Shown here one piece after another: positions 1 to 64,000 of a stretch of 64,000 bases of DNA; the stretch's first letter is position 1; every line of letters begins with the position of its first letter. The position numbers and the translations under genes are program-made. The stretch lies in NCBI GenBank assembly GCA_016208315.1, contig JACQYF010000005.1, positions 1 to 64,000 of the forward strand, read 5' to 3'. Source of the stretch: Chloroflexota bacterium. GTDB lineage: Bacteria > Chloroflexota > Anaerolineae > UBA4142. The notes beneath the pieces were generated by a model that did not search any database, had not been told where the DNA came from, and saw only the letters and a program-made list of their open reading frames with translations.

Positions 1-1389
1 CGTATTCCATTTGGCGATATTGTGAGCGCTTACACTCCCAATGCGCGACAAGCAGCCGCCAACGTACACGTCATTTCCACTGACTCCAATCGCAGAGATG
101 GTACCCTCGATGCCGTTGTCCGCGCTGTTCCCAACCGCAAACCAGGAACTGCTCATCCAACGTGCGAGGTTATTTACCGGTGTATCCCCTGCGCGAGTGA
201 ACAAACCGCCGGCGTACAAACCCGTTCCGCCTAACGCAATTGCGTTTACTGTTGGGCAGCCGGACTCGTTGCTGATTACGCCTCCGACAGCATTCCAATT
301 GATGCCGTCCCACACGGCAATGCCATTATTGATTCCACCCGCTTGGAAGGTTCCACTGACGTAGACACTGGTTCCGCTCACTACAATGCTGGAGACACCG
401 TTTGAACCGCAATAGCCGCCGGCGCTTACGCCACTGCCTAGAGGCAGCCAATTGTTTCCGTCCCACACGGCAACGTTGTTTGCGCTAACTCCGCCGGCCG
501 TATCGAAGAATCCCGCAACGTAAACATTGTTTCCGCTCACCGCAATCGCCGAGACATGAGGAGAATAGTAGGTCTGACTACCGAAACTAACTCCACTGCC
601 CAACGCCGACCAACCAACGCCATCGAACTTGGCAATGTAATTAACGTCAATCCCACTGGCTGAAGTGAAGTAACCGCCGACGTAAACATTGCTTCCGCTG
701 ACTGCGATCGCGGCAACTGAAATCATTCCGCTTTTGCATTGGTAGCAATAACCTCCACCGAAGACGCCTTCTCCTGCGCCCAATCCTGACCAGGTGTGAG
801 TGAGCGCATTCCATTTGGCGATGCTGTGCGCGCTCACGCCTCCGGCAGTTGTAAAATAGCCGCCTACGAAGACGTCATTTCCACTCACCGCAATGGCATA
901 CACCGCGCCGTCCACTCCGGCGCCCAACGCCGACCAACTGCTGCCGTTCCACACGGCAATCGAACTCGCAGGAATACCGCCCGCCGATGTAAATATGCCG
1001 CCCACGTAGACATCGCTTCCGTTGACGGCAATGGCGTAGACCGATGGCGAGCAATACGATACCCCACAGCCCACCCCCTCTCCGAGCGCAGACCAATTGC
1101 TCCCATTCCATTTGGCGATTCGATTTACTACGATATTGTCGGCGTTGGCAAAGTTGCCCCCTACGTACACGTTGCTCCCGCTCACCGCGATCGCGTTGAC
1201 CTGTCCACTCACTCCGCGCGTTGTGAATCGGTCGTCCCAATAAATGTCGTCCGGGACGGGAGCTTGGGTGGTCAGCCCGGACGCTTCTGCCTCCTTACGC
1301 ACAGATTCTTGCGCCGATGCCCGTTGAGCGACGATCACGACCAACACACAAGCAACGATTAGAATGCGGAGCCAGTACGTGCGTCGCAT
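1..1389 (-). CDS. Secreted beta-propeller-like repeat protein, 3' end beyond window start (partial)
   Basis: Read on the minus strand from ATG at 1389: MRRTYWLRILIVACVLVVIVAQRASAQ (signal peptide), then repeats of the type VYAIAVSGNDVFVGGYFTTAGGVSAHSIAKWNGSSWSALG. Open to position 1; not in the ORF track because no stop lies in the window. Confidence 0.85.
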   Translation of the reverse strand, partial: MRRTYWLRILIVACVLVVIVAQRASAQESVRKEAEASGLTTQAPVPDDIYWDDRFTTRGVSGQVNAIAVSGSNVYVGGNFANADNIVVNRIAKWNGSNWSALGEGVGCGVSYCSPSVYAIAVNGSDVYVGGIFTSAGGIPASSIAVWNGSSWSALGAGVDGAVYAIAVSGNDVFVGGYFTTAGGVSAHSIAKWNALTHTWSGLGAGEGVFGGGYCYQCKSGMISVAAIAVSGSNVYVGGYFTSASGIDVNYIAKFDGVGWSALGSGVSFGSQTYYSPHVSAIAVSGNNVYVAGFFDTAGGVSANNVAVWDGNNWLPLGSGVSAGGYCGSNGVSSIVVSGTSVYVSGTFQAGGINNGIAVWDGINWNAVGGVISNESGCPTVNAIALGGTGLYAGGLFTRAGDTPVNNLARWMSSSWFAVGNSADNGIEGTISAIGVSGNDVYVGGCLSRIGSVSAHNIAKWNT

Positions 1390-1527
1390 TGGAGCGCCTC
1401 CTGGATTCAAGTATGGGGCTACAGCCAGGGCCGCCGGTCACGGCGGCTGGAACGACTGTGGGAATTGGCGCAGAACAAGAAAATACGCCAATCGGAACGT
1501 GATATTCCAATTGGCGTACTCGATTTT

Positions 1528-1947
1528 CTACAAGGAGTATTCTTCCTCGAAAACTTGTTTCTCGCTCAGCATACTAATCGCCGGCTCGATACCGGTTTCG
1601 TCTCTCGCCAGCCGCTTGGCGGCATTGAAACACTTGGGCCACAATTCAGGGATGCTGTTCTTGAGACTGAGCTCGTCTTCCAGAAGGTCCGCAATTTCGA
1701 TTCTAGCATCGGTAATCGTCGCCAGCCAACTACGGGAACGCTGCTGTGGCTGAATCTTCCATTTGAGGATATGAGCCATCAACCGAGTCAATTGACTTCG
1801 GAGCGCTCTCTTGTCTGACCGTCCCAACGCTTCTATCAGCTCCTCAATGCCCTGCGTAGCATCCGCGATGTTTTGCTCGTCCAAGCTTTGTTTGACGGCC
1901 AAGGCCGTTTGGTAATGAGAAGTTTCAGATAACTTTGCCCAATCCAT
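1528..1947 (-). CDS. DUF29 family protein
   Basis: MDWAKLSETSHYQTALAVKQSLDEQNI...RSQLTRLMAHILKWKIQPQQRSRSW is typical of DUF29; start moved from 2007 to ATG 1947. Confidence 0.75.
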   Translation of the reverse strand: MDWAKLSETSHYQTALAVKQSLDEQNIADATQGIEELIEALGRSDKRALRSQLTRLMAHILKWKIQPQQRSRSWLATITDARIEIADLLEDELSLKNSIPELWPKCFNAAKRLARDETGIEPAISMLSEKQVFEEEYSL

Positions 1948-2040
1948 TGTGACTCCCTCCCCTGCATGACTGCTTGCAAAGTCAGGCACCTGATTCAAGT
2001 ATAGCACGCGCAGTTGGGCTGGTCAATCCGATTGGGCGAG

Positions 2041-2601
2041 TTATACGCGCGTCACATACGAACCATCTCGCGTGTCCACGCGCACGGTGTCGCCGACGCT
2101 GACGAAGAATGGCACCGTGATGACCACGCCGGTTTCGAGGGTCGCGGGCTTGCCGCCGCCGCTGGCCGTATCGCCCTTGAAGCCGGGCGCCGCCTCGACG
2201 ACCTTGAGATCAACCGTCGTCGGCAGTTCGACTTCAATGGGCTGCCCTTCATACGTGGACAACTCGGCGATGACATTCTCCTTGAGGAACTGCGCGCTTT
2301 CGCCGAGCAGGTCTTTCGAGAGGACGGGCTGTTCGTACGTCTCCGTATCCATGAAATGGTACATCTCGCCGTCGTTGTACAAATACTGGACGGTGTGATG
2401 GTCGAGCCGGATGTCCTGGACGCGCCCGCCGGATTGAAAATTCTTGTCAATCGTCGCGCCGGTCTTGACGTTCCGCAACTTGGTCTTGATGGTCGCGTTG
2501 CCGCGGCCCTGCTTGACGTGCTGATATTCCAACACCTTGTACAGATTGCCGTCGTCGTCAATAAACGTCGTGCCTTTTCGCAAATCTTGAACGCCGATCA
2601 T
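2041..2601 (-). CDS. efp: Elongation factor P
   Basis: Full-length EF-P sequence (MIGVQDLRKGTTFIDDDGNLYKVLEYQHVKQGRGNA...GDTASGGGKPATLETGVVITVPFFVSVGDTVRVDTRDGSYV). Confidence 0.95.
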   Translation of the reverse strand: MIGVQDLRKGTTFIDDDGNLYKVLEYQHVKQGRGNATIKTKLRNVKTGATIDKNFQSGGRVQDIRLDHHTVQYLYNDGEMYHFMDTETYEQPVLSKDLLGESAQFLKENVIAELSTYEGQPIEVELPTTVDLKVVEAAPGFKGDTASGGGKPATLETGVVITVPFFVSVGDTVRVDTRDGSYVTRV

Positions 2602-2638
2602 AAAATATCTTGCTCCTTGATGATAATTTCAGCGCGGG

Positions 2639-2667
2639 ATTATAGCGCAGAAAGGGAAAAGTATCAA
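2639..2667 (-). promoter_or_regulatory. Sigma70-type promoter for efp
   Basis: Reverse complement TTGATA-N17-TATAAT upstream of efp. Confidence 0.6.
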
Positions 2668-2674
2668 GTGAAAC

Positions 2675-2777
2675 GGGCGACCGAGGTCGCGGCAACGCAC
2701 GGCCAAGTCGGCCTTCGCCGACTAGTCAGCCGACGGAGGTCGGCTTTGCCATGCGTTGCCGCGATTTCTAATCGCCC
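2675..2777. repeat. REP/BIME-like cloverleaf palindrome, copy A
   Basis: Outer arms cgcggcaacgca/tgcgttgccgcg enclose two hairpins GTCGGC-CTTC-GCCGAC and GCCGAC-GGAG-GTCGGC. Confidence 0.85.
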
Positions 2778-3244
2778 CATCCGATGATCTCTTCGTCTCT
2801 CAGCTCTTCCAACTCCAACTCTGTCTCATCCGCGATTTCCGACTTCTCCCACTCGAGTTGCAGAGTATTGTCTCGGTGGTGTTGCTTTTGGCGCATGATA
2901 TATTCTTTGACGACCGGCACCTCAGTATACCGCAGCGTGAATGCGCCGTACGCGCCTTGCCATTTGAAGAATTCGCCCGGGGTGATTTCATGCGTCATCA
3001 GGTGCGATGACGATCCTTTGACCTCCTTGACCAGAGTCGCAACGGCAATCGTCGTGTGGAGACGGACTAGCAAATGGCTGTGATTCTCAATGCCTCCCAC
3101 GCGAATGGGCAGACATTTCAACTCACGGCACTTTTCAATCATTGCTCCGTACAGACGGCGCTCAACGTTCGGCGTAATCAACGGCAAGCGATCCCAGGTA
3201 GACCAAACACAATGCAAGTATAGTTGAGTAAACGGTTCGCGCAT
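2768..3244 (-). mobile_element. REP-associated tyrosine transposase (RAYT, Y1/IS200-like)
   Basis: MREPFTQLYLHCVWSTWDRLPLIT...GGIENHSHLLVRL...YIMRQKQHHRD: HxH (HSH) plus catalytic Tyr context of Y1_Tnp. Start placed at 3244; the upstream residues in the track are repeat-derived. Confidence 0.85.
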
Positions 3245-3260
3245 GTTTGCCTCCCGGATC

Positions 3261-3367
3261 GGGCGACCGAGGTCGCAGCAACGCATGGCAAAGCCGACCT
3301 TCGTCGGCTGGACACCGAATCGGCCTCCGCCGATTTCGCCATGGGTTGCTGCGAATTCATTCGCGCC
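3261..3367. repeat. REP/BIME-like cloverleaf palindrome, copy B
   Basis: Arms gcagcaacgcatggc/gccatgggttgctgc around AGCCGAC-CTTC-GTCGGCT and ATCGGC-CTCC-GCCGAT. Confidence 0.85.
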
Positions 3368-3373
3368 CGATCT

Positions 3374-3478
3374 TCAACCAAGGTCGCGGCAACCCATAGC
3401 AAAGCCGACCTTCGTCGGCTGGAAACCTAATCGGCGGAGGCCGATTTCGCCATGAGTTGCTGCGAATTCATTCGCCCG
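3374..3478. repeat. REP/BIME-like cloverleaf palindrome, copy C
   Basis: Near-copy of B (aaagccgaccttcgtcggctgg...atcggcggaggccgatttcgccatgagttgctgcgaattcattcgccc); overlaps the 3' end of the dinG-like gene. Confidence 0.85.
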
Positions 3479-6312
3479 TTTTGAATCCATTCTTCCGCCA
3501 CCCTCGGCAACTCCTTCAACTCTTTATCTTTGACGACTTGCACCGGCGGCAGCGAACCGAGGAACAGCCGCCCATAGTTTTTGGTGAGCACGCGCTTGTC
3601 CAGCACCACCACGATGCCGCGATCGTTCTTGCTGCGAATCAAGCGCCCAAAGCCCTGGCGAAAACGCAGCACCGCTTCCGGCACCGCGTATTGCCCGAAC
3701 GAATCGTCGAACGTCTCGCTGCGCGCCGCGAAGATCGGATCGCTCGGCACGGAAAAGGGCAAGCGCGCGATGACGAGACACGAGAGCGCCTCGCCGACCA
3801 CGTCCACGCCTTCCCAGAACGATTTCGTGCCGAGGAGCGCGGTGCGTTCTTGAGTTTTGAACGTCTCCAAAACTTGGCGGCGCGACCCGTCGAGGTTTTG
3901 CGCGATCACGATGATCGCGTCCTCTTCGAGCGGGCGCGTGATGGCGCGGTACGTGGCTTGCAGTTGCGAGTGCGACGTGAACAGCACGAGCGCGCGGCCC
4001 TGCGTCGCGCGGAGCAAATCCACGAGCGCGGCTTCAACTGCTTTTTGATAACCCGGCTGCCCCGGTTCGGGAATATCCTTTGGCACAAAGACCAGCGCGG
4101 CTTGCGCGTAATCGAACGGCGAACCCACCGTTAATTCATCCGACCAATCTCCAATCCCTAATCTCGATTTGATGTGCCCGAAACTCTTGTCCACGCACAG
4201 TGTCGCGGACGTGAGGATGGTCGCCTCTTTGCCCGCGAATAATTTCTTTTGCAGCAACTCGCCGACGTTCAGCGGAGCGGTGTGCAGCGAAATGTTGCCG
4301 GTGTTTTTGTTGATCGTCGCCCAATAAATGCCGCTTGCCGCCGGCTTGGTGACGAGCGCTTCCATTTGCTGGCGCGTTTCGCTCACGCGGCGCAGCGCGA
4401 ACGCCAACTCTGTTGCGAGGTCCGGCTGCCCCGGGATCTCGTACTCGTCCAGTTCGCTCCACGCCTTGAAAATCCTTTCGATGCCTTCCCGCACCCGCGC
4501 AAAGCGCGCCCCAAAATCATCCCACGCGATTTCGATCCCGCTCCACTCGGGCTGCGCGCGGCGCGACGCGGTCAGTCGGATTTGGCGATCGTAGCCGGTT
4601 TCCGATTCGCCGGGCAATTGCTCTTGCTGGCCGAGGAAACGGTCGAGCGTGTTGAAGAAATCGTAGACGCCGCGGAGCGCGTGATCAATGTCTTGCGCCA
4701 CATCGCCGAAAATATTCTGCGGCTCGCGGAGGATCGCGGGCGGCACATCGGAGCGGCGCAGCGCGCCCGCCAGCGTGCCGATCAAGCCGCCGCGCTCGTG
4801 CGCCAACCCGCGGAATAACGCTTCCAACGTCGAACTGGAAACGTCGAAGGAGAGTGCCTCGGTCGCACGCGCTTCGAGGTGATGCGCTTCGTCAACGACC
4901 AGATACTTGTATTCGGGCAGGACGTGATTTTCCGTCGCCATGTCCGAGAGCAAGAGCGCGTGATTGACGATGACCACGTGCGCGCTCTCGGCCTTTTCCC
5001 GCGCTCGATAGAAAAAGCATTTGTTCTCTTGCTTGAATTGGCATGATTCGGGCGAGCAGTGCTCCACGTCGCTCGACAGCCGCGACCAGACCGCGTTTTC
5101 CTCGGGCCCCATCAGGGTCAGTTCCGCGCTATCGCCCGTCGTCGTCGAAGGCAGCCATGCCAGCACTTTGGCGAGGACGCGGATTTCCGCGCTCGAGAGT
5201 TTCTCGCTGCGGCGCAGCGCGTCGAGGCGGCGGCGGCAGAGATAGTTCGCTCGACCTTTGAGCAGCGCGGCTTTGAATTCGAGATGCAAGACCTGCCGAA
5301 GGTCGGGGATGTCTTTGAGGAAAAGTTGATCTTGCAGGTTGATTGTGTTGGTCGAAATCACGACGCGGTGTTGATTCTGAACCGCCCATTGGATCGCGGG
5401 GAGCAGATAAGCCAGCGATTTTCCGATGCCGGTCCCGGCTTCAACTAACAGGAGCGCGCTATCGTTGAACGCTTCCGCGACCGCGCGCAGCACCGCGATC
5501 TGCTGGGGCCGGTGCTCGTATCCTTGAAAATGCTCGGCGAATGTGCCTTCGGGCGCTAGAAGCCGTGCGAGCGCGTCCACATCAAGTGGCTGTTGATTTA
5601 CTTTTGGTCGGAGCGGTCGTTCGGCGCGATCGCGCGAAAAGAGCAACCCGAGCGTTTCGTCGCCGACCGCGCCTTTGGCGGCGAGCTGCGCGCCGATGGT
5701 GCCGGGCGCAAACGCGGTCCGCGCCTTATCGCGCAATATATCCTGGAACGCGAATTTGAGCGGCCAATCCGATTTCTCGGTAAAGCGCGCGATCTCTTGC
5801 ACGATTTTCTGATCGAGCTTTTGGGCGCGTTCGAGCAGCGCGTGAAAGAGCCGATGCGCCAGCTTCGCATCGTCGAGTGCGCGATGGTGCGTCGCAAATT
5901 CGATGCCCAATTCGTTCGCCAGGCGCGCGAGCGAAAAGCGCGAGGCGTAAGGCATCAGGATGCACGCCAGTTCGAACGTGTCGAGCGCGGGGGGCGGCGC
6001 GGTGTAGCCCGCGCGCTGGAGAAACGCGAGGTCGGACTGGATGCTGTGGCCGACGATCGGATGCTCGCCGACAAAACGCGCGAGGGTCGGCAGCACGGAA
6101 TGGAGCGCCGGGGCGCGCTCGACTTCGGCCTGGGTGATGCCGGTGAGGCGTTCGATCTTGTGCGGGAGCGGGCGGTTGGGATTGACGAGCGAAGACCAGG
6201 CGCCGAGGACGTCGTCGTCGCGAAATTTCACCGCGCCGATTTCAAGGATCGCATCGCGCTCGGAATGCAGGCCCGTCATTTCCAGGTCGAGCGCTACGTA
6301 GACACGAGTCAT
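3427..6312 (-). CDS. dinG: DnaQ-like exonuclease fused to DinG-family ATP-dependent helicase
   Basis: N-terminal exonuclease (VALDLEMTGLHSERDAILEIGAVKF), Walker A VEAGTGIGKSLAYLLPA, DEAHHLE, C-terminal GFGRLIRSKNDRGIVVVLDKR. Confidence 0.9.
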   Translation of the reverse strand: MTRVYVALDLEMTGLHSERDAILEIGAVKFRDDDVLGAWSSLVNPNRPLPHKIERLTGITQAEVERAPALHSVLPTLARFVGEHPIVGHSIQSDLAFLQRAGYTAPPPALDTFELACILMPYASRFSLARLANELGIEFATHHRALDDAKLAHRLFHALLERAQKLDQKIVQEIARFTEKSDWPLKFAFQDILRDKARTAFAPGTIGAQLAAKGAVGDETLGLLFSRDRAERPLRPKVNQQPLDVDALARLLAPEGTFAEHFQGYEHRPQQIAVLRAVAEAFNDSALLLVEAGTGIGKSLAYLLPAIQWAVQNQHRVVISTNTINLQDQLFLKDIPDLRQVLHLEFKAALLKGRANYLCRRRLDALRRSEKLSSAEIRVLAKVLAWLPSTTTGDSAELTLMGPEENAVWSRLSSDVEHCSPESCQFKQENKCFFYRAREKAESAHVVIVNHALLLSDMATENHVLPEYKYLVVDEAHHLEARATEALSFDVSSSTLEALFRGLAHERGGLIGTLAGALRRSDVPPAILREPQNIFGDVAQDIDHALRGVYDFFNTLDRFLGQQEQLPGESETGYDRQIRLTASRRAQPEWSGIEIAWDDFGARFARVREGIERIFKAWSELDEYEIPGQPDLATELAFALRRVSETRQQMEALVTKPAASGIYWATINKNTGNISLHTAPLNVGELLQKKLFAGKEATILTSATLCVDKSFGHIKSRLGIGDWSDELTVGSPFDYAQAALVFVPKDIPEPGQPGYQKAVEAALVDLLRATQGRALVLFTSHSQLQATYRAITRPLEEDAIIVIAQNLDGSRRQVLETFKTQERTALLGTKSFWEGVDVVGEALSCLVIARLPFSVPSDPIFAARSETFDDSFGQYAVPEAVLRFRQGFGRLIRSKNDRGIVVVLDKRVLTKNYGRLFLGSLPPVQVVKDKELKELPRVAEEWIQNGRMNSQQLMAKSASAD

Positions 6313-6329
6313 GGAGGACTTTCTAGGGA

Positions 6330-6402
6330 TTGGAGATTGGAGATTGGAGATTGGAATGAGCGTACTCTAATCTCTAATCTCCAATCTCTAATTTCCAAAA
6401 CC
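6330..6402. repeat. Heptamer phrase repeat (GGATTGGAGATTGGAGATTGG / AATCTCCAATCTC inverted arms)
   Basis: Tandem AGATTGG on one side and AATCTCC on the other, forming a long imperfect inverted repeat. Confidence 0.8.
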
Positions 6403-6440
6403 ATTCTACCACGATTCAACGCAAATGCAAAGAAACCAAA

Positions 6441-6473
6441 AGACCTGGAAAGCAAACACGGCCTTCCAGGTCT
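6441..6473 (-). terminator. Intrinsic terminator after the Yip1-domain gene
   Basis: AGACCTGGAA/TTCCAGGTCT stem; T-rich tract follows on the minus strand (TTTTGGTTTCTTTG). Confidence 0.65.
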
Positions 6474-6492
6474 GCGCGCGGCAATATGCTTT

Positions 6493-7023
6493 TTAACCGA
6501 GGAAGGCCAAGAACAAGCCGAGAATCGCGCTCACGATGAGCAAGATCACGAACGCGACGATGCCGGTCAGGATGGCCTTGGTCGTGTCGAACTCGGAGGC
6601 CTCGCGGATCCCGATCACCGCGCCGATGAGGGAGAGGACGAGCGCGACAATCGTGCCAATGCACGGAACGATCGCAATCACTTGGAAGATCTGCGTAAAG
6701 CCAAAGACCCGCAGCATCTCGCCGGTGTCCGTCTTGCCGCCAAAAAACGTCTTGGAGACAAACGCGATCACCCACGCGCCAATAAGCCAACTGATGATCG
6801 CGGTGATGATCGTGCGGATGGCCGAACCGACCGGCGACCCAATGGCCGTGCCAGGGGGGAGACTGGAACTCATGGCTGCCAGCACGATAGCGCCGACGAT
6901 GCCTGAGAACAGAGCCATAACGACGACGATGATGGCCGCCTGACCGGTCGCGTTCTGGTCGTGCGCGATTTCACGGTACACGGCCGGCTTGAGGGTAATG
7001 ACACCCATTAATCGGTCTAACAT
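6493..7023 (-). CDS. Yip1 domain membrane protein
   Basis: Multi-TM protein, GIVGAIV...ISWLIGAWVIAFVSKTFFGGKTDTGEMLRVFGFTQIFQVIAIVPCIGTIVALVLSLIGAVIGI. Confidence 0.75.
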   Translation of the reverse strand: MLDRLMGVITLKPAVYREIAHDQNATGQAAIIVVVMALFSGIVGAIVLAAMSSSLPPGTAIGSPVGSAIRTIITAIISWLIGAWVIAFVSKTFFGGKTDTGEMLRVFGFTQIFQVIAIVPCIGTIVALVLSLIGAVIGIREASEFDTTKAILTGIVAFVILLIVSAILGLFLAFLG

Positions 7024-7297
7024 TGTACGATCTCCTTTCGTGGCAAAGAATAATGTGTACGCACAATGACTCTTCGCGCCACGGCGGCGCGATGCCTTGC
7101 CGATCAGACCGGTGCTGAAAAGATCATGACGTGGGCGGCATCACCTCCTCCAACAATGAGCCAATTACCCAAGGACCAAGGTCACCTCGGTGAGCCAATG
7201 AGCCAAACGTTTTCATTGATTCATTACCGGAGCGTGCAAGACTCAAATGCATGTCTAATAGCAAGAACACCGATGGTGGCAATCGGTGACGGCGCGT

Positions 7298-7675
7298 CTA
7301 GTCCTGCTTGGCCTCGGGCCCCTTTTTCTCCGCCTCGGCAATGGCGCGGCTGATCTGCTCGTTCAATGCTTTCAGCCCTTTCGCCAGCCCGCGCTCGATG
7401 TCCTCTTTCGCGCCGCTCTCTTTGAACGTCTGCGCGGCCTGCTTCACCTGCGCCGACGTCGTCTCCGCCGCGCGTTTGACGCGCTCGTCTTCCTTCGCCG
7501 TTTTGACCGCGCGGTCTATGTGGACGCTCAATTCGTTCACCGCCTGCGAGACCTGCCGCTCAAATTCCTTCGTCTGCGGATGCTCGCGTGCCACGCGGAT
7601 CGCCTCTTTGAGTTGCCGCGCCAACTCGCGCAATTCCTCTGCGAGCGTAATCTCTTGCGGTTGCTGGTCACCCAT
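7298..7675 (-). CDS. Predicted coiled-coil protein of unknown function
   Basis: Charged heptad-rich 125-aa ORF with normal codon usage; no family recognised. Confidence 0.6.
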   Translation of the reverse strand: MGDQQPQEITLAEELRELARQLKEAIRVAREHPQTKEFERQVSQAVNELSVHIDRAVKTAKEDERVKRAAETTSAQVKQAAQTFKESGAKEDIERGLAKGLKALNEQISRAIAEAEKKGPEAKQD

Positions 7676-7693
7676 ACTCCCATACCTCCTTAC

Positions 7694-8164
7694 TCAAATC
7701 TCGTGCGGCCGGCTCGCGCGGTTCTCCCATAGTTGCCGCGTCAGCCACATCTGCGCGAGGTGCTCGCTGTAGTGTTCCAGAACGTGGAGGATGGCCCAGC
7801 GCACGGTACATGAATCCTTGGGGAGTTTGCGCGTGGCATCCATATCCTCAGCCGATAGTTGCGTGAGGATTTGCTCGCTCTCCAACGCGGCCGCAGCGTA
7901 CATCGCCTTGAGCGCGCCAACGTCCGCCGCGCGCGTCCGAAACTCGGCGTCCCGATCGCGCTGGATCTTTGTCCCGCCGACCACCTCGTGCAGCCAGCGG
8001 CGCTCCGCGCCGAGCGAATGCACGGCCAGCACCGTCACCGAGTTGGCGTCAGCCGACAGCGGCTTCCAATCCAGCGCGTCCGCGTCCAGCCCGTCGAGGG
8101 CCTTGAGCATTTCCGCGCGGCGGTCTTGCAGTCGTTCGAGGTACAGTTGGACTTCTGGCAACAT
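7694..8164 (-). CDS. DinB-like protein
   Basis: MLPEVQLYLERLQDRRAEMLKALDGLDADALDWKP...WAILHVLEHYSEHLAQMWLTRQLW, DinB four-helix signature with His residues. Confidence 0.75.
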   Translation of the reverse strand: MLPEVQLYLERLQDRRAEMLKALDGLDADALDWKPLSADANSVTVLAVHSLGAERRWLHEVVGGTKIQRDRDAEFRTRAADVGALKAMYAAAALESEQILTQLSAEDMDATRKLPKDSCTVRWAILHVLEHYSEHLAQMWLTRQLWENRASRPHEI

Positions 8165-8176
8165 CACGGCCTCCAT

Positions 8177-8245
8177 GTCTCACGTCGCAAGTCTCAGATC
8201 GCAAGTTCCAACCTGAGACCTGTGACTTGGGACCTGCGACTTGTC
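8177..8245. repeat. Heptamer phrase repeat (GTCGCAAGTCTCAGATCGCAAG / ACCTGCGACTTG)
   Basis: Inverted arms of a CGCAAGT-type unit between dinB and the REC-GGDEF gene. Confidence 0.7.
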
Positions 8246-9152
8246 ACTCCATCTCCACGCGATTCTTGCCCGCTTCTTTCGCGCGGTCCAGCGCGTTCTC
8301 GCCCCGGCCCACCAACGCGAGATTCTCGGTGAGGTCGGCGCCGGTGCTGCACGCCACGCCGATACTGACCGTCACGTGCAGATCCAATTTGTCGGCGATA
8401 AAGTGATGTTGGGACACAGTCTGCAAGGTCCGGTCGGCGAGCAACTTGGCCCCTGGCTCGTCCGTCTCCGGCATGAGAATCATGAAATCTTGCGTGTCGC
8501 AGCGGCCCACCACGTCCGAAACCCGCACCAGTTTTTTGAGCACCTGGGCCATCTCGACCAGCACCATATCGCCGTACAGAATACCGTGGTCGTGGTTAAT
8601 GTCCGCGAGATTGTCCACATCTACCAACATCAGGGCGAGCGGTGATTTGTAGCGGACGCTGCGGGTTGCCTCGTAAGCGAGCCGGTGCAGTAGATAGCGG
8701 CGATTGTACAGCCGCGTCAACGGGTCGGTGATGGCAAAGAGCATCGGATCGGCGGCGGGCTGCCGCAACTCCCGGATGCGCTCTTGGGCGCGCAGGGCGG
8801 CTTTGGCGCGTGCTCGGACATCGGCGAGGTCGTAGGGCGCCGTAAGGATTTCGGTGAGCGGCAGGCGCGCTTCGCGGACGCGCCGGGCCTGCTCCTGGTT
8901 CTCCGCCAGGAAAATGATCGGCATGTGTTCGGTCGGGTCGAGCGCGCGCAAGGAGCGCGCCACGTCCAGCCCTTCCAGCCCGGACAATTCGACGCCGAGG
9001 AAAACGGCATTCGGCGACTGGTCGAGCGCCAGGTCCACGGCCTCCAGACCGTCCCGGGCCACAATCGGCGAGTGTTTTTCTTCTTTCAACGCGATGTCTA
9101 TCGCTCGCACCGTATAGTTATTGGCAGATGCGACCACAAATTTGCCGGGCAT
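8244..9152 (-). CDS. REC-GGDEF domain protein with degenerate motifs
   Basis: CheY-like domain followed by GGDEF fold (ITDPLTRLYNRRYLLHRL...VVGRCDTQDFMILMPET...VTVSIGVAC). Start ATG 9152 preceded by GGAGG. Confidence 0.85.
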   Translation of the reverse strand: MPGKFVVASANNYTVRAIDIALKEEKHSPIVARDGLEAVDLALDQSPNAVFLGVELSGLEGLDVARSLRALDPTEHMPIIFLAENQEQARRVREARLPLTEILTAPYDLADVRARAKAALRAQERIRELRQPAADPMLFAITDPLTRLYNRRYLLHRLAYEATRSVRYKSPLALMLVDVDNLADINHDHGILYGDMVLVEMAQVLKKLVRVSDVVGRCDTQDFMILMPETDEPGAKLLADRTLQTVSQHHFIADKLDLHVTVSIGVACSTGADLTENLALVGRGENALDRAKEAGKNRVEME

Positions 9153-9161
9153 ACAACCTCC

Positions 9162-9212
9162 GTAGGGGCGACCCTTGTGGTCGCCCTGGGCGACCACAAG
9201 GGTCGCCCCTAC
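9162..9212. repeat. Perfect 51-bp palindrome (25-1-25)
   Basis: gtaggggcgacccttgtggtcgccc-t-gggcgaccacaagggtcgcccctac. Confidence 0.9.
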
Positions 9213-11764
9213 GAGATGGACAATTGACTCCTCACCAGAGCTTCTTCTTCCGCGCGCGAGGAGACCTCGCCGTCGAGCCGCGCGGCGCGCAGACGCATCA
9301 GGATTTTTCGATAGCGCGGACCGGGTGGAATACCCATTTGTTTCAAATCATCGCCGGTCAGCTCCGGTGCGACTTGGCGCAGCCGCGTCCGGTAAAGTTC
9401 GATGCGCGCGCGGACGCGCTCGTCCTCCGCGGCCAGCGCGAAAATGGCGAGCGCCGCATCGCCATAGCCCTCGAGCAGGCGATAGATGGCGCTCGGCGCC
9501 ATGGCTTCCGGCGCGGCCAACGGCCCGGCGACCTCGTCGCGCAGCGCGAGCACGTCGTGCAGCGTGGCGTTTTCCGCGTTCGTCAGCTTGAGCCGCAGCG
9601 CGAAATCCGTCGCCTCGCGCGGCGTAAAGCGATAGCACAGCAGACTCAAATACGTGATCGGCGTGGCCGCCGTCTCGCGCGCTGCGCGGAATTTCTCGGC
9701 GTGCCACGCGTCGAACGCGAAGGCGGGATAGATGGCCTTGAGCACGCCGAGGTCGTTCAAGCGCGCCAGGGCTTTCTCCGGCTCGCGCTCTTGCAAGATC
9801 AAGATCAGTTCGTGTTTGATGCGCTGGCCGGTGACGCGGTGCAGCATATCGAGCGCCTCGCCCATCAGCTCGGCCGTGCGCTTTTCGATCTTGAAATCGA
9901 GGCGCTGTTCCAGCCGCGCGGCGCGCAGCATCCGGGTGGGGTCTTCGACAAAGCTGAGGTTGTGCAGGACGCGAATCAAGCCGCGCTGCAAATCCGCCTC
10001 CCCGCCAAACGGGTCGAGCAGTTGCCCGTAACGATCCGGGACGAGGCAGACGGCGAGCGTGTTGATCGTGAAATCGCGACGCCGCAAATCCTGCTTGATC
10101 GAGCTGCGTTCCACTTCCGGCAGCGCGGAAGGGTGCGCGTAAAATTCCGTGCGCGCGGTGGTAAAGTCTAGAGATTGGAGATTGGAGACTGCGGAGCGTC
10201 CCGTAGGGATTGGAGATTGGAGCAGCCACTTGGCGGTGCCAAAGCGAGTGTGACCGTGAACGCGGCCGCCGTACTTGGCCGCGAGCCGCCGCGCGAGTTC
10301 AATCGCGTCGCCGTCCACGACCAGATCGAGATCGAGATTGGGCTGGTTCAAGAGCAGGTCGCGCACAAAGCCGCCGACGATATACAAGCTGCATCCCAGT
10401 TCGTGCGCGGCTTCGCCGGCTTCGTGCAGCAGCTTGGAGAGTTCGGGCGGCAGCCATTTTTCCAGACGCGCGGCCAACTCCGTGGACCGTGAAGGGCCGC
10501 CGGGTTCCCAGCGTTTGATGAGATCGGTGCGTGTGACGATGCCGACGATTTTATTGTCCTCGACGACTGGCACCTGGCCGAGGTCGGACTCGATCATCAC
10601 GGTCCGCAACTTTTCGAGCGAATCGGCCGGCGCAACGGAGACGGGTTTGTGCATGAGCGACTTGATGGGCGCTTTGCTCAATTGGTGGTGCAGGGCGCGA
10701 TCAATCTCGCGCCGCGTGAGCACGCCGACGAGTTTGCCGCGGCGCACGACCGGAAAACCCTCGTGTCCGTAGCGGCGCATCATTTCCGCGGCTTGGGTCA
10801 CGGTCGTGTCCGGTTCGAGCGTGTGGACGCCAAACGACATCAGCTCGCGCACGGTGACGGCCGGCTTGACCTGTTCTTTGAGCAGCTTGAGCAGTTTCGA
10901 TTTCGTCGCGCGCAAATCCCTATCGGGAATCAACGCGGCCGCGGCTTTGTCGTGACCGCCGCCGCCGAATTGCTCGGCGATCTCGGCCACGTCAATCGCG
11001 GCGTGATCCGAGCGCGCGACCATTTGGATATGGTCGTCCATCTGCACGAGGAGGAACAGCGCGGCGGGATCGTACAGCTCGCGAATCTGGTGCGCGAGCG
11101 TGGAGACCTCTTCCGTGTACTGATCGGCGCGCACGGCGGCGATCGCAATCGCGTGGCCGGCCACCTCAACCGTTTGGACGCGTTCGAGGAGTTTTTGGTA
11201 AAGGGCGCGCTGCTCGGCGGTGAGTGGATGATGCAAAAAATCGTTGACGACGGCGAGACTCGCGCCGGACTCGAGCAAGAACGCGGCCGCGTTAACGTCG
11301 CGGGCCGTAGTCGTCACGTACAAGAGCGAGCCGGTATCTTCGTAGATTCCGAGCAGGAGCAGCGTCGCCTCGATGGGCGCGAGGGGCAGTTCTTTTTCGC
11401 GGATTTCTTCAACGAAGAGCGTCGTGGTCGCGCCCACTTCGCCGCCGCAAAACGTCCAGCCCTTTTTGAGTTCGCGCGTCAGGGGATGATGGTCAACGAT
11501 GTGGATCTGCGCGTCCTGCTTGATGCCGCGCGCCGAAGGCGGGTTCTGCGTATCCACGAGCACGACTTGCTTCAAATGGCGGCGGGGCAAATCTTCCTGG
11601 CGGGTCAAGGCGAGCGCGTCGCCATAGAGCGTGCAAAAATCGCGCACGTTGCGGTTGAGGCGGCGCGGCAGCACGGCAATGGCTTCGGGGTAGCATTTTT
11701 TGGCGCCGAGGAGCGCGGCGAGCGCATCGAAATCGGCATTTTCGTGCGTGAGGATCGCGTCCAT
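9209..11764 (-). CDS. DHH phosphoesterase - 2xCBS - CCA/A-adding tRNA nucleotidyltransferase fusion
   Basis: MDAILTHENADFDALAALLGAKK, HIVDHHPL (DHH), two CBS repeats, then IVGGFVRDLLL...LDLDLVVDG and RRRDFTINTLA. Start taken at the MDAILTH Met (about 11764); upstream residues in the track come from a phrase repeat. Confidence 0.9.
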   Translation of the reverse strand: MDAILTHENADFDALAALLGAKKCYPEAIAVLPRRLNRNVRDFCTLYGDALALTRQEDLPRRHLKQVVLVDTQNPPSARGIKQDAQIHIVDHHPLTRELKKGWTFCGGEVGATTTLFVEEIREKELPLAPIEATLLLLGIYEDTGSLLYVTTTARDVNAAAFLLESGASLAVVNDFLHHPLTAEQRALYQKLLERVQTVEVAGHAIAIAAVRADQYTEEVSTLAHQIRELYDPAALFLLVQMDDHIQMVARSDHAAIDVAEIAEQFGGGGHDKAAAALIPDRDLRATKSKLLKLLKEQVKPAVTVRELMSFGVHTLEPDTTVTQAAEMMRRYGHEGFPVVRRGKLVGVLTRREIDRALHHQLSKAPIKSLMHKPVSVAPADSLEKLRTVMIESDLGQVPVVEDNKIVGIVTRTDLIKRWEPGGPSRSTELAARLEKWLPPELSKLLHEAGEAAHELGCSLYIVGGFVRDLLLNQPNLDLDLVVDGDAIELARRLAAKYGGRVHGHTRFGTAKWLLQSPIPTGRSAVSNLQSLDFTTARTEFYAHPSALPEVERSSIKQDLRRRDFTINTLAVCLVPDRYGQLLDPFGGEADLQRGLIRVLHNLSFVEDPTRMLRAARLEQRLDFKIEKRTAELMGEALDMLHRVTGQRIKHELILILQEREPEKALARLNDLGVLKAIYPAFAFDAWHAEKFRAARETAATPITYLSLLCYRFTPREATDFALRLKLTNAENATLHDVLALRDEVAGPLAAPEAMAPSAIYRLLEGYGDAALAIFALAAEDERVRARIELYRTRLRQVAPELTGDDLKQMGIPPGPRYRKILMRLRAARLDGEVSSRAEEEALVRSQLSIS
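10171..10222. repeat. Phrase repeat plus core inside the CCA-enzyme coding sequence
   Basis: gagattggagattggagactgcggagcgtcccgtagggattggagattggag; encodes SPIPTGRSAVSNLQS in frame. Confidence 0.85.
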
Positions 11765-11799
11765 CGCCGCGGAATTATAGCACAATTCCCCGGAACGCA

Positions 11800-11870
11800 A
11801 CACCCACCGCCCATACGCCCAAACCCAAGTGTGGGGGTATGGGAGTGGGGAGTATGGGGGTTGACTAGAC
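11800..11870. repeat. Octamer phrase repeat (ACTCCCAT/ATGGGAGT family)
   Basis: cccatacgcccaaacccaagtgtgggggtatgggagtggggagtatggggg; related copies near 15300, 28905, 37325, 37665 and 56610. Confidence 0.7.
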
Positions 11871-11953
11871 ATTCGTTGATGGGGGACAATGCTGTGAAAG
11901 CCACGTTCGGATAGGCAAATGCAAAGTACGATGGGAAACGTATTACGAGTAGA

Positions 11954-12571
11954 ATGTTCTCAACTCGTCCGATCTATTTTCGGGTGGCGCCCGTGACGTC
12001 GCTCGAACAAGCTGACGGAGAACTGATCGCCCGCGTCAAACGGCGAGATAGTCAGGCGCTGGAGGTTTTGTACGACCGCTACGCGGCCCAAGCGATGGGT
12101 ATCGCGCTCAAGATTGTGCGCGAGAACGGCGCGGCGGAAGAGATCGTGCAAGAGGCATTTTGGCGCGTCTGGAAGTCGGCGGAATCGTACGACGCGAGCC
12201 GCGGCGCGGTCACGTACTGGCTCTTTGGCATCGTCCGCAATTTGGCGATAGACGAATTGCGGCATCGCGCCGCGCGCCCGGTGAACCTGGACGGCGACGA
12301 AAACGACCAAGGCGCGCTCGAAATTCCGGACGGCGCGCCCGACGTGAGCGAAGTGGCCTGGAACCAATGGCAGGCGGAACAAATTGATAAAGCGGTAACG
12401 CAATTGCCCGATGCTCAGCGCCAGGTGATTCAGCTCGCGTATTTTCAGGGCTTGACGCGAGTTGAAATTGCCGAGCGGTTGGGCGAGCCGCCCGGCACGA
12501 TTCACACGCGGGCGCGGCTCGCGCTGCAAAAGTTGAGGACGGTTCTGGCTCCGTTGGGGCTGGAGGACTGA
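11954..12571 (+). CDS. ECF-type RNA polymerase sigma factor
   Basis: ELIARVKRRDSQALEVLYDRYAAQAMGIALKIV...EEIVQEAFWRVWKSAESYD...FQGLTRVEIAERLGEPPGTIHTRARLALQKLR. Confidence 0.9.
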   Translation: MFSTRPIYFRVAPVTSLEQADGELIARVKRRDSQALEVLYDRYAAQAMGIALKIVRENGAAEEIVQEAFWRVWKSAESYDASRGAVTYWLFGIVRNLAIDELRHRAARPVNLDGDENDQGALEIPDGAPDVSEVAWNQWQAEQIDKAVTQLPDAQRQVIQLAYFQGLTRVEIAERLGEPPGTIHTRARLALQKLRTVLAPLGLED

Positions 12572-13353
12572 TGGATACTCACGTGGAAGAGCTGATTCCG
12601 TTCTATGTGCTGGGGGGATTGAATGCGGGAGAGATGGAGAGAGTAGAGCGGCATCTGCCACACTGCGCGAGCTGTCGCACGCTGTTGGAAGAGATGCGTG
12701 CCGGGGCTGAAGCCGTGCCGTATGCGGCAGCGCCTGTCCGACCCGCGTCACGTGTCAAACAGCAACTGTTCGCGCGCGTCGAAGAGGATTTGCGCGTACC
12801 GCACTCGGCGCCCCAGCCGCGTCTCACGACGCCCCGAACAAGCTTTTTCGATTTTCTACGCGCCGCTAGTCCCGCGCTTGCGCTCGCGAGCATTGTGCTC
12901 TTCCTCACCGCGGTCGCGTGGGCGCTGTCGCTAAACTGGGAAGTGGACAAGCTGCGCGCTCTGAATCGCTCCCTTGCCGCGCAAGTGAACCAGCAAGCGG
13001 CGGCGATCAATGTCCTCGGTCGCCCGAATGTCGCCGTCAAGAATTTCGAGCCAACTCAAGTTCAGCCGCAAGCGCGGGGACGGTTCTATGCCGATTTTCG
13101 CGACAACCAGGCGCTCGTGGTCGTATCGGGAATGAAACCTTTGCCGGACAATCGCGTGTATGAAGTTTGGTTGATCAAGGACAAAACTCCGGTGGGGGTC
13201 GGCACTTTTACAGTGGACGCGAATGGTACCGGACAAATCCTGATCAATGCGCCTCAAGTAATTGGCTCGTATCAGATTTCTGCATTGACGGAAGAACCTC
13301 AGGGCGGCAGCATGTTGCCGACGACGGATATCCTGATGGCAAGTAATTTCTAG
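12571..13353 (+). CDS. Anti-sigma factor: zinc-finger-like N-terminus, TM segment, RskA-type C-terminal domain
   Basis: VERHLPHCASCRTLLEEM; TM ALASIVLFLTAVAWALSL; C-terminal NRVYEVWLIKDKTPVGVGTF. TGATG overlap with the sigma gene. Confidence 0.85.
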   Translation: MDTHVEELIPFYVLGGLNAGEMERVERHLPHCASCRTLLEEMRAGAEAVPYAAAPVRPASRVKQQLFARVEEDLRVPHSAPQPRLTTPRTSFFDFLRAASPALALASIVLFLTAVAWALSLNWEVDKLRALNRSLAAQVNQQAAAINVLGRPNVAVKNFEPTQVQPQARGRFYADFRDNQALVVVSGMKPLPDNRVYEVWLIKDKTPVGVGTFTVDANGTGQILINAPQVIGSYQISALTEEPQGGSMLPTTDILMASNF

Positions 13354-13390
13354 CACGAAAAAAAGTGGTGCGACTAGACTGCCCAGATCG

Positions 13391-13427
13391 AAAGACGCCT
13401 ACCGGTGTACGAGAGGTAGGCGTCTTT
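13391..13427 (+). terminator. Intrinsic terminator after the sigma/anti-sigma pair
   Basis: AAAGACGCCTAC/GTAGGCGTCTTT perfect 12-bp stem followed by AATTTCT. Confidence 0.75.
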
Positions 13428-13503
13428 AATTTCTCTGGATAAATGCAAATTTCAAATCGCACCGTATAGTAGAGTGAAAACGACGATGAGAGGAGAAAGT
13501 GAT

Positions 13504-14817
13504 ATGAAAACGTTCAGAAAATCAACTGTGTTAGTGGCCGCGTTCTTGGTCGTGGCGGCTCTCACACTGAGCGCGTGTGCGCCTGCCGCACAGCCAACTG
13601 TCGCGCCCGCGCCGTCCGTTCCCGCACCGACCGCGATGCCGCAAATGGCGCCGACCCCTCAGCCCACTGCGATGCCGACTCAAGCGCCAAACTCAATGCC
13701 TGCTCAGGCACCGACGACCGGCGCGGGCACGAAATCTACTGCGCTCCGCACGGCCCTCAACAATTTACTTGGCGAGCACGTAATCCTCGCGGCGAATGCG
13801 ACCAATGCGGCACTGGGCGGACGCAATGACGAATTCAAAGCGGCCGCCGATGCGCTCGACGCCAATTCCGTTGCGCTCTCCAAGGCGATTGGCTCGGTGT
13901 ACGGGACCGACGCGGAAAACGCCTTCCTGCCTTTGTGGCGCAAGCACATCAGTTTCTTTGTAGATTACACCCAAGGCGTCGCGGCGAATGACAAGGCCAA
14001 GCAGGATAAAGCGGTCAACGATCTGATCGGTTACACAACGGATTTTGGCGCATTCCTCAACAGCGCCAATCCGAACCTGCCTGCCGATACGGTCGCGAGC
14101 TTGGTCAAAGACCACGTCGTAGGATTGAAAGCGGTCGTGGACGCGCAAGCGGCGAAGGACTATGCCGGAGCTTACACCAAGCAGCGCGAAGCGTACCAAC
14201 ACATGCAGACGATTGCGGACCCACTCGCGGGCGCGATTGTCAAACAATTCCCTGACAAGTTCGATGGAGCGACAGACACTAAGTCGGGCGACTTGCATAC
14301 GGCCCTGAATAAACTGCTGCAAGAGCACGCCTATCTCGCGGCCGCGGCGACCAACGCGGCGCTGGGTGGACGCAATGACGAATTCAAGGCGGCCGCCGAC
14401 GCGCTCGACGGCAATTCCGTTGACCTATCTAAGGCCATCGGTTCCGTCTACGGTGGTGATGCGGAAAAAGCGTTCCTGCCCTTGTGGCGCAAGCATATCG
14501 GTTTCTTCGTTGACTATACGACCGGCGTTGCCACCCAGGACAAGGCCAAACAGGACAAAGCGGTCAACGACTTGATCGGTTACACCAGGGATTTTGGGGC
14601 TTTCCTCAACAGCGCGAACCCGAACCTGCCCGCGGACGCGGTGTCCGATCTCGTCCAAAAACACGTGGTGGGGTTGAAGAGTGTCGTAGATGCGCAAGGG
14701 ACCAAGGACTATGCCGCAGCGTACACTTCTCTGCGCGATGCAGCCGGCCACATGCAAATGATCGCCGACCCGCTGTCGGACGCGATTGTCAAGCAGTTCC
14801 CGGACAAGTTCCGTTAG
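13504..14817 (+). CDS. Lipoprotein with two tandem copies of a helical domain of about 170 aa
   Basis: Lipobox LTLSAC, Pro/Thr linker, then LNNLLGEHVILAANATNAALGGRNDEFKAAADALD... repeated almost identically. Related repeats occur in Firmicutes proteins often annotated copper-amine-oxidase-like. Confidence 0.85.
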   Translation: MKTFRKSTVLVAAFLVVAALTLSACAPAAQPTVAPAPSVPAPTAMPQMAPTPQPTAMPTQAPNSMPAQAPTTGAGTKSTALRTALNNLLGEHVILAANATNAALGGRNDEFKAAADALDANSVALSKAIGSVYGTDAENAFLPLWRKHISFFVDYTQGVAANDKAKQDKAVNDLIGYTTDFGAFLNSANPNLPADTVASLVKDHVVGLKAVVDAQAAKDYAGAYTKQREAYQHMQTIADPLAGAIVKQFPDKFDGATDTKSGDLHTALNKLLQEHAYLAAAATNAALGGRNDEFKAAADALDGNSVDLSKAIGSVYGGDAEKAFLPLWRKHIGFFVDYTTGVATQDKAKQDKAVNDLIGYTRDFGAFLNSANPNLPADAVSDLVQKHVVGLKSVVDAQGTKDYAAAYTSLRDAAGHMQMIADPLSDAIVKQFPDKFR

Positions 14818-14908
14818 TCAATTCGTCAACTAGGGAATTGGGCAATCAGGCAATCGGGGATCACACAACAATCCCTGGTTGTCTGATTGCTTGGAAGAGG
14901 AAAACGCG

Positions 14909-15295
14909 ATGAAATACTTGCGCGTGGTCATTCTTTTGTTAGTGCTGCTCGTCGCCGCTTGCAGTTCGGAGTCTGCGCCAACTCCCGCGGCCGCGCCGAC
15001 AATAGCCGCGGCCACTCAACCGGCGAAGGTAGCGGAGAACGTCGAAATCAAAACGTTCTCGTTCAAGCCCAACCGGATAAAAGTCAAAGCGGGCAGCACT
15101 GTCACGTGGACGAACCAGGACGGCATCGAACACAGCATCACCGGCGGCTTGCCGCCGACTCCTTCCGGCGCATTCGATTCGGATTTTATCACCAAGGGCC
15201 AGACGTTTTCCTTCGCCTTCGACAAACCGGGCGAATATACCTACTTTTGCAAACGCCATAATTCGATGCAAGGCATGGTGAGCGTCACGCCGTAA
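14909..15295 (+). CDS. Cupredoxin (plastocyanin-like) lipoprotein
   Basis: Lipobox LLVAAC; VKAGSTVTWTNQDGIEHSITGG...GEYTYFCKRHNSMQGMVSV has type 1 copper ligands H..C..H..M. Confidence 0.9.
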   Translation: MKYLRVVILLLVLLVAACSSESAPTPAAAPTIAAATQPAKVAENVEIKTFSFKPNRIKVKAGSTVTWTNQDGIEHSITGGLPPTPSGAFDSDFITKGQTFSFAFDKPGEYTYFCKRHNSMQGMVSVTP

Positions 15296-15297
15296 TA

Positions 15298-15362
15298 CAC
15301 TCCCATACTCCCATACTCCCAAACCCAAGTATGGAGGTATGGGAGTGTGGGAGCAGGGGCGT
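15298..15362. repeat. Octamer phrase repeat (ACTCCCATACTCCCA / TATGGGAGTGTGGGAG)
   Basis: actcccatactcccatactcccaaacccaagtatggaggtatgggagtgtgggag: inverted arms around AAACCCAAG. Confidence 0.85.
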
Positions 15363-15379
15363 ACAATACCACCTGACGA

Positions 15380-15745
15380 TCATCCTGCCGACCGATGGTG
15401 CGCCTTGGCTGGATTGATCTTGGAGCGGGCGGACTTGACCAGGGCTTCCCACGTGTTGCCGCTCACTACGGGCGCCACATACGTCCAGAGCAATACGATA
15501 ACAAAGGCCAATAGCCCGACGGCAACCACGACGAGCCACGACTCCGGCTGGTTATTGGCAAGGTTAGGCGCCAAGCCCACGGCCATCCCCAGGGCGATAA
15601 CAAAGCCCGTGGCAATCCCCGCGACACTGGCGAAGGACATCCTGGTTGGGCGTTTGCGCAGCGCATACATCGCCCCGACCAGGTTCACAAAGACCCAGAG
15701 GAGTACCAACCCACATGACAGGACCAGCTTAGCGACTGCGTCCAC
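15380..15745 (-). CDS. Small integral membrane protein, unknown function
   Basis: GTG start 15745 with AAGGAG upstream; translates VDAVAKLVLSCGLVLLWVFVNLVGAMYALRKRPTRMSFASVAGIATGFVIALGMAVGL..., several TM segments. Confidence 0.65.
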   Translation of the reverse strand: MDAVAKLVLSCGLVLLWVFVNLVGAMYALRKRPTRMSFASVAGIATGFVIALGMAVGLAPNLANNQPESWLVVVAVGLLAFVIVLLWTYVAPVVSGNTWEALVKSARSKINPAKAHHRSAG

Positions 15746-15756
15746 GACGCTCCTTG

Positions 15757-17262
15757 TTATAGACCCAATTGTCCAGTGCTGCTCCCGCTCCCAGCCGCCC
15801 ACACTTCCACACTCAGCTCCTGATCCTGTGTGTAACTCCACCCATTCTTCAGCGCGAGTTCGGCTTTGGCCAGTTCCATGCCGAGGTAGATCGCGTGGTC
15901 CACGCGCGACGTAAAGAACGCGATTTCGCGCTGGAGCGCGCGGGCGTTGGCCCCGTTGAATGTGGCGAGCAAGTTTCCTTCCGGCGAATAATGGTCTACG
16001 CGGATTTGAAATCCTTCGACGCGGATATTGAAACTGCCGCGCGGATCGCGGACGAGGCGCGGGTTCTTGAGGTAATCGCGGGCGTGCTCGACGGTGATCT
16101 GGCGCGCCGCATCCCACGAATCGGCGTAAACGTGCGCCGACTGCGAAATGATGGCGAGGTCGCCTAACATGCTGTCGCCGACGCGCTCCGCGATTTCGGC
16201 TTGGAGTTTGCGGAGGCCGAACGCATTCGTCAGCCAGGCGCGGAAAATGTCGTGGCTGCGGAAATACGCGGTGAGGTGGAGTTTGCCGTCGCGGACGCGC
16301 GCCTGGAGGAGATTGAGGCACGGTGGATCGGCGGAACCGGGATCGCGCGCGGGGTCCCACAGCGCGGCGACCGCGCGGCGCGAATAACGCGTGGCGCGCA
16401 GGTCTTGAACCATCGCGGCAATTTGGTCGCGGCCGTTGAAATCAAAGAGCCGTTCGCCGTAGGTGTACGCGATATTTTCGGGCCGCGTCGCGGTGAGCAG
16501 TTGCGGATAGTACGCGTCGAGTTGTTCGCGTGTCAGTGGCAGCCAAGCGGGCAAGTCGAAATCGGTTGCTTCTTCGTCGTGGATGGTCGCGACCACGTCG
16601 AGTAACTCGCGCTGTTGAACGGTGTACGCGGTCAGGTCGCGGCGGCCGAACGCGAGGACCGCCGCGAGCAAGTGAACCCAGACCTCGACGATGCGCGCGC
16701 CGCGCACGACAAAGCCGGTCTCCTCGGCCGGGAATTCGTCTGCGGCGGGCGTGTGCCGCGGGAACACACGCGGCTCGGCGAACAAACCACGCGGCACAGT
16801 TTCGCCGAGTTCCTTTAGCTTTTCCTGAACTTTCGCCGGATCATTTATCCCGCGCAGGTCAATCATTTGAACGTTCGCGCGGAAATCGTCAATCGCTTCG
16901 CGCGGAATTTCAATTTCGATTTGGGTGTACTCAGCCTGCCCTGAGCTTGCCGAAGGGTCCCCGCGCACGCGATGTTGTTCGCCAATGCCATCGTTGACCA
17001 AGTGCAGCAACGCCGCGCCGCTCTGCGTGAGATCGGGGCCGCAGACAATGATCGCGCGGACGGTTGGGCGGGCGAGGACGTTGCGGAGCAGATAGTTGAT
17101 GCCGTCTTTCGAATAGAGATTGCCGAGGACGCTGTAGGTTGCCGGGGAGAGGGTATCGGCCAGCCGCGACTGTTTCATCCAGAGGCAGCAAATCGCCGCG
17201 GGATGCTCGCGGTCGCCGTAGGTGAGATTATCGCGGAAATAGAGCGGCCAGTCTAACGGCAT
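15757..17262 (-). CDS. MtrA/DUF4346-like N-terminal domain fused to a thymidylate-synthase-like domain
   Basis: N-term CCLWMKQSRLADTLSPATYSVLGNLYSKDGINYLLRNVLARPTVRAIIVCGPDLTQSG; C-term CLNLLQARVRDGKLHLTAYFRSHDIFRAWLTNAFGLRKLQAEIA, as in methanogen-type ThyA. Confidence 0.75.
   Translation of the reverse strand: MPLDWPLYFRDNLTYGDREHPAAICCLWMKQSRLADTLSPATYSVLGNLYSKDGINYLLRNVLARPTVRAIIVCGPDLTQSGAALLHLVNDGIGEQHRVRGDPSASSGQAEYTQIEIEIPREAIDDFRANVQMIDLRGINDPAKVQEKLKELGETVPRGLFAEPRVFPRHTPAADEFPAEETGFVVRGARIVEVWVHLLAAVLAFGRRDLTAYTVQQRELLDVVATIHDEEATDFDLPAWLPLTREQLDAYYPQLLTATRPENIAYTYGERLFDFNGRDQIAAMVQDLRATRYSRRAVAALWDPARDPGSADPPCLNLLQARVRDGKLHLTAYFRSHDIFRAWLTNAFGLRKLQAEIAERVGDSMLGDLAIISQSAHVYADSWDAARQITVEHARDYLKNPRLVRDPRGSFNIRVEGFQIRVDHYSPEGNLLATFNGANARALQREIAFFTSRVDHAIYLGMELAKAELALKNGWSYTQDQELSVEVWAAGSGSSTGQLGL
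16933..16962. repeat. CCCTGAGCTTGCCGAAGGG-type repeat inside the thymidylate-synthase-like CDS
   Basis: agcctgccctgagcttgccgaagggtcccc, encoding GDPSASSGQA in frame. Confidence 0.7.
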
Positions 17263-17345
17263 TTCAGATTTCAGATTTCAGATTTCAGATTTTAGATTTG
17301 GGATTTCAGAGCGTCGTCACCTGACGGGTGTCAAATCCGAAATCT
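17262..17345. repeat. Heptamer phrase repeat (TTTCAGA family)
   Basis: atttcagatttcagatttcagatttcagattttagatttgggatttcag...caaatccgaaatctta. Confidence 0.8.
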
Positions 17346-17677
17346 TAAATGGCGGCGGCTTGTTTCGCCAGCAGGCGCTTGGCTTTGGCGGTGAGCTTGG
17401 GAAAGGCAACGGCGACCTGGTACATGTTTCGGGATTTTTCGACGCGCTTGACCACACCTTGAATTTCCAAGAGTTGATCGTTGTCCATGAGGAATTCCAG
17501 GATGAGGAGTTGGTCAACTCGGAACCGGTCGGGCGACTCGAGCAACGCGCCGGACTCGCCGATGTTCAGCGTGCGCGCAAAGCCGGACCAGGTCACCTCG
17601 CCCTTTTCGAGGCAGCGGAACGAGGTGAGCAAAAGCGCCGCGCCACGTGGCGCGCGGCGGCGTTCTTTGGCAGCCAT
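17345..17677 (-). CDS. PilZ-like domain protein
   Basis: MAAKERRRAPRGAALLLTSFRC...GFARTLNIGESGALLESPDRFRVDQLLILEF, PilZ-type RR..R/(D/N)xSxxG pattern. Confidence 0.65.
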   Translation of the reverse strand: MAAKERRRAPRGAALLLTSFRCLEKGEVTWSGFARTLNIGESGALLESPDRFRVDQLLILEFLMDNDQLLEIQGVVKRVEKSRNMYQVAVAFPKLTAKAKRLLAKQAAAI

Positions 17678-17687
17678 CCTTGACCTC

Positions 17688-18515
17688 TTACTCGTCGAAT
17701 AAAAAGACCGGTTCCTGGTAATACCGGACGTGACGCTCGGCCATCTTGGTTTGCATCCATGCGTCAAGCCAGGCGTTCTTGTTTTCGAGCGACTCGTCGC
17801 GTTCTAATAGTCCAAGGGGAATGTTGATGCGTAGAACGCGTCCGGGGATGATGTGCCGCGTGATGCCCATCGGCAGTTTGGCGCCATCCAGCGTGAGCCG
17901 CCGGATGTCCGCCGGCCGGTATTGCGGAAAGACCACGAGCGCGCTGAGTCGCCCGTGCTCGGCGAGCAGCCGTTCCAAATCCGTGTGCGCGACGCGGTAC
18001 ATGTCGCCACGCCCTTCGTAGGCGGCGACGACCTGGTTAAGCAGCCGCGCCTGCGCGGGGAGGGATTCGTCCGGTCCGAAGAGCGCCAGCGCGCGGCCGT
18101 CCGCGAGCAGGATCGTGCAGATACTGGCGCGCCGCGCGAGCGCCGCGTGGGCCGCGGCGGCCGTGGTCGCTTCAAGCTGCAAGCCCGGAATTTTCTCGAG
18201 CGCCGCAAGGAGTTTCGGCTCCGGGAGATCGAGGAGCAAATGATTCCAGGATTCGAGCAGAATGCCCGGCGCGTCATAGTCAACGATCTGCACCACAATG
18301 TCGCGGCATCCTATCCGTCTCAGCGCCGTCGTGCGTGAAGCCCCGTCGAGGACGATGTATTTGCCGTCGAATTGAGCGACGATGGGCGGGTTCTTTAGCA
18401 GCCAATCGTTTTTCAAGCGCGTGATGAGCACTTCCACGCGCCGCGTTTCGATCTGCTCGTGCAGTAACACGTCGCTCAACGAGACGATCCGGAGGGTGAG
18501 TTCTTTAGTGTTCAT
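17688..18515 (-). CDS. ParB/sulfiredoxin-superfamily (SbnI-like) protein
   Basis: VSLSDVLLHEQIETRRVEVLITRLKNDWLLKNPPIVAQFDGKYIVLDGASRTTALRRIGCRDIVVQIVDYD. Confidence 0.65.
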   Translation of the reverse strand: MNTKELTLRIVSLSDVLLHEQIETRRVEVLITRLKNDWLLKNPPIVAQFDGKYIVLDGASRTTALRRIGCRDIVVQIVDYDAPGILLESWNHLLLDLPEPKLLAALEKIPGLQLEATTAAAAHAALARRASICTILLADGRALALFGPDESLPAQARLLNQVVAAYEGRGDMYRVAHTDLERLLAEHGRLSALVVFPQYRPADIRRLTLDGAKLPMGITRHIIPGRVLRINIPLGLLERDESLENKNAWLDAWMQTKMAERHVRYYQEPVFLFDE

Positions 18516-18565
18516 CGCGGCATCACCTCCGGTGATATTATAGGCGAAAGAGAGTACGGCGTCAA

Positions 18566-19567
18566 TCAGCGCCGGCCCAGCCCCATCGCCTCGCGGGCCT
18601 CGTCCACGGTTTGCTGCGAGATGGGCCCCACCTTCGCCACGCCCGCCGCGAGGATTTCGTCTACCGCGTGCGGGCGGGCCGCGTAGAACGCGCGGCGCTC
18701 GCGGACCGGCGCGAGAAAGGCGTTGAGCGCCTGGGCGAGTTTCTTTTTCACTTCGACATCGCCGACCTTGCCCTGGCGATAGCGGTCTTTCAAATCTTCG
18801 ACTTGAGCTTTGTCGGGATTGAAGGCATCGTGATACTGAAAGACCGGGTTGCCTTCCGGATTGGCGGGAATATCCGCGCGGATGCGCGAGGGATCGGTGT
18901 ACATCCCGCGCACCTTTTGCTCCACGGTCGCCGCGTCGTCCGAGAGCAGGATCGCGTTGCCCAGCGATTTGCTCATCTTGGGCCGGCCATCCGTGCCCAT
19001 CAACGTCGGCACTTCGCCGATCAACGCCTGCGGTTCGGGAAAGACCTCGCCATAGAGATAATTGAAACGCCGCGCGAGTTCACGCGTCACCTCGACGTGC
19101 GATTCCTGATCTTTGCCGACCGGCACCAAATTCGCCTTGACGTGCAGAATGTCCGCCGCCTGCAGCACCGGATAGCCGAGCAAGCCGTAAGAAGGATTTT
19201 CGATGTGCTCGGCGTCCATCACTTCCTTGAGCGACGGCACGCGTTCCAGCCGCGGGACGGTGGTGAGCATCGAAAAGATCAGGTGCAGTTCGGCCACGGT
19301 GGGCACGTCCGACTGGACGTAGATCGTCGTTTTGTCCGGGTCAATGCCGACCGAGAGATAGTCGAGGACCAGCTCGCGCGAAAACTGGCGCGTGGCGATG
19401 ACGTGCTCCTTTTCCGCGGTGCGCGTCAGCGCGTGATAGTCCGCGACCAGCAGGAACACGTCGTACTCGTCCTGCAAGCGCACGCGATTGGCGAGCGTGC
19501 CGACATAGTGCCCGAGATGCAGCGGGCCGGTCGGCCGGTCGCCCGTGAGAATTCTGCCTTTTTTCAT
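18566..19567 (-). CDS. trpS: Tryptophanyl-tRNA synthetase
   Basis: [28 protein letters not shown] (HIGH-like), [11 protein letters not shown] (KMSKS); start 19567 with AGGAGG. Confidence 0.95.
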
Positions 19568-19589
19568 TTTGAACCTCCTGGAAATAAAA

Positions 19590-19935
19590 ATCGCTCGTCC
19601 CGTTGGACGCGCCTCCGCGTCCGATCTGGGACGAGCGATCAATCGCCCGTGGTGCCACCCGCATTAGCCAAACAAAAATCCCTACCGTGAAACGGTAGGG
19701 ATTTGCCAGCTCACTCATTTGCAGTTGCAGTGCTCGCGCACGACAACTTCAGCCACGATAACGGGGGCGGTATCCGTCCGCGCCTACTTGCGGGCGACCC
19801 CATAGGGTCGCCCCTACACGATGCGTTCAGCGGGAAACTCCCCGGTCCATTCGCCGTCTTGCGAAATATCAACCTCACACCGATCGGTTGACTCTCTGAA
19901 TTCGTTCCGACGGTTACTCGTCCGGATCAAAGTCT
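19590..19935 (-). promoter_or_regulatory. T-box leader of trpS
   Basis: Minus strand: GGACGAGTAACCG...CAGAGAGTCAACC...GGCGAATGGACC (candidate UGG specifier)...GCGGGTGGCACCACGGG (T-box) then a GTCCC-A...GGGACGAGCGATTTTTA terminator. Confidence 0.9.
19677..19705. repeat. Perfect hairpin within the trpS leader
   Basis: aaatccctaccgt-gaa-acggtagggattt. Confidence 0.8.
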
Positions 19936-19955
19936 TGGTCTAGATTGTTGGCGAA

Positions 19956-19985
19956 ATTATAGCACACGCGCGCGAAATGTGTCAA
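19956..19985 (-). promoter_or_regulatory. Sigma70-type promoter of the trpS T-box transcript
   Basis: TTGACA-N18-TATAAT on the minus strand. Confidence 0.7.
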
Positions 19986-20046
19986 GTGGCGGGTGACGGG
20001 TGACAAAGAGGTATCTGTCACTTGTCACCGGTCCCTTGTCAATTTT

Positions 20047-20532
20047 TCATGCCGTGCGCGCGCGCCGCGCGGCGAAGACGATCAACACCAAAACGACTCC
20101 GCCCGCGAGCAGCATCAGGTCTTCGCCCAGCCCGGTCTCCGGCAGTTGGCCGGTTCCCGGCGTGCCCGTTCCGGGAGTGCCCGTCGTCGGCGTGATCGGC
20201 GTCCCGCCAATAATCGTCGGCGTCGCGGTTCCCGGTGTGCCGGGCGCGGCCGCCGTGCCTTGCCCACCCGCCGACAACACCAACGTCGGCGTATTGGGCG
20301 CTTCGACGACCAGAGTCGGCGTGGCGGCCAGCGTGGGCGTGCCGAGAACACGCGTCGCGGTGGCCACGGCAATCCGGGCCGTCGGCGCGGGGCCGGGCCG
20401 GAAGAGATTCTGAATCACCAGGAATCCGCCCAAGCCCAACAGGCCCAGGATGAGCAAGGCCGCCAATCCAATCGCGAGCACGATGAACAAGCGGTTGGGT
20501 CCACCGCCTCCCGCGGGTGCGATCTCTGCCAT
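20047..20532 (-). CDS. Thr/Pro-rich membrane protein with LPETG-type C-terminus
   Basis: N-terminal TM, Thr-Pro-Gly-rich region, then LPETGLGEDLMLLAGGVVLVLIVFAARRARTA. Confidence 0.75.
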   Translation of the reverse strand: MAEIAPAGGGGPNRLFIVLAIGLAALLILGLLGLGGFLVIQNLFRPGPAPTARIAVATATRVLGTPTLAATPTLVVEAPNTPTLVLSAGGQGTAAAPGTPGTATPTIIGGTPITPTTGTPGTGTPGTGQLPETGLGEDLMLLAGGVVLVLIVFAARRARTA

Positions 20533-20580
20533 AGTGGTGTCTCCTTTTCTGCGAAATGGTCTGCGATAGCGTTCTCGCGA

Positions 20581-21663
20581 TCAGCCGATCAATTCGAGAT
20601 TTTGCCAGGGGACGAAAACTTGCTCGCCCCCGGCCAATTGGATGTCTGCGCCCCAAGCCGACACGCCGCTTTCCATCGGCTGGGGAAACTCGGGCACGTT
20701 GGCAATTTTGCCGAGCGCGCCCTCGTGTATCCCGTCCAGCACGCGCACGGCGGCGCCCACCTGCGCGACGAGCGGGGACAGCGACTGCGGGTCGAGTGGC
20801 GCGCCACTCATGGAAATCGCCGGAATGAAAATTTCGGGACGCACGCCGCCGCGCGCGCTCGTCGTCGTGTTGAGCGAGGTTTCTTCGCCCTGGTGCGCCG
20901 CGAGCAAATCGAAAATCGGCGCGGCCATGGCGCGTTCGCCGAATCCTTCCGTGACCAGGACCGGCAGTCCCAATTCGGCGATGACCGCGCGCAGGTTCGG
21001 CGCCAATCCGCCCACGATGATGCCGGCGACGCGCTCGTGCGACGACCGGCGCAGGGTTTGCTCCGTGACCCCGGCGCCTGCCAGGAGGACCGCCCCACGC
21101 GCGCTCACGTCAATTTTGTCGGCGTCGAGAACCTCGGTGGGCGCGTCCACGATTTTTTTCAATACGCCATATCCTTCGCCCCCGCTGCCCCAAACGCCTT
21201 GAACGAGCGAACCGGTCGCTTCGACGACCGCGCCCACGCTCGGCATGACGTTGATGACCGAACCGCGATACAACGCTTTTAGCTCTACGGGCGCTTCCGC
21301 GAGTTCCACGGTGAGCCACGTGCCTTGCACGGCCGCCACCCGTCCCGCGCCTGGCGCGCGATAAATCCTCTGCAGGGTTCCCATCAACTCCGGCTTGGAA
21401 GCGATGATGTCACGCGCCGCGACCTCATCTCCCGGCTTTTTCAGCAGGTACTTGGGGAGCGCGGTCTCGGATAAATTCATATATCGCCCGACGGGTACCG
21501 GACGCAAATGTCCTAGTCCTTTCGAGCGCGCAATAATGTCGAGCGGGTCCACGCGGCTGCCGATCGTCGCGACAACCTCGCCGCGCATCGGCAAAAGCCG
21601 CTCGCGCCGAATGCGCGTCAGCGGAACGACACGAGTTTGAGCTAGAGCAGGAATCTCAACCAT
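20581..21663 (-). CDS. Conserved hypothetical protein co-operonic with MutL-like gene
   Basis: 361-aa ORF from MVEIPALAQTRVVPLTRIRRERLLPMRGEVVATIGSRVDP; the longer N-terminus in the track is a phrase repeat. Confidence 0.7.
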   Translation of the reverse strand: MVEIPALAQTRVVPLTRIRRERLLPMRGEVVATIGSRVDPLDIIARSKGLGHLRPVPVGRYMNLSETALPKYLLKKPGDEVAARDIIASKPELMGTLQRIYRAPGAGRVAAVQGTWLTVELAEAPVELKALYRGSVINVMPSVGAVVEATGSLVQGVWGSGGEGYGVLKKIVDAPTEVLDADKIDVSARGAVLLAGAGVTEQTLRRSSHERVAGIIVGGLAPNLRAVIAELGLPVLVTEGFGERAMAAPIFDLLAAHQGEETSLNTTTSARGGVRPEIFIPAISMSGAPLDPQSLSPLVAQVGAAVRVLDGIHEGALGKIANVPEFPQPMESGVSAWGADIQLAGGEQVFVPWQNLELIG

Positions 21664-21689
21664 ACCATCCAACTTCCAACTTCCAACTT

Positions 21690-23471
21690 CTAACTTCCGA
21701 CATCCCACAGCCACTTTTGAATCTTTTCGCGCCGTTTTTCCGCGCTCGCGGGCAGCGCGATGGGGCGGCCGCGCGCGTCGACGATCAGTCCGATGGCGCC
21801 GCCTTCCACCTCGGCTTTGAAAACGCCGCGCTGCGCCGACCCCAGGTCAACCCCGGGCGCCGCTCGAACTTGAAGCGATGCTTTCTGCCCCGGCGCCAAG
21901 GGGATCAGTTCGAGCGAGCCGTGCTCGACTTCCAGATTGATCACGCCGCTGCCGACCGGCTGCACTTGGATGCGTAGGTCAATCTGCCCCTCCCGATTAT
22001 TCGAGACCGGCGCAATGACGGTCCCAAGTGTGAGGAACGCGTCGCGCTCGATCACATGCGCCGCGGCTTCGGGATTGAGCGCGGCGAGCGCGCCGAACGC
22101 GGGCGCAAGCCCCAGCGCATCTATGGCCAGCGTAAAAACGCCGCGCGGCTGCAGCGCATCCAGCGCGAGCAGCGCCAGCGCGCCGTAATCGGAATTGCCC
22201 GCGAATCCGCCGCCGGTCAACAGAAACAGGTCCGGGTTGCCGAACTCTAATTTCGATTCTTGCGCGGCGATTCGCAATGCCTCACGCGTGACCACCTGCT
22301 GTAAGCGCGCTTGCTCGCGCGTCACGGCAAGCGCGGCCGGGCGCAGCGCGCGATTTAGCCAGTGGGTCTGCGCGTCTTGGACCGGGAGTTCCATCGGCAG
22401 CCAAGCGACCAACTGCTCCAGCCCCACGCAGGCGAGAACGTTTTCCAATGAGTACGCGAGGCCCAAATCGGCGCGAACGGTGCGTCGAAAAGAATTGCCG
22501 TGCGCCGTGGCGACCATCGTCGTCGTCCCGCCGATGTCGGCGCCCAAAACGTTGAAATCGTAGCGCTGGCTCAGGAACCGGACCACATTTTCAAACGCGC
22601 GCGCGGCGGGGAGGATGGGCACGTGCGTCCAGGCGCTCAGGCCGCCGATACCGGGCAGCCGCGCGATTTTCCGTTCGACGTACAGACTCTCCAACTCGCG
22701 CTGCAGCGCGACCGGATTCTCCCGGTCGAGCGCCGGGTGAATATTGTCCACGACACGCAGCGGCGCTACCGGTCCGAGGCGCGCCGCGATCTGGGCGCGC
22801 GCTTCGCGGTTGCCCGCAAATATCACAGTTGGCCGCGCGGCTTCTTCGTGCGCCGCGGTGATGGCCGCGACCAGGTTCGCCATTTCGTACAAGGCCGTCG
22901 TCGCGCCGCCGTCAATCCCGCCGACGAGGACGATCACCTCCGGGTGCGCGCCGGCCAGCGTTTCCGCGGCGATGACGGCTGGGTCCTGCAACTTGACGAC
23001 CGTTTTCTTGTCGTCCGTAACGCCATCTTGCGGAACGTTGGTCCGCAGCCATCGTCCGCCGGATTCGTCCAAGGCCAGCGTGGCGGCGACCGTGGCATAG
23101 GTTCCATGCGCCGCGGCGGCTGCGCTGGCGACGCTGACGTCGCGGCTCAACCCTACAATCGCAACGCGCAACGGCAGCGGCGCGCTCGTGATCGCGGCGA
23201 AGGCGTCTACGCCCTGGCCGCTCGCGCGTTCGGGCGTGAGCAACTGCGCCTCGTCGGTGAGAAAGCGGCGATGGGTGCGCGTCTCGATCTGTGCGAGCGC
23301 GCGGCGAAGACCCACCATGACGTCCGCGGTGGGCGACTCCGCCGTGGTGGCCGCCGCGCCGATACCGACAAAGCGGTACTCGCTTCCCACGTGGTCTACG
23401 AGTCCGACTTTGGTGTTGACGCTGCCAATATCGGCGACGAGCAAAGATTCGAGCGTGTCAGAATCAGGCAT
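21690..23471 (-). CDS. Glutamate-mutase MutL-like (ASKHA-fold) protein
   Basis: LLVADIGSVNTKVGLVD...VIVLVGGIDGGATTALYEMANLV...VLGADIGGTTTMVATA...LFLLTGGGFAGN. Confidence 0.8.
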   Translation of the reverse strand: MPDSDTLESLLVADIGSVNTKVGLVDHVGSEYRFVGIGAAATTAESPTADVMVGLRRALAQIETRTHRRFLTDEAQLLTPERASGQGVDAFAAITSAPLPLRVAIVGLSRDVSVASAAAAAHGTYATVAATLALDESGGRWLRTNVPQDGVTDDKKTVVKLQDPAVIAAETLAGAHPEVIVLVGGIDGGATTALYEMANLVAAITAAHEEAARPTVIFAGNREARAQIAARLGPVAPLRVVDNIHPALDRENPVALQRELESLYVERKIARLPGIGGLSAWTHVPILPAARAFENVVRFLSQRYDFNVLGADIGGTTTMVATAHGNSFRRTVRADLGLAYSLENVLACVGLEQLVAWLPMELPVQDAQTHWLNRALRPAALAVTREQARLQQVVTREALRIAAQESKLEFGNPDLFLLTGGGFAGNSDYGALALLALDALQPRGVFTLAIDALGLAPAFGALAALNPEAAAHVIERDAFLTLGTVIAPVSNNREGQIDLRIQVQPVGSGVINLEVEHGSLELIPLAPGQKASLQVRAAPGVDLGSAQRGVFKAEVEGGAIGLIVDARGRPIALPASAEKRREKIQKWLWDVGS

Positions 23472-23475
23472 CGGG

Positions 23476-23565
23476 CGATTTCAGATTTCAGATTTCAGAT
23501 TTCAGAATTACGGACGACTATGCGCGCTCAACTATGAAACTATCGCACTATTCAACTATCGAACC
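23476..23565. repeat. Phrase repeats TTTCAGA and ACTATC(N)AACTAT
   Basis: tttcagatttcagatttcagatttcag followed by caactatgaaactatcgcactattcaactatcgaacc. Confidence 0.75.
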
Positions 23566-24209
23566 ACTTGAAGCCAATCGTGCATCAAGTAATAGACGCG
23601 ATTGATCAGAATCGAAACGCGCGAGACGGCGGTGCCGGCAAAAATCGCGCCAAAGGCGATGAGGATGAACCAGCGCCCGAAGTAGCCCCAGCCGCGTCCT
23701 AGCGTGTCCAGCGCGCGCGCCGCCGGGCGCTGCGCGCCGGTAATGAATCGAAACGACAGGAACGCGCCGATCGTTCCAACCACCAACAGCACATTGCTGG
23801 CGACCGTCTCCCATCCTTGCGCCGGCGAGAGAGAGACAAGCGTCGCGCCGAGCTGCGGCAACAGCGCGCCGCTCAACGCGCCGCCGATCGCGAGCGCGCC
23901 GCCGACGCCAAAGAGGAAGGCGATCGGCGAGTTGCCCAACGGCGCCCAGGTCGTTCGCAGTTTTAACAGGAGCAGCAGCCCAAGAATCAATGGGATGAAC
24001 AGCGGCCAGTTCGTGCCCGGATCGAACGCCAACGGGTAAACCAGGCGCGGAATCAAGACCAGATAGACCGCCACGGTCGTCGCGTAGCCGACCGCCACGC
24101 CAACGAAAATCGCTTGCGCCAAGCGGAAGAGAGGCGTATCGCCCAGCAAATAGCTGAAAACGAGCAGCGTCAGGATCGCTCCGACCCATACGCCGACAAC
24201 GTCGGTCAT
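23556..24209 (-). CDS. Multi-TM membrane protein, unknown function
   Basis: MTDVVGVWVGAILTLLVFSYLLGDTPLFRLAQAIFVGVAVGYATTVAVYLVLIPRLV... Confidence 0.65.
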   Translation of the reverse strand: MTDVVGVWVGAILTLLVFSYLLGDTPLFRLAQAIFVGVAVGYATTVAVYLVLIPRLVYPLAFDPGTNWPLFIPLILGLLLLLKLRTTWAPLGNSPIAFLFGVGGALAIGGALSGALLPQLGATLVSLSPAQGWETVASNVLLVVGTIGAFLSFRFITGAQRPAARALDTLGRGWGYFGRWFILIAFGAIFAGTAVSRVSILINRVYYLMHDWLQVVR

Positions 24210-26452
24210 TTTGCAGTACCCCGCGCGCGCGAAATCCAATACACGATATTTCCAAGTACGATGAGCGCGATCAAGACCACTTGCGCCGCGCTTTGCGCGT
24301 TCACACTGGTTACGGCCAGCCCCGGCTGATTCGACAGGATTTCATATTGCGCCGCACCGACCAGCCCGCTCAACAGCGCGGCCAACTGCTTGGCATCGCG
24401 ATACGCGCGCGCCTTTGGCTCCACGCCAGCGCTCACTCCGGCGGCGACCCGGGCCACGCCGCGCGATTGCACTTGGTCCATCCACATTCTCAGCGCGTCT
24501 TCGGTCCCGGCGAATTCGATCACGAGCGCGACGTCGCGCAGCGTTTTGACATTTCCGGTGATCGGGTACAGTCCAAGCGATTGCCTTTGCGCGAAATCCG
24601 GGCTGTTGAGCGGCAAGCCGGTGGCGGCGAGTTGCGCCAACCCCGCCTCGTGGCCCGGCAAATAGCCCAGGTTGAGATATTCAGAGCCATAACGATAACT
24701 CAGGTTGCCCGCCGCTGCGTCGTCGAGAATGCGCTGCGCGATCTGGGGACCGGTCTCTAGCGTGCTCAACGCGATTAATTTGATCCTGCGCCGCACGAGA
24801 TCGCGGGCGATCGCGCGGGCTTGCGCATCCATCTCACCCATCATGCTCGGATCGTAGTCGAACGCGAGTACGACGGTCGAGTTCGCGGGCAATTGCTGAA
24901 TCACATCGTAGAACTCGGCGGCCGGCGTGTTCGAGATTCTGATCGTCGAACCGGCGAGATCGTCCGGCAGCAGGAAGGGAACGATCACCGCCAGCGCGAG
25001 CAGCAAGTAGATGAGCGGACGGATCGTCCAGACGCGTTTAGCTTTTTTGGCTACGGGGAGTTCCGCTTCACTGCTCGGCTCCGCGAGAATCGAATCGAAA
25101 AGGCGCGCGTCGCGTTTCGTGACGGGAACGGCGCCGCCCTTCGTCGAGAGATGCGGTTCGGCGACCGCGATGGCAAGCGGCAACACGCCGCGCAAACCCG
25201 TGAGCGGCCCGGCCGCCTCGGCCGGCTCACCGGCAAATTGGTCGGGCGAGGGCGAAATCAGTTGCGCCGGTTTCAGCGCGGCTACCCACGCGGGCACTTC
25301 TTCGGGTTTTGCCGGTTCGATGGCGGGCGCGGCCGGAATTTCGAGCGCTGGTTCCGGCTGCTCTGCTTCGGTTTGCGCCGCAGGCATGGCCATGCGCAGC
25401 CAATCGGGCAAATCTTCGGTTGCGACCTCCGCGGCCATCGTCGCCGGCTCGGGGGGCGGTTCGCCTGATGGGGCTTGATCCTCGAGGGCCTGAATGAGGT
25501 CCTCAGCCGACTTGACCTCTTGAGTGTCGGCCGGCGTAACCGGCTCGGTGCGCGCTTGGCTCAGCCAATCCGGTATTTCCGTTTCAGCCGGCGGAGAAAG
25601 AGGTTCTTGCTCGACGGCCGGTTCGCTTGGCTCTTGACTCGCGGGCGCTTCAGTGGGCGCGCGTATCTCCGCCAGCCAATCAGGAATCCCAGTTTCTTCG
25701 GGCGGCGGTTCCTCAAACGATCGCTGGCTCGACGCGCGCTCGAACCACGGTGGCGCGGTCGGTTCAGAGGTTGCCTCGGTATCTTCCGCAGTATCTTCCG
25801 CTGATAAATGCTCGACCCAGGAAGGCGCCTCCATCTCCGCTTCGCCGGAACCCGGAGTGGATGGGAGCTGCGGTTCCGGTTCGGCTTGTGGCTCTTCGCC
25901 TTGAGTTGTAGCGGACTCTTGAGGCGCCGCGGCGCGCAACTGAGTCAACCAATCTGACTCGGGAGTCGCGACGCCGGGCGCAGTTGGCTCCGCCGGCGTG
26001 TGGGGCGCTTCTTCCAGAGATTCGGAACGTAACGCCTTGACCCAATCGGGCGCATCGTCGGAAAGAGGCGGCGGTGATATGGTCGGCTCTTCGTCCACGG
26101 GCGCCGTGTCGCGCAAACGCGCTAACCAATCCGGGACCGACGTATTTTCTTGATCCGCGGGTGTCGTTGCAGCCGGCTCATCGGTTTTCTCCGATGGCGG
26201 CGTCGCGGGCTTGGCCGGCAAAGACAGACCTTTGATGGGCGGCGCCGACGGAGTTGGGTTTGGAGCGGACGCCGTTGTCAGCGGCGTCAAGCGCGCGCCG
26301 CAATTCGCGCAAAACACGCTCTCCATTTGATTGGGCGTGCCGCACATTGGACAAATCAAGCCCGACTGCGGTTTGAGGCGCGCGCCGCAGTTGTTGCAGA
26401 ATTTACTGCCCTCTCGATTCTGTGCCCCGCACTGTACGCAATTAAGCATCAA
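24206..26452 (-). CDS. Double zinc-ribbon protein with acidic linker of repeated DWL motifs and TM-anchored C-terminal domain
   Basis: CVQCGAQNREGSKFCNNCGARL and CPMCGTPNQMESVFCANCGARL; repeated VPDWLARLR, SDWLTQLR, IPDWLAEIR, IPDWLSQAR, LPDWLRMA; one TM, then VVLAFDYDPSMMGEMDAQARAIARDLVRRRIKLIALSTLETGP. Confidence 0.8.
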   Translation of the reverse strand: MMLNCVQCGAQNREGSKFCNNCGARLKPQSGLICPMCGTPNQMESVFCANCGARLTPLTTASAPNPTPSAPPIKGLSLPAKPATPPSEKTDEPAATTPADQENTSVPDWLARLRDTAPVDEEPTISPPPLSDDAPDWVKALRSESLEEAPHTPAEPTAPGVATPESDWLTQLRAAAPQESATTQGEEPQAEPEPQLPSTPGSGEAEMEAPSWVEHLSAEDTAEDTEATSEPTAPPWFERASSQRSFEEPPPEETGIPDWLAEIRAPTEAPASQEPSEPAVEQEPLSPPAETEIPDWLSQARTEPVTPADTQEVKSAEDLIQALEDQAPSGEPPPEPATMAAEVATEDLPDWLRMAMPAAQTEAEQPEPALEIPAAPAIEPAKPEEVPAWVAALKPAQLISPSPDQFAGEPAEAAGPLTGLRGVLPLAIAVAEPHLSTKGGAVPVTKRDARLFDSILAEPSSEAELPVAKKAKRVWTIRPLIYLLLALAVIVPFLLPDDLAGSTIRISNTPAAEFYDVIQQLPANSTVVLAFDYDPSMMGEMDAQARAIARDLVRRRIKLIALSTLETGPQIAQRILDDAAAGNLSYRYGSEYLNLGYLPGHEAGLAQLAATGLPLNSPDFAQRQSLGLYPITGNVKTLRDVALVIEFAGTEDALRMWMDQVQSRGVARVAAGVSAGVEPKARAYRDAKQLAALLSGLVGAAQYEILSNQPGLAVTSVNAQSAAQVVLIALIVLGNIVYWISRARGTAK

Positions 26453-27052
26453 TTATTCACTATAAGGCCGGTCCATGCCGACGATCAAACGCAACCCGGT
26501 GGCGATCGTGCCCAGGGCCACGCCGAGCAAAATCCCGCGCACGCCGGCTGTGCTGGGCACGTTCAAGATCCACTCCCTGGCATCGGCCAGCGCGCCGACG
26601 AGCGGGATCTGTCCGAGCAGGACCACCAACGCGGCAATCAACATGAAAGTCGTTTCGATATTTCGCGCCCGCAGTGCGCGATATGCGGCCGTCGCGATAA
26701 AGAACGCGACGAGCGCAAAGAACGCGCCTTGCAGCGGCACGTACAAGTTGTCGAAGATCCAGGTCATCGGCGCGCTGGGCAGGCCGAACCACAGACCGAA
26801 TACCGCAACAATCCCGAACGTCAGCAGAACGATCGCGCTGTATCCCGCGCCGGCTTCGTTCCGCCGGACGATCCGCAGCAGATGGACCAGCAAAAGATTC
26901 AATAGGCCCAAGATCAACGCGAACGCGGTGAGAATGATCGCCCATTCACGAAACGCCGCGCCGAGCGGGTCGAGCAGCGGATGGCTCAAAAAGAAATCGA
27001 GCAGTACGATGAGGCCGACCGCGATTGCGATCGCCGTGGCAAGCCACTTCAT
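26453..27052 (-). CDS. Multi-TM membrane protein, unknown function
   Basis: 199-aa hydrophobic ORF directly upstream of the zinc-ribbon gene. Confidence 0.65.
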   Translation of the reverse strand: MKWLATAIAIAVGLIVLLDFFLSHPLLDPLGAAFREWAIILTAFALILGLLNLLLVHLLRIVRRNEAGAGYSAIVLLTFGIVAVFGLWFGLPSAPMTWIFDNLYVPLQGAFFALVAFFIATAAYRALRARNIETTFMLIAALVVLLGQIPLVGALADAREWILNVPSTAGVRGILLGVALGTIATGLRLIVGMDRPYSE

Positions 27053-27069
27053 AGGATGACCTCGATCAT

Positions 27070-27912
27070 TTAGAGCAATCCTAGGGTCTTGAGCGCCACG
27101 CCGCCAACCACCGCGATGACCAACAGCCAGCGCAGCGTGTCTTGCGCGGCCAGACTACTCACGTGCGCCATCTTGTTCGAGAGGTAAGCGCCGCTCGCGA
27201 AAATCTCTTCGCCGATCAACGGGTTCGCAACCGACGTGTAGAAAAACGGCAATACGTCGGTCGCGCTGGTTCCGCCGATTTGGTTTAGGCCCCGCTGCGC
27301 CCCCGTTTCGCCCAGCAGCAAAAATTCGTCGCCAAAGGTCCCAACCATCACGTTGGCGATCAAGGGCTGTTGCGTCAAGAGCCGCATCGTACCCGCGGCA
27401 TAAGCAAAGCCATCGGTCTGACCGCTCGCGTAGATCGCGGGGCTGGGCGAAATGCCGCTGTTCAAAATAGGGTCCGGCGCGATGAAACGCGCGCGAGCCG
27501 GGTCGAACTCTTCGGGGTAGCCGTGACGACGGTACGCGCGTCGCAGCACGTCTTGCGCGACGGGCAGCGCGGTCGGATGGGACATGGTCACGATGGGCGG
27601 ACTGGCGCTCACCGCGGCGCGGTCGGCGACATAGTCCAAGACGGTCAACGCCGCGGTGGTATCGGCGGTGCGTTGATCGCCAATGCCCGCGATGCCGAGC
27701 GACAGATGCACCGGTTGACCGGCCTCGGCCGCCTGAGCCAGCAGTGCTTTGAGCTTGTCGTACGCGGCAATTGGACGCAGCGTGAGGCGCAGTCCGCGCT
27801 TGACCGCCCAATACGCAAAGAAGAATGGGGGAAGAAAGATGAGGAACAGGACCAACATGCGGGCCTGGTCTAATCCAATCGTTGATCTGAGGAGACTCAG
27901 TAGCGCATCCAC
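27070..27912 (-). CDS. DUF6754-like membrane protein
   Basis: N- and C-terminal TM with soluble HLSLGIAGIGDQRTADTTAALTVLDYVADRA...TGAQRGLNQIGGTSATDVLPFFYTSVANPLIGEEIFASGAYLS. Confidence 0.65.
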   Translation of the reverse strand: MDALLSLLRSTIGLDQARMLVLFLIFLPPFFFAYWAVKRGLRLTLRPIAAYDKLKALLAQAAEAGQPVHLSLGIAGIGDQRTADTTAALTVLDYVADRAAVSASPPIVTMSHPTALPVAQDVLRRAYRRHGYPEEFDPARARFIAPDPILNSGISPSPAIYASGQTDGFAYAAGTMRLLTQQPLIANVMVGTFGDEFLLLGETGAQRGLNQIGGTSATDVLPFFYTSVANPLIGEEIFASGAYLSNKMAHVSSLAAQDTLRWLLVIAVVGGVALKTLGLL

Positions 27913-27993
27913 TCGCGACTTGTGACCTCGCTGTCAAAGATTTCCATTATTTCCAACGCCACGGCAACGACGGAAATAAGGGAAACGCTGGAA

Positions 27994-28245
27994 CTAGACG
28001 GATTCGAGTCGTTCGATGAGTTCTTGGACGCCGGCCGGGTCCTCCAACAAAAGCGTAAATTCCCGCAGGTCGGCGTGATCCAGCCAGAGATTCAGGAAAG
28101 GTTGCGTGGCCCACAAAAGTTGCGCGCCGAGAAACGCCAGCGGCCGATTCATCTCCAAAAACAAAATCGCCGGGGCGGTCAGGCGCATGCGTTCCGCGCG
28201 GCGGGCCAAATTTTCAATCAGTTGTCCGCGACGCTGTTTGTCCAC
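27994..28245 (-). CDS. Small conserved-looking protein
   Basis: MDKQRRGQLIENLARRAERMRLTAPAILFLEMNRPLAFLGAQLLWATQPFL; upstream gene of the same strand block. Confidence 0.55.
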   Translation of the reverse strand: MDKQRRGQLIENLARRAERMRLTAPAILFLEMNRPLAFLGAQLLWATQPFLNLWLDHADLREFTLLLEDPAGVQELIERLESV

Positions 28246-28444
28246 CTGTGCCCATTATAAGTCTAGTGGAATGATACGTCAAGCCGTTACACAAGTCAAA
28301 TGGCTGCCAACCAGGGATGGAAAGAGAAATGCGGCCGGGCGCGCCCCGATTTGACAGCCGAAACGGTTGCGAGTATTCTGAAATGGTCGGCAGTTCGCTG
28401 TGCGATTTTGGTCGCGATTCTATCATACTTTGCCGAGGGCCACA

Positions 28445-28903
28445 ATGGGAATGATGTCCACGCGCGAGATCATCCGCATGGCAAATGCATTGGGAATTGA
28501 AATTGATTACAGCACTATGCGCTTTTGGCAAAAGCGGGGGCTGATTCCCAAGCCCGTGCGCGGACCGGTGCGGTATGGACGCGGCAGCCGCGGCTATTAC
28601 GACACCGCGGTCATCGAGAGACTGGGTTTCATTCGCGAAATCCAAAAGACCTACTCGCTCGGGCTGAACACCATCCGCGAGGAGCTGGACCGCATTGACC
28701 GCCGGAATGCCGAATCGGGCAGCGCGGATAAATCGAAACCCTTTCGCGAGCGGCTGGAGGAGCTTCAGCAAGAACATGAGGCGGAAACCAAGCAAACGAT
28801 TCTCGCCATCGTAGCGCGGGCGATGGGCGTCGCGCCTAACGACATAGCGTCTGTCATGATTCGCAAGAAAGATGGGCAGACGGTGCGGTTTTTGACGGAG
28901 TGA
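28445..28903 (+). CDS. MerR-type transcriptional regulator
   Basis: IDYSTMRFWQKRGLIPKPVRGPVRYGRGSRGYYDTAVIERLGFIREIQK. Confidence 0.8.
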   Translation: MGMMSTREIIRMANALGIEIDYSTMRFWQKRGLIPKPVRGPVRYGRGSRGYYDTAVIERLGFIREIQKTYSLGLNTIREELDRIDRRNAESGSADKSKPFRERLEELQQEHEAETKQTILAIVARAMGVAPNDIASVMIRKKDGQTVRFLTE

Positions 28904-28938
28904 TTTGGGTATGGGAGTGTGGGAGTATGGGAGCGCCG

Positions 28939-28966
28939 TTGACAAATTCAGAATTCTGGAGATAAT
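28939..28966 (+). promoter_or_regulatory. Sigma70-type promoter of the pheST T-box transcript
   Basis: TTGACA-N16-GATAAT. Confidence 0.7.
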
Positions 28967-28974
28967 GCGGGCAA

Positions 28975-29305
28975 CAGCGAGGACGGAGACAAGTAGCCGC
29001 GGTGAATCCGTCAGCGAGGAGGGCGCGGCGTGCAGCCGACGGTGCAAGCCCTCTCGGAGGAACACGGCGAAATTCACTCCCGAGCTGGGCGCGCGAAATC
29101 AAAAGTATGAGACTAGCGCGTTCCGACCGTCCGCCGTTAAACGGACAGCCGATGCTGGTCGGCGCTGAGTGAGGTAGTTAGGTAGCTTGGTTGTTAGGTG
29201 GTTAGGCAAGTCATTCCAACCACCCAACTACCCAACCATCTAACCACCTAACAAGGGTGGTACCGCGAGATGCGACTCTCGTCCCTTCAAGGGCGAGAGT
29301 TTTTT
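28975..29305 (+). promoter_or_regulatory. T-box leader, candidate Phe specifier (UUC)
   Basis: GAGGACGGAGACAAGTAG...CAGCGAGGAGGG...GGCGAAATTCACTCCCGAGC (UUC followed by A), AAGGGTGGTACCGCGAG, terminator ACTCTCGTCCCTTCAAGGGCGAGAGTTTTTT. Confidence 0.9.
29165..29252. repeat. Octamer phrase repeat (GGTTAGGT) inserted in the Phe T-box leader
   Basis: gtgaggtagttaggtagcttggttgttaggtggttagg / ccaaccacccaactacccaaccatctaaccacctaac inverted arms. Confidence 0.85.
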
Positions 29306-29314
29306 GTTGACGCA

Positions 29315-29659
29315 ATGGACTTGACCTTTCACCTGGTTCCGAAACGTTATTACGATGCGCTCGACGCCGGCGCGGATTACGTCCCGCGCGATTTTGCGCG
29401 CGACGGGTTCATACACTGCACGGATGCGCCGGACGAAATGGCGCGCGTGGCCAACGCGTTCTACAAAGCCGATTCGGAGCCGCACTATTACTTGTACGTT
29501 GACAAGATGCATGTACGCGCGCCCGTTCGCTACGACGATGCCGCGCGTTTGTATCCGCACATTTATGGCGCGTTGAATCGCGATGCGATCATAGCGGTGC
29601 GACTGGCGTACCGCCAGAGCGACGGGACATTTCTCGCGCCGGAGCCATTGGAAGATTGA
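29315..29659 (+). CDS. DUF952 family protein
   Basis: LTFHLVPKRYYDALDAGADYVPRDFARDGFIHCTDAPDEM...YYLYVD. Confidence 0.75.
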   Translation: MDLTFHLVPKRYYDALDAGADYVPRDFARDGFIHCTDAPDEMARVANAFYKADSEPHYYLYVDKMHVRAPVRYDDAARLYPHIYGALNRDAIIAVRLAYRQSDGTFLAPEPLED

Positions 29660-30906
29660 ACACGCCTCACACCGCAACCGCCACGGCCCCGTCGCGCTCC
29701 TCACCGTTTGTCGCGCTGCAATATCGTGATTTTCGTTTGCTGTGGTTCGGCCAATTGATCTCCCTGGCCGGCTCTCATATGCAACTCGTTACGATCAACT
29801 GGCACATTTACATTTTGACCGGTTCCGCCGTTGCGTTAGGGTTGACGGGTCTCGTGCGCGTGCTGCCGATCATTATCTTTTCGCTAATCGGGGGCGTGTT
29901 CGCCGACGCGCACGACCGGCGGCGCGTGCTCCTCGTCACGCAAAGCTTGATGATGACGTTCGCCGCGCTGCTCGGCCTGGTCACCAGCGTGGGTTGGGCG
30001 GCGGCGTGGGTCGTCTATCTACTCGCCGCGTGCGCCTCCGCGACGATGGCCTTCGACCAGCCGGCGCGCCAGGCGTTGACGCCTAACCTGGTTTCCAGAG
30101 AGCACCTGACGAACGCGCTGACGCTCAACAATATGATGATGCAAGCCGCGGCGATTGTCGGCCCGGCGCTCGCGGGTTTCGTGATCGCGGGATTGGGAAT
30201 TGCCGCCGTCTATTGGATCAACGCGGCATCGTTTCTCGCCGTGCTCGTCGCGCTCGTTTTCTTGCGAACGCCCACGCAGGAACGCGTCGGCGCGGCAAAG
30301 ATCACGTTATCGGCGTTGACGGAAGGCATCCGCTTTGTCCGGCAGTCCAAAATAATCCTTTCGACCATGCTGCTCGATTTCTTTGCGACGTTCTTCTCGT
30401 CGGCCTCCGCATTACTGCCCATTTTCGCAAGAGATATTCTGCGCGTGGGTCCGGAGGGCCTGGGGGTTTTATACGCGGCTGAATCCGCCGGCGCGATTAT
30501 CGCCGGCATCGGCATGTCGCTGAAGGGGACGGTTCGCAGACAGGGATGGGTGCTTTTGCTTTCGGTCGGATTGTACGGTGTCGCGACTGCCCTGTATGGA
30601 GCATCGGAGTGGTTCTGGTTGTCGTTCCTGTTATTGGCGGGCGTCGGCGCGGCGGACACGGTGAGCATGATTTTGCGAAACACCATTCGCCAGCTTGCAA
30701 CGCCGGATCATATTCGTGGGCGAATGACTTCGGTGAATATGATCTTCTTTATGGGCGGCCCGCAGCTTGGAAATTTGGAAGCCGGCATCGTCGCCGCGCT
30801 GATCGGCGCGCCGCTCTCCGTCATCACCGGCGGCATAGCGACGGTCGTCGCGGTGATTGTGATGGCGTGGTTTGTTCCGCAGTTGAGGAACTATAGAGAT
30901 CAGTAA
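29656..30906 (+). CDS. MFS transporter (DUF894/enterobactin-exporter-like)
   Basis: 12-TM-like profile, FRLLWFGQLISLAGSHMQLVTINWHIYILTGSAVALGLTGLVRVLPIIIFSLIGGVFADAHDRRRVLL; TTG start overlaps the DUF952 stop. Confidence 0.85.
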   Translation: MNTPHTATATAPSRSSPFVALQYRDFRLLWFGQLISLAGSHMQLVTINWHIYILTGSAVALGLTGLVRVLPIIIFSLIGGVFADAHDRRRVLLVTQSLMMTFAALLGLVTSVGWAAAWVVYLLAACASATMAFDQPARQALTPNLVSREHLTNALTLNNMMMQAAAIVGPALAGFVIAGLGIAAVYWINAASFLAVLVALVFLRTPTQERVGAAKITLSALTEGIRFVRQSKIILSTMLLDFFATFFSSASALLPIFARDILRVGPEGLGVLYAAESAGAIIAGIGMSLKGTVRRQGWVLLLSVGLYGVATALYGASEWFWLSFLLLAGVGAADTVSMILRNTIRQLATPDHIRGRMTSVNMIFFMGGPQLGNLEAGIVAALIGAPLSVITGGIATVVAVIVMAWFVPQLRNYRDQ

Positions 30907-30952
30907 TTGGGAAATGGCAATTACCATTCACCAATTACCCGTGGAGGGCATT

Positions 30953-31984
30953 ATGCTTGATAATCTAAATCAACTTCGTGATGACGCGCTCAGCGCGCTC
31001 TCGCCGATTTGGGATGAGCAGCAGTTGGAGGAGTGGCGCATCAAATATTTGGGCCGCAAAGGCGCGCTCGCCGCGCAGATGGAGCAACTCGGCGCGATTC
31101 CGAAAGAGCAACGCGCGGCCGCGGGCAAGCTCGCCAACGAGGTCAAGAACGCGCTCGAAACCGCGTATGAGGCCAAGGTCGGCGCGATCAAGCAGCGCGC
31201 GCTCAGCGAATCGCTCGAAGCCGAGCCGCTCGACGTAACGCTGCCCGGTCGCCCGGTCGCGCACGGCCGCTTGCATCCGGTCACGACGACGATGCGCGAA
31301 TTGTATCGCATCTGGGGCGATATGGGTTTTCAGGTTTTCAGAACGCGCGAGATCGAAACCGACGAGATGAATTTCCAATTGCTCAACATCCCGCCCTTCC
31401 ATCCCGCGCGCGATAACTGGAGCACCTTTTACATCGCCGATACCGAAGAACGCGTCTTGCTGCGCACGCACACGTCGCCGGGACAAATTCGCGCCATGCG
31501 CGCGATGCATCCGAATCCGATTCGCGTGATTCTACCCGGCATGTGCTATCGCTACGAGCAGATCACCGCGCGCTCGGAAATCCAATTTCCGCAGATCGAA
31601 GGGCTTGCGGTCGGCCACAACATCACATTCGCCGATCTGCTCGGCACGATGACGGAATTCGCCAGGCGCATGTTCGGCGAAAACGCCAAGGTGCGTTTCC
31701 GCGCCGACCACTTTCCGTTCACCGAGCCGAGCATGGAACTCGACGTGGAATGTTTCCTGTGCAAGGGCGCGGGCTGCGGCGTCTGCAAATACACGGGCTG
31801 GCTCGAGATTCTCGGCTCGGGCATGGTTCATCCCGACGTGTTGCGAAACGGCGGCTACGATCCTGCCGAGTGGAGCGGCTTTGCCTTCGGCATGGGGCCC
31901 CAGCGCATCGCGATGCTCAAACACGACATCAAGGACATCCGGTATTTCTGGGGTAATGATTTGAGGTTCTTGGAGCAATTCTAG
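30953..31984 (+). CDS. pheS: Phenylalanyl-tRNA synthetase alpha subunit
   Basis: LGRKGAL...LHPVTTTMRELYRIWGDMGFQV...GMGPQRIAMLKHDIKDIRYFWGNDLRFLEQF; start 30953 with GGAGGG. Confidence 0.95.
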   Translation: MLDNLNQLRDDALSALSPIWDEQQLEEWRIKYLGRKGALAAQMEQLGAIPKEQRAAAGKLANEVKNALETAYEAKVGAIKQRALSESLEAEPLDVTLPGRPVAHGRLHPVTTTMRELYRIWGDMGFQVFRTREIETDEMNFQLLNIPPFHPARDNWSTFYIADTEERVLLRTHTSPGQIRAMRAMHPNPIRVILPGMCYRYEQITARSEIQFPQIEGLAVGHNITFADLLGTMTEFARRMFGENAKVRFRADHFPFTEPSMELDVECFLCKGAGCGVCKYTGWLEILGSGMVHPDVLRNGGYDPAEWSGFAFGMGPQRIAMLKHDIKDIRYFWGNDLRFLEQF

Positions 31985-31991
31985 ACGAAAG

Positions 31992-32050
31992 ATTTTACGT
32001 TTTACGCATTACGCTTTACGGGCTAAAACGTAAAACGTGAAACGTAAAGG
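31992..32050. repeat. Heptamer phrase repeat (TTTTACG / CGTAAAA)
   Basis: ttttacgttttacgcattacgctttacgggctaaaacgtaaaacgtgaaacgtaaa, inverted arms between pheS and pheT. Confidence 0.85.
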
Positions 32051-32058
32051 AGCGCACT

Positions 32059-34653
32059 ATGAGACTACCCTTAAGCTGGTTGCGCGATTACGTTGACATC
32101 ACCATTCCGCCCGAAGAGGTGGCGGAGAAGCTGACGCTGGCGGGTCTCGAAGTCGAGCAGATGGAATATGTTGGTATTCCGCGTCCGGAAGGATTACGAA
32201 TGGGACGCGGCGAGCGCCCCGAATTGGCGTGGGACCCGACGCGCGTTTTCGTCGGCCATATTCTCGAGGTCAAGCCGCATCCCAATGCCGACCGCTTGAC
32301 GCTCGCGATTGTGGATTACGGGCGCAGCGCGCCGATTCAGGTCGTGACCGGCGCGCCCAACCTCAAGGTCGGCGATAGCGGGCAAAAGGTCGCGTTCGGC
32401 GTCGAGGGCGCGCGGCTGTTCGATGGGCACGAAGCGGGCTGGAAGCCGATGACGCTAAAGAAAGGCAAGATTCGCGGCATCGAGTCCGGCTCGATGGTGC
32501 TATCGGAAAAAGAACTGGGCATCAGCGAGGACCACGAGGGCATCATCATCCTGCCCGACGACGCGCCCATCGGCGAGCCACTCGTCGAGTATCTGGGCGA
32601 TATTGTGTTCGAGGTCAAGATCAATCCGAACATGGCGCGCTGCGCGTCCGTCCTCGGCGTCGCGCGCGAGGTCGCCGCAATTACCAATTCCCAATTACAC
32701 CCTCCCTCGCTCGACGTAGTAGCGCAAGGCGCCTCAATTAAGGGCCAAGTGGACATCCTCATCCAAGAGCCGCGCCTCAATCCGCGCTTTACGGCCGCGC
32801 TCCTGCGCGATACCGAGATCAAGCCGTCGCCTTTTCTGATGCAGCATCGCCTGAAACTGGCGGGCATGCGCCCGATCAACAACATCGTGGACGTGACGAA
32901 CTATGTCATGCTCGAAGTCGGCCAGCCGCTCCACGCGTTCGACTACGACAAACTCTACGCGCGCGCCGGCCATCGCCCGCCGACGATCATCACGCGCTTG
33001 GCCGAACCCGGCGAAGAACTCGAAACGCTCGACGGCTTGAAACGCAAGCTCGATCCGTTCACGATTCTCGTTTGCGACACGCGCGGTTCGCTTTCGATTG
33101 GCGGCGTGATGGGCGGCGCGGAATCCGAAGTGGACGCGAACTCGAAGAACATCCTGCTCGAAGCCGCGGCGTGGGATTACATCAACATTCGCCGGACGAT
33201 GGCCGCGCAGCATCTCGCGTCCGAAGCGGGCTACCGCTTCAGCCGCGGCGTCGCGCCGTCGCAGGCCATAGTCGGGCTGAAATGCGCGATCGAACTGATG
33301 CGCCAGGTCGGCGGCGGCGAGATCGCGCGCGGCGTGATTGACACTTATCCGGGCAAGCCGAAAAAGATCGTGATCAACCTGCCCATTGCGGAGGTCAAAC
33401 GCCAACTCGGCGTCGAGATTGCGCCGAAGCAGATTACCAAGATTCTGGAGAGTCTCGATTTTCAAGTTAAAAGTCAAAAGTCAAAAGTTAAAAGTAAATC
33501 GTCTAATCTCCAATCTCCAATCTCCAATCTCCAAATCACTGTCCCTGACTATCGGCTCGACGTGGACGGCGCCGACGACCTGATCGAAGAAATCGCGCGG
33601 CTGTACGGATATGCCAACATTCCGATTTCCCGCATGAACGACGAATTGCCGCCTCAGTGGACGAACGTGGACCTCGAACAGGAAGAGCAGGTGCGCGATG
33701 TGCTGGTCAACGCTGGATTGCAGGAAGTGATCTCGTACGCGCTGACGACGCCGGAACGCGAGGCGCTATTAGGTGCGACGCACTTGCCAAGTGCGTCGCA
33801 CGTGAGGATCGGAAACCCGATCAGCCCGGAACGCACGGTAATGCGGCAGACGCTCCTCGCCAACCTGCTCGACCTCGCCGCGGCGAATCTACGCTACCAG
33901 ACGCGCGTTGCCCTCTTCGAAGTAGGGAATGTCTATCGGAGACGGAGCGCGGACGAGCCATTGCTGCCGCGCGAACTCGCGACCGCACTCCCGGAAGACA
34001 AGGAACTGCCGGTCGAGCGTCGCCGTCTCAGCATCGTCCTGACGGGGCCCGGCGGGACAATTTCGTGGACCAAGACCGATACTGCGCTGATGGATTTCTT
34101 CGATCTCAAGGGCGTGCTGGAAGAATTGCTCGAAGGACTCCATCTCTCCGGCGCGAGCTTCGTCGCGGCCGAGAATGCGCTGTATCACCCGGGCCGGGCG
34201 GCCGCGCTGGTCCTCGATTCGCAAGAAATTGGCGTGTTCGGCGAACTGCACCCGCTGCTGCGCGAGAAATTCGATCTGCCCGCCCAGCCCGTGCTCCTCG
34301 GCGAGTTCGATCTCGACGCGCTGCTCGCGCCGGTTTCGCCGCTGTTCGCGACGCGCGCGCTCTCGCGCTATCCGGTCGTCACGCAAGACCTTGCCATCAT
34401 CGTAGACGAGAACGTGGACGCGGACCGCGTTTATGCGCTGATTCGGCAGACGGGCGGCGAGTTGCTCCAGCGCGCGGCGCTGTTCGACCTCTATCGCGGC
34501 GAGCCGATTCCCGCCGGGAAAAAATCGCTGGCGTACACGCTCACGTTTCAGGCGATGGACCGCACCTTGTCCGAGCAAGACGCGACCAAGATCCGCGACA
34601 AAATCGTCAACCGGCTGCGACACGAACTAGGGGCCGAATTACGGGGAGTGTAG
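32059..34653 (+). CDS. pheT: Phenylalanyl-tRNA synthetase beta subunit
   Basis: MRLPLSWLRDYVDITIPPEEVAEKLTLAGLEVE...DVTNYVMLEVGQPLHAFDYDKL...C-terminal anticodon-binding RYPVVTQDLAIIVDENV. Confidence 0.95.
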   Translation: MRLPLSWLRDYVDITIPPEEVAEKLTLAGLEVEQMEYVGIPRPEGLRMGRGERPELAWDPTRVFVGHILEVKPHPNADRLTLAIVDYGRSAPIQVVTGAPNLKVGDSGQKVAFGVEGARLFDGHEAGWKPMTLKKGKIRGIESGSMVLSEKELGISEDHEGIIILPDDAPIGEPLVEYLGDIVFEVKINPNMARCASVLGVAREVAAITNSQLHPPSLDVVAQGASIKGQVDILIQEPRLNPRFTAALLRDTEIKPSPFLMQHRLKLAGMRPINNIVDVTNYVMLEVGQPLHAFDYDKLYARAGHRPPTIITRLAEPGEELETLDGLKRKLDPFTILVCDTRGSLSIGGVMGGAESEVDANSKNILLEAAAWDYINIRRTMAAQHLASEAGYRFSRGVAPSQAIVGLKCAIELMRQVGGGEIARGVIDTYPGKPKKIVINLPIAEVKRQLGVEIAPKQITKILESLDFQVKSQKSKVKSKSSNLQSPISNLQITVPDYRLDVDGADDLIEEIARLYGYANIPISRMNDELPPQWTNVDLEQEEQVRDVLVNAGLQEVISYALTTPEREALLGATHLPSASHVRIGNPISPERTVMRQTLLANLLDLAAANLRYQTRVALFEVGNVYRRRSADEPLLPRELATALPEDKELPVERRRLSIVLTGPGGTISWTKTDTALMDFFDLKGVLEELLEGLHLSGASFVAAENALYHPGRAAALVLDSQEIGVFGELHPLLREKFDLPAQPVLLGEFDLDALLAPVSPLFATRALSRYPVVTQDLAIIVDENVDADRVYALIRQTGGELLQRAALFDLYRGEPIPAGKKSLAYTLTFQAMDRTLSEQDATKIRDKIVNRLRHELGAELRGV
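33463..33537. repeat. Two joined heptamer phrase repeats inside pheT
   Basis: AAAAGTC-AAAAGTC-AAAAGTT-AAAAGTA then AATCTCC x4; encodes KSQKSKVKSKSSNLQSPISNLQ. Confidence 0.9.
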
Positions 34654-34676
34654 GGGCGGGGTCATCCCGCCCTTTT
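34654..34676 (+). terminator. Intrinsic terminator after pheST
   Basis: GGGCGGG-GTCAT-CCCGCCC followed by TTTTCTT. Confidence 0.65.
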
Positions 34677-34692
34677 CTTGTGTCTCCAATTG

Positions 34693-34721
34693 TTGCAATT
34701 CTACACGAAGGGGAATATAAT
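34693..34721 (+). promoter_or_regulatory. Putative promoter of the two-component operon
   Basis: TTGCAA-N17-TATAAT. Confidence 0.55.
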
Positions 34722-34835
34722 GTAATTACTACTCACTTGGGTAGTGGCAGTATGCGATCTTGAGCATATTGGCTTCGAGAGGGGGATGATTTTCCAACCA
34801 TCTTCTACCCTCTCGAATAGGGGAGTCAGGCGCTG

Positions 34836-36665
34836 GTGTCCAGACGACAGAGTTCGTTCAAGTGGCTTATGGTTCTAGGCCCGGTCGTCTTCGTGGCCGT
34901 ACTCTTGTACGCCGCGTATTTCAAGTTGCCTGAATTTCTGCCTGCCACGGTCGTTTACGTCCTGATCGTCCTCGTCATTGCGCTTGCCGCGCTCTTTCTC
35001 TCCCAGTCGATCGTCCGTATCCTCGCCGCACGCGAAAATGAGATCGCCCGTCAACGCCGAGAATTGACTGCGCTCAACCACGTGTCTGAAGCGGTGAGCG
35101 CCTCGACGGATTTAGTCGAGATATTGTCTCGCGCGCTTGACGCGGTCTTGGAACTCACTCACGCCGCCGCCGGGCGCGTCTGGCTCGTGGACCCGGATTC
35201 GAAAGAGTTACGCAATACGGTTCACCGCGGCCTGTTCCCCGACGCGTTCGCGGAACCCCTCCTCTTGAAAATGGGCGATGGCGTTGCCGGCCGCGTCGCG
35301 GCTTCGGGGCTGCCAGAGCTGATTCAAGATTTGGAGCGATCGTTGGACGCGCGCGGTTTTGTCGAAATGGCCTCGGTCCCACTCGTCGCCAAGGAACGCG
35401 TCGTCGGCGTGATTGACGTGGCCGCGCGCCATCGCGGCGAGATCGAATCGGCGACGCTCGGCCTGCTCACTTCGATCGGCCGCGCGGTGGGGCTGGCAAT
35501 CGAGAACGCGCGCTTGTTCGACGCCGTCCGCCTGCGCCAAGCCGATGCCGAGAATCTATACAAAGCCGGAATCGCCGTTTCGTCCAAACTGGACGTGAAT
35601 CAGGTGCTGAATACCGTCACCGAACGCGGGCGCAAGCTCTTGAACGTCGAGGCGTCCGCGCTGTGTTTGTGGGATGACCAGAAACGCTGGCTCGTCGTCG
35701 GCAGCGAGAGCGGTCCCGCCGAAGCGTTTGAATCGCCGGTCGGGCTGGGGCGGCGAGTGGCGCAAAAGATCGGACTGCTCCGTGTGGATGCGGCTCATCA
35801 CGACGACGATTGTATCACCTGCGCGTTGATTCGCGCGCCGTACCGGCAGACGCACATGGAAATGCCCGTGCGCGTCGGCGAGCAGGTGATCGGCTGCCTG
35901 TGCGTGTCAAGCGCCAAAGCGCGGACGTTTAACGACGGCGAAATTCAGACCCTCAACGGGCTGGCCGATCAAGCCGCGGTCGCGATCCAGAACGCGCGCG
36001 CCTACGACCGCGCGGGCAACGCCGCGATCACGATGGAGCGCGAGCGGCTGGCGCGCGAGATGCACGATACGCTCGCGCAGGTGCTCGGGTTCGTCAACAC
36101 AAAAGCGCTGGCACTGCGCGAAATGCTCGATACGGACCAAATCCAGGCGGCGCGCGAACAGGTGGACCAGCTTTCGGCGCTATCGCAGGAATTGTATGCC
36201 GACGTGCGCGAGGTCATTCTCGGCTTGCGCGCGGCCATCTCGCCGGAAAAAAGTTTGCTGCCCACATTGGGCGAGTACGTTCAGGCGTACACGAGGCAAA
36301 GCGGCATCGACGCGCAGTTAGTTGTCGAAGAGTGCGCGCGGGAGCTTTCGTTTGCGCCTGCCATCGAGCTGCAGTTGATTCGGATCGTCCAAGAATCGCT
36401 GACCAATATCCGCAAGCACGCGCAAGCCAAGCATGCCGTCGTGCGTTTCGGCGTGGACGATGGCCACGCGGAGATGCGGATCGAGGACGACGGGCGCGGC
36501 TTTGATCCCGCGCGGATCGCGCGCGGCGATTGGCCGCAATTCGGCTTGCAGACGATGCGCGAGCGCGCGGAGTCGGTCGGCGGCGCGTTCGTGGTCGTAT
36601 CGAAGCCGAGTGTGGGTACGCAGATCGTGGTGCAGATACCATTCGGACATGCGGGAGGGCGTTAG
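34836..36665 (+). CDS. NarL-family sensor histidine kinase with two GAF-like domains
   Basis: Two TM helices, two GAF-like regions, MERERLAREMHDTLAQVLGFV (HisKA_3), IVQESLTNIRKHAQAKHAVV, IEDDGRGFDP; GTG start. Confidence 0.9.
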   Translation: MSRRQSSFKWLMVLGPVVFVAVLLYAAYFKLPEFLPATVVYVLIVLVIALAALFLSQSIVRILAARENEIARQRRELTALNHVSEAVSASTDLVEILSRALDAVLELTHAAAGRVWLVDPDSKELRNTVHRGLFPDAFAEPLLLKMGDGVAGRVAASGLPELIQDLERSLDARGFVEMASVPLVAKERVVGVIDVAARHRGEIESATLGLLTSIGRAVGLAIENARLFDAVRLRQADAENLYKAGIAVSSKLDVNQVLNTVTERGRKLLNVEASALCLWDDQKRWLVVGSESGPAEAFESPVGLGRRVAQKIGLLRVDAAHHDDDCITCALIRAPYRQTHMEMPVRVGEQVIGCLCVSSAKARTFNDGEIQTLNGLADQAAVAIQNARAYDRAGNAAITMERERLAREMHDTLAQVLGFVNTKALALREMLDTDQIQAAREQVDQLSALSQELYADVREVILGLRAAISPEKSLLPTLGEYVQAYTRQSGIDAQLVVEECARELSFAPAIELQLIRIVQESLTNIRKHAQAKHAVVRFGVDDGHAEMRIEDDGRGFDPARIARGDWPQFGLQTMRERAESVGGAFVVVSKPSVGTQIVVQIPFGHAGGR

Positions 36666-36667
36666 GG

Positions 36668-37321
36668 ATGCGTGTGTTATTGGCGGATGATCATCCACTG
36701 TTTCGAGATGGATTGGCGACGTTGTTGCGGGCACGGGGCATGGACGTGGTCGGCGAGGCGAGCAACGGTGTGGAGGCGGTCGAAAAGGCGCGGGCGCTCA
36801 AGCCGGACTTGATCCTGATGGACGTGAACATGCCGCAGATGAATGGGTTGGAAGCGACGCGGCTGATCAAAACGGAAAGGCCCGAGACCAAGGTCGTCAT
36901 CCTCACCGTTTCCGATGACGACGACAATCTGTTCGAGGCGATCAAGAGCGGCGCGCAAGGTTACTTGCTCAAGAGTCTCCAGTCGCAGGCCTTTTTCGAA
37001 TTGCTGAATGGCGTGGCGCAGGGCGAGGCGCCCATCTCGCGCGGTATCGCGACGAAAATCCTCGGCGAGTTCGCGCGGCATTTGCAGCAAGACGAGACGC
37101 AGGCCGCGGGCAAGGAAGATTTGACCGAGCGCGAAAAAGAAGTGCTGCGGCTCGTCGCGGAGGGCTCGACCAACCGCGACATTGCGAGCCGGCTGAACGT
37201 GACCGAGAACACGGTCAAGTATCACTTGAAGAACATTTTGGAAAAGCTGCATCTCCGCAATCGCGCCCAAGCGGTCGCCTACGCGATGCAAACGGGGTTG
37301 CTGAAGAAGACCGTGCGGTGA
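36668..37321 (+). CDS. NarL/LuxR-family response regulator
   Basis: [20 protein letters not shown]...[14 protein letters not shown]...[48 protein letters not shown]. Confidence 0.95.
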
Positions 37322-37356
37322 GTGAGTGTGGGAGTGTGGAGGTATGGGGTGACAAC

Positions 37357-37467
37357 ATGATGGTGCAGATGAGTGGAGTCGTCAAGGGCAAGCAAATCGA
37401 ATTGGAGCGGGAAACGGGATTACCCTCTGGCGCAGTTGTGATTGCGAGCATCGAACCAAGACCGTGA
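37357..37467 (+). CDS. Tiny antitoxin-like protein (36 aa), below ORF-track cutoff
   Basis: MMVQMSGVVKGKQIELERETGLPSGAVVIASIEPRP. Confidence 0.5.
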   Translation: MMVQMSGVVKGKQIELERETGLPSGAVVIASIEPRP

Positions 37468-37610
37468 CTCTGGAGGAAAAGCGGCGCGTGGTAGACTCAC
37501 TGTGCGGCGCGTGGGCGGGTGATTCCAGTATACCGTCAATTTTTGCGGAGATTGAGCGCGAACGCAATTTAGCAAAAATATCAAGCATTTTGAGAATATC
37601 GAAGGATTGA
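37464..37610 (+). pseudogene. Antitoxin-like ORF remnant overlapping the previous ORF
   Basis: GTG start overlapping TGA; VTLEEKRRVVDSLCGAWAGDSSIPSIFAEIERERNLAKISSILRISKD; no toxin ORF follows. Confidence 0.45.
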
Positions 37611-37710
37611 CGTTAGAAAATTGGCTAGGATAAGGATGCGGTTGAGGAAGAAGAGCGCGCGGTGAGTTGGGTGTGAGGGTGTGGGAGTCTGGGTGTAGGG
37701 GTTGTCAAGG

Positions 37711-38397
37711 ATGTCCGACATGATTTCAACTGAAGAACGCGTAGACCAGCTGGAAGCCGTGGTCGGGCAGCTTGCGACGCAGATGACCCAGGTGAATGCT
37801 GCCATACTTCGTCTGAAACGTGCGAACAAGGAGCCGACATTACAAGCGGAGAGAGGGCGCCAAGCTGAAGAGACGACTCGCCAGGAGATGGAAGAGCGCT
37901 GGGAAAAAGAACGTCAGGAAGCAAGACAGGAACGCCGCAAACTCGCATGTAAGTTAGCCGAGGACTCGATTCGGCGTGGGACGTTGGTGGAAGATGTGAT
38001 TGCTCCAACCTTGCGCCGCATGGTGGAAGAGCAATTCGATCTAGGCGAGCCGGAGTTATTTGTCGAATGGGTGGAGAGTTATCACCCTGTCACCAGGCAG
38101 CGACATGACTTTGAGGTAATCGCCGTCGGCAAGAAAGCTGCACTGATTAACGAAACCAGGACAACCGCCCGCCTTGACAGGGTCAAAGAGGTGGTGCAAT
38201 TTCTACAGAGCGGGCAATTCTTTGAGCATTTCCCTGAATATGCGGGCAAGTCGCTCATTCCCGTGTTCTCCTCGTTATACATCCACGAAGATATTTTGAC
38301 TTATCTGACCGAGCAAGGCATCTACGCGCTGGGCATGGGCGACGAGACGATGCAGGTGCTGAATCTGGAGCAGGTGCGCGCAGCAAGGTCCGAGTAG
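37711..38397 (+). CDS. Coiled-coil plus DUF3782/PD-(D/E)XK-like protein
   Basis: Charged N-terminal coiled coil; C-term VEWVESYHPVTRQRHDFEVIAVGKKAALINETRTTARLDRVKEVVQFL. Confidence 0.6.
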   Translation: MSDMISTEERVDQLEAVVGQLATQMTQVNAAILRLKRANKEPTLQAERGRQAEETTRQEMEERWEKERQEARQERRKLACKLAEDSIRRGTLVEDVIAPTLRRMVEEQFDLGEPELFVEWVESYHPVTRQRHDFEVIAVGKKAALINETRTTARLDRVKEVVQFLQSGQFFEHFPEYAGKSLIPVFSSLYIHEDILTYLTEQGIYALGMGDETMQVLNLEQVRAARSE

Positions 38398-38441
38398 GAT
38401 CTTCGCCCAAAGCCATCCAATCCAGCGCTTCTGACTGAACC

Positions 38442-38486
38442 GTCCTTCATTCCTCGGTGGAAACCGAGGGGTTGAAGGATTTTTTG
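38442..38486 (+). terminator. Intrinsic terminator
   Basis: tccttcattcctcggtggaaaccgaggggttgaaggattttttg. Confidence 0.7.
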
Positions 38487-38586
38487 TTTTCCACAATTTT
38501 GCCACTAATCGTCCCTTTGCGTTGCATTCCAATGTGGAATATCCCAACATGGAATCTATACCGTTCGGGAGAGGCAAACGACGACC

Positions 38587-38808
38587 ATGGCCAAAGCAAT
38601 CTACTCGGAAGATCACAAATATCTGGTGGCGCAATTGAGAAAAGCCCGCGAAGAGGTTGGGCTGGACCAGACCACGGTTGCAAAATTGCTTGGCAGAACC
38701 CAGTCCTACGTTTCCAAAGTCGAATCGGGACAGAGGCGGATTGATGTTGTTCAGCTAAAGCAATTTGCGCGCATCTACAAAAAGGACTTGAGCTACTTTC
38801 TGAGGTAA
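38587..38808 (+). CDS. XRE-family helix-turn-helix regulator (possible controller protein)
   Basis: LVAQLRKAREEVGLDQTTVAKLLGRTQSYVSKVESGQRRIDVVQLKQFARIY. Confidence 0.85.
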   Translation: MAKAIYSEDHKYLVAQLRKAREEVGLDQTTVAKLLGRTQSYVSKVESGQRRIDVVQLKQFARIYKKDLSYFLR

Positions 38809-38810
38809 AG

Positions 38811-39830
38811 ATGCCGACCATCCACGAGAAATGGAGCAAGTACGGTACCACTCAGATTGATTATGAGGATCTGCGGACTCGCTATCCGTGGATCATCGCA
38901 GGAGATCAAAACTGCATCTTGAGTCCGGATAGCGATGGTCTACTGTGTGGGCTTTTGATGACATCCCATTTGAACTGGAAAGTTAGAGGATTCTACGATG
39001 GGGAAATCTTGGTGATAGAAGAGGGATTCCACGCCAGTGATTGTGTCTTTTTGGACATGGAGATTTTTCGCGGCGAAGTACGCAGTGTCGGCCAGCACAT
39101 GCTACTTTACAACAGGAACCAAGTGCCGTCCAACTGGCACAACTTTGCCAACTGCTTTGCGCCGAATAATCTACGAACATTTGATGCCGCGCACGACTTT
39201 GCGCTGAAATACCCCTTCGGCACAATTCATCTGCTCATCCCAATCTTGGACAGCGTGCAGAGAATAGATATCCCAACAAGCGCGATAACCCCATTGCTCT
39301 TTACTGACGGTACCTGGATGAACCTACTGCAATATACAGAGAACTCATTGAACTGGATTCATTTCTTACGTGCGGATGAATCGGAGAATCCGCTCTACAA
39401 GGTCTTTCTCAACGAACATTACTCGCTGCACGCGCTTATGGTTGCTATGGATGATTTCTTGCGCAAGCGAGATCAGATCAGTATCCCCAGGGAGCGCGGG
39501 GACCGCATTGCGATTACAGTACGCGGCGGCGAAGGGTTACCTCATAATCTGGAACCTGAAGGAGAGACGTTCCACCTCAAACAAGCGGCAAAAGAGCGCG
39601 GTGAAAGGTTTATCGCCTTGCTTTCTGAATTGACCGGATGGAGATACGATGCCGCCAAATGGTCTTGGGGAAATTGGAAGCTTTACAAATTCACAAAGGG
39701 AGATTTCTCAGAGTCTCGGCTGAATGGGCAAACGTTCGCGGCACTCATGGCACGCAACCCACTGTCATTTGCGATTACAAGCACCCAGAACATCGAGTAC
39801 ACTATTGAAGAACCTGATCATCTGCCGTGA
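38811..39830 (+). CDS. Unknown protein, candidate nuclease partner of the adjacent methyltransferase
   Basis: 339 aa, starts 2 nt after the XRE stop; contains SPDSDGLLCGLL...CVFLDMEIFR...SVGQHM. Confidence 0.6.
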   Translation: MPTIHEKWSKYGTTQIDYEDLRTRYPWIIAGDQNCILSPDSDGLLCGLLMTSHLNWKVRGFYDGEILVIEEGFHASDCVFLDMEIFRGEVRSVGQHMLLYNRNQVPSNWHNFANCFAPNNLRTFDAAHDFALKYPFGTIHLLIPILDSVQRIDIPTSAITPLLFTDGTWMNLLQYTENSLNWIHFLRADESENPLYKVFLNEHYSLHALMVAMDDFLRKRDQISIPRERGDRIAITVRGGEGLPHNLEPEGETFHLKQAAKERGERFIALLSELTGWRYDAAKWSWGNWKLYKFTKGDFSESRLNGQTFAALMARNPLSFAITSTQNIEYTIEEPDHLP

Positions 39831-40695
39831 GAACCAATAGCGGCTCAGCCGTCTGCTCCAGTCGCTCTTTGGCAATCTCGCAGTATTCCGCAGATATTTC
39901 AAAGCCGATATAATTTCGTTTCAGTCGCTTGGCGGCGACGGCTGTCGAGCCGCTACCCATAAATGGATCGAGTACGATTCCATTGGGCGGGCAAAAACAC
40001 TGGACAAAATCATAGGGGATCTGATCGGGAAACGGCGCGGGATGTTTCCTTTTGAGCGGATTCTTATCGCCGGCCATCAAGTAGTCCCAAACCGTTCCGC
40101 GGCATTTCATCACGTTGATAGGTCTGGTTACTCTCGGATTCGTTCTGCCATCCGTTCGCCGGCTGCCGCTGCCGGTCATCACCTTGCCGCCGTGTATAGA
40201 AGGTATCTTCAAGTTCTCTTTGTCAAAATACTGCGGTTTCTTCCCCTTCAGGAATATCGGCATGTACTCGTGATCCACTCTGAAGCGTTCTTTCCACCAC
40301 GCTCCCTCTGACCCATTCTTCCGATAGATCACACACTCAAATAGCTTGAACCCGATCGTATCACACCAATCCACTATGGTTCTGAACGACGTGAGAGTTT
40401 TCCCAAAGTCCACGGTTTGATCCTGGATGACCATCACGGCAATGCCGCCTTGCTTTAAAACGCGGTATATCTCCTGTCCGGTTTTGTGCAGGTCAAAATC
40501 AAACCCTTGATAGGTTCGGATTCCATCGTAAGGTGGTGAAGTAACAACTAGATCAACAGAGCGCTCGGGAAGTTGCTTCATTCCCACAATGCAATCCATA
40601 CACTGGATGCTGTTCAGCCAATTGGTGAGCATATTGGAATCCCGTGTCACTTGATTCAAGCTTGTATCTGCGCCTATTATAACTGTTCTTGTCAA
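39802..40695 (-). CDS. Site-specific DNA methyltransferase (N6-adenine/N4-cytosine type)
   Basis: DLVVTSPPYDGIRTYQG and GIVLDPFMGSGSTAVAAKRLKRNYIGFEISAEYCEIAKERL. Confidence 0.9.
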   Translation of the reverse strand: MTRTVIIGADTSLNQVTRDSNMLTNWLNSIQCMDCIVGMKQLPERSVDLVVTSPPYDGIRTYQGFDFDLHKTGQEIYRVLKQGGIAVMVIQDQTVDFGKTLTSFRTIVDWCDTIGFKLFECVIYRKNGSEGAWWKERFRVDHEYMPIFLKGKKPQYFDKENLKIPSIHGGKVMTGSGSRRTDGRTNPRVTRPINVMKCRGTVWDYLMAGDKNPLKRKHPAPFPDQIPYDFVQCFCPPNGIVLDPFMGSGSTAVAAKRLKRNYIGFEISAEYCEIAKERLEQTAEPLLVLTADDQVLQ

Positions 40696-40726
40696 AGAAT
40701 CAAGCGAAATGCATGAGGAAACATCT

Positions 40727-42988
40727 CTACATCTCCCTCAACGTAAACGACTGCGCGCCCTGCGCCGGCAGCGTTTCCACGAGCCGCCGCTCTTGCGCGA
40801 GCGCGGCCAGCACGCCGATGCTGTCGCCCCATTCGATGCCCAAATCCTGCCGATTGAGCGCGATCTCTATCACGCGATTGCGGACCGTTGCGCGCGCGCC
40901 GAATGACGCAGCCCGCCAAATTTCCTGCCCCTCCGCGCGATAAACCCGCGCCTCGGCTTGCCCCGGCTCGACCGCGATTTCCCATTTGAGCGCCAGCCGC
41001 GCGTCCGATTCGCTATCGCGCGGGCGCGCGTTGAAGCGTTCGCCGCGCGGGGTGGACAGGTAAAGCGCGACGCGGAATGGCGCGATGTCCACGCGGGTCT
41101 CGACGCGGAAAACCAAGTCGTCGGCGTTGTAGCCGTAAAAGACGCGGGCGAGTTTCGTCTCGGCGTGCTGCATCGTGCCCGTGCTCGCGTTCGGCTCGAC
41201 GATGCCCGCGCCGTTCCACTCGTCGCCCGCGGTTTCGGCCCCCGCTAACTGCCGCGTGACGAGCGCGCGGATGCCCCGCTCGCGGGTCTCGACGATGGCT
41301 TTACGGATCGGTTCTTTGAGTTCGTCGGGGACCGGCAGGCCGATAATCGCGTAGACGCTTTGCAAGTGGCCGCGGAAAAGCTCGTCGAACATTTCGTTCT
41401 GAGTCGAGTTATTGTGGGTCGAATACCACCAGAACCAATCGCTCCCTTCCGCGATGTACAATTCGTCCCACGCTCGCGCGATCACGTCCTCGTGCGCGAG
41501 CGCGTAATCCCGTTGCCAGAGCGCGAGCTGCTCCCGCGTCTGCGCGAGCAGTTCCCAGGCGCGATTCTGCGCGGGTTCGCCGATCCACGTATCGAAATTG
41601 CCGTTGATCCAACTGCCGGCCGCGAGCCGCTTGATCGTTGCGCGCGGCGGATTGGCGCGCAGATATTCGCCCATCGTGACCGTTCGTAGCGCCGGATCGT
41701 TTGAGAGGGCCTGGTAGAGTTCACGGAAAAAAGGATCGCCGTTATCTTCGTACCATTCCCACGCGTTTTCGCCGTCCAGAATGATCGAGACGAGGTAGCC
41801 GCGTTCGACATCGGCGATGCGCTCGCGAATCCGGTGCAGCCGGTGAAGGAGTTCCTGCGCGGCGTCGTGCGCCGACATGTGCTGATACCCAAAGCCGATG
41901 CGGTCGGAGAGCACGTGGTCGCGGAACACCAGTCGCAAGTCCCCGGTCTCAGGTCGCAAGTCCTCGGTCCGACGGCTCGCGTCTCTTTTGTGGCGACTTG
42001 CGGCTTGTGACTTGGGACCTGCGACTTGCGACCTGTGACTTGCGACTTGGTAGGGCTGATACAGCACGCGCGGATTCGTGACGTTCCCCTCGTGGTCGCG
42101 AGTGATCGCCTTGCCGAGCGAACGCGCGAGAATGTCCTCGTCCGACGCGAGCCAACGGAATTGGCCGCCGATCAGCGTGAGCAATTCTGCGCCCACCGAC
42201 CCTTCGGAGGGCCACAGACCCTGAGGCGCGGCGCCAAAGTAATTGCGATGAGCGTTTACGGCCCGGCGAAGTTGTTCGGCGGCGTCTTCGGGGTGCGCGA
42301 ATGCGACGGCGGGCAGCGCGATATTGGGGATGGCTTCGCGCGCCAAGCGCTGGTCAATCAACAAGGGCAGGATCGGATGATAGTACGGCGAGGTCGAAAG
42401 CTCGATTTGGCCGCGCGCGGCGAGTTCGCGGTGCAGCGGAATGACGCGCCCCGCCAGCTCGCGATGCTTGGCGAGAATGGCCGCGACGTCGGCGCGCGAG
42501 AACTCGTGGTCCTTGGCGACGAGGGCGCGGAGCGTCTCATCGCGCGAAATCGCGCGCGGGTCTATCCACGCGAGGTTGAACCAGGCCGCGAGGTCGAGAA
42601 AATATTGCTCGGACACGTAGCGGCTGTCGCTCTGTTCGCGCAGGCGGATGTAGCCGGGATAGCGTTCGAGCAGGCGCGGGTTGATCGAAAAAAAGTGGTC
42701 GAGCAGGAATTGTTTGTCTTCGGCCGTCCAGTTTTCTTTGAGACTGAGCGCCTGCCAGTCGTCCGTGTATCGGCCCGCGCCGATTCCCGCGAGTTGTTCG
42801 ACGAGTGACGGCACAAAGTTGAACGTGCAGTGAATCGCCGGAAAATCCGCGACCAGTTCGGCCATGTGCAAATAATCTTTGGCCGCGTGCAGCCGCGCCC
42901 ACGGCAGGCAGGCCACGCCGCTGCCCGGATCGCGATAGTCCGGTTGATGTTGGTGCCAGACAAAGGCAACGTACAGTGGATGTGACAT
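40727..42988 (-). CDS. Glycoside hydrolase family 57 protein
   Basis: MSHPLYVAFVWHQHQPDYRDPGSG...PWARLHAAKDYLHMAELVADFP...GLWPSEGSVG...ILDGENAWEWYEDNGDPFFRELY. Confidence 0.9.
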   Translation of the reverse strand: MSHPLYVAFVWHQHQPDYRDPGSGVACLPWARLHAAKDYLHMAELVADFPAIHCTFNFVPSLVEQLAGIGAGRYTDDWQALSLKENWTAEDKQFLLDHFFSINPRLLERYPGYIRLREQSDSRYVSEQYFLDLAAWFNLAWIDPRAISRDETLRALVAKDHEFSRADVAAILAKHRELAGRVIPLHRELAARGQIELSTSPYYHPILPLLIDQRLAREAIPNIALPAVAFAHPEDAAEQLRRAVNAHRNYFGAAPQGLWPSEGSVGAELLTLIGGQFRWLASDEDILARSLGKAITRDHEGNVTNPRVLYQPYQVASHRSQVAGPKSQAASRHKRDASRRTEDLRPETGDLRLVFRDHVLSDRIGFGYQHMSAHDAAQELLHRLHRIRERIADVERGYLVSIILDGENAWEWYEDNGDPFFRELYQALSNDPALRTVTMGEYLRANPPRATIKRLAAGSWINGNFDTWIGEPAQNRAWELLAQTREQLALWQRDYALAHEDVIARAWDELYIAEGSDWFWWYSTHNNSTQNEMFDELFRGHLQSVYAIIGLPVPDELKEPIRKAIVETRERGIRALVTRQLAGAETAGDEWNGAGIVEPNASTGTMQHAETKLARVFYGYNADDLVFRVETRVDIAPFRVALYLSTPRGERFNARPRDSESDARLALKWEIAVEPGQAEARVYRAEGQEIWRAASFGARATVRNRVIEIALNRQDLGIEWGDSIGVLAALAQERRLVETLPAQGAQSFTLREM
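41929..42048. repeat. Phrase repeat (GTCGCAAGTC / GACTTGCGACCTG) inside the GH57 coding sequence
   Basis: gtcgcaagtccccggtctcaggtcgcaagtcc...cgacttgcggcttgtgacttgggacctgcgacttgcgacctgtgacttgcgacttgg. Confidence 0.9.
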
Positions 42989-43105
42989 GGGACAAGGGAC
43001 AGGTGACAAGGCAAGGGACAGGTGACAAGGGATGTGGCAAGGTTGATCGAATCGCCTACTCGATACTTTTCACTTCTCTTGTCACGTGTCTCCTGTCACT
43101 TGTCA
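42985..43105. repeat. Phrase repeats (GGGACAAGGGACAGGTGACAAGG / CACTTGTCACGTG...)
   Basis: Direct GACAGGTGACAAGG-type units and their reverse complements between GH57 and lysS. Confidence 0.75.
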
Positions 43106-44578
43106 CGTTCTGAGTTGAGGAAAGAGGATGACTTCGCGGATGGAGACTTGGTCGCTGAGCAGCATCGTCATGCGGTCAATGCCCATGCCTAATCCGCCGG
43201 TCGGCGGCATGCCGTGCATCAGCGCCTCGATAAAGTCCAGGTCAATTTGATGCGCCTCGCGATCGCCGGCTTGGCGCTGCGCGGCTTGCTCGACAAAGCG
43301 CTCATATTGGTCTACGGGATCGTTGAGTTCGGTAAACGCGTTGCCGAGTTCCATCGTGCCCGCAAAGGCCTCGAATCGTTCGACCACGCGCGGCTTGTCC
43401 GGTTTCTTTTTAGCGAACGGCGAAAGCTCGACCGGGTAATCCATGAGGAACGTCGGCTGAATCAGCGTCGGCTCGCCGAAGGTGCTGAACAACTCGTCCA
43501 CCGTTTTGCCCCAGGTCGGCTGCGCTGCGACCTTGAGACTCAGTTCCTGGATCCGCGCGCGCAGACCGGCAAGGTCGGTGTACTGGTAAATGTCCACGCC
43601 GCTCGTGTCGAAAATGAGGTCGCGCATGGTGAGCCGCTTCCACGGCGGCGTGAGATCAACGAGATGGCCCTGATACGTCAACTGGAGCGACCCGACCGCG
43701 GCTTGCGCGCAGGCGCAATACGCTTCCTCGACCAGGGTCATCATCGTCGTGTAATCCGCGTACGCTTGATAACACTCCATCATCGTAAACTCGGGATTGT
43801 GCCGGTGGTCAATGCCCTCGTTCCGAAAATCCTTGCTGATCTCGTACACGCGCTCGATGCCGCCAACCAGCAAGCGTTTGAGGTAGAGCTCGTCCGCGAT
43901 GCGGAGATAGAGGTCGCGGTCGAGTTTGTTGTGATGCGTGATGAACGGCTCGGCGGCCGCGCCGCCGTACAGCGGCTGCAAGACCGGCGTTTCCACTTCG
44001 AGAAAGCCATGCTCGTCGAGATACCGGCGCAGCGCGGTGACCGCTTTGGCGCGGATGACGAACGTCCGGCGAACCTCTTCGCTCGACAGCAGATCCAAAT
44101 AACGCTGGCGATAGCGCGTCTCGATGTCTTTCAGCCCGTGCCATTTTTCCGGCAGCGGCGACAGCGCCTTGCCCAGCAATTCGAAACGGCTCACTTGCAG
44201 CGTGATCTCGCCGGTCTTAGTTTTAAAGACGTCGCCTTCGACGCCGACAAAATCGCCGAGGTCGAATTCTTTGAGCAGCACGGCATAATTGTCGGGGCCG
44301 ACGAAGTCGCGGCGGAACATGAGCTGGATTTTCGCCGAGCCGTCTTGCAGGTGCGCGAAGCAGAGCTTGCCCATATCGCGCAGCGCGACCAATCGTCCGG
44401 CGAGGCGCACGCCTTTCGGTTCTTCGCCGCGCGTAAATGCATCGAGGGCCTCCCGCGCCGAATGCGTGCGCGTGGCGCGCAGAGGATAGGGCTCGATCCC
44501 GCGCGCGCGCAAGCGCGCCAGTTTCTCGTAACGTTGGCGTTCCTGATCACTCAGCCGGGCGACAAAATCTTCACTCAT
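43103..44578 (-). CDS. lysS: Lysyl-tRNA synthetase, class II
   Basis: FRNEGIDHRHNPEFTMMECYQAYADY...GLGMGIDRMTMLLSDQVSIREVILFPQLR. Confidence 0.95.
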   Translation of the reverse strand: MSEDFVARLSDQERQRYEKLARLRARGIEPYPLRATRTHSAREALDAFTRGEEPKGVRLAGRLVALRDMGKLCFAHLQDGSAKIQLMFRRDFVGPDNYAVLLKEFDLGDFVGVEGDVFKTKTGEITLQVSRFELLGKALSPLPEKWHGLKDIETRYRQRYLDLLSSEEVRRTFVIRAKAVTALRRYLDEHGFLEVETPVLQPLYGGAAAEPFITHHNKLDRDLYLRIADELYLKRLLVGGIERVYEISKDFRNEGIDHRHNPEFTMMECYQAYADYTTMMTLVEEAYCACAQAAVGSLQLTYQGHLVDLTPPWKRLTMRDLIFDTSGVDIYQYTDLAGLRARIQELSLKVAAQPTWGKTVDELFSTFGEPTLIQPTFLMDYPVELSPFAKKKPDKPRVVERFEAFAGTMELGNAFTELNDPVDQYERFVEQAAQRQAGDREAHQIDLDFIEALMHGMPPTGGLGMGIDRMTMLLSDQVSIREVILFPQLRT

Positions 44579-44581
44579 GTA

Positions 44582-45052
44582 TCACTTGATATCCGAGATT
44601 TTCAGATAGCGCACGCCGTCGGGTGTTTTGACCGTGGCCTCTTCGCCGGCGCGTTTGCCGAGCAGCGCGCGCCCCACGGGCGATTCGTTGGAAATGCGGC
44701 CGCGCGCCGGATCGGCTTCGGCGGAGCCGACGATTTGATAGACCTCGTCCTCGCGCGAGCCGCGTTCGACCACGGTCACGTACGAGCCGATACCGACCGT
44801 ATCGGCGGCGCGCGTGGCGCCGATCAGCACGGCGTTTTTCAGCATTTGCTCGATCGTCATGATGCGGCCTTCGACAAAGGCCTGTTCGTTCTTGGCCTCG
44901 TCATAAGCCGAGTTCTCCATGATGTCGCCTTCCTCTTTGGCAGAGTGTATGCGCTCTGCGACTTGGGCGCGGCGTACCGTGCGGAGATTCTCCAGTTCGG
45001 CTTCGAGCTTGGCGCGACCTTCGGGTGTCAAGAAAATGGGTTTTTCAGCCAT
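44582..45052 (-). CDS. greA: Transcription elongation factor GreA
   Basis: MAEKPIFLTPEGRAKLEAELENLRTVRRAQVAERIHSAKEEGDIMENSAYDEAKNEQAFVEGRI...SPVGRALLGKRAGEEATVKTPDG. Confidence 0.95.
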   Translation of the reverse strand: MAEKPIFLTPEGRAKLEAELENLRTVRRAQVAERIHSAKEEGDIMENSAYDEAKNEQAFVEGRIMTIEQMLKNAVLIGATRAADTVGIGSYVTVVERGSREDEVYQIVGSAEADPARGRISNESPVGRALLGKRAGEEATVKTPDGVRYLKISDIK

Positions 45053-45227
45053 CGAGCCAGTTTCCCCTCTTAATAAAAAATCAGTCGGACGCCGCCCAGC
45101 CGTCTCGCGGGGGCATCCAACTGCCGTCATTATACCTCAATTCACAAATTCGCGCAACCGCGCGCCCCGCCGATGCGGTACTCTCGTCTCTCTTGTGCTC
45201 GGCGCCTGGAGCGCCTATACTCCAATT

Positions 45228-46226
45228 GTGAAAAGTAATCCCCGCGCCCTACTCGTCGGCGCGACATTTGTTGCCGTCGTGTCCCTTACTTTCCTCGCGT
45301 TACCTACGTCCGCCGCGGTAGCCGGTTGCCCGCTGTTCCCGGCGAACAACGTGTGGAACACACGCGTGGATACGCTGCCGGTGGACTCGCGCTCGGCGAC
45401 CTACGTCAACTTTATCGGCGCAAGCCGAGGTCTGCATCCCGACTTTGGTTCTCAACTCTGGGATGGCGGGCCGATTGGCATTCCCTATGCCACCGTCGCC
45501 GGCACACAACCGCGTGTCCCGGTCACCTTCTATTATCCTGACGAAAGCGACCCCGGCCCCTACCCGATTCCGTCCAATCCTCCCATCGAATATGGCAGCG
45601 ATCATCATCTGCTCATCGTGGACCGCGATGCCTGCCAATTGTTTGAACTATACGATGTTTCGAACAGCGGCGGGAATTGGTCTGCGGGTTCGGGCGCGAT
45701 ATTCGATTTGAACTCGAACGCGCTGCGTCCCGCGGGCTGGACCTCGGCGGATGCCGCGGGTTTGCCGATGCTCCCTGGCTTGGCGCGCTACGACGAGGTT
45801 GCGTCCGGCGTCATCACGCACGCGCTGCGGTTCACGGTGCGCGCCACCAACGGGCAATACATCTGGCCGGCGCGGCATCGCACGTCGTCGCCGTTCAATT
45901 CAAACGCGCCGCCGATGGGGCAACGGTTCCGTCTTAAGGCGTCTTACATCATCCCGCCCACTTTCTCGGCCCAAACGCGGGTGCTCCTCACGGCGCTCAA
46001 GACCTATGGGATGTTTGTCTCCGACAATGGCAGCGATTGGTACTTCAGCGGCGCGCCGGATCCGGGGTGGGATGACGACGCGCTGGTGAACGAGCTGCGC
46101 CTGGTGACCGGCTCGAATTTTGAAGCCGTGGACGAGTCCCGTCTCATGCGCGATGCAAATTCGGGCCAGGCGCAGTGGGACAGCGCGGGCATTCCGCGCT
46201 TGTGGCTGCCGTTCGTCATGCGATAG
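45228..46226 (+). CDS. Secreted protein of unknown function
   Basis: GTG start; signal peptide VGATFVAVVSLTFLALPTSAAVAG; NVWNTRVDTLPVDSRSATYVNFIG...LHPDFGS...IPYATV; ends PRLWLPFVMR. Confidence 0.7.
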   Translation: MKSNPRALLVGATFVAVVSLTFLALPTSAAVAGCPLFPANNVWNTRVDTLPVDSRSATYVNFIGASRGLHPDFGSQLWDGGPIGIPYATVAGTQPRVPVTFYYPDESDPGPYPIPSNPPIEYGSDHHLLIVDRDACQLFELYDVSNSGGNWSAGSGAIFDLNSNALRPAGWTSADAAGLPMLPGLARYDEVASGVITHALRFTVRATNGQYIWPARHRTSSPFNSNAPPMGQRFRLKASYIIPPTFSAQTRVLLTALKTYGMFVSDNGSDWYFSGAPDPGWDDDALVNELRLVTGSNFEAVDESRLMRDANSGQAQWDSAGIPRLWLPFVMR

Positions 46227-46228
46227 AG

Positions 46229-46265
46229 AGAGACCTCACAGGTCTTGGAGACCTGTGAGGTCTCT
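46229..46265. terminator. Palindrome between convergent genes (17-3-17), possible bidirectional terminator
   Basis: agagacctcacaggtct-tgg-agacctgtgaggtctct. Confidence 0.6.
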
Positions 46266-47007
46266 ACTCGCGCGCATCGCGATAGCCCCAGCGGCCCACG
46301 TCCATCACGTACTGCGTCGTAGAGAGCAGCGTGCCGCGGCAGACGCGCTCGGTCGGCGGGAGGGCCGCCAGTTCTTGCTGCAGACGCTCATTGAAATCCT
46401 GCATGACCGCGTTCGGAATGCGCGCGCGTTCCGAGGGATAGATATATCCGAAAACAATCAGATGGTGGTAGAGCACGCGCCAATCGGGCCCAAAGCGCCG
46501 GACCAATCGCGGCCAATCGAGCAGCTCGGCGCGGGCGCGCAAGACGTGCGCGATATCCGCGCCATCGTACCGGTCGCGCGTCATCACGAACGCTTTCTGC
46601 CAAATCATCTCTTCGGCGGGGATAAGCTTGAGCGGCGCGCCGAGCAGCTCGCCGTCCACCGCGTGCTCGAACCACTCATCGTCCACCGGGGCGAGGCCGT
46701 TGCCCGCATTGAAAATGACATCTACAAAGGCATCGCCGAAGTAGGCCTTGCCGAGCCAGACCGCGTCGGTCAAGTCGGTCCGGTAGCCGGCTCGCGCAAG
46801 GGCCTCAAGGATCGCGCCGACCTCGCGCGGTCGCACAAAGATGTCGAAATCCTTGGTGTCGCGCGTGATGCCCGTGTAGCAGCCCAGCGCGTACGCGCCG
46901 CCAACCAGAAAGGGCAATTGCGAATGGGCCAGCGCCGTCACGACATGCCGGTAAAAATCGCGGGTCTGCGGAGCCAGGTCGTTCTCGTTCGATGCGCAGG
47001 GTTCCAT
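46264..47007 (-). CDS. Nucleotidyltransferase-fold protein
   Basis: PFLVGGAYALGCYTGITRDTKDFDIFVRPREVGAILEALARAGYRTDL. Confidence 0.7.
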   Translation of the reverse strand: MEPCASNENDLAPQTRDFYRHVVTALAHSQLPFLVGGAYALGCYTGITRDTKDFDIFVRPREVGAILEALARAGYRTDLTDAVWLGKAYFGDAFVDVIFNAGNGLAPVDDEWFEHAVDGELLGAPLKLIPAEEMIWQKAFVMTRDRYDGADIAHVLRARAELLDWPRLVRRFGPDWRVLYHHLIVFGYIYPSERARIPNAVMQDFNERLQQELAALPPTERVCRGTLLSTTQYVMDVGRWGYRDARE

Positions 47008-47017
47008 CTTTTCCCGC

Positions 47018-47800
47018 CTAATGAATCGTCGGCGATGGGACGGCCAGCATCTCGGCCGCTTTTTCCTCGACCGGGATTTGCAGCAAGCGAAACGGGGCAC
47101 GCTCGGGGTAGGCCTTGCGCAGAACTTGCATCGAGACGTTGTAGACGGGAACCCCCTTGAGCGTGTGCCCTTCGGGACTGCCGCCGTGCGCGTGACCGTG
47201 AAATACCGCGGCCACGTCAAAGCGGTTGACCGGCTCTTCGAGCCGGCTAGAGCCCAAGAAGGGAAAAATCTCCGGCGGTTCGCCTTCCACCGTCTTTCGA
47301 ACCGGCGCATAGTGCAGCAGCACGATGCGCGTCATATCCTCCAGGCGCGCCAGCGCCGACTCGAGCCGCAGCGCTTCGTTGACCGTCTCTTGGACAAAGT
47401 GCTTGATGGCGCTTTCGCCAAAGGCCTGCACGGCCACCTTGCCAAAGCCCCCGGCAAAACCCTTGATTCCCGCAAAGCCGACGCCATGCACCACGCACGT
47501 GTCGCCGTCGAGCAGCGAAACGCCCGCATCGCAGAGAATCTCTTTGACCTGGTCCGGCTGGCCCGATTCATAGTCGTGATTCCCTAGCACGCCGATCACC
47601 GGAATCTTGACCGTCGTCGTCAGTTCGCGCGCGAGGACGTGCGCCTCTTCCGGCAACCCGATATCGGTCAGGTCGCCGCCCAGCAGAAGAATATCCGCTC
47701 TGTCGTTGATCTGGGCAAACAAGCCGTGCAAAATGCTCTGGGTGCTCTTGTTGCAATGAATATCGGCCACCGCGGCAATCCGCAAATTTCCATTGGTCAT
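47018..47800 (-). CDS. Metallophosphoesterase
   Basis: AAVADIHCNK...LLLGGDLTDIG...VIGVLGNHDYESGQ...FHGHAHGGSPEG. Confidence 0.85.
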   Translation of the reverse strand: MTNGNLRIAAVADIHCNKSTQSILHGLFAQINDRADILLLGGDLTDIGLPEEAHVLARELTTTVKIPVIGVLGNHDYESGQPDQVKEILCDAGVSLLDGDTCVVHGVGFAGIKGFAGGFGKVAVQAFGESAIKHFVQETVNEALRLESALARLEDMTRIVLLHYAPVRKTVEGEPPEIFPFLGSSRLEEPVNRFDVAAVFHGHAHGGSPEGHTLKGVPVYNVSMQVLRKAYPERAPFRLLQIPVEEKAAEMLAVPSPTIH

Positions 47801-47855
47801 CGCCATCCGTTCAGCCCTCCTCTTCTACTCTTTCAAACGATGAAACCGGGATAAA

Positions 47856-47985
47856 TGAAACAAGACCCGAAGGGCGGTGTAGGGGCGGGGTCACCCCGCC
47901 CTGGACTGGGCGGGGCGACCCCGCCCCTACATCTTCGGGCCTTGTTGTATTGTTTCATGAGGGCGGGGTCACCCCGCCCTTACTA
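47856..47985. repeat. Compound nested palindrome of the GGGGCGGGGTCACCCCGCCC family
   Basis: atgaaacaagacccgaag...gtaggggcggggtcaccccgccctggactgggcggggcgaccccgcccctac...cttcgggccttgttgtattgtttcat, then gggcggggtcaccccgccc. Confidence 0.8.
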
Positions 47986-49062
47986 CGGCAGCCGGTTAAA
48001 CCAAAGGAGCGAAAGCGCGCCGCCAATGATCGAGAACAGCGCCGCGATGCCGGTCAACAGCGCGGTCACCTCGGTTCGTTCCGTGCGGAGGACCAGCTTG
48101 GTTCCCAGGTTCGCGTAGATGTTTTCGAGTTCTTTTTCGTTCGTCGCATTATAATACGCGCCGTTGGCCGTCTCGGCCACTTGCTTGAGCAAATCCTCGT
48201 CCAGGCGCGTGCGAATGGACCGTCCTTGGATTTGGAGCACGGACCCTTCGGAGCTGCCAATCCCGACGGTATAGACTCGCACGCCGCGGTCGGCCAACTG
48301 CTGCGCGATCTCCCCCGGTTCGGGCCCCTGGTTATTTTCGCCATCGGTCAGCAGGATGACGACGGCCGGCACGAACACGCCTTTGGGCAAGGGCGTCGGA
48401 CTCGGCTCGGGTGTCGGCGCCGAACTGGGATTCGCGCCGAATTGTCCGCCTGGGCCAAGCTGCCCGCCTGGGCCAAATTGTCCGCTCGGACCGCGCAAAG
48501 CGGCCGCGGGATCGTCGTTATCAGGCACGTCGAAGATCGCGCTCAGCGAGGCCTGCAAGCCGCGGCCGATGGCCGTGCCGCGCTGTGGATAGAGCCGGTT
48601 GACCGCGGCGATAACCGAGTCCTGGTCCGTAGTCGGCGATTGCACGACGAACGCGTTATCGCTGAACGAAACGACGCCGATGCGCACGCTCTGCGGCTGC
48701 CGCTCGACAAAAATGCGCGCCGCGGCCTTGGCCGCCTCCATCCGGTTGGGCTGGACGTCGTTGGCCTGCATACTGCCCGAAGTATCCATCGCGAGCAGGA
48801 TGACCCCTTCCTCAGACGGAACTCGGATGACCGCAATGGGGCGCGTGAGCGCGAGCATCATCGCGGTCAAGCCGAAGAGGAAAAGCAGCGGCGGGATATG
48901 CCGGCGAAAACCCGGGCCTTTGCCGAGGGCTTCTTTCACAAGCGATAAACTAGCATATCGAACGGCGTAGCGCTGTCGCCGGCGCTGCGCCCAAATGTAG
49001 GCGAGAATGAGCACGGGTACCAGCAGCAGCACCCAGAGCATAAAGGGCCATTGAAAATCCAT
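47983..49062 (-). CDS. VWA-domain (BatA-like) membrane protein
   Basis: VILLAMDTSGSMQANDVQPNRMEAAKAAARIFV (MIDAS), N- and C-terminal TM. Confidence 0.85.
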   Translation of the reverse strand: MDFQWPFMLWVLLLVPVLILAYIWAQRRRQRYAVRYASLSLVKEALGKGPGFRRHIPPLLFLFGLTAMMLALTRPIAVIRVPSEEGVILLAMDTSGSMQANDVQPNRMEAAKAAARIFVERQPQSVRIGVVSFSDNAFVVQSPTTDQDSVIAAVNRLYPQRGTAIGRGLQASLSAIFDVPDNDDPAAALRGPSGQFGPGGQLGPGGQFGANPSSAPTPEPSPTPLPKGVFVPAVVILLTDGENNQGPEPGEIAQQLADRGVRVYTVGIGSSEGSVLQIQGRSIRTRLDEDLLKQVAETANGAYYNATNEKELENIYANLGTKLVLRTERTEVTALLTGIAALFSIIGGALSLLWFNRLP

Positions 49063-49071
49063 AGTATCCCT

Positions 49072-49965
49072 CTAGTTGCGTTTTCTCCGTTGTTTGCGCA
49101 TCATGGCAAAGCGGATAATCGAACGGAGCAGTTCATCCTCCGTCGAAAGCGGCAGGATGTCCACCTGGCCGCGGCGAAAGGCGGCGTTCAACTCGGCATC
49201 GCGCCGCTGCGCCGCGGCGTGAAAGCGCTCGCGGAATTTGCTATCGTGGGTATCCAGGTAAAGTTGTTCGCCGGTCTCCGCGTCTTCTATCACGATCATC
49301 CCGATGTCCGGCAGGTCCGTTTCGCGCGGATCGGTCAGGCGCACGCCGAGCACTTCGTGACGCTGATTTAGCAGCGAGAGCGGACGTTCCCAGCCCGGCG
49401 TGCTGAAAAAGTCCGAGACGATAAAGATCAGCGAGCGCCGGTGGATCGTCCGATAGGCCGTTTCGAGCAGCGTGGACAGATTGGTCGTCGGCGAGCGCGG
49501 CAGTTTGGGCTGTTTGAGCAGATCGTTGACCAGACGCAGCACTTGGAGGCGGCCGCCGCGCGCGGGAATCACGCGTTCCACTTTGCTCCCGTACAAGATC
49601 GCGCCGACGCGGTTGCCGTGGCGGGTGAGGAGCCGCGCCATCACGGTGACGAAATCAATCAGCAGGTTGCGTTTCAAAGTATGGACGGTGCCGAAATCCA
49701 CCGACGGGCTGAGGTCGAGCAGGAACCACGCGGTGATTTCGCGGTCCTCGTGGTATTGGCGGACGTAGGGCGCGTCCATGCGCGCGGTGACATTCCAGTC
49801 AATATAACGAATGTCATCCTCGAATTGGTATTCGCGCAGGTCGGCCAGGTCCACGCCCGCGCCGTAGAACAGCGTGCGGTAATCGCCTTGAAGGATGCCA
49901 TCCAAACGGCGGATGACTTTCCAATCAAGCCGCTGGAGGATGCGCTCAGGCGTTGACAGTGACAT
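49072..49965 (-). CDS. DUF58 domain protein
   Basis: GVDLADLREYQFEDDIRYIDWNVTARMDAPYVRQYHEDREITAWFLLDLSPSVDFG. Confidence 0.9.
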   Translation of the reverse strand: MSLSTPERILQRLDWKVIRRLDGILQGDYRTLFYGAGVDLADLREYQFEDDIRYIDWNVTARMDAPYVRQYHEDREITAWFLLDLSPSVDFGTVHTLKRNLLIDFVTVMARLLTRHGNRVGAILYGSKVERVIPARGGRLQVLRLVNDLLKQPKLPRSPTTNLSTLLETAYRTIHRRSLIFIVSDFFSTPGWERPLSLLNQRHEVLGVRLTDPRETDLPDIGMIVIEDAETGEQLYLDTHDSKFRERFHAAAQRRDAELNAAFRRGQVDILPLSTEDELLRSIIRFAMMRKQRRKRN

Positions 49966-50959
49966 GTTCTTGCATCGGCTGCACCGGGGCTGGGACCTTT
50001 TCCAAGACTCGCTGCAGAATCAAATCGCTCGAGACGCCGTCGGACATCGCTTCGAACGAGAGGACAAGCCGATGCCGCAGCACGTCGAGGACCATATCGG
50101 TAACGTCTTGCGCCAACAAATAATCGCGGCCGCGAATGTACGCGAGGGCGCGCCCGGTCAGGATGAGGTTGATCGAAGCGCGCGGGCTGGCGCCGTAGGT
50201 GATATACGGCGCGGCCTCTTCGATGCCGGCTTTCTTCGGCTCGCGTGTCGCGGTGACGATGCGAATGGCGTACTCGATGAGCGCAGGATCCACGTACACC
50301 TGCGCGGCTTGTTGCTGCAGGTCGAGCAGTTGCTGCGTCGTCAACACCTTTTGCACCGCCAGCAGCATGCCGGTCATCCGCTCGACGATCACGTATTCTT
50401 CGCGATCGCTGGGATAGTCCACGAGGACTTTCATCATAAAGCGGTCCACCTGGGCTTCAGGGAGCGGATACGTGCCATCCGTCTCGATGGGATTCTGGGT
50501 CGCCATGACGAGGAATGGCTCGGGCACCTTGTGCGTTTCGCGGCCGATGGTCACCTGGCGCTCTTGCATGACTTCGAGGAGCGCGCTCTGCACCTTGGCA
50601 GGCGCGCGGTTGATTTCGTCCGCGAGCAGCAGATTCGTAAAGACGGGGCCGAGCGAGGTGTTGAACTCGCCCATCTTTTGGTTATAGATGCGCGTGCCGA
50701 CCAGGTCGGCGGGCACCAGGTCGGGAGTGAATTGGATGCGCTTGAACTCGCCGCCAATCGCCTCCGCGAGCGTTTTGATCGCCATGGTTTTCGCCAGGCC
50801 CGGTACGCCTTCTACGAGCAGGTGGCCGCGGGCCAAGAGCGCGACGAGCAGTCGTTCCAAAAGGTGGTCTTGCCCGACGATTACTTTTTTGACCTCGTAA
50901 AGAACGTGTTCCATCAGAGGGGCATCGGGCGCGGGTGCTACGGTATAGTCTGGCATCAT
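49946..50959 (-). CDS. MoxR-family AAA+ ATPase
   Basis: GHLLVEGVPGLAKTMAIKTLA, RIQFTPDLVPADLVGT, ADEINRAPAKVQSALLEVMQE, ATQNPIETDGTYPLPEAQVDRF. Confidence 0.95.
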   Translation of the reverse strand: MMPDYTVAPAPDAPLMEHVLYEVKKVIVGQDHLLERLLVALLARGHLLVEGVPGLAKTMAIKTLAEAIGGEFKRIQFTPDLVPADLVGTRIYNQKMGEFNTSLGPVFTNLLLADEINRAPAKVQSALLEVMQERQVTIGRETHKVPEPFLVMATQNPIETDGTYPLPEAQVDRFMMKVLVDYPSDREEYVIVERMTGMLLAVQKVLTTQQLLDLQQQAAQVYVDPALIEYAIRIVTATREPKKAGIEEAAPYITYGASPRASINLILTGRALAYIRGRDYLLAQDVTDMVLDVLRHRLVLSFEAMSDGVSSDLILQRVLEKVPAPVQPMQEHVTVNA

Positions 50960-50969
50960 GCATTCTCCA

Positions 50970-51060
50970 TTTTTGGATTTTAGATTTCAGATTTCAGAAT
51001 TCAGATTGAAATCCCTACGGGACGCATCGCAATCCTAAATCTGAAATCTGAAATTTGAAA
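50970..51060. repeat. Phrase repeat TTTCAGA ... core CCCTACGGGACGC ... AAATCTG arms
   Basis: tttagatttcagatttcagaattcagattgaaatccctacgggacgcatcgcaatcctaaatctgaaatctgaaatttgaaa. Confidence 0.85.
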
Positions 51061-52131
51061 TTAATACGGGGGTGTGCCGGCCGCGGCGGCGGCGACGTCA
51101 ATCGGCACGGCGAAACCGATGCCGATAAAAACGTCCTGGCCGGTGGGATTCACCAGCCCGGTCACGATGCCCATCACCTCGCCATAGCGATTGAGGAGGG
51201 GCCCGCCGGAATTGCCGGGATTCACCGCGGCGTCAAATTGGATCAAACCGCTGATCTGCTGGCCGCCTTTGGGCGGGATGAAGGTGCGGCCCAGGCCGGA
51301 GATCGTTCCCGCGCTGACCGAATTGGTCAAGCCAAAAGGATTGCCGACCACAATGGCATCGTCACCCGGCTGCAAAAAGCGCGGATTGCCCAGGGTCGCG
51401 GGTAGGAGCAGAGCCGGCGGCTGGAACGTGCGCACCACCGCGATATCTTTCTCTGGCTGCGACGCGGCTAGAATCCCCGTGGATTCCGTGCCCTCGTAAA
51501 AGATGACTTTGATTTCCAAGGCGGATTTGACCACGTGCAGACTCGTCAAGATCGTGCCCCGCGTGTCAAGCACGATGCCGGTTCCGTGTCCGCTTTCCAT
51601 CTCGCCTTTAGTGCCCAGTTGGCGAATGTTGATACGGACCAGGGAAGGCGCGATCTGCTGATAGGCGATGGACGCCCACGCGGGCTGCGGGGTCGCGGAA
51701 GCCATCGCGTTCGCGACCAGACTCTGAACATCGCCCTTGCTGAGGGGTCGGATGGCTGGGTTGAGCGCGCTAAAAACAAACAAGGCGATCACCGCGATCG
51801 CGACGCCCGTTCCCACGAGCGAAAGATTGCGTAGGGGAGCACGGAGACGTTGAGCGCGTTGTCGCCATCGTTGCGCGCGCGTGAGCGGCTTGACCTGCGG
51901 TTGAGGAGGCGGCTCGGGCTGCGGTTTGAGCGGCTTGAACGCGGGCTTGGGTTTCGGCGGCGGGTTGCGTCGAAACAAAGATTTCCCGCGCGGCTCGGGT
52001 TCCGGATCGGGGGACGGAGGCGGCTTGAGCGGCTTGACGGCCGGTCCGGTTGGAGTTTGATTTCTCTGGAGGATTCGCCCTATCACGGATCGAGAGCGTT
52101 TCCCGTCATCAGACTTGGCCATATGTTTCAT
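51061..52131 (-). CDS. Trypsin-like serine protease (HtrA/DegP family), membrane anchored
   Basis: GHGTGIVLDTRGTILTSLHVV (His), DIAVVRTF (Asp), QFDAAVNPGNSGGPLLNRYGEVMGIVTG (Ser). Confidence 0.9.
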   Translation of the reverse strand: MKHMAKSDDGKRSRSVIGRILQRNQTPTGPAVKPLKPPPSPDPEPEPRGKSLFRRNPPPKPKPAFKPLKPQPEPPPQPQVKPLTRAQRWRQRAQRLRAPLRNLSLVGTGVAIAVIALFVFSALNPAIRPLSKGDVQSLVANAMASATPQPAWASIAYQQIAPSLVRINIRQLGTKGEMESGHGTGIVLDTRGTILTSLHVVKSALEIKVIFYEGTESTGILAASQPEKDIAVVRTFQPPALLLPATLGNPRFLQPGDDAIVVGNPFGLTNSVSAGTISGLGRTFIPPKGGQQISGLIQFDAAVNPGNSGGPLLNRYGEVMGIVTGLVNPTGQDVFIGIGFAVPIDVAAAAAGTPPY

Positions 52132-52241
52132 ACCTGTTATTACGTTGTCGAACGGCTTTCAGATTTCGATGGGCGCGAGTTTACCACAGATTGCCGTTGT
52201 TGAATAGGGGGGGCACGCGTAGGTCAAATTGCCAATTTGAC

Positions 52242-55200
52242 CTACAATTCCAACCCCGTCGGTGTGCGATGAAAATCGAGAGATTGCAAAAGCGATTCAA
52301 CCGTGCTGCCCAAGACATTTTCACCGTTCCATCGCGTAATCGCGATATGGCGCGGCGTGTGGGCGCGCGCGAGATACTTTTCAAGCGCGCGGCGAATCAA
52401 TTCGCGATCATCCTGGGGCGCAGTTATGCGTTCGCCGTTATCTTCCGCAACCAAGATCGGCTTACCGCGCGCGAGGACGATGTGCGTCGAAGCCACACGC
52501 GCAAAATGAACCGGGACCTCGGGCAATTCCGCGCCGAATATGTTCGCCGGATCGGTCGCGTTAAGGACGATCAGGGTCTCCCTCGCGGGCGCGCGTAGCT
52601 GCTCGATCGCTTCCGGGACCGCGAATTGCAGGCCCGCGAGGCCCGCGACGAAATAGCCGCGCCGAATTTCGCCGCGCATTTCCATCCGTTGCAAGATCGG
52701 ATAAAGCAGCGCCCAATCGGCCCGACCCTCTTCATGCGCGAGCACCTCGCGCGTGACGACGCCGTAGCGTGCGAGCAAGACCCGCGCCAACTTGGCGGCG
52801 CGTTCTTCCTCGGACAAAGGCGGCCCCATCACGCTCGCGCGGTACACAAGCGACCACCGTCCCTGCGGCGCGGTCGCTTTCGATTCTGCGCGCAAGCGCT
52901 GCGCCACGCGACGCTTGGCGTCGCGATAGCGGCCGCGCGTCAGGGCGCGCGGCGTTTGCAGGCGGCTTGCCAGTTCGGATTGCAACGGGGTTGCCGGTTG
53001 CGGCGCGCGGATGGCCGTCTCGAACATCTGACGGAACGCGTCAAGCGCATCATTCGTCAGCAGGCCGCGTGAGACCAGTTCCGCGAGCGCGACATGTAGC
53101 GCATCGCCTTTCAATTCCAAACCCGCTTCTAAATCGGGCGTGAACGATGCGCCTTCCGATTTCAAGTAATCATGGACTGTACGGGCATTCGCAGAGAGAT
53201 CGGCCTCGTCGGTTGGCGCGAGGAACAGCGCGCCTTCGCCGCGCGGGAAAAAGCGCACGCGGCTGCCGTGCGCGACCCAGACCCATTCGCCGCTCGCGCC
53301 GAGCGCGTCCAAGTCACCGGGATCGAAATCGGCGAGGCGCGCGGGCAGCAAGTCGCGTTCCCAAACGGCAATCGGCAGGGCCACGCCGCGCAATTGCTGC
53401 AACACTCGCTGCAAGCCATCCGCGCCGCCCATGCGCGATGTCAGATGCTGCCAGCGCGCCAGGGAATCGGCGTAAGCGTAAACCGAGACGGGCTGCACCT
53501 CGCTTCGCAATATCGTCAGCGTGCGCTGGTGGATTTGCTCCAGATTGCGGCGGTCAAGGAATTCATCCGGTAGGGGCGATCCCTTGTGGTCGCCCTCCGG
53601 CGTAAAGTGACCCTGGGCCAGTTCACGTGCGGCGACGAGCTTGCCCAGTTGCTCGTCGAGCCAGCGTTCGTCAAAAGCGTAGCGGTCCAGGATGGCGTCG
53701 CGAGTGACGGGGCCGGAGGCGCGAAGAAAGCGGCGGAGGACTACCTCACCCCCCTCCCCCTCGCTCCCCCTCCCCCCTCTCCTGAACCTGAACTTCGGTT
53801 CAGGAGAGGGGGGAGGGGGAAGGGGGGTAGGAGGTGAGGCATACTCGCTCGCCAGTTCCACCGGCACCCACCGCAACTCTTCGCCGCGGCGCGTCGGAAT
53901 CGCGATTTCCACGATGCGTTTCTGCCCGGCTAGTTGCTCCAGCCACGCGCGGCCATCGCCCGCGCTGCGCTCGACGATTTCTTCGGTGGTCAAGTCGCCC
54001 AACTCTTGCAAGACGAGGGCGAGTTCTTCGACGGTGCGCGCTTGGTAGCCGGAGGCGCGGTGTTGGGCGCGATCCGCAATGTCCGCGACGGCTTCGGGCT
54101 TGAACAGTTCGCCTAGCTCGATGCCTTGAAGCAAGTTGTCCAGGAGTTCGCGCCGCACGGAGAGGGTTTGCAGTTGCCGCTCGGCTTTGGGCGCGTCCCA
54201 CTCGTACATGTACACGCTGACGAATTGGAACAAGAGTGCGGACGCAATGGGCGATGGAATCGCGGTCTCAATCGGCACAACGCGAATTTCGCCTTTGGCG
54301 ATCTGGCCGAGAACTTGTTCGAGGTGCGGGAGGTCGAGGACATCGCGCAGGCAGTCGCGATAGGTTTCCGCGACGATAGGGAAATCGTCCAAGCGGCTGA
54401 CGAGCGCGAGCAGGTCTTTGGCTTTGAGGCGCTGCAACCAAAACGGCGTGCGCTTTTGGCCGCGCGCTTTGGGGAGCAAGAGCGCCCGCGCCGCGTTCAT
54501 GCGAAAATGTGCGCCGAAGAGCGCCGAGCCGGGCAGTTCGCCCAAGATTCGCTCACGCGCTTCCGCCGCCGTCATTTGTCGCACGAGTTCCACGGGCGGC
54601 TCGCCAGTCAACCCCGGAAAGCGGAAGATGATGCCGTCGTCGTTCGTCTGCGTTTCGGGCTGAACTCCCATGCGCTCGCGGATCGCGCTGGTGAGCGCCA
54701 GCGCCCACGCGCCGTTGACGCGCCCGCCAAAAGGCGAGTGAATCACCAGGCGCGGCTCGCCCACGGCATCTTGGAATGTTTCGACCACGATGGTTTGATC
54801 CGACGCGATCACGCCGACCGCATCAATCTGCTGCTGCACGTGGGCGATGAGGTTGCTTGCCGATTTTTCGTCCAGCGGCAAAACCCGAAGGGTCTCCGAG
54901 ACCCTTTGGGTTTGGATGGCGTCCGCGATCTCGCGCCGAAATTTCCCGATTCGCATTCCAAGTTCGAACGGGCGCCACTGATAATCGCCGTTCCAGAATG
55001 GCATGCGCGGCATCGCGCCCGCGGCGTCGCCGACGACGATACGGTCGTTCTCGATGTCGAGGACGCGCCAGACTTTCGACCCGAGCAAGAACGCGTCGCC
55101 AACGCGCGTCTCGAAAATAAATTCCTCATCCAATTCGCCGACCTTGGTTTTGCGATCCTCGAGATAGACGTTGTACGCGCCGGTATCCGAAATCGTGCCA

Positions 55201-56826
55201 GGATTCGTAATCGCGAGAAGACGCGAGCCGGGGAGCGCGGCAAGCCGGTCGTTGACGCGATCCCAGGAGATGCGGGCGCGCAAATCGCGTTGGCTGACGC
55301 CCGCGTATTTGCCGGAGAGCATTTCGAGAACGGACGCGAAAGAAGCGCGCGAAAGGTCGCGAAAGGAATAGGTTTGGTGGACGAGATTGTAGAGCGCGGG
55401 CACGGCCCAATCCTCGACCGCGACCATGGCGACGATTTGCTGCGCGAGCACGTCGAGCGGGTTTTGCGGCGTGTACGTCGGCTCGACATCGCCTTCGAGC
55501 ATGCCGCGCGCAATGGCCGCGGCCTCGACCAAGTCCTCGCGAAACGTCGCGTAGATGTGCCCGATGCTCGTTTGCCCGACCAAGTGGCCGGAGCGCCCGA
55601 TGCGCTGCAATCCTTGCGCGACGCTCTTGGGCGATTGAAGCTGCACGACCAAATCCACCGCGCCAGTGTCAATCCCGAGTTCGAGCGAGCTGGTACCGAC
55701 GAGCGCGGGGAGCTTGCCGGCTTTCAACTCTTCTTCCATCTTGCGCCGCGCTTCCTTCGACATCGAGCCGTGGTGCGCGCGAATCGGCCCTTCCGCGCCA
55801 ATCGCAAAGATGCCGCGGTCACGCGGGACGCCGCCCGGCGCGAGCGCGGGACTGCCCGGCGCGATCTCTTCGGACTGCTCCGCGGCGAGTTGCGCGTTCA
55901 GCCGGTCGGCGGTGCGTTCCGCGAGGCGGCGATTGTTCGCAAAGATCAACGTGCTGCGATGCTCGCGAATATCCTGGAGGACGCGCGGGATAACGTAGGG
56001 CCAAATCGTGTTGCCGGGCAGGTTGCGAAAATCGTCCACGACTGTCACGACTTTAAGATCGAGTGGCTTGTGATAAGTGGCATTGACTATCGTAACATTG
56101 CGGTGGTTGGGTGGTTGGGTGGTTAGGTGGTTAGTGTGTTGACTGTTTACTGTAAACTGTTGACTGTTGACTGGCTCCTGGCCTCCGAGAAACCGCGCCA
56201 CCTCGTCCAGCGGCTTGATGGTCGCAGAGAGGCCGATGCGTTGGATGCGTTGCGCTGCGAGGTGCTCTAATCGTTCCAGACTGAGCGAGAGATGGACGCC
56301 GCGTTTGTTGCCGGAGAGTGTGTGAATCTCGTCCACGATAACCGTGCGGACCGTGCGAAAGATTTCGCGCGCCTTGGGACTGGTGAGCATGAGATAGAGC
56401 GATTCGGGCGTGGTGATGAGAATGTGCGGCGGCTTTTTCAACATCGCGGCGCGCGCGTGGCTGGGCGTATCGCCCGTGCGGACGGCGACGCGCAGTTCGG
56501 GCAGCTCGTCGCCCATGCGTGCCGCAACCTCGCGGATCCCTTCGAGCGGCACGCGCAGGTTGCGTTCGATGTCGTTGTTCAACGCTTTTAGTGGGGAGAT
56601 GTATAGGAGTTGAGTGTGGGAGTGTGGGCGCATCGCGATAGAGTTGGTCAATGCCCCAGAGGAACGCGGCGAGCGTTTTGCCCGAACCGGTGGGCGCGAG
56701 GATCAGCGTGTGGTCGCCGCGCTGAATCGGCAGCCAGCCCTGCGCTTGCGGCGGCGTCGGCTCACCGAAAGTTTCGCGAAACCAGGTACGCACGGGCGCG
56801 GAGAAATGGTCGAGTGGAGTGGACAT
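52242..56826 (-). CDS. lhr: Lhr-type DEAD/DEAH large helicase, split by a frameshift near 56610-56632
   Basis: N-term frame MSTPLDHFSAPVRTWFRETFGEPTPPQAQGWLPIQRGDHTLILAPTGSGKTLAAFLWGIDQLYRDA, then a different frame QLLYISPLKALNNDIERNLRVPL...VIVDEIHTLSGNKRGVHLSLSLERL...GTSSLELGIDTGAVDLVVQLQSPKSVAQGLQRIGRSGH. Confidence 0.85.
53570..53600. repeat. GGGGCGATCCCTTGTGGTCGCCC palindrome inside lhr
   Basis: gtaggggcgatcccttgtggtcgccctc; encodes EGDHKGSPL. Confidence 0.8.
53741..53838. repeat. Long C-rich/G-rich hairpin inside lhr
   Basis: ctacctcacccccctccccctcgctccccctcccccctctcctgaacc-tgaacttc-ggttcaggagaggggggagggggaaggggggtaggaggtgag. Confidence 0.9.
54881..54913. repeat. 33-bp palindrome inside lhr
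   Basis: aaacccgaagggtctc-c-gagaccctttgggttt, one mismatch; 11 codons long. Confidence 0.8.
56101..56173. repeat. Two joined phrase repeats inside lhr (GGTGGTTG octamers and ACTGTTG heptamers)
   Basis: cggtggttgggtggttgggtggttaggtggttag + tgtgttgactgtttactgtaaactgttgactgttgactgg. Confidence 0.9.
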
Positions 56827-56875
56827 GCGGGAATTGTATTACGCGAGCGGGGGGATGTCAAATGCGTGGCGAAAG

Positions 56876-56960
56876 TAGACAGGTAAACAAGGAAACAGGT
56901 AGACACGTCCGCATTGACTTGTCTACCTGTGTACCTGTTTCCCTATTTACCTATGTACCT
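56876..56960. repeat. Octamer phrase repeat (ACAGGTAAACAAGGAAACAGGTAGAC / GTCTACCTGTGTACCTGTTTCCC)
   Basis: Inverted arms between lhr and mrp. Confidence 0.85.
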
Positions 56961-58047
56961 ATCGCCTCATCACAGGGATGGACGCGCCCGCAATCAATTC
57001 GCCTTGCGCGGCGTTGACGTTCATCACGCTGACGGCCGCGGCAACCAAGCGCGCGAGTTTCTGGAACGCTTGCGCGTAGGGCGAATCGGGATGGGTCACG
57101 GTGACGGGCTGGCCGGTATCGCCGCCGATGCGGATCGCCACGTCGAGCGGGATTTCGCCGAGGAACGGCACCTCGAGTTTCTCCGCCATCTTGTGCGCGC
57201 CGCCGTGCGCGAAGATATCGGTGCGCTCGTTGCAGTGCGGGCAGAGGAAATAGCTCATGTTCTCGACCACGCCGATGACGGGCACTTCAAGTTTTTGGAA
57301 CATCATGATACCCTTGATCACATCCGCCAGCGCGACATCCTGCGGCGTCGCGACGACGACACCACCCGTCAGCGGCACCGACTGCGCGAGCGTCAATTGC
57401 ACGTCGCCGGTTCCAGGCGGGAGGTCAATCACGAGGTAATCGAGATCGCCCCAATCCACATCGCTGAGGAATTGGCGAATCGCGCTGTGCAGCATGGGAC
57501 CACGCCAAATGACGGCTTGTTCCGGCGGGACGAGAAAGCCCATAGACATCATCTTGACACCGTGCGCTTGAAGCGGGATGATGCGTTCGCCAATCGCCTT
57601 CGGCTGCTCATTCACGCCCATCATGATCGGGATGTTCGGGCCGTAAACATCCGCGTCCATCAAGCCAACCTTCGCGCCGGATTGGGCCAGCGCGACCGCG
57701 AGGTTTACCGAGACGGTCGTCTTGCCGACGCCGCCTTTGCCGCTCGCGACCGCGATAGTGGATTTCACCGGAATATCGAGCTTACCGCTAATCCGCCGGT
57801 CGCTCGGCACGTTCGCGTCCCATTTGATGTTGATTTGCTTGGCCCCAAGCTTGGCCACCGCGGCTTTTGCTTCGCTTTCAATTTGATTGCGCAGCGGGCA
57901 CGCGGGGGTGGTGAGGACGATAGTGAAATTGACGGTATCGCCCTGGATCTTGACGTCCTTGACCATATTCAGCGAGACCAGGTCGCGGTGTAGCTCCGGT
58001 TCCTGTACCTTGCCGAGGGCGTTCAAGACTTGCTGTTCGTTGATCAT
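56959..58047 (-). CDS. apbC: Mrp/NBP35-family Fe-S carrier ATPase
   Basis: [49 protein letters not shown]59 N-term; MSYFLCPHC. Confidence 0.95.
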
Positions 58048-58231
58048 GTTATCTCCAAGAATTGAATGTGAAATCGCATATTACGTAGTACGTATTACGT
58101 AATACGCAATAGAGCGCTGCCGCGCCGGTTGCGCGATGCAACGCTCACACCGTATTCATGCGGCGCGAAATCCTTCATTCGTCAAAGGATTTTACAATTC
58201 GATTATAGCATAATTCGAGCGATCGCGCTAA

Positions 58232-58636
58232 TTACTTTCCACCCGAATCAACAATCCGGTTGAGCATTTGGAGGATGGGCTGGAGCTTTTCGGGGATCGC
58301 CGTGTCTCCCGTGCGAACCGTGCGGCCTTGGTAAACGACGACGTAGGTAAAGCCATCGGGCACCGGTCGAGCGGGCAGCGAGTCCTCGGGCACGGTCGCA
58401 AAACCGGCGGTTTGGAAGGCGGTTTGAATCTGCTTGAGCGTTTTGTCGTCGAGGGTAAAATCGAATTTGCCGGTCCGCCGCGTCAACGTCGCCTTGCCAT
58501 TCACGTCAATGGTCAGTTGATCGTTAAAGCCGGCAATGCCGCCCGTCCGCGAATATGCGATGGCCGACGGCTGGGGGACAACCGTCGGAGTGCTCGCGCA
58601 CGCGCTGGCGATTAGTGCCAGGACGATGACGAACAA
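58232..58636 (-). CDS. Small lipoprotein, unknown function
   Basis: MFVIVLALIASACASTPTVVPQPSAIAYSRTGGIAGFNDQLTIDVNGKATLTRRTGK. Confidence 0.6.
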   Translation of the reverse strand: MFVIVLALIASACASTPTVVPQPSAIAYSRTGGIAGFNDQLTIDVNGKATLTRRTGKFDFTLDDKTLKQIQTAFQTAGFATVPEDSLPARPVPDGFTYVVVYQGRTVRTGDTAIPEKLQPILQMLNRIVDSGGK

Positions 58637-58660
58637 CAGTCTCGTATGAATGGGACACCT

Positions 58661-59443
58661 CTACGCTTTCTCGGCGATGCGGTCCAACGCGGCGACAATT
58701 TCTTGCGCCTCGGCAACTAGTTTCGGCGAAAGGTCGTAAACCGGCGTGCCCGTGCGGTCGGCTTGGCGCACGGCTGGGTCCGCGGAGACATACCCGATCA
58801 CCGGCAACCCGGGCGAATTTTGCGCGATAAAATCGCGGTCGGCTTGGCTTTCCACTTTGCTGCCGACGAGATAAAGGTGCGCCAGCTTCAAGTCGCCGGC
58901 CAAATCGCGAATCTGCGCCGCGGTACTGAGACTGCGCGCGGTCGGCTCGGCGACGATGAGCATCGCGTCCACGGCATCGGTCGTCGCGCGGCTCAGATGC
59001 TCGACGCCGGCGTACATGTCGAGCAACACCACTTCGCCGCGATACAGCAGGATATTGCTGACGAGCGACTTTAATAACACGCTCTCCGGACAAATGCAGC
59101 CCGAGCCGCCCATCTCAACCGCGCCGAGTTCCAGCAGGCGAATGCCGCGATGCAGCGCAGAAAAACGATCCGGTATGTCGTCGGTGCGCGGGTTGATTTT
59201 GAAGAAAGCGCCGTACGTGCCTTTCTGCGCGCCCGTGCGCTCGAGAATCAGTTCTTCCATCTCGGCGATGGGGCGGATGCCTTTCAACTGCTCCTGCGGA
59301 AATCCCAATGCGGGACCCAGACACGGCGACGGGTCGGCGTCAATCGCCATGACCGTATCGCCGCGCGCCGCGTATGCGTAGGCAAGCAGACTCGTGAGCG
59401 TCGTCTTGCCCACGCCGCCCTTGCCGGTGATTGCAAACTTCAT
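58661..59443 (-). CDS. CooC-like nickel-insertion ATPase (MinD/ParA superfamily)
   Basis: [49 protein letters not shown]...GGSGCICPESVLLKSLVSNILLYRGEVVLLDMYAGVEHLSRAT. Confidence 0.85.
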   Translation of the reverse strand: MKFAITGKGGVGKTTLTSLLAYAYAARGDTVMAIDADPSPCLGPALGFPQEQLKGIRPIAEMEELILERTGAQKGTYGAFFKINPRTDDIPDRFSALHRGIRLLELGAVEMGGSGCICPESVLLKSLVSNILLYRGEVVLLDMYAGVEHLSRATTDAVDAMLIVAEPTARSLSTAAQIRDLAGDLKLAHLYLVGSKVESQADRDFIAQNSPGLPVIGYVSADPAVRQADRTGTPVYDLSPKLVAEAQEIVAALDRIAEKA

Positions 59444-59456
59444 CCTGTCTTTTCCT

Positions 59457-60842
59457 TTATTTCCATGATTTCCCTTGCTCGGTATCTTGTTCTACCATCT
59501 TTGCGATATCTTGCCCCAGCCGCACCGAGTAATTCGTGCCGCGGTCTTCGGGATAAATTTGCGTCGTGTTCGCCAAGTACAGATTCCGAATCGGCGTGCG
59601 ATGTTCGGGTATCTGCTTGGAATAGTTGAGCGGGACGATGGGCTGCGCGGCGCCTTCTTTGAAATGCCAAATCTCTTCGACCCAGTCCGGCGTAAAGTTC
59701 GGATTGATTTTTTTGAGATGCGGCCCGTACGCGTTGAACAGTTCATCGCGGTTCATCTGAAAATACGGACTCGACGAATCGAGATAGTTTGAAATGTACA
59801 TGATGCGCTTGTCGTTGTACACTTGCGGCGAAATGAAATTCGTCTGTTCAATCGTCGCGACGAACGGGATGCTGCGGTCGGCGATGTTCATCCAGTAAAT
59901 CGGCGTCAGCGGCTGTTTCATTTTCAGGATGAGGAGCACCGCGGCCATGTATTTCGCCGCTTTCATTTTGGCGACGTACTCGGGCGGAAACTCGGAAACG
60001 ATTTTGAGCGTGGCGAACGACGGCGCGGTGCAGATAATGCGGTCAAACTCTGCATATCCCCGAGTTCCCCTGAGTTCCTGGCTTGCCCTTTGCGATTGCT
60101 CATCCTCCGCGAATTGCAGCCCGCACGCCGTTCCATTTTCGACGACCACGCGTTGGACTGTTGTGCGGACATAAATCTTGCCGCCCTGTTTCTGGATCGC
60201 GTTTTCGAGCGCGTCAATCAGCACTTGGAACGAGCCGCGCGGATAGCCGAGCTCCTCTTTCGTCATCCCGCGCCGTGAGCCGATGCGGAGCACGATCTTG
60301 TACCAGATATACAGCATCGGAATGTTCTCGGCTTCCGCGCCGAATTTGCCCTTGAACAGCGGGCTCCAAACTTTGTTCCATACATGAGGTCCGCCGTATT
60401 TGGTCCACCAGTCGTGAGCGGTGATCTTTTCGTATTTGGCGAGATTCGCGGGATTGGATTGCAAATAGGTCAGATAAGCGACGAGCATACCCAACCGGAC
60501 GCGGTCTACAAAAGGCAGCACGCCGAGACGCAGCACGTCCATCGGCGAGACCATGCTCCAAATTCGGCCCTGATCGAACCAACCGGTCTTGGACGGAATC
60601 CACTGCACGCGGTCGCCCAGCCCCAGCTCTTGCATTTGCGCGACGACGTGCGTATCGCTCGTGAACCAATGGTGGTAGCCGCGTTCGAGCCGCGTGCCCT
60701 CAATCGGGAACGTTCCCGCCAGCCCGCCAAGCTCCGGCATCCGTTCAAATAAAAATGTTTGGTATCCTTTTTTGCCCAACTCGTACGCGGCGGTCATCCC
60801 GGCAAATCCGCCGCCGATGATTGCGACCCGTTTTCCATTCAT
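59457..60842 (-). CDS. FAD-dependent amine oxidase/phytoene-desaturase-like oxidoreductase
   Basis: MNGKRVAIIGGGFAGMTAAYELGKKGYQTFLFERMPELGGLAGTF; C-term LYLANTTQIYPEDRGTNYSVRLGQDIA. Confidence 0.85.
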   Translation of the reverse strand: MNGKRVAIIGGGFAGMTAAYELGKKGYQTFLFERMPELGGLAGTFPIEGTRLERGYHHWFTSDTHVVAQMQELGLGDRVQWIPSKTGWFDQGRIWSMVSPMDVLRLGVLPFVDRVRLGMLVAYLTYLQSNPANLAKYEKITAHDWWTKYGGPHVWNKVWSPLFKGKFGAEAENIPMLYIWYKIVLRIGSRRGMTKEELGYPRGSFQVLIDALENAIQKQGGKIYVRTTVQRVVVENGTACGLQFAEDEQSQRASQELRGTRGYAEFDRIICTAPSFATLKIVSEFPPEYVAKMKAAKYMAAVLLILKMKQPLTPIYWMNIADRSIPFVATIEQTNFISPQVYNDKRIMYISNYLDSSSPYFQMNRDELFNAYGPHLKKINPNFTPDWVEEIWHFKEGAAQPIVPLNYSKQIPEHRTPIRNLYLANTTQIYPEDRGTNYSVRLGQDIAKMVEQDTEQGKSWK

Positions 60843-61387
60843 GATGTTTCTAACTGTTCCAACCAGTTTTCTACTCCAAGTTTTGCTGCCCAGAGGCGCA
60901 GATAGGCCCGATCCATCGAATCCTTTTGCAGCGCCCAAACTCCGCGAGCATCGTTCAAGTGCTTATCGGTTTGCGCCTCTTTGTACCATAGTAATTTCGA
61001 AAGTATTACATCTTCGGGACTGGGCATCGAGATAGTACGTCCAAATGCCACCTGTGCGCGGCGGCGGCGAAACCTTTCGGGATCATAGGCATCCCGTTTC
61101 AGAATCCAAAAATCAATCTTCAAGCCAGAGGTCGGGTCAATGATATTGAACATGAATTGCTGTTCAACGGCCTGCCGGATCATTTCTGGGTCAGCGTAAA
61201 AGTCGGCGGGAAATTCCTGAGCAAGACGATTAGCATCCGCGGAACGAAGCTGCACGACGAAGTCAACATCATGTGTGGTCCGAGGGATTCCGTAAAAGTT
61301 GACTGCGAAAGAACCAGTCACCATGTACGGAATTTTGAGATCGTCGAAAATCTCAACCGCGCGAAGCAATAACTCTTGCTGCTCCAT
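60839..61387 (-). CDS. Nucleotidyltransferase-fold protein (DUF6036/AbiEii-like)
   Basis: IPYMVTGSFAVNFYGIPRTTHDVDFVVQL...EDVILSKLLWYKEAQTDKHLNDARGV. Confidence 0.75.
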   Translation of the reverse strand: MEQQELLLRAVEIFDDLKIPYMVTGSFAVNFYGIPRTTHDVDFVVQLRSADANRLAQEFPADFYADPEMIRQAVEQQFMFNIIDPTSGLKIDFWILKRDAYDPERFRRRRAQVAFGRTISMPSPEDVILSKLLWYKEAQTDKHLNDARGVWALQKDSMDRAYLRLWAAKLGVENWLEQLETS

Positions 61388-61601
61388 TGGCAATCATTAT
61401 CCTTCTGGCAACTTCGCGGTCCACGGCCTCTGGCGAGAAATTGGGGTGCTGGGCGCGGATTCCGGCGCGTGTCGTTTCGCGCGCCGTCTTCCACATGTCG
61501 AACGCAAGCGCGAGCCGCTGCTCACCCGTCATACGGCGCAGAATTTCAATTCGCCTTTGATAGCTGGCCAAATCCGCGTAATCTTGTCCTGCGATCACCA
61601 A
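61353..61601 (-). CDS. Small protein paired with the nucleotidyltransferase (possible antitoxin-like partner)
   Basis: 82-aa ORF overlapping the next gene by 35 bp; MTGEQRLALAFDMWKTARETTRAGIRAQHPNFSPEAVDREVARRIM. Confidence 0.6.
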   Translation of the reverse strand: MVIAGQDYADLASYQRRIEILRRMTGEQRLALAFDMWKTARETTRAGIRAQHPNFSPEAVDREVARRIMIANGAARVIASRG

Positions 61602-61640
61602 TCTCCAATCCCTCCGGGACGCTCCGCAGTCTCCAACTTC
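61602..61640. repeat. Phrase repeat plus core, near-identical to the element inside the CCA enzyme
   Basis: aatctccaatccctccgggacgctccgcagtctccaactt. Confidence 0.85.
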
Positions 61641-62881
61641 TAAATATGTATCGCCTCGCCCATCGCGTCCAGCGCGGCTTCGCCGATCACTTCGGTCAGC
61701 GTGGGGTGCGCGTGGACGGCGTGCGCGATCTCCATCGGCGTGAGTTCCATGGATTTCGCGAGACTCAGCTCGCCCGTGAGGTCGGTCACTTCGGGGCCGA
61801 TCATGTGGACGCCGAGAATCTCGCCGTACTTTTTGTCCACGACGAGCTTGACAAAGCCGTCATACTCGTTGATGCCCAACGCCTTGCCGTTCGCGCGAAA
61901 CGGGAACTTGCCGATTTTGAAATCGTGTCCGGCCTCTTTCGCCTGCGCCTCCGTCAAGCCGAGCGACGCGACTTGCGGCTCGCAGTAGGTGCAGCGCGGC
62001 ACGTTGTTCAAGTCGAGCGCGCGCGGCTCTTTGCCTGCCAGCGCTTCTACGGCGATAATACCCTGGGCCGATGCGACGTGCGCGAGCGGGAGTTTCATCG
62101 TCACGTCGCCAATCGCGTAAATGCCGGGCACGTTCGTCTGCATTTGGTCGCCCACGTCAATCGCGCCGCGCGTCAGCTTGACGCCGAGCGGCTCTAGCCC
62201 CAGGTTCTCCGTATTTGGCTTGACCGAGATTGCGACGAGCACCCTTTGCGCTTCGATCATATCAGTCTTACCATCACTGGACACTTTCAGTCGTACTTTA
62301 TCGCCGGCCTTCTCCGCGCTTTCCACTTTGGTGTTGACGCGGAATTTCACGCCGAATTTCTACATCGCTTTTTCCAGCTCGACGCTAACTTCTGTGTCCT
62401 CACGCGGCAGTAAGTGCGGCAGCATTCCGATCACGGTCACATCCGCCCCGTAAGAATGGTAAACGTAGGCGAACTCCATTCCAATCGGCCCCGCGCCGAC
62501 GATCACGATGGGCGAAGGAAGCTCGCGCATCAGAATGGCCTCGCGATAGGTGATGACGTCGTTACCGTTTTTCATCAAGAACTCGACGCCTTTGACGAGC
62601 CGGTTGGAGACGGTGCGACTGCGCGCCACCGCGGCGGCGTAATCGGGCGTGAATTTCTCGACGGTGATGCCGAAATCTTTGGCGTTGCGGAAGGTATCCA
62701 CAACACTGGCGTTTTTCAGGAGGGCCTTACTGGGTATGCACCCGATATTTAAACAGACCCCGCCGAGGAATTCACGTTCGACGAGCGCCACCTTCATCCC
62801 GAGCTGCGCGGCGCGAATCGCGGCGACGTAGCCACCGGGACCGCCGCCGATGACGATTAGATCGAATTGAGTATCAGGCAT
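61640..62881 (-). pseudogene. lpdA: Dihydrolipoyl dehydrogenase interrupted by one in-frame TAG
   Basis: MPDTQFDLIVIGGGPGGYVAAIRAAQLGMKVALVEREFLGGVCLNIGCIPSKALL...TEVSVELEKAM-*-KFGVKFRVNTKVESAEKAG...HAHPTLTEVIGEAALDAMG; stop at 62360-62362. Confidence 0.85.
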
Positions 62882-62965
62882 AATACACCTACTCCTGGAA
62901 TGTGGACCTGTGTGGGACCGGGCGTCAGTTTAGCACCGCGGGGGAGTTTGGTCAAGTGTAAAAAA

Positions 62966-62987
62966 GAGGGCGACCTGGCAGGTCGCC
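62966..62987. repeat. GGGCGACCT-GGC-AGGTCGCCC hairpin upstream of lpdA
   Basis: Perfect 9-bp arms. Confidence 0.7.
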
Positions 62988-63020
62988 CCACGGTGAGAGA
63001 TCAGAACAGGTGGAATTTAA

Positions 63021-63878
63021 CTATTCGATGGCGCCCACGTCGCGCAGATACTGTTCCATCCGCGCGACAAAGCGCTCGCAATCCGCGAGAATCTGGCGCG
63101 CCTCTGCTTCCGTGTATTCTTTGAGCTTGTAATCAGCTAACTCGCGCTCCTTTCGTGAGCGGTTGAAAATGTCCTTGTACTCTTCCTCGATTCGCTTGTC
63201 ACGAATAAAATACTCGCTGAACGCCCCCTCGACGCCCGAGTGTTTGGTTCGAACGAGATCAAGTGTCAGGAGCACTGCCGTGGTAAAATTGAAGATCGCA
63301 AAATACGCGGTGGAAACTCCACGAGGGAAAAAACCTTGATCGAGCATGCTGTGAGCGGCGCTCACATCTGCACGTGCTCGTTCCAACCGAATCTTGATTT
63401 GAATTTTGGCGTTCTCATCCATCTTGAATCCTTTGGTCGGCGGACGATAGACGAGCGGTTTGCCGCGCGAAACGCGCCGCGGGGTCTTGGCGAAGAGGTC
63501 AACGCCTTCGCTCACGATGCTGCGGTAGAACGGCTCCTTCGTCTGTTTGCGCTCCAATTCCTTTTCGCTGATGACGTGCGGCGCAAACACCAAGTTGTGC
63601 TCAAAGCCAATCGGATCAATAAAGCGGTCGAGGGCTTGTTCCAGCTTCTTCCCGCCGTTCTTGGTGACGATCAACAGATCAAAGTCGGATTCCCAGGTTG
63701 CGTCACCGCGCGCGCGCGAGCCGAACAGAATCACCTGCGCAATTTGTTCAGCGTATTTGTCGCGCAGCCGCACGACCAGTTCGTCGAGCGCGCGTTTTTC
63801 TTTTGCGGTAAGTCGCTGTAGCCCGTTCTTTCGCATCGCATCCCTCGCCGTTATTATATCACGTTTGCGCCCACTCAA
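63021..63878 (-). CDS. Fused MNT nucleotidyltransferase-HEPN protein
   Basis: VILFGSRARGDATWESDFDLLIV (MNT) and ERARADVSAAHSMLDQGFFPRGVSTAYFAIFNFTTAVLLT (HEPN-like). Confidence 0.8.
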   Translation of the reverse strand: MSGRKRDIITARDAMRKNGLQRLTAKEKRALDELVVRLRDKYAEQIAQVILFGSRARGDATWESDFDLLIVTKNGGKKLEQALDRFIDPIGFEHNLVFAPHVISEKELERKQTKEPFYRSIVSEGVDLFAKTPRRVSRGKPLVYRPPTKGFKMDENAKIQIKIRLERARADVSAAHSMLDQGFFPRGVSTAYFAIFNFTTAVLLTLDLVRTKHSGVEGAFSEYFIRDKRIEEEYKDIFNRSRKERELADYKLKEYTEAEARQILADCERFVARMEQYLRDVGAIE

Positions 63879-63884
63879 GAAACA

Positions 63885-63909
63885 AGCCCGCCGGTTTGGT
63901 CGGCGGGCT
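63885..63909 (-). terminator. Terminator of the katG-like gene
   Basis: AGCCCGCCG/CGGCGGGCT stem followed on the minus strand by TGTTTCTTG. Confidence 0.6.
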
Positions 63910-63914
63910 GGCGT

Positions 63915-64000
63915 TCACTCTTTCGCGAGGTCGAAACGGTCAAGGTTCATGACTTTATTCCACACGGCTACAAAGTCATGCACGAACTTGTCCTGGGAGT
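63915..64000 (-). CDS. katG: Catalase-peroxidase C-terminus (partial, continues beyond window end)
   Basis: Minus-strand translation SQDKFVHDFVAVWNKVMNLDRFDLAKE*, the characteristic KatG C-terminus; not in ORF track. Confidence 0.85.
   Translation of the reverse strand, partial: SQDKFVHDFVAVWNKVMNLDRFDLAKE

Follow-up and report, generated by a model that had tools for sequence, protein, structure and literature searches.

A loop in the B5 domain of PheT, the beta subunit of phenylalanyl-tRNA synthetase, was found to be filled with 7-nt tandem repeats in all 10 readable genomes of one family of Anaerolineae, always in frame and with the sequence wholly changed even between congeners. Essential genes are normally considered no place for repeats whose unit length is not divisible by three. 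The sites of these repeat islands are inherited, both between genes and in conserved proteins, where they occupy loops or linkers. Among relatives, position and reading frame are kept but the word at a site changes, the words being drawn mostly from a limited vocabulary that varies from genome to genome. Inheritance of a site is separable from inheritance of its sequence, and spread and overwriting of short bacterial repeats become directly testable. With a probability of roughly 0.55, we propose that hepta- and octamer islands are inherited and that their words are rewritten by within-genome copying plus slippage, being tolerated in PheT in an exposed loop.

The PheT repeat block and the same loop in relatives

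The window, a stretch of 64,000 nt, belongs to a draft genome of 6.26 Mb, whose nearest named relatives by PheT are Chloroflexota of the class Anaerolineae. The following features were used (positions in the window):

32059..34653, + strand: pheT, phenylalanyl-tRNA synthetase beta subunit, 864 aa, host of the block (ORF, Pfam and E. coli PheT match)
33373..33612, + strand: B5 domain of PheT, aa 439-518, holding the block (Pfam PF03484, AlphaFold fragment model)
33464..33495, + strand: left array, AAAAGTC-type 7-nt repeat, 4.6 copies, two exact (TRF, sequence)
33496..33504, + strand: junction between left and right arrays, 9 nt (sequence)
33505..33534, + strand: right array, AATCTCC 7-nt repeat, 4.3 exact copies (TRF, 100% matches)
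31993..32045, no strand: heptamer hairpin TTTTACG.../TAAAACG... in the pheS-pheT spacer, same island class
6328..6392, no strand: intergenic heptamer hairpin GATTGGA.../TCTAATC..., word family of the right PheT array

The pheT gene is complete, with the Pfam domains tRNA_bind, B3_4, B5, tRNA_synthFbeta and FDX-ACB all above cut-off and an E-value of 1e-115 to E. coli PheT (3pco_B). The sequence at about 33463-33537 reads CAAGTTA AAAGTCA AAAGTCA AAAGTTA AAAGTAA ATCGTCT AATCTCC AATCTCC AATCTCC AATCTCC AAATCAC within an uninterrupted 864-aa ORF, and its translation, VKSQKSKVKSKSSNLQSPISNLQ, lies inside the B5 domain. The in-frame double 7-nt array between SLDFQ and ITVPDYRLD, as given in the preliminary description, was confirmed by sequence, ORF and TRF. 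The four AATCTCC units reported there were recovered as well, whereas two of the AAAAGTC units proved exact and two did not (92% matches over 4.6 copies in TRF), these being AAAAGTT and AAAAGTA. The two arrays had further been described as joined head to tail; nine nucleotides lie between them. The frame does stay open despite the 7-nt units, but this says less than it seems to: for 69% of all heptamers, a tandem array contains no stop codon in any of the three frames.

Compared to E. coli PheT the block segment is about 14 residues longer. In an AlphaFold model of aa 425-530, with E. coli PheRS as top structural match, the block formed a low-confidence loop with strands (E45-50 and E64-70) on either side, which would place it in a B5-domain loop that is exposed and probably disordered. 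No RNA structure was detected for the window block (z +0.64), which is also not palindromic. An RNA hairpin function was rejected for it, as it does not fold. An assembly or sequencing artefact is very unlikely as the source of the block, as 10 separate genomes agree. A third, short heptamer array (CAATTAC x3) was observed in pheT at 32678-32698, where relatives have the same length without the repeat.

Individual genomes (labelled G0xx) were compared from the family of the window genome, termed f1, and from its sister family, termed f2. Period-7 sequence was present in the PheT loop of 10 out of 10 f1 genomes readable there, in differing words and always in frame, and was degenerate in G004. 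The following words were found:

G008: AAAACGT + CCAATCT
G001: AAAGT-type + CTTACCA
G012: CAAAATT + CACGCAA
G006: GACCGAC/ATCGGTC
G013: GACCGCC/GTCAGCG
G011: a related pair
G009: CAAGTCC + CACTCGT-like array
G007: CAGTCAA only

The PheT insertion is not an isolated event, as the same loop is filled in all ten f1 genomes and arrays are often joined or paired. An equivalent segment in ordinary PheT proteins had been named beforehand as evidence against an insertion. Such a segment exists in the f1 relatives, built from other words, whereas in most PheT outside f1 the loop is about 13-14 residues shorter than that of the window. The f2 proteins have a short loop with no repeats there. In scattered other Anaerolineae, arrays arose at the same PheT loop. 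An independent ESSNIASPN-repeat expansion was observed in Anaerolineales bacterium isolate Bin_53R (L177), a member of another family, with a PheT B5 loop of about 70 residues.

The PheT arrays of G006 and G013 are inverted pairs and fold strongly (z -2.7 and -4.5, respectively). In PheT of this hairpin form, the left arm was seen to complement the right arm imperfectly at places where an exact complement would give TGA, in a reading by eye without statistics. A single in-frame TAA was found in the draft genome G013 about 315 codons beyond the PheT array (L008), the gene being otherwise intact; it is a sequencing error or a lesion unconnected with the array.

A genome-wide class of 7- and 8-nt arrays

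In a sample of 716 kb of the window genome, period-7 arrays were found at 92 and period-8 arrays at 50 per Mb, above all other periods; after a dinucleotide shuffle of the same 716 kb neither kind was left, with zero period-7 arrays at the threshold used. Extrapolated from this sample, the PheT block is one among hundreds of period-7/8 arrays in the genome. Four f1 relatives contained 23-138 period-7 arrays per Mb and one f2 genome 25 per Mb; two genomes of other families had no period-7 arrays in 100 kb each. The 96 period-7 arrays of the sample fell into 37 word classes versus about 90 expected from random seeds taken from intergenic 7-mers, and a single word, AAAACGT, occurred 14 times. Neighbouring arrays were inverted copies of one word in 34 of 53 cases (at most 1 mismatch) versus direct copies in 1 of 53. 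Both arms of a hairpin have the words in common, but not the order of the unit variants, and arm-to-arm templating was rejected with a unit order match of 0.911 versus 0.904 for shuffled units. Unit variants inside single arrays resemble slippage plus mutation. By our reading, islands of the same word have no common flanks, loop or element sequence.

A total of 113 islands were counted in the 716 kb, 38 of them within ORFs of at least 150 aa. As only about one third of the islands lie in such ORFs, although 89% of the sequence is coding, the islands avoid genes without sparing them. Of 59 genic words, 53 were stop-free in the coding orientation and 36 on both strands, the latter versus 20 of 74 intergenic words (p 1e-4). 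In the window, a further array was observed inside an ORF at 41993-42049, and an 8-mer array and a 7-mer array lie head to tail at 56102-56173 within a 1469-aa ORF.

Word exchange at fixed sites

The congeners G012 and G006 were compared over 192 kb and 400 kb plus four genes, with most sites located on one contig pair. Their PheT proteins are 92% identical when the insert is left out, and their nucleotide flanks are 85-90% identical. Identity falls only over the arrays and returns at once, which was seen for PheT, MutL, MutS2, the DAO/GCV_T fusion protein and the pheS-pheT spacer. By our count, 11 of 13 orthologous sites carry arrays in both genomes; of the remaining two, the first is an empty site in G012, and at the second G006 has an unrelated palindrome. 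Different words were found at 8 of the 11 co-occupied sites, the same or a related word at 3. The arms of a hairpin change word jointly between the two genomes, as for an intergenic hairpin TCAGTCT/CTGAATA that corresponds to a hairpin AAGGATG/TTCATCC in the congener. The pheS-pheT spacer contains other iterated-phrase hairpins in G012 and G006, again replaced between the two.

The vocabulary was followed at other loci. In 17 of 20 comparisons a site word was commoner in the genome of its site, with the opposite in 3 (two-sided sign test about 0.003 by our calculation; the two arms of a site are not independent). Scans of whole genomes yielded 14 occurrences of AACACGC in G012 versus 5 in 19 others; for GCGGTCA the numbers were 50 in G006, 20 in G013 and 2 in the others. 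Both words hardly occur outside the genomes that have them in PheT and one congener. Three exact copies of AATCTCC were found 21 times in the window genome (overlapping matches counted) and 26 times in G008. The word is common in several further genomes and occurs in 28 of 199 genomes across the class, patchily and in bursts. The left word AAAAGTC was found nowhere else in the window genome in that form, and an own-genome origin was not supported for it. CAAGTCC, the PheT word of G009, is rare everywhere.

Arrays with varying words at fixed positions were also found in MutL (two sites), MutS2 and DAO/GCV_T of most f1 members, for DAO/GCV_T in f2 as well. Every fully anchored insert in these three proteins is a multiple of 3 nt; the DAO/GCV_T fragment of G010 (L228) has an incomplete left anchor and was excluded from this count. 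Including PheT, no frameshifted allele was detected among all fully anchored alleles at the five genic sites. A frameshift switch or phase-variable contingency locus was rejected, no off allele being found at the fully anchored sites of the relatives. In-frame palindromes of other kinds (CATTGCGAG...CTCGCAATGAC; GTAGGGGCGAAGCATGCTTCGCCCCTAC) were observed at L238 and L241 (MutS2) and L225 (DAO/GCV_T), where relatives have heptamer arrays. In the sampled part of the window genome, mismatch-repair-family genes with in-frame heptamer or octamer arrays were MutL (L064:14715-16520), MutS (L050:7465-10074) and MutS2 (L040:12600-15038); MutS2 of G008 (L081:11870-14359) was listed with them. Three array-bearing repair genes do not demonstrate an enrichment, because arrays are in general more frequent in long ORFs (found in 8 of 40 that measure 700-1000 aa).

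Explanations for the arrays and related systems

In the explanation that we prefer, the word at an island would be copied from other islands of the same genome, through conversion between dispersed short repeats or template switching among them, and replication slippage would follow; point mutation of the old array would not be the source. PheT would tolerate the island owing to its place in the exposed, probably disordered B5 loop. Frameshifts and words with stop codons would be purged by selection, words yielding basic loops maybe favoured, and the repeat may have no function for the cell. No direct copying event was seen in the relatives compared, nor was an enzyme identified for rewriting. 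Several observations stand against rewriting: AAAAGTC is private to the PheT locus, so that local slippage suffices for the left half, AATCTCC abounds in a number of further genomes too, and 3 of the 20 word comparisons point the opposite way. We consider it unlikely that an active process overwrites the words of fixed islands, both arms at once, from a genome-specific vocabulary, preserving site and frame while the sequence is replaced, so that conserved enzymes obtain renewable disordered loops. Copying plus slippage fits best, with slippage alone and transposition into hot spots as the main rivals.

Under plain slipped-strand expansion, with no copying between loci, each array would grow locally from a chance seed, mutate, be re-homogenised by slippage and persist because loops of 7-8 nt are too large for mismatch repair. 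Among bacterial repeats of 5-11 nt heptamers are the commonest, and their abundance has been put down to slippage in published work (PMC4679880, PMC4692102). The private left word of PheT and the unit variants within arrays agree with it. The 37 word classes instead of about 90 from random seeds, the joint switch of both hairpin arms between congeners and a genome-specific vocabulary, in which words are not independent per locus, argue against slippage on its own, which we regard as possible and rather doubtful. Mobile palindromic elements (MITE- or RPE-like) could alternatively transpose into hot spots, with tolerant loops being filled, lost and refilled. The unrelated palindromes that replace arrays at MutS2 and DAO/GCV_T sites in some relatives point in this direction, and conserved Rickettsia genes with palindromes in frame provide a precedent (PMC2229807). 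However, same-word islands lack common flanks and loop sequence, no element ends or duplications were seen (duplications are not resolvable at 80-90% flank identity), a single one of the 13 sites is empty in the G012/G006 pair, and the window PheT block is not palindromic. Such transposition appears improbable.

A selected function as regulator-binding site, RNA structure, frameshift switch or basic nucleic-acid-binding PheT loop is the most doubtful of these proposals and in our judgement quite improbable. In its favour, the paired hepta- and octanucleotide sites of Geobacter were interpreted as global regulator sites (PMC2700814). The net charge of the PheT loop is +4 to +7 in 9 of 10 f1 species with differing words, compared to 1 of 31 other genic arrays of at least 12 aa that reach +4 or higher. 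The charge of the basic loop may be under selection. This is suggestive only, since the PheT arrays read in the other frames are almost equally basic (0.150 per residue versus 0.211 in the actual frame) and the ten f1 species are related and not independent. Given the basic character of the other frames, charge selection via choice of the reading frame was judged weak. Further points against a function are the different words at the same site in congeners, the unstructured window block and the in-frame state of every fully anchored allele at the five genic sites.

Geobacter metallireducens offers the closest architecture, with multicopy paired hepta/octanucleotide elements between and within genes, four to five tandem 7-/8-mers per site, opposite-strand pairs and tens of copies; a sister species has a different repeat in the proBA spacer (PMC2700814). 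The arrays described here likewise have three to five tandem units of 7 or 8 nt per site and are multicopy, intergenic and genic (113 islands, 38 in ORFs). Opposite-strand pairing was found genome-wide (34 of 53); in PheT, G006 and G013 show it and the window copy does not. In contrast to the few word families in Geobacter, for which binding of a global regulator was proposed (PMC2700814), dozens of words occur here, at fixed sites, changing across the family and with long-term in-frame residence in essential genes, pheT among them. Rickettsia palindromic elements are also tolerated in frame in conserved genes and between genes (PMC2229807), comparable to PheT, MutL, MutS2 and DAO/GCV_T. However, they measure 105-146 bp with a conserved family sequence (PMC2229807), whereas here the unit is a 7-mer, site sequence is not conserved, nothing beyond 7-mer words is shared and the window copy is unfolded; a conserved stem-loop family of 105-146 bp was not found.

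STRR/heptanucleotide repeats of cyanobacteria, Xanthomonas (GGGAATC) and Beggiatoaceae (TAACTGA) are dispersed tandem heptamers with few words per genome, mainly intergenic and sometimes in inverted pairs (PMC4692102, PMC4679880). They involve one or a few words, mostly between genes, in contrast to the word exchange at fixed coding sites found here. Compared with slippage microsatellites (LSSR/STRR), the tandem short units are well above chance here as well; an independent origin of the word at each locus was not observed (37 versus about 90 classes). Nematomorph mitochondrial coding palindromes are inverted repeats in genes at positions common to species, with concerted arm change, but their perfect arms encode conserved residues (PMC6649704), whereas the arms here are heptamers that match by word only and lie in variable loops. 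Archaeal Borg tandem repeats evolve fast and create disordered protein segments, yet are direct and sit on archaeal extrachromosomal elements (PMC9879509), while ours are 7-nt repeats of a bacterial chromosome, often in inverted pairs. A literature search covering few subscription journals found no description of such repeats or behaviour in Chloroflexota. The paired hepta/octamer architecture and in-frame repeats were known already; the word exchange at fixed coding sites sets the present case apart, and a rewriting mechanism is inferred for it. Odd inserts in these proteins, such as NWKLEVG or SNLQSPISNLQ, are repeat DNA and not functional motifs.
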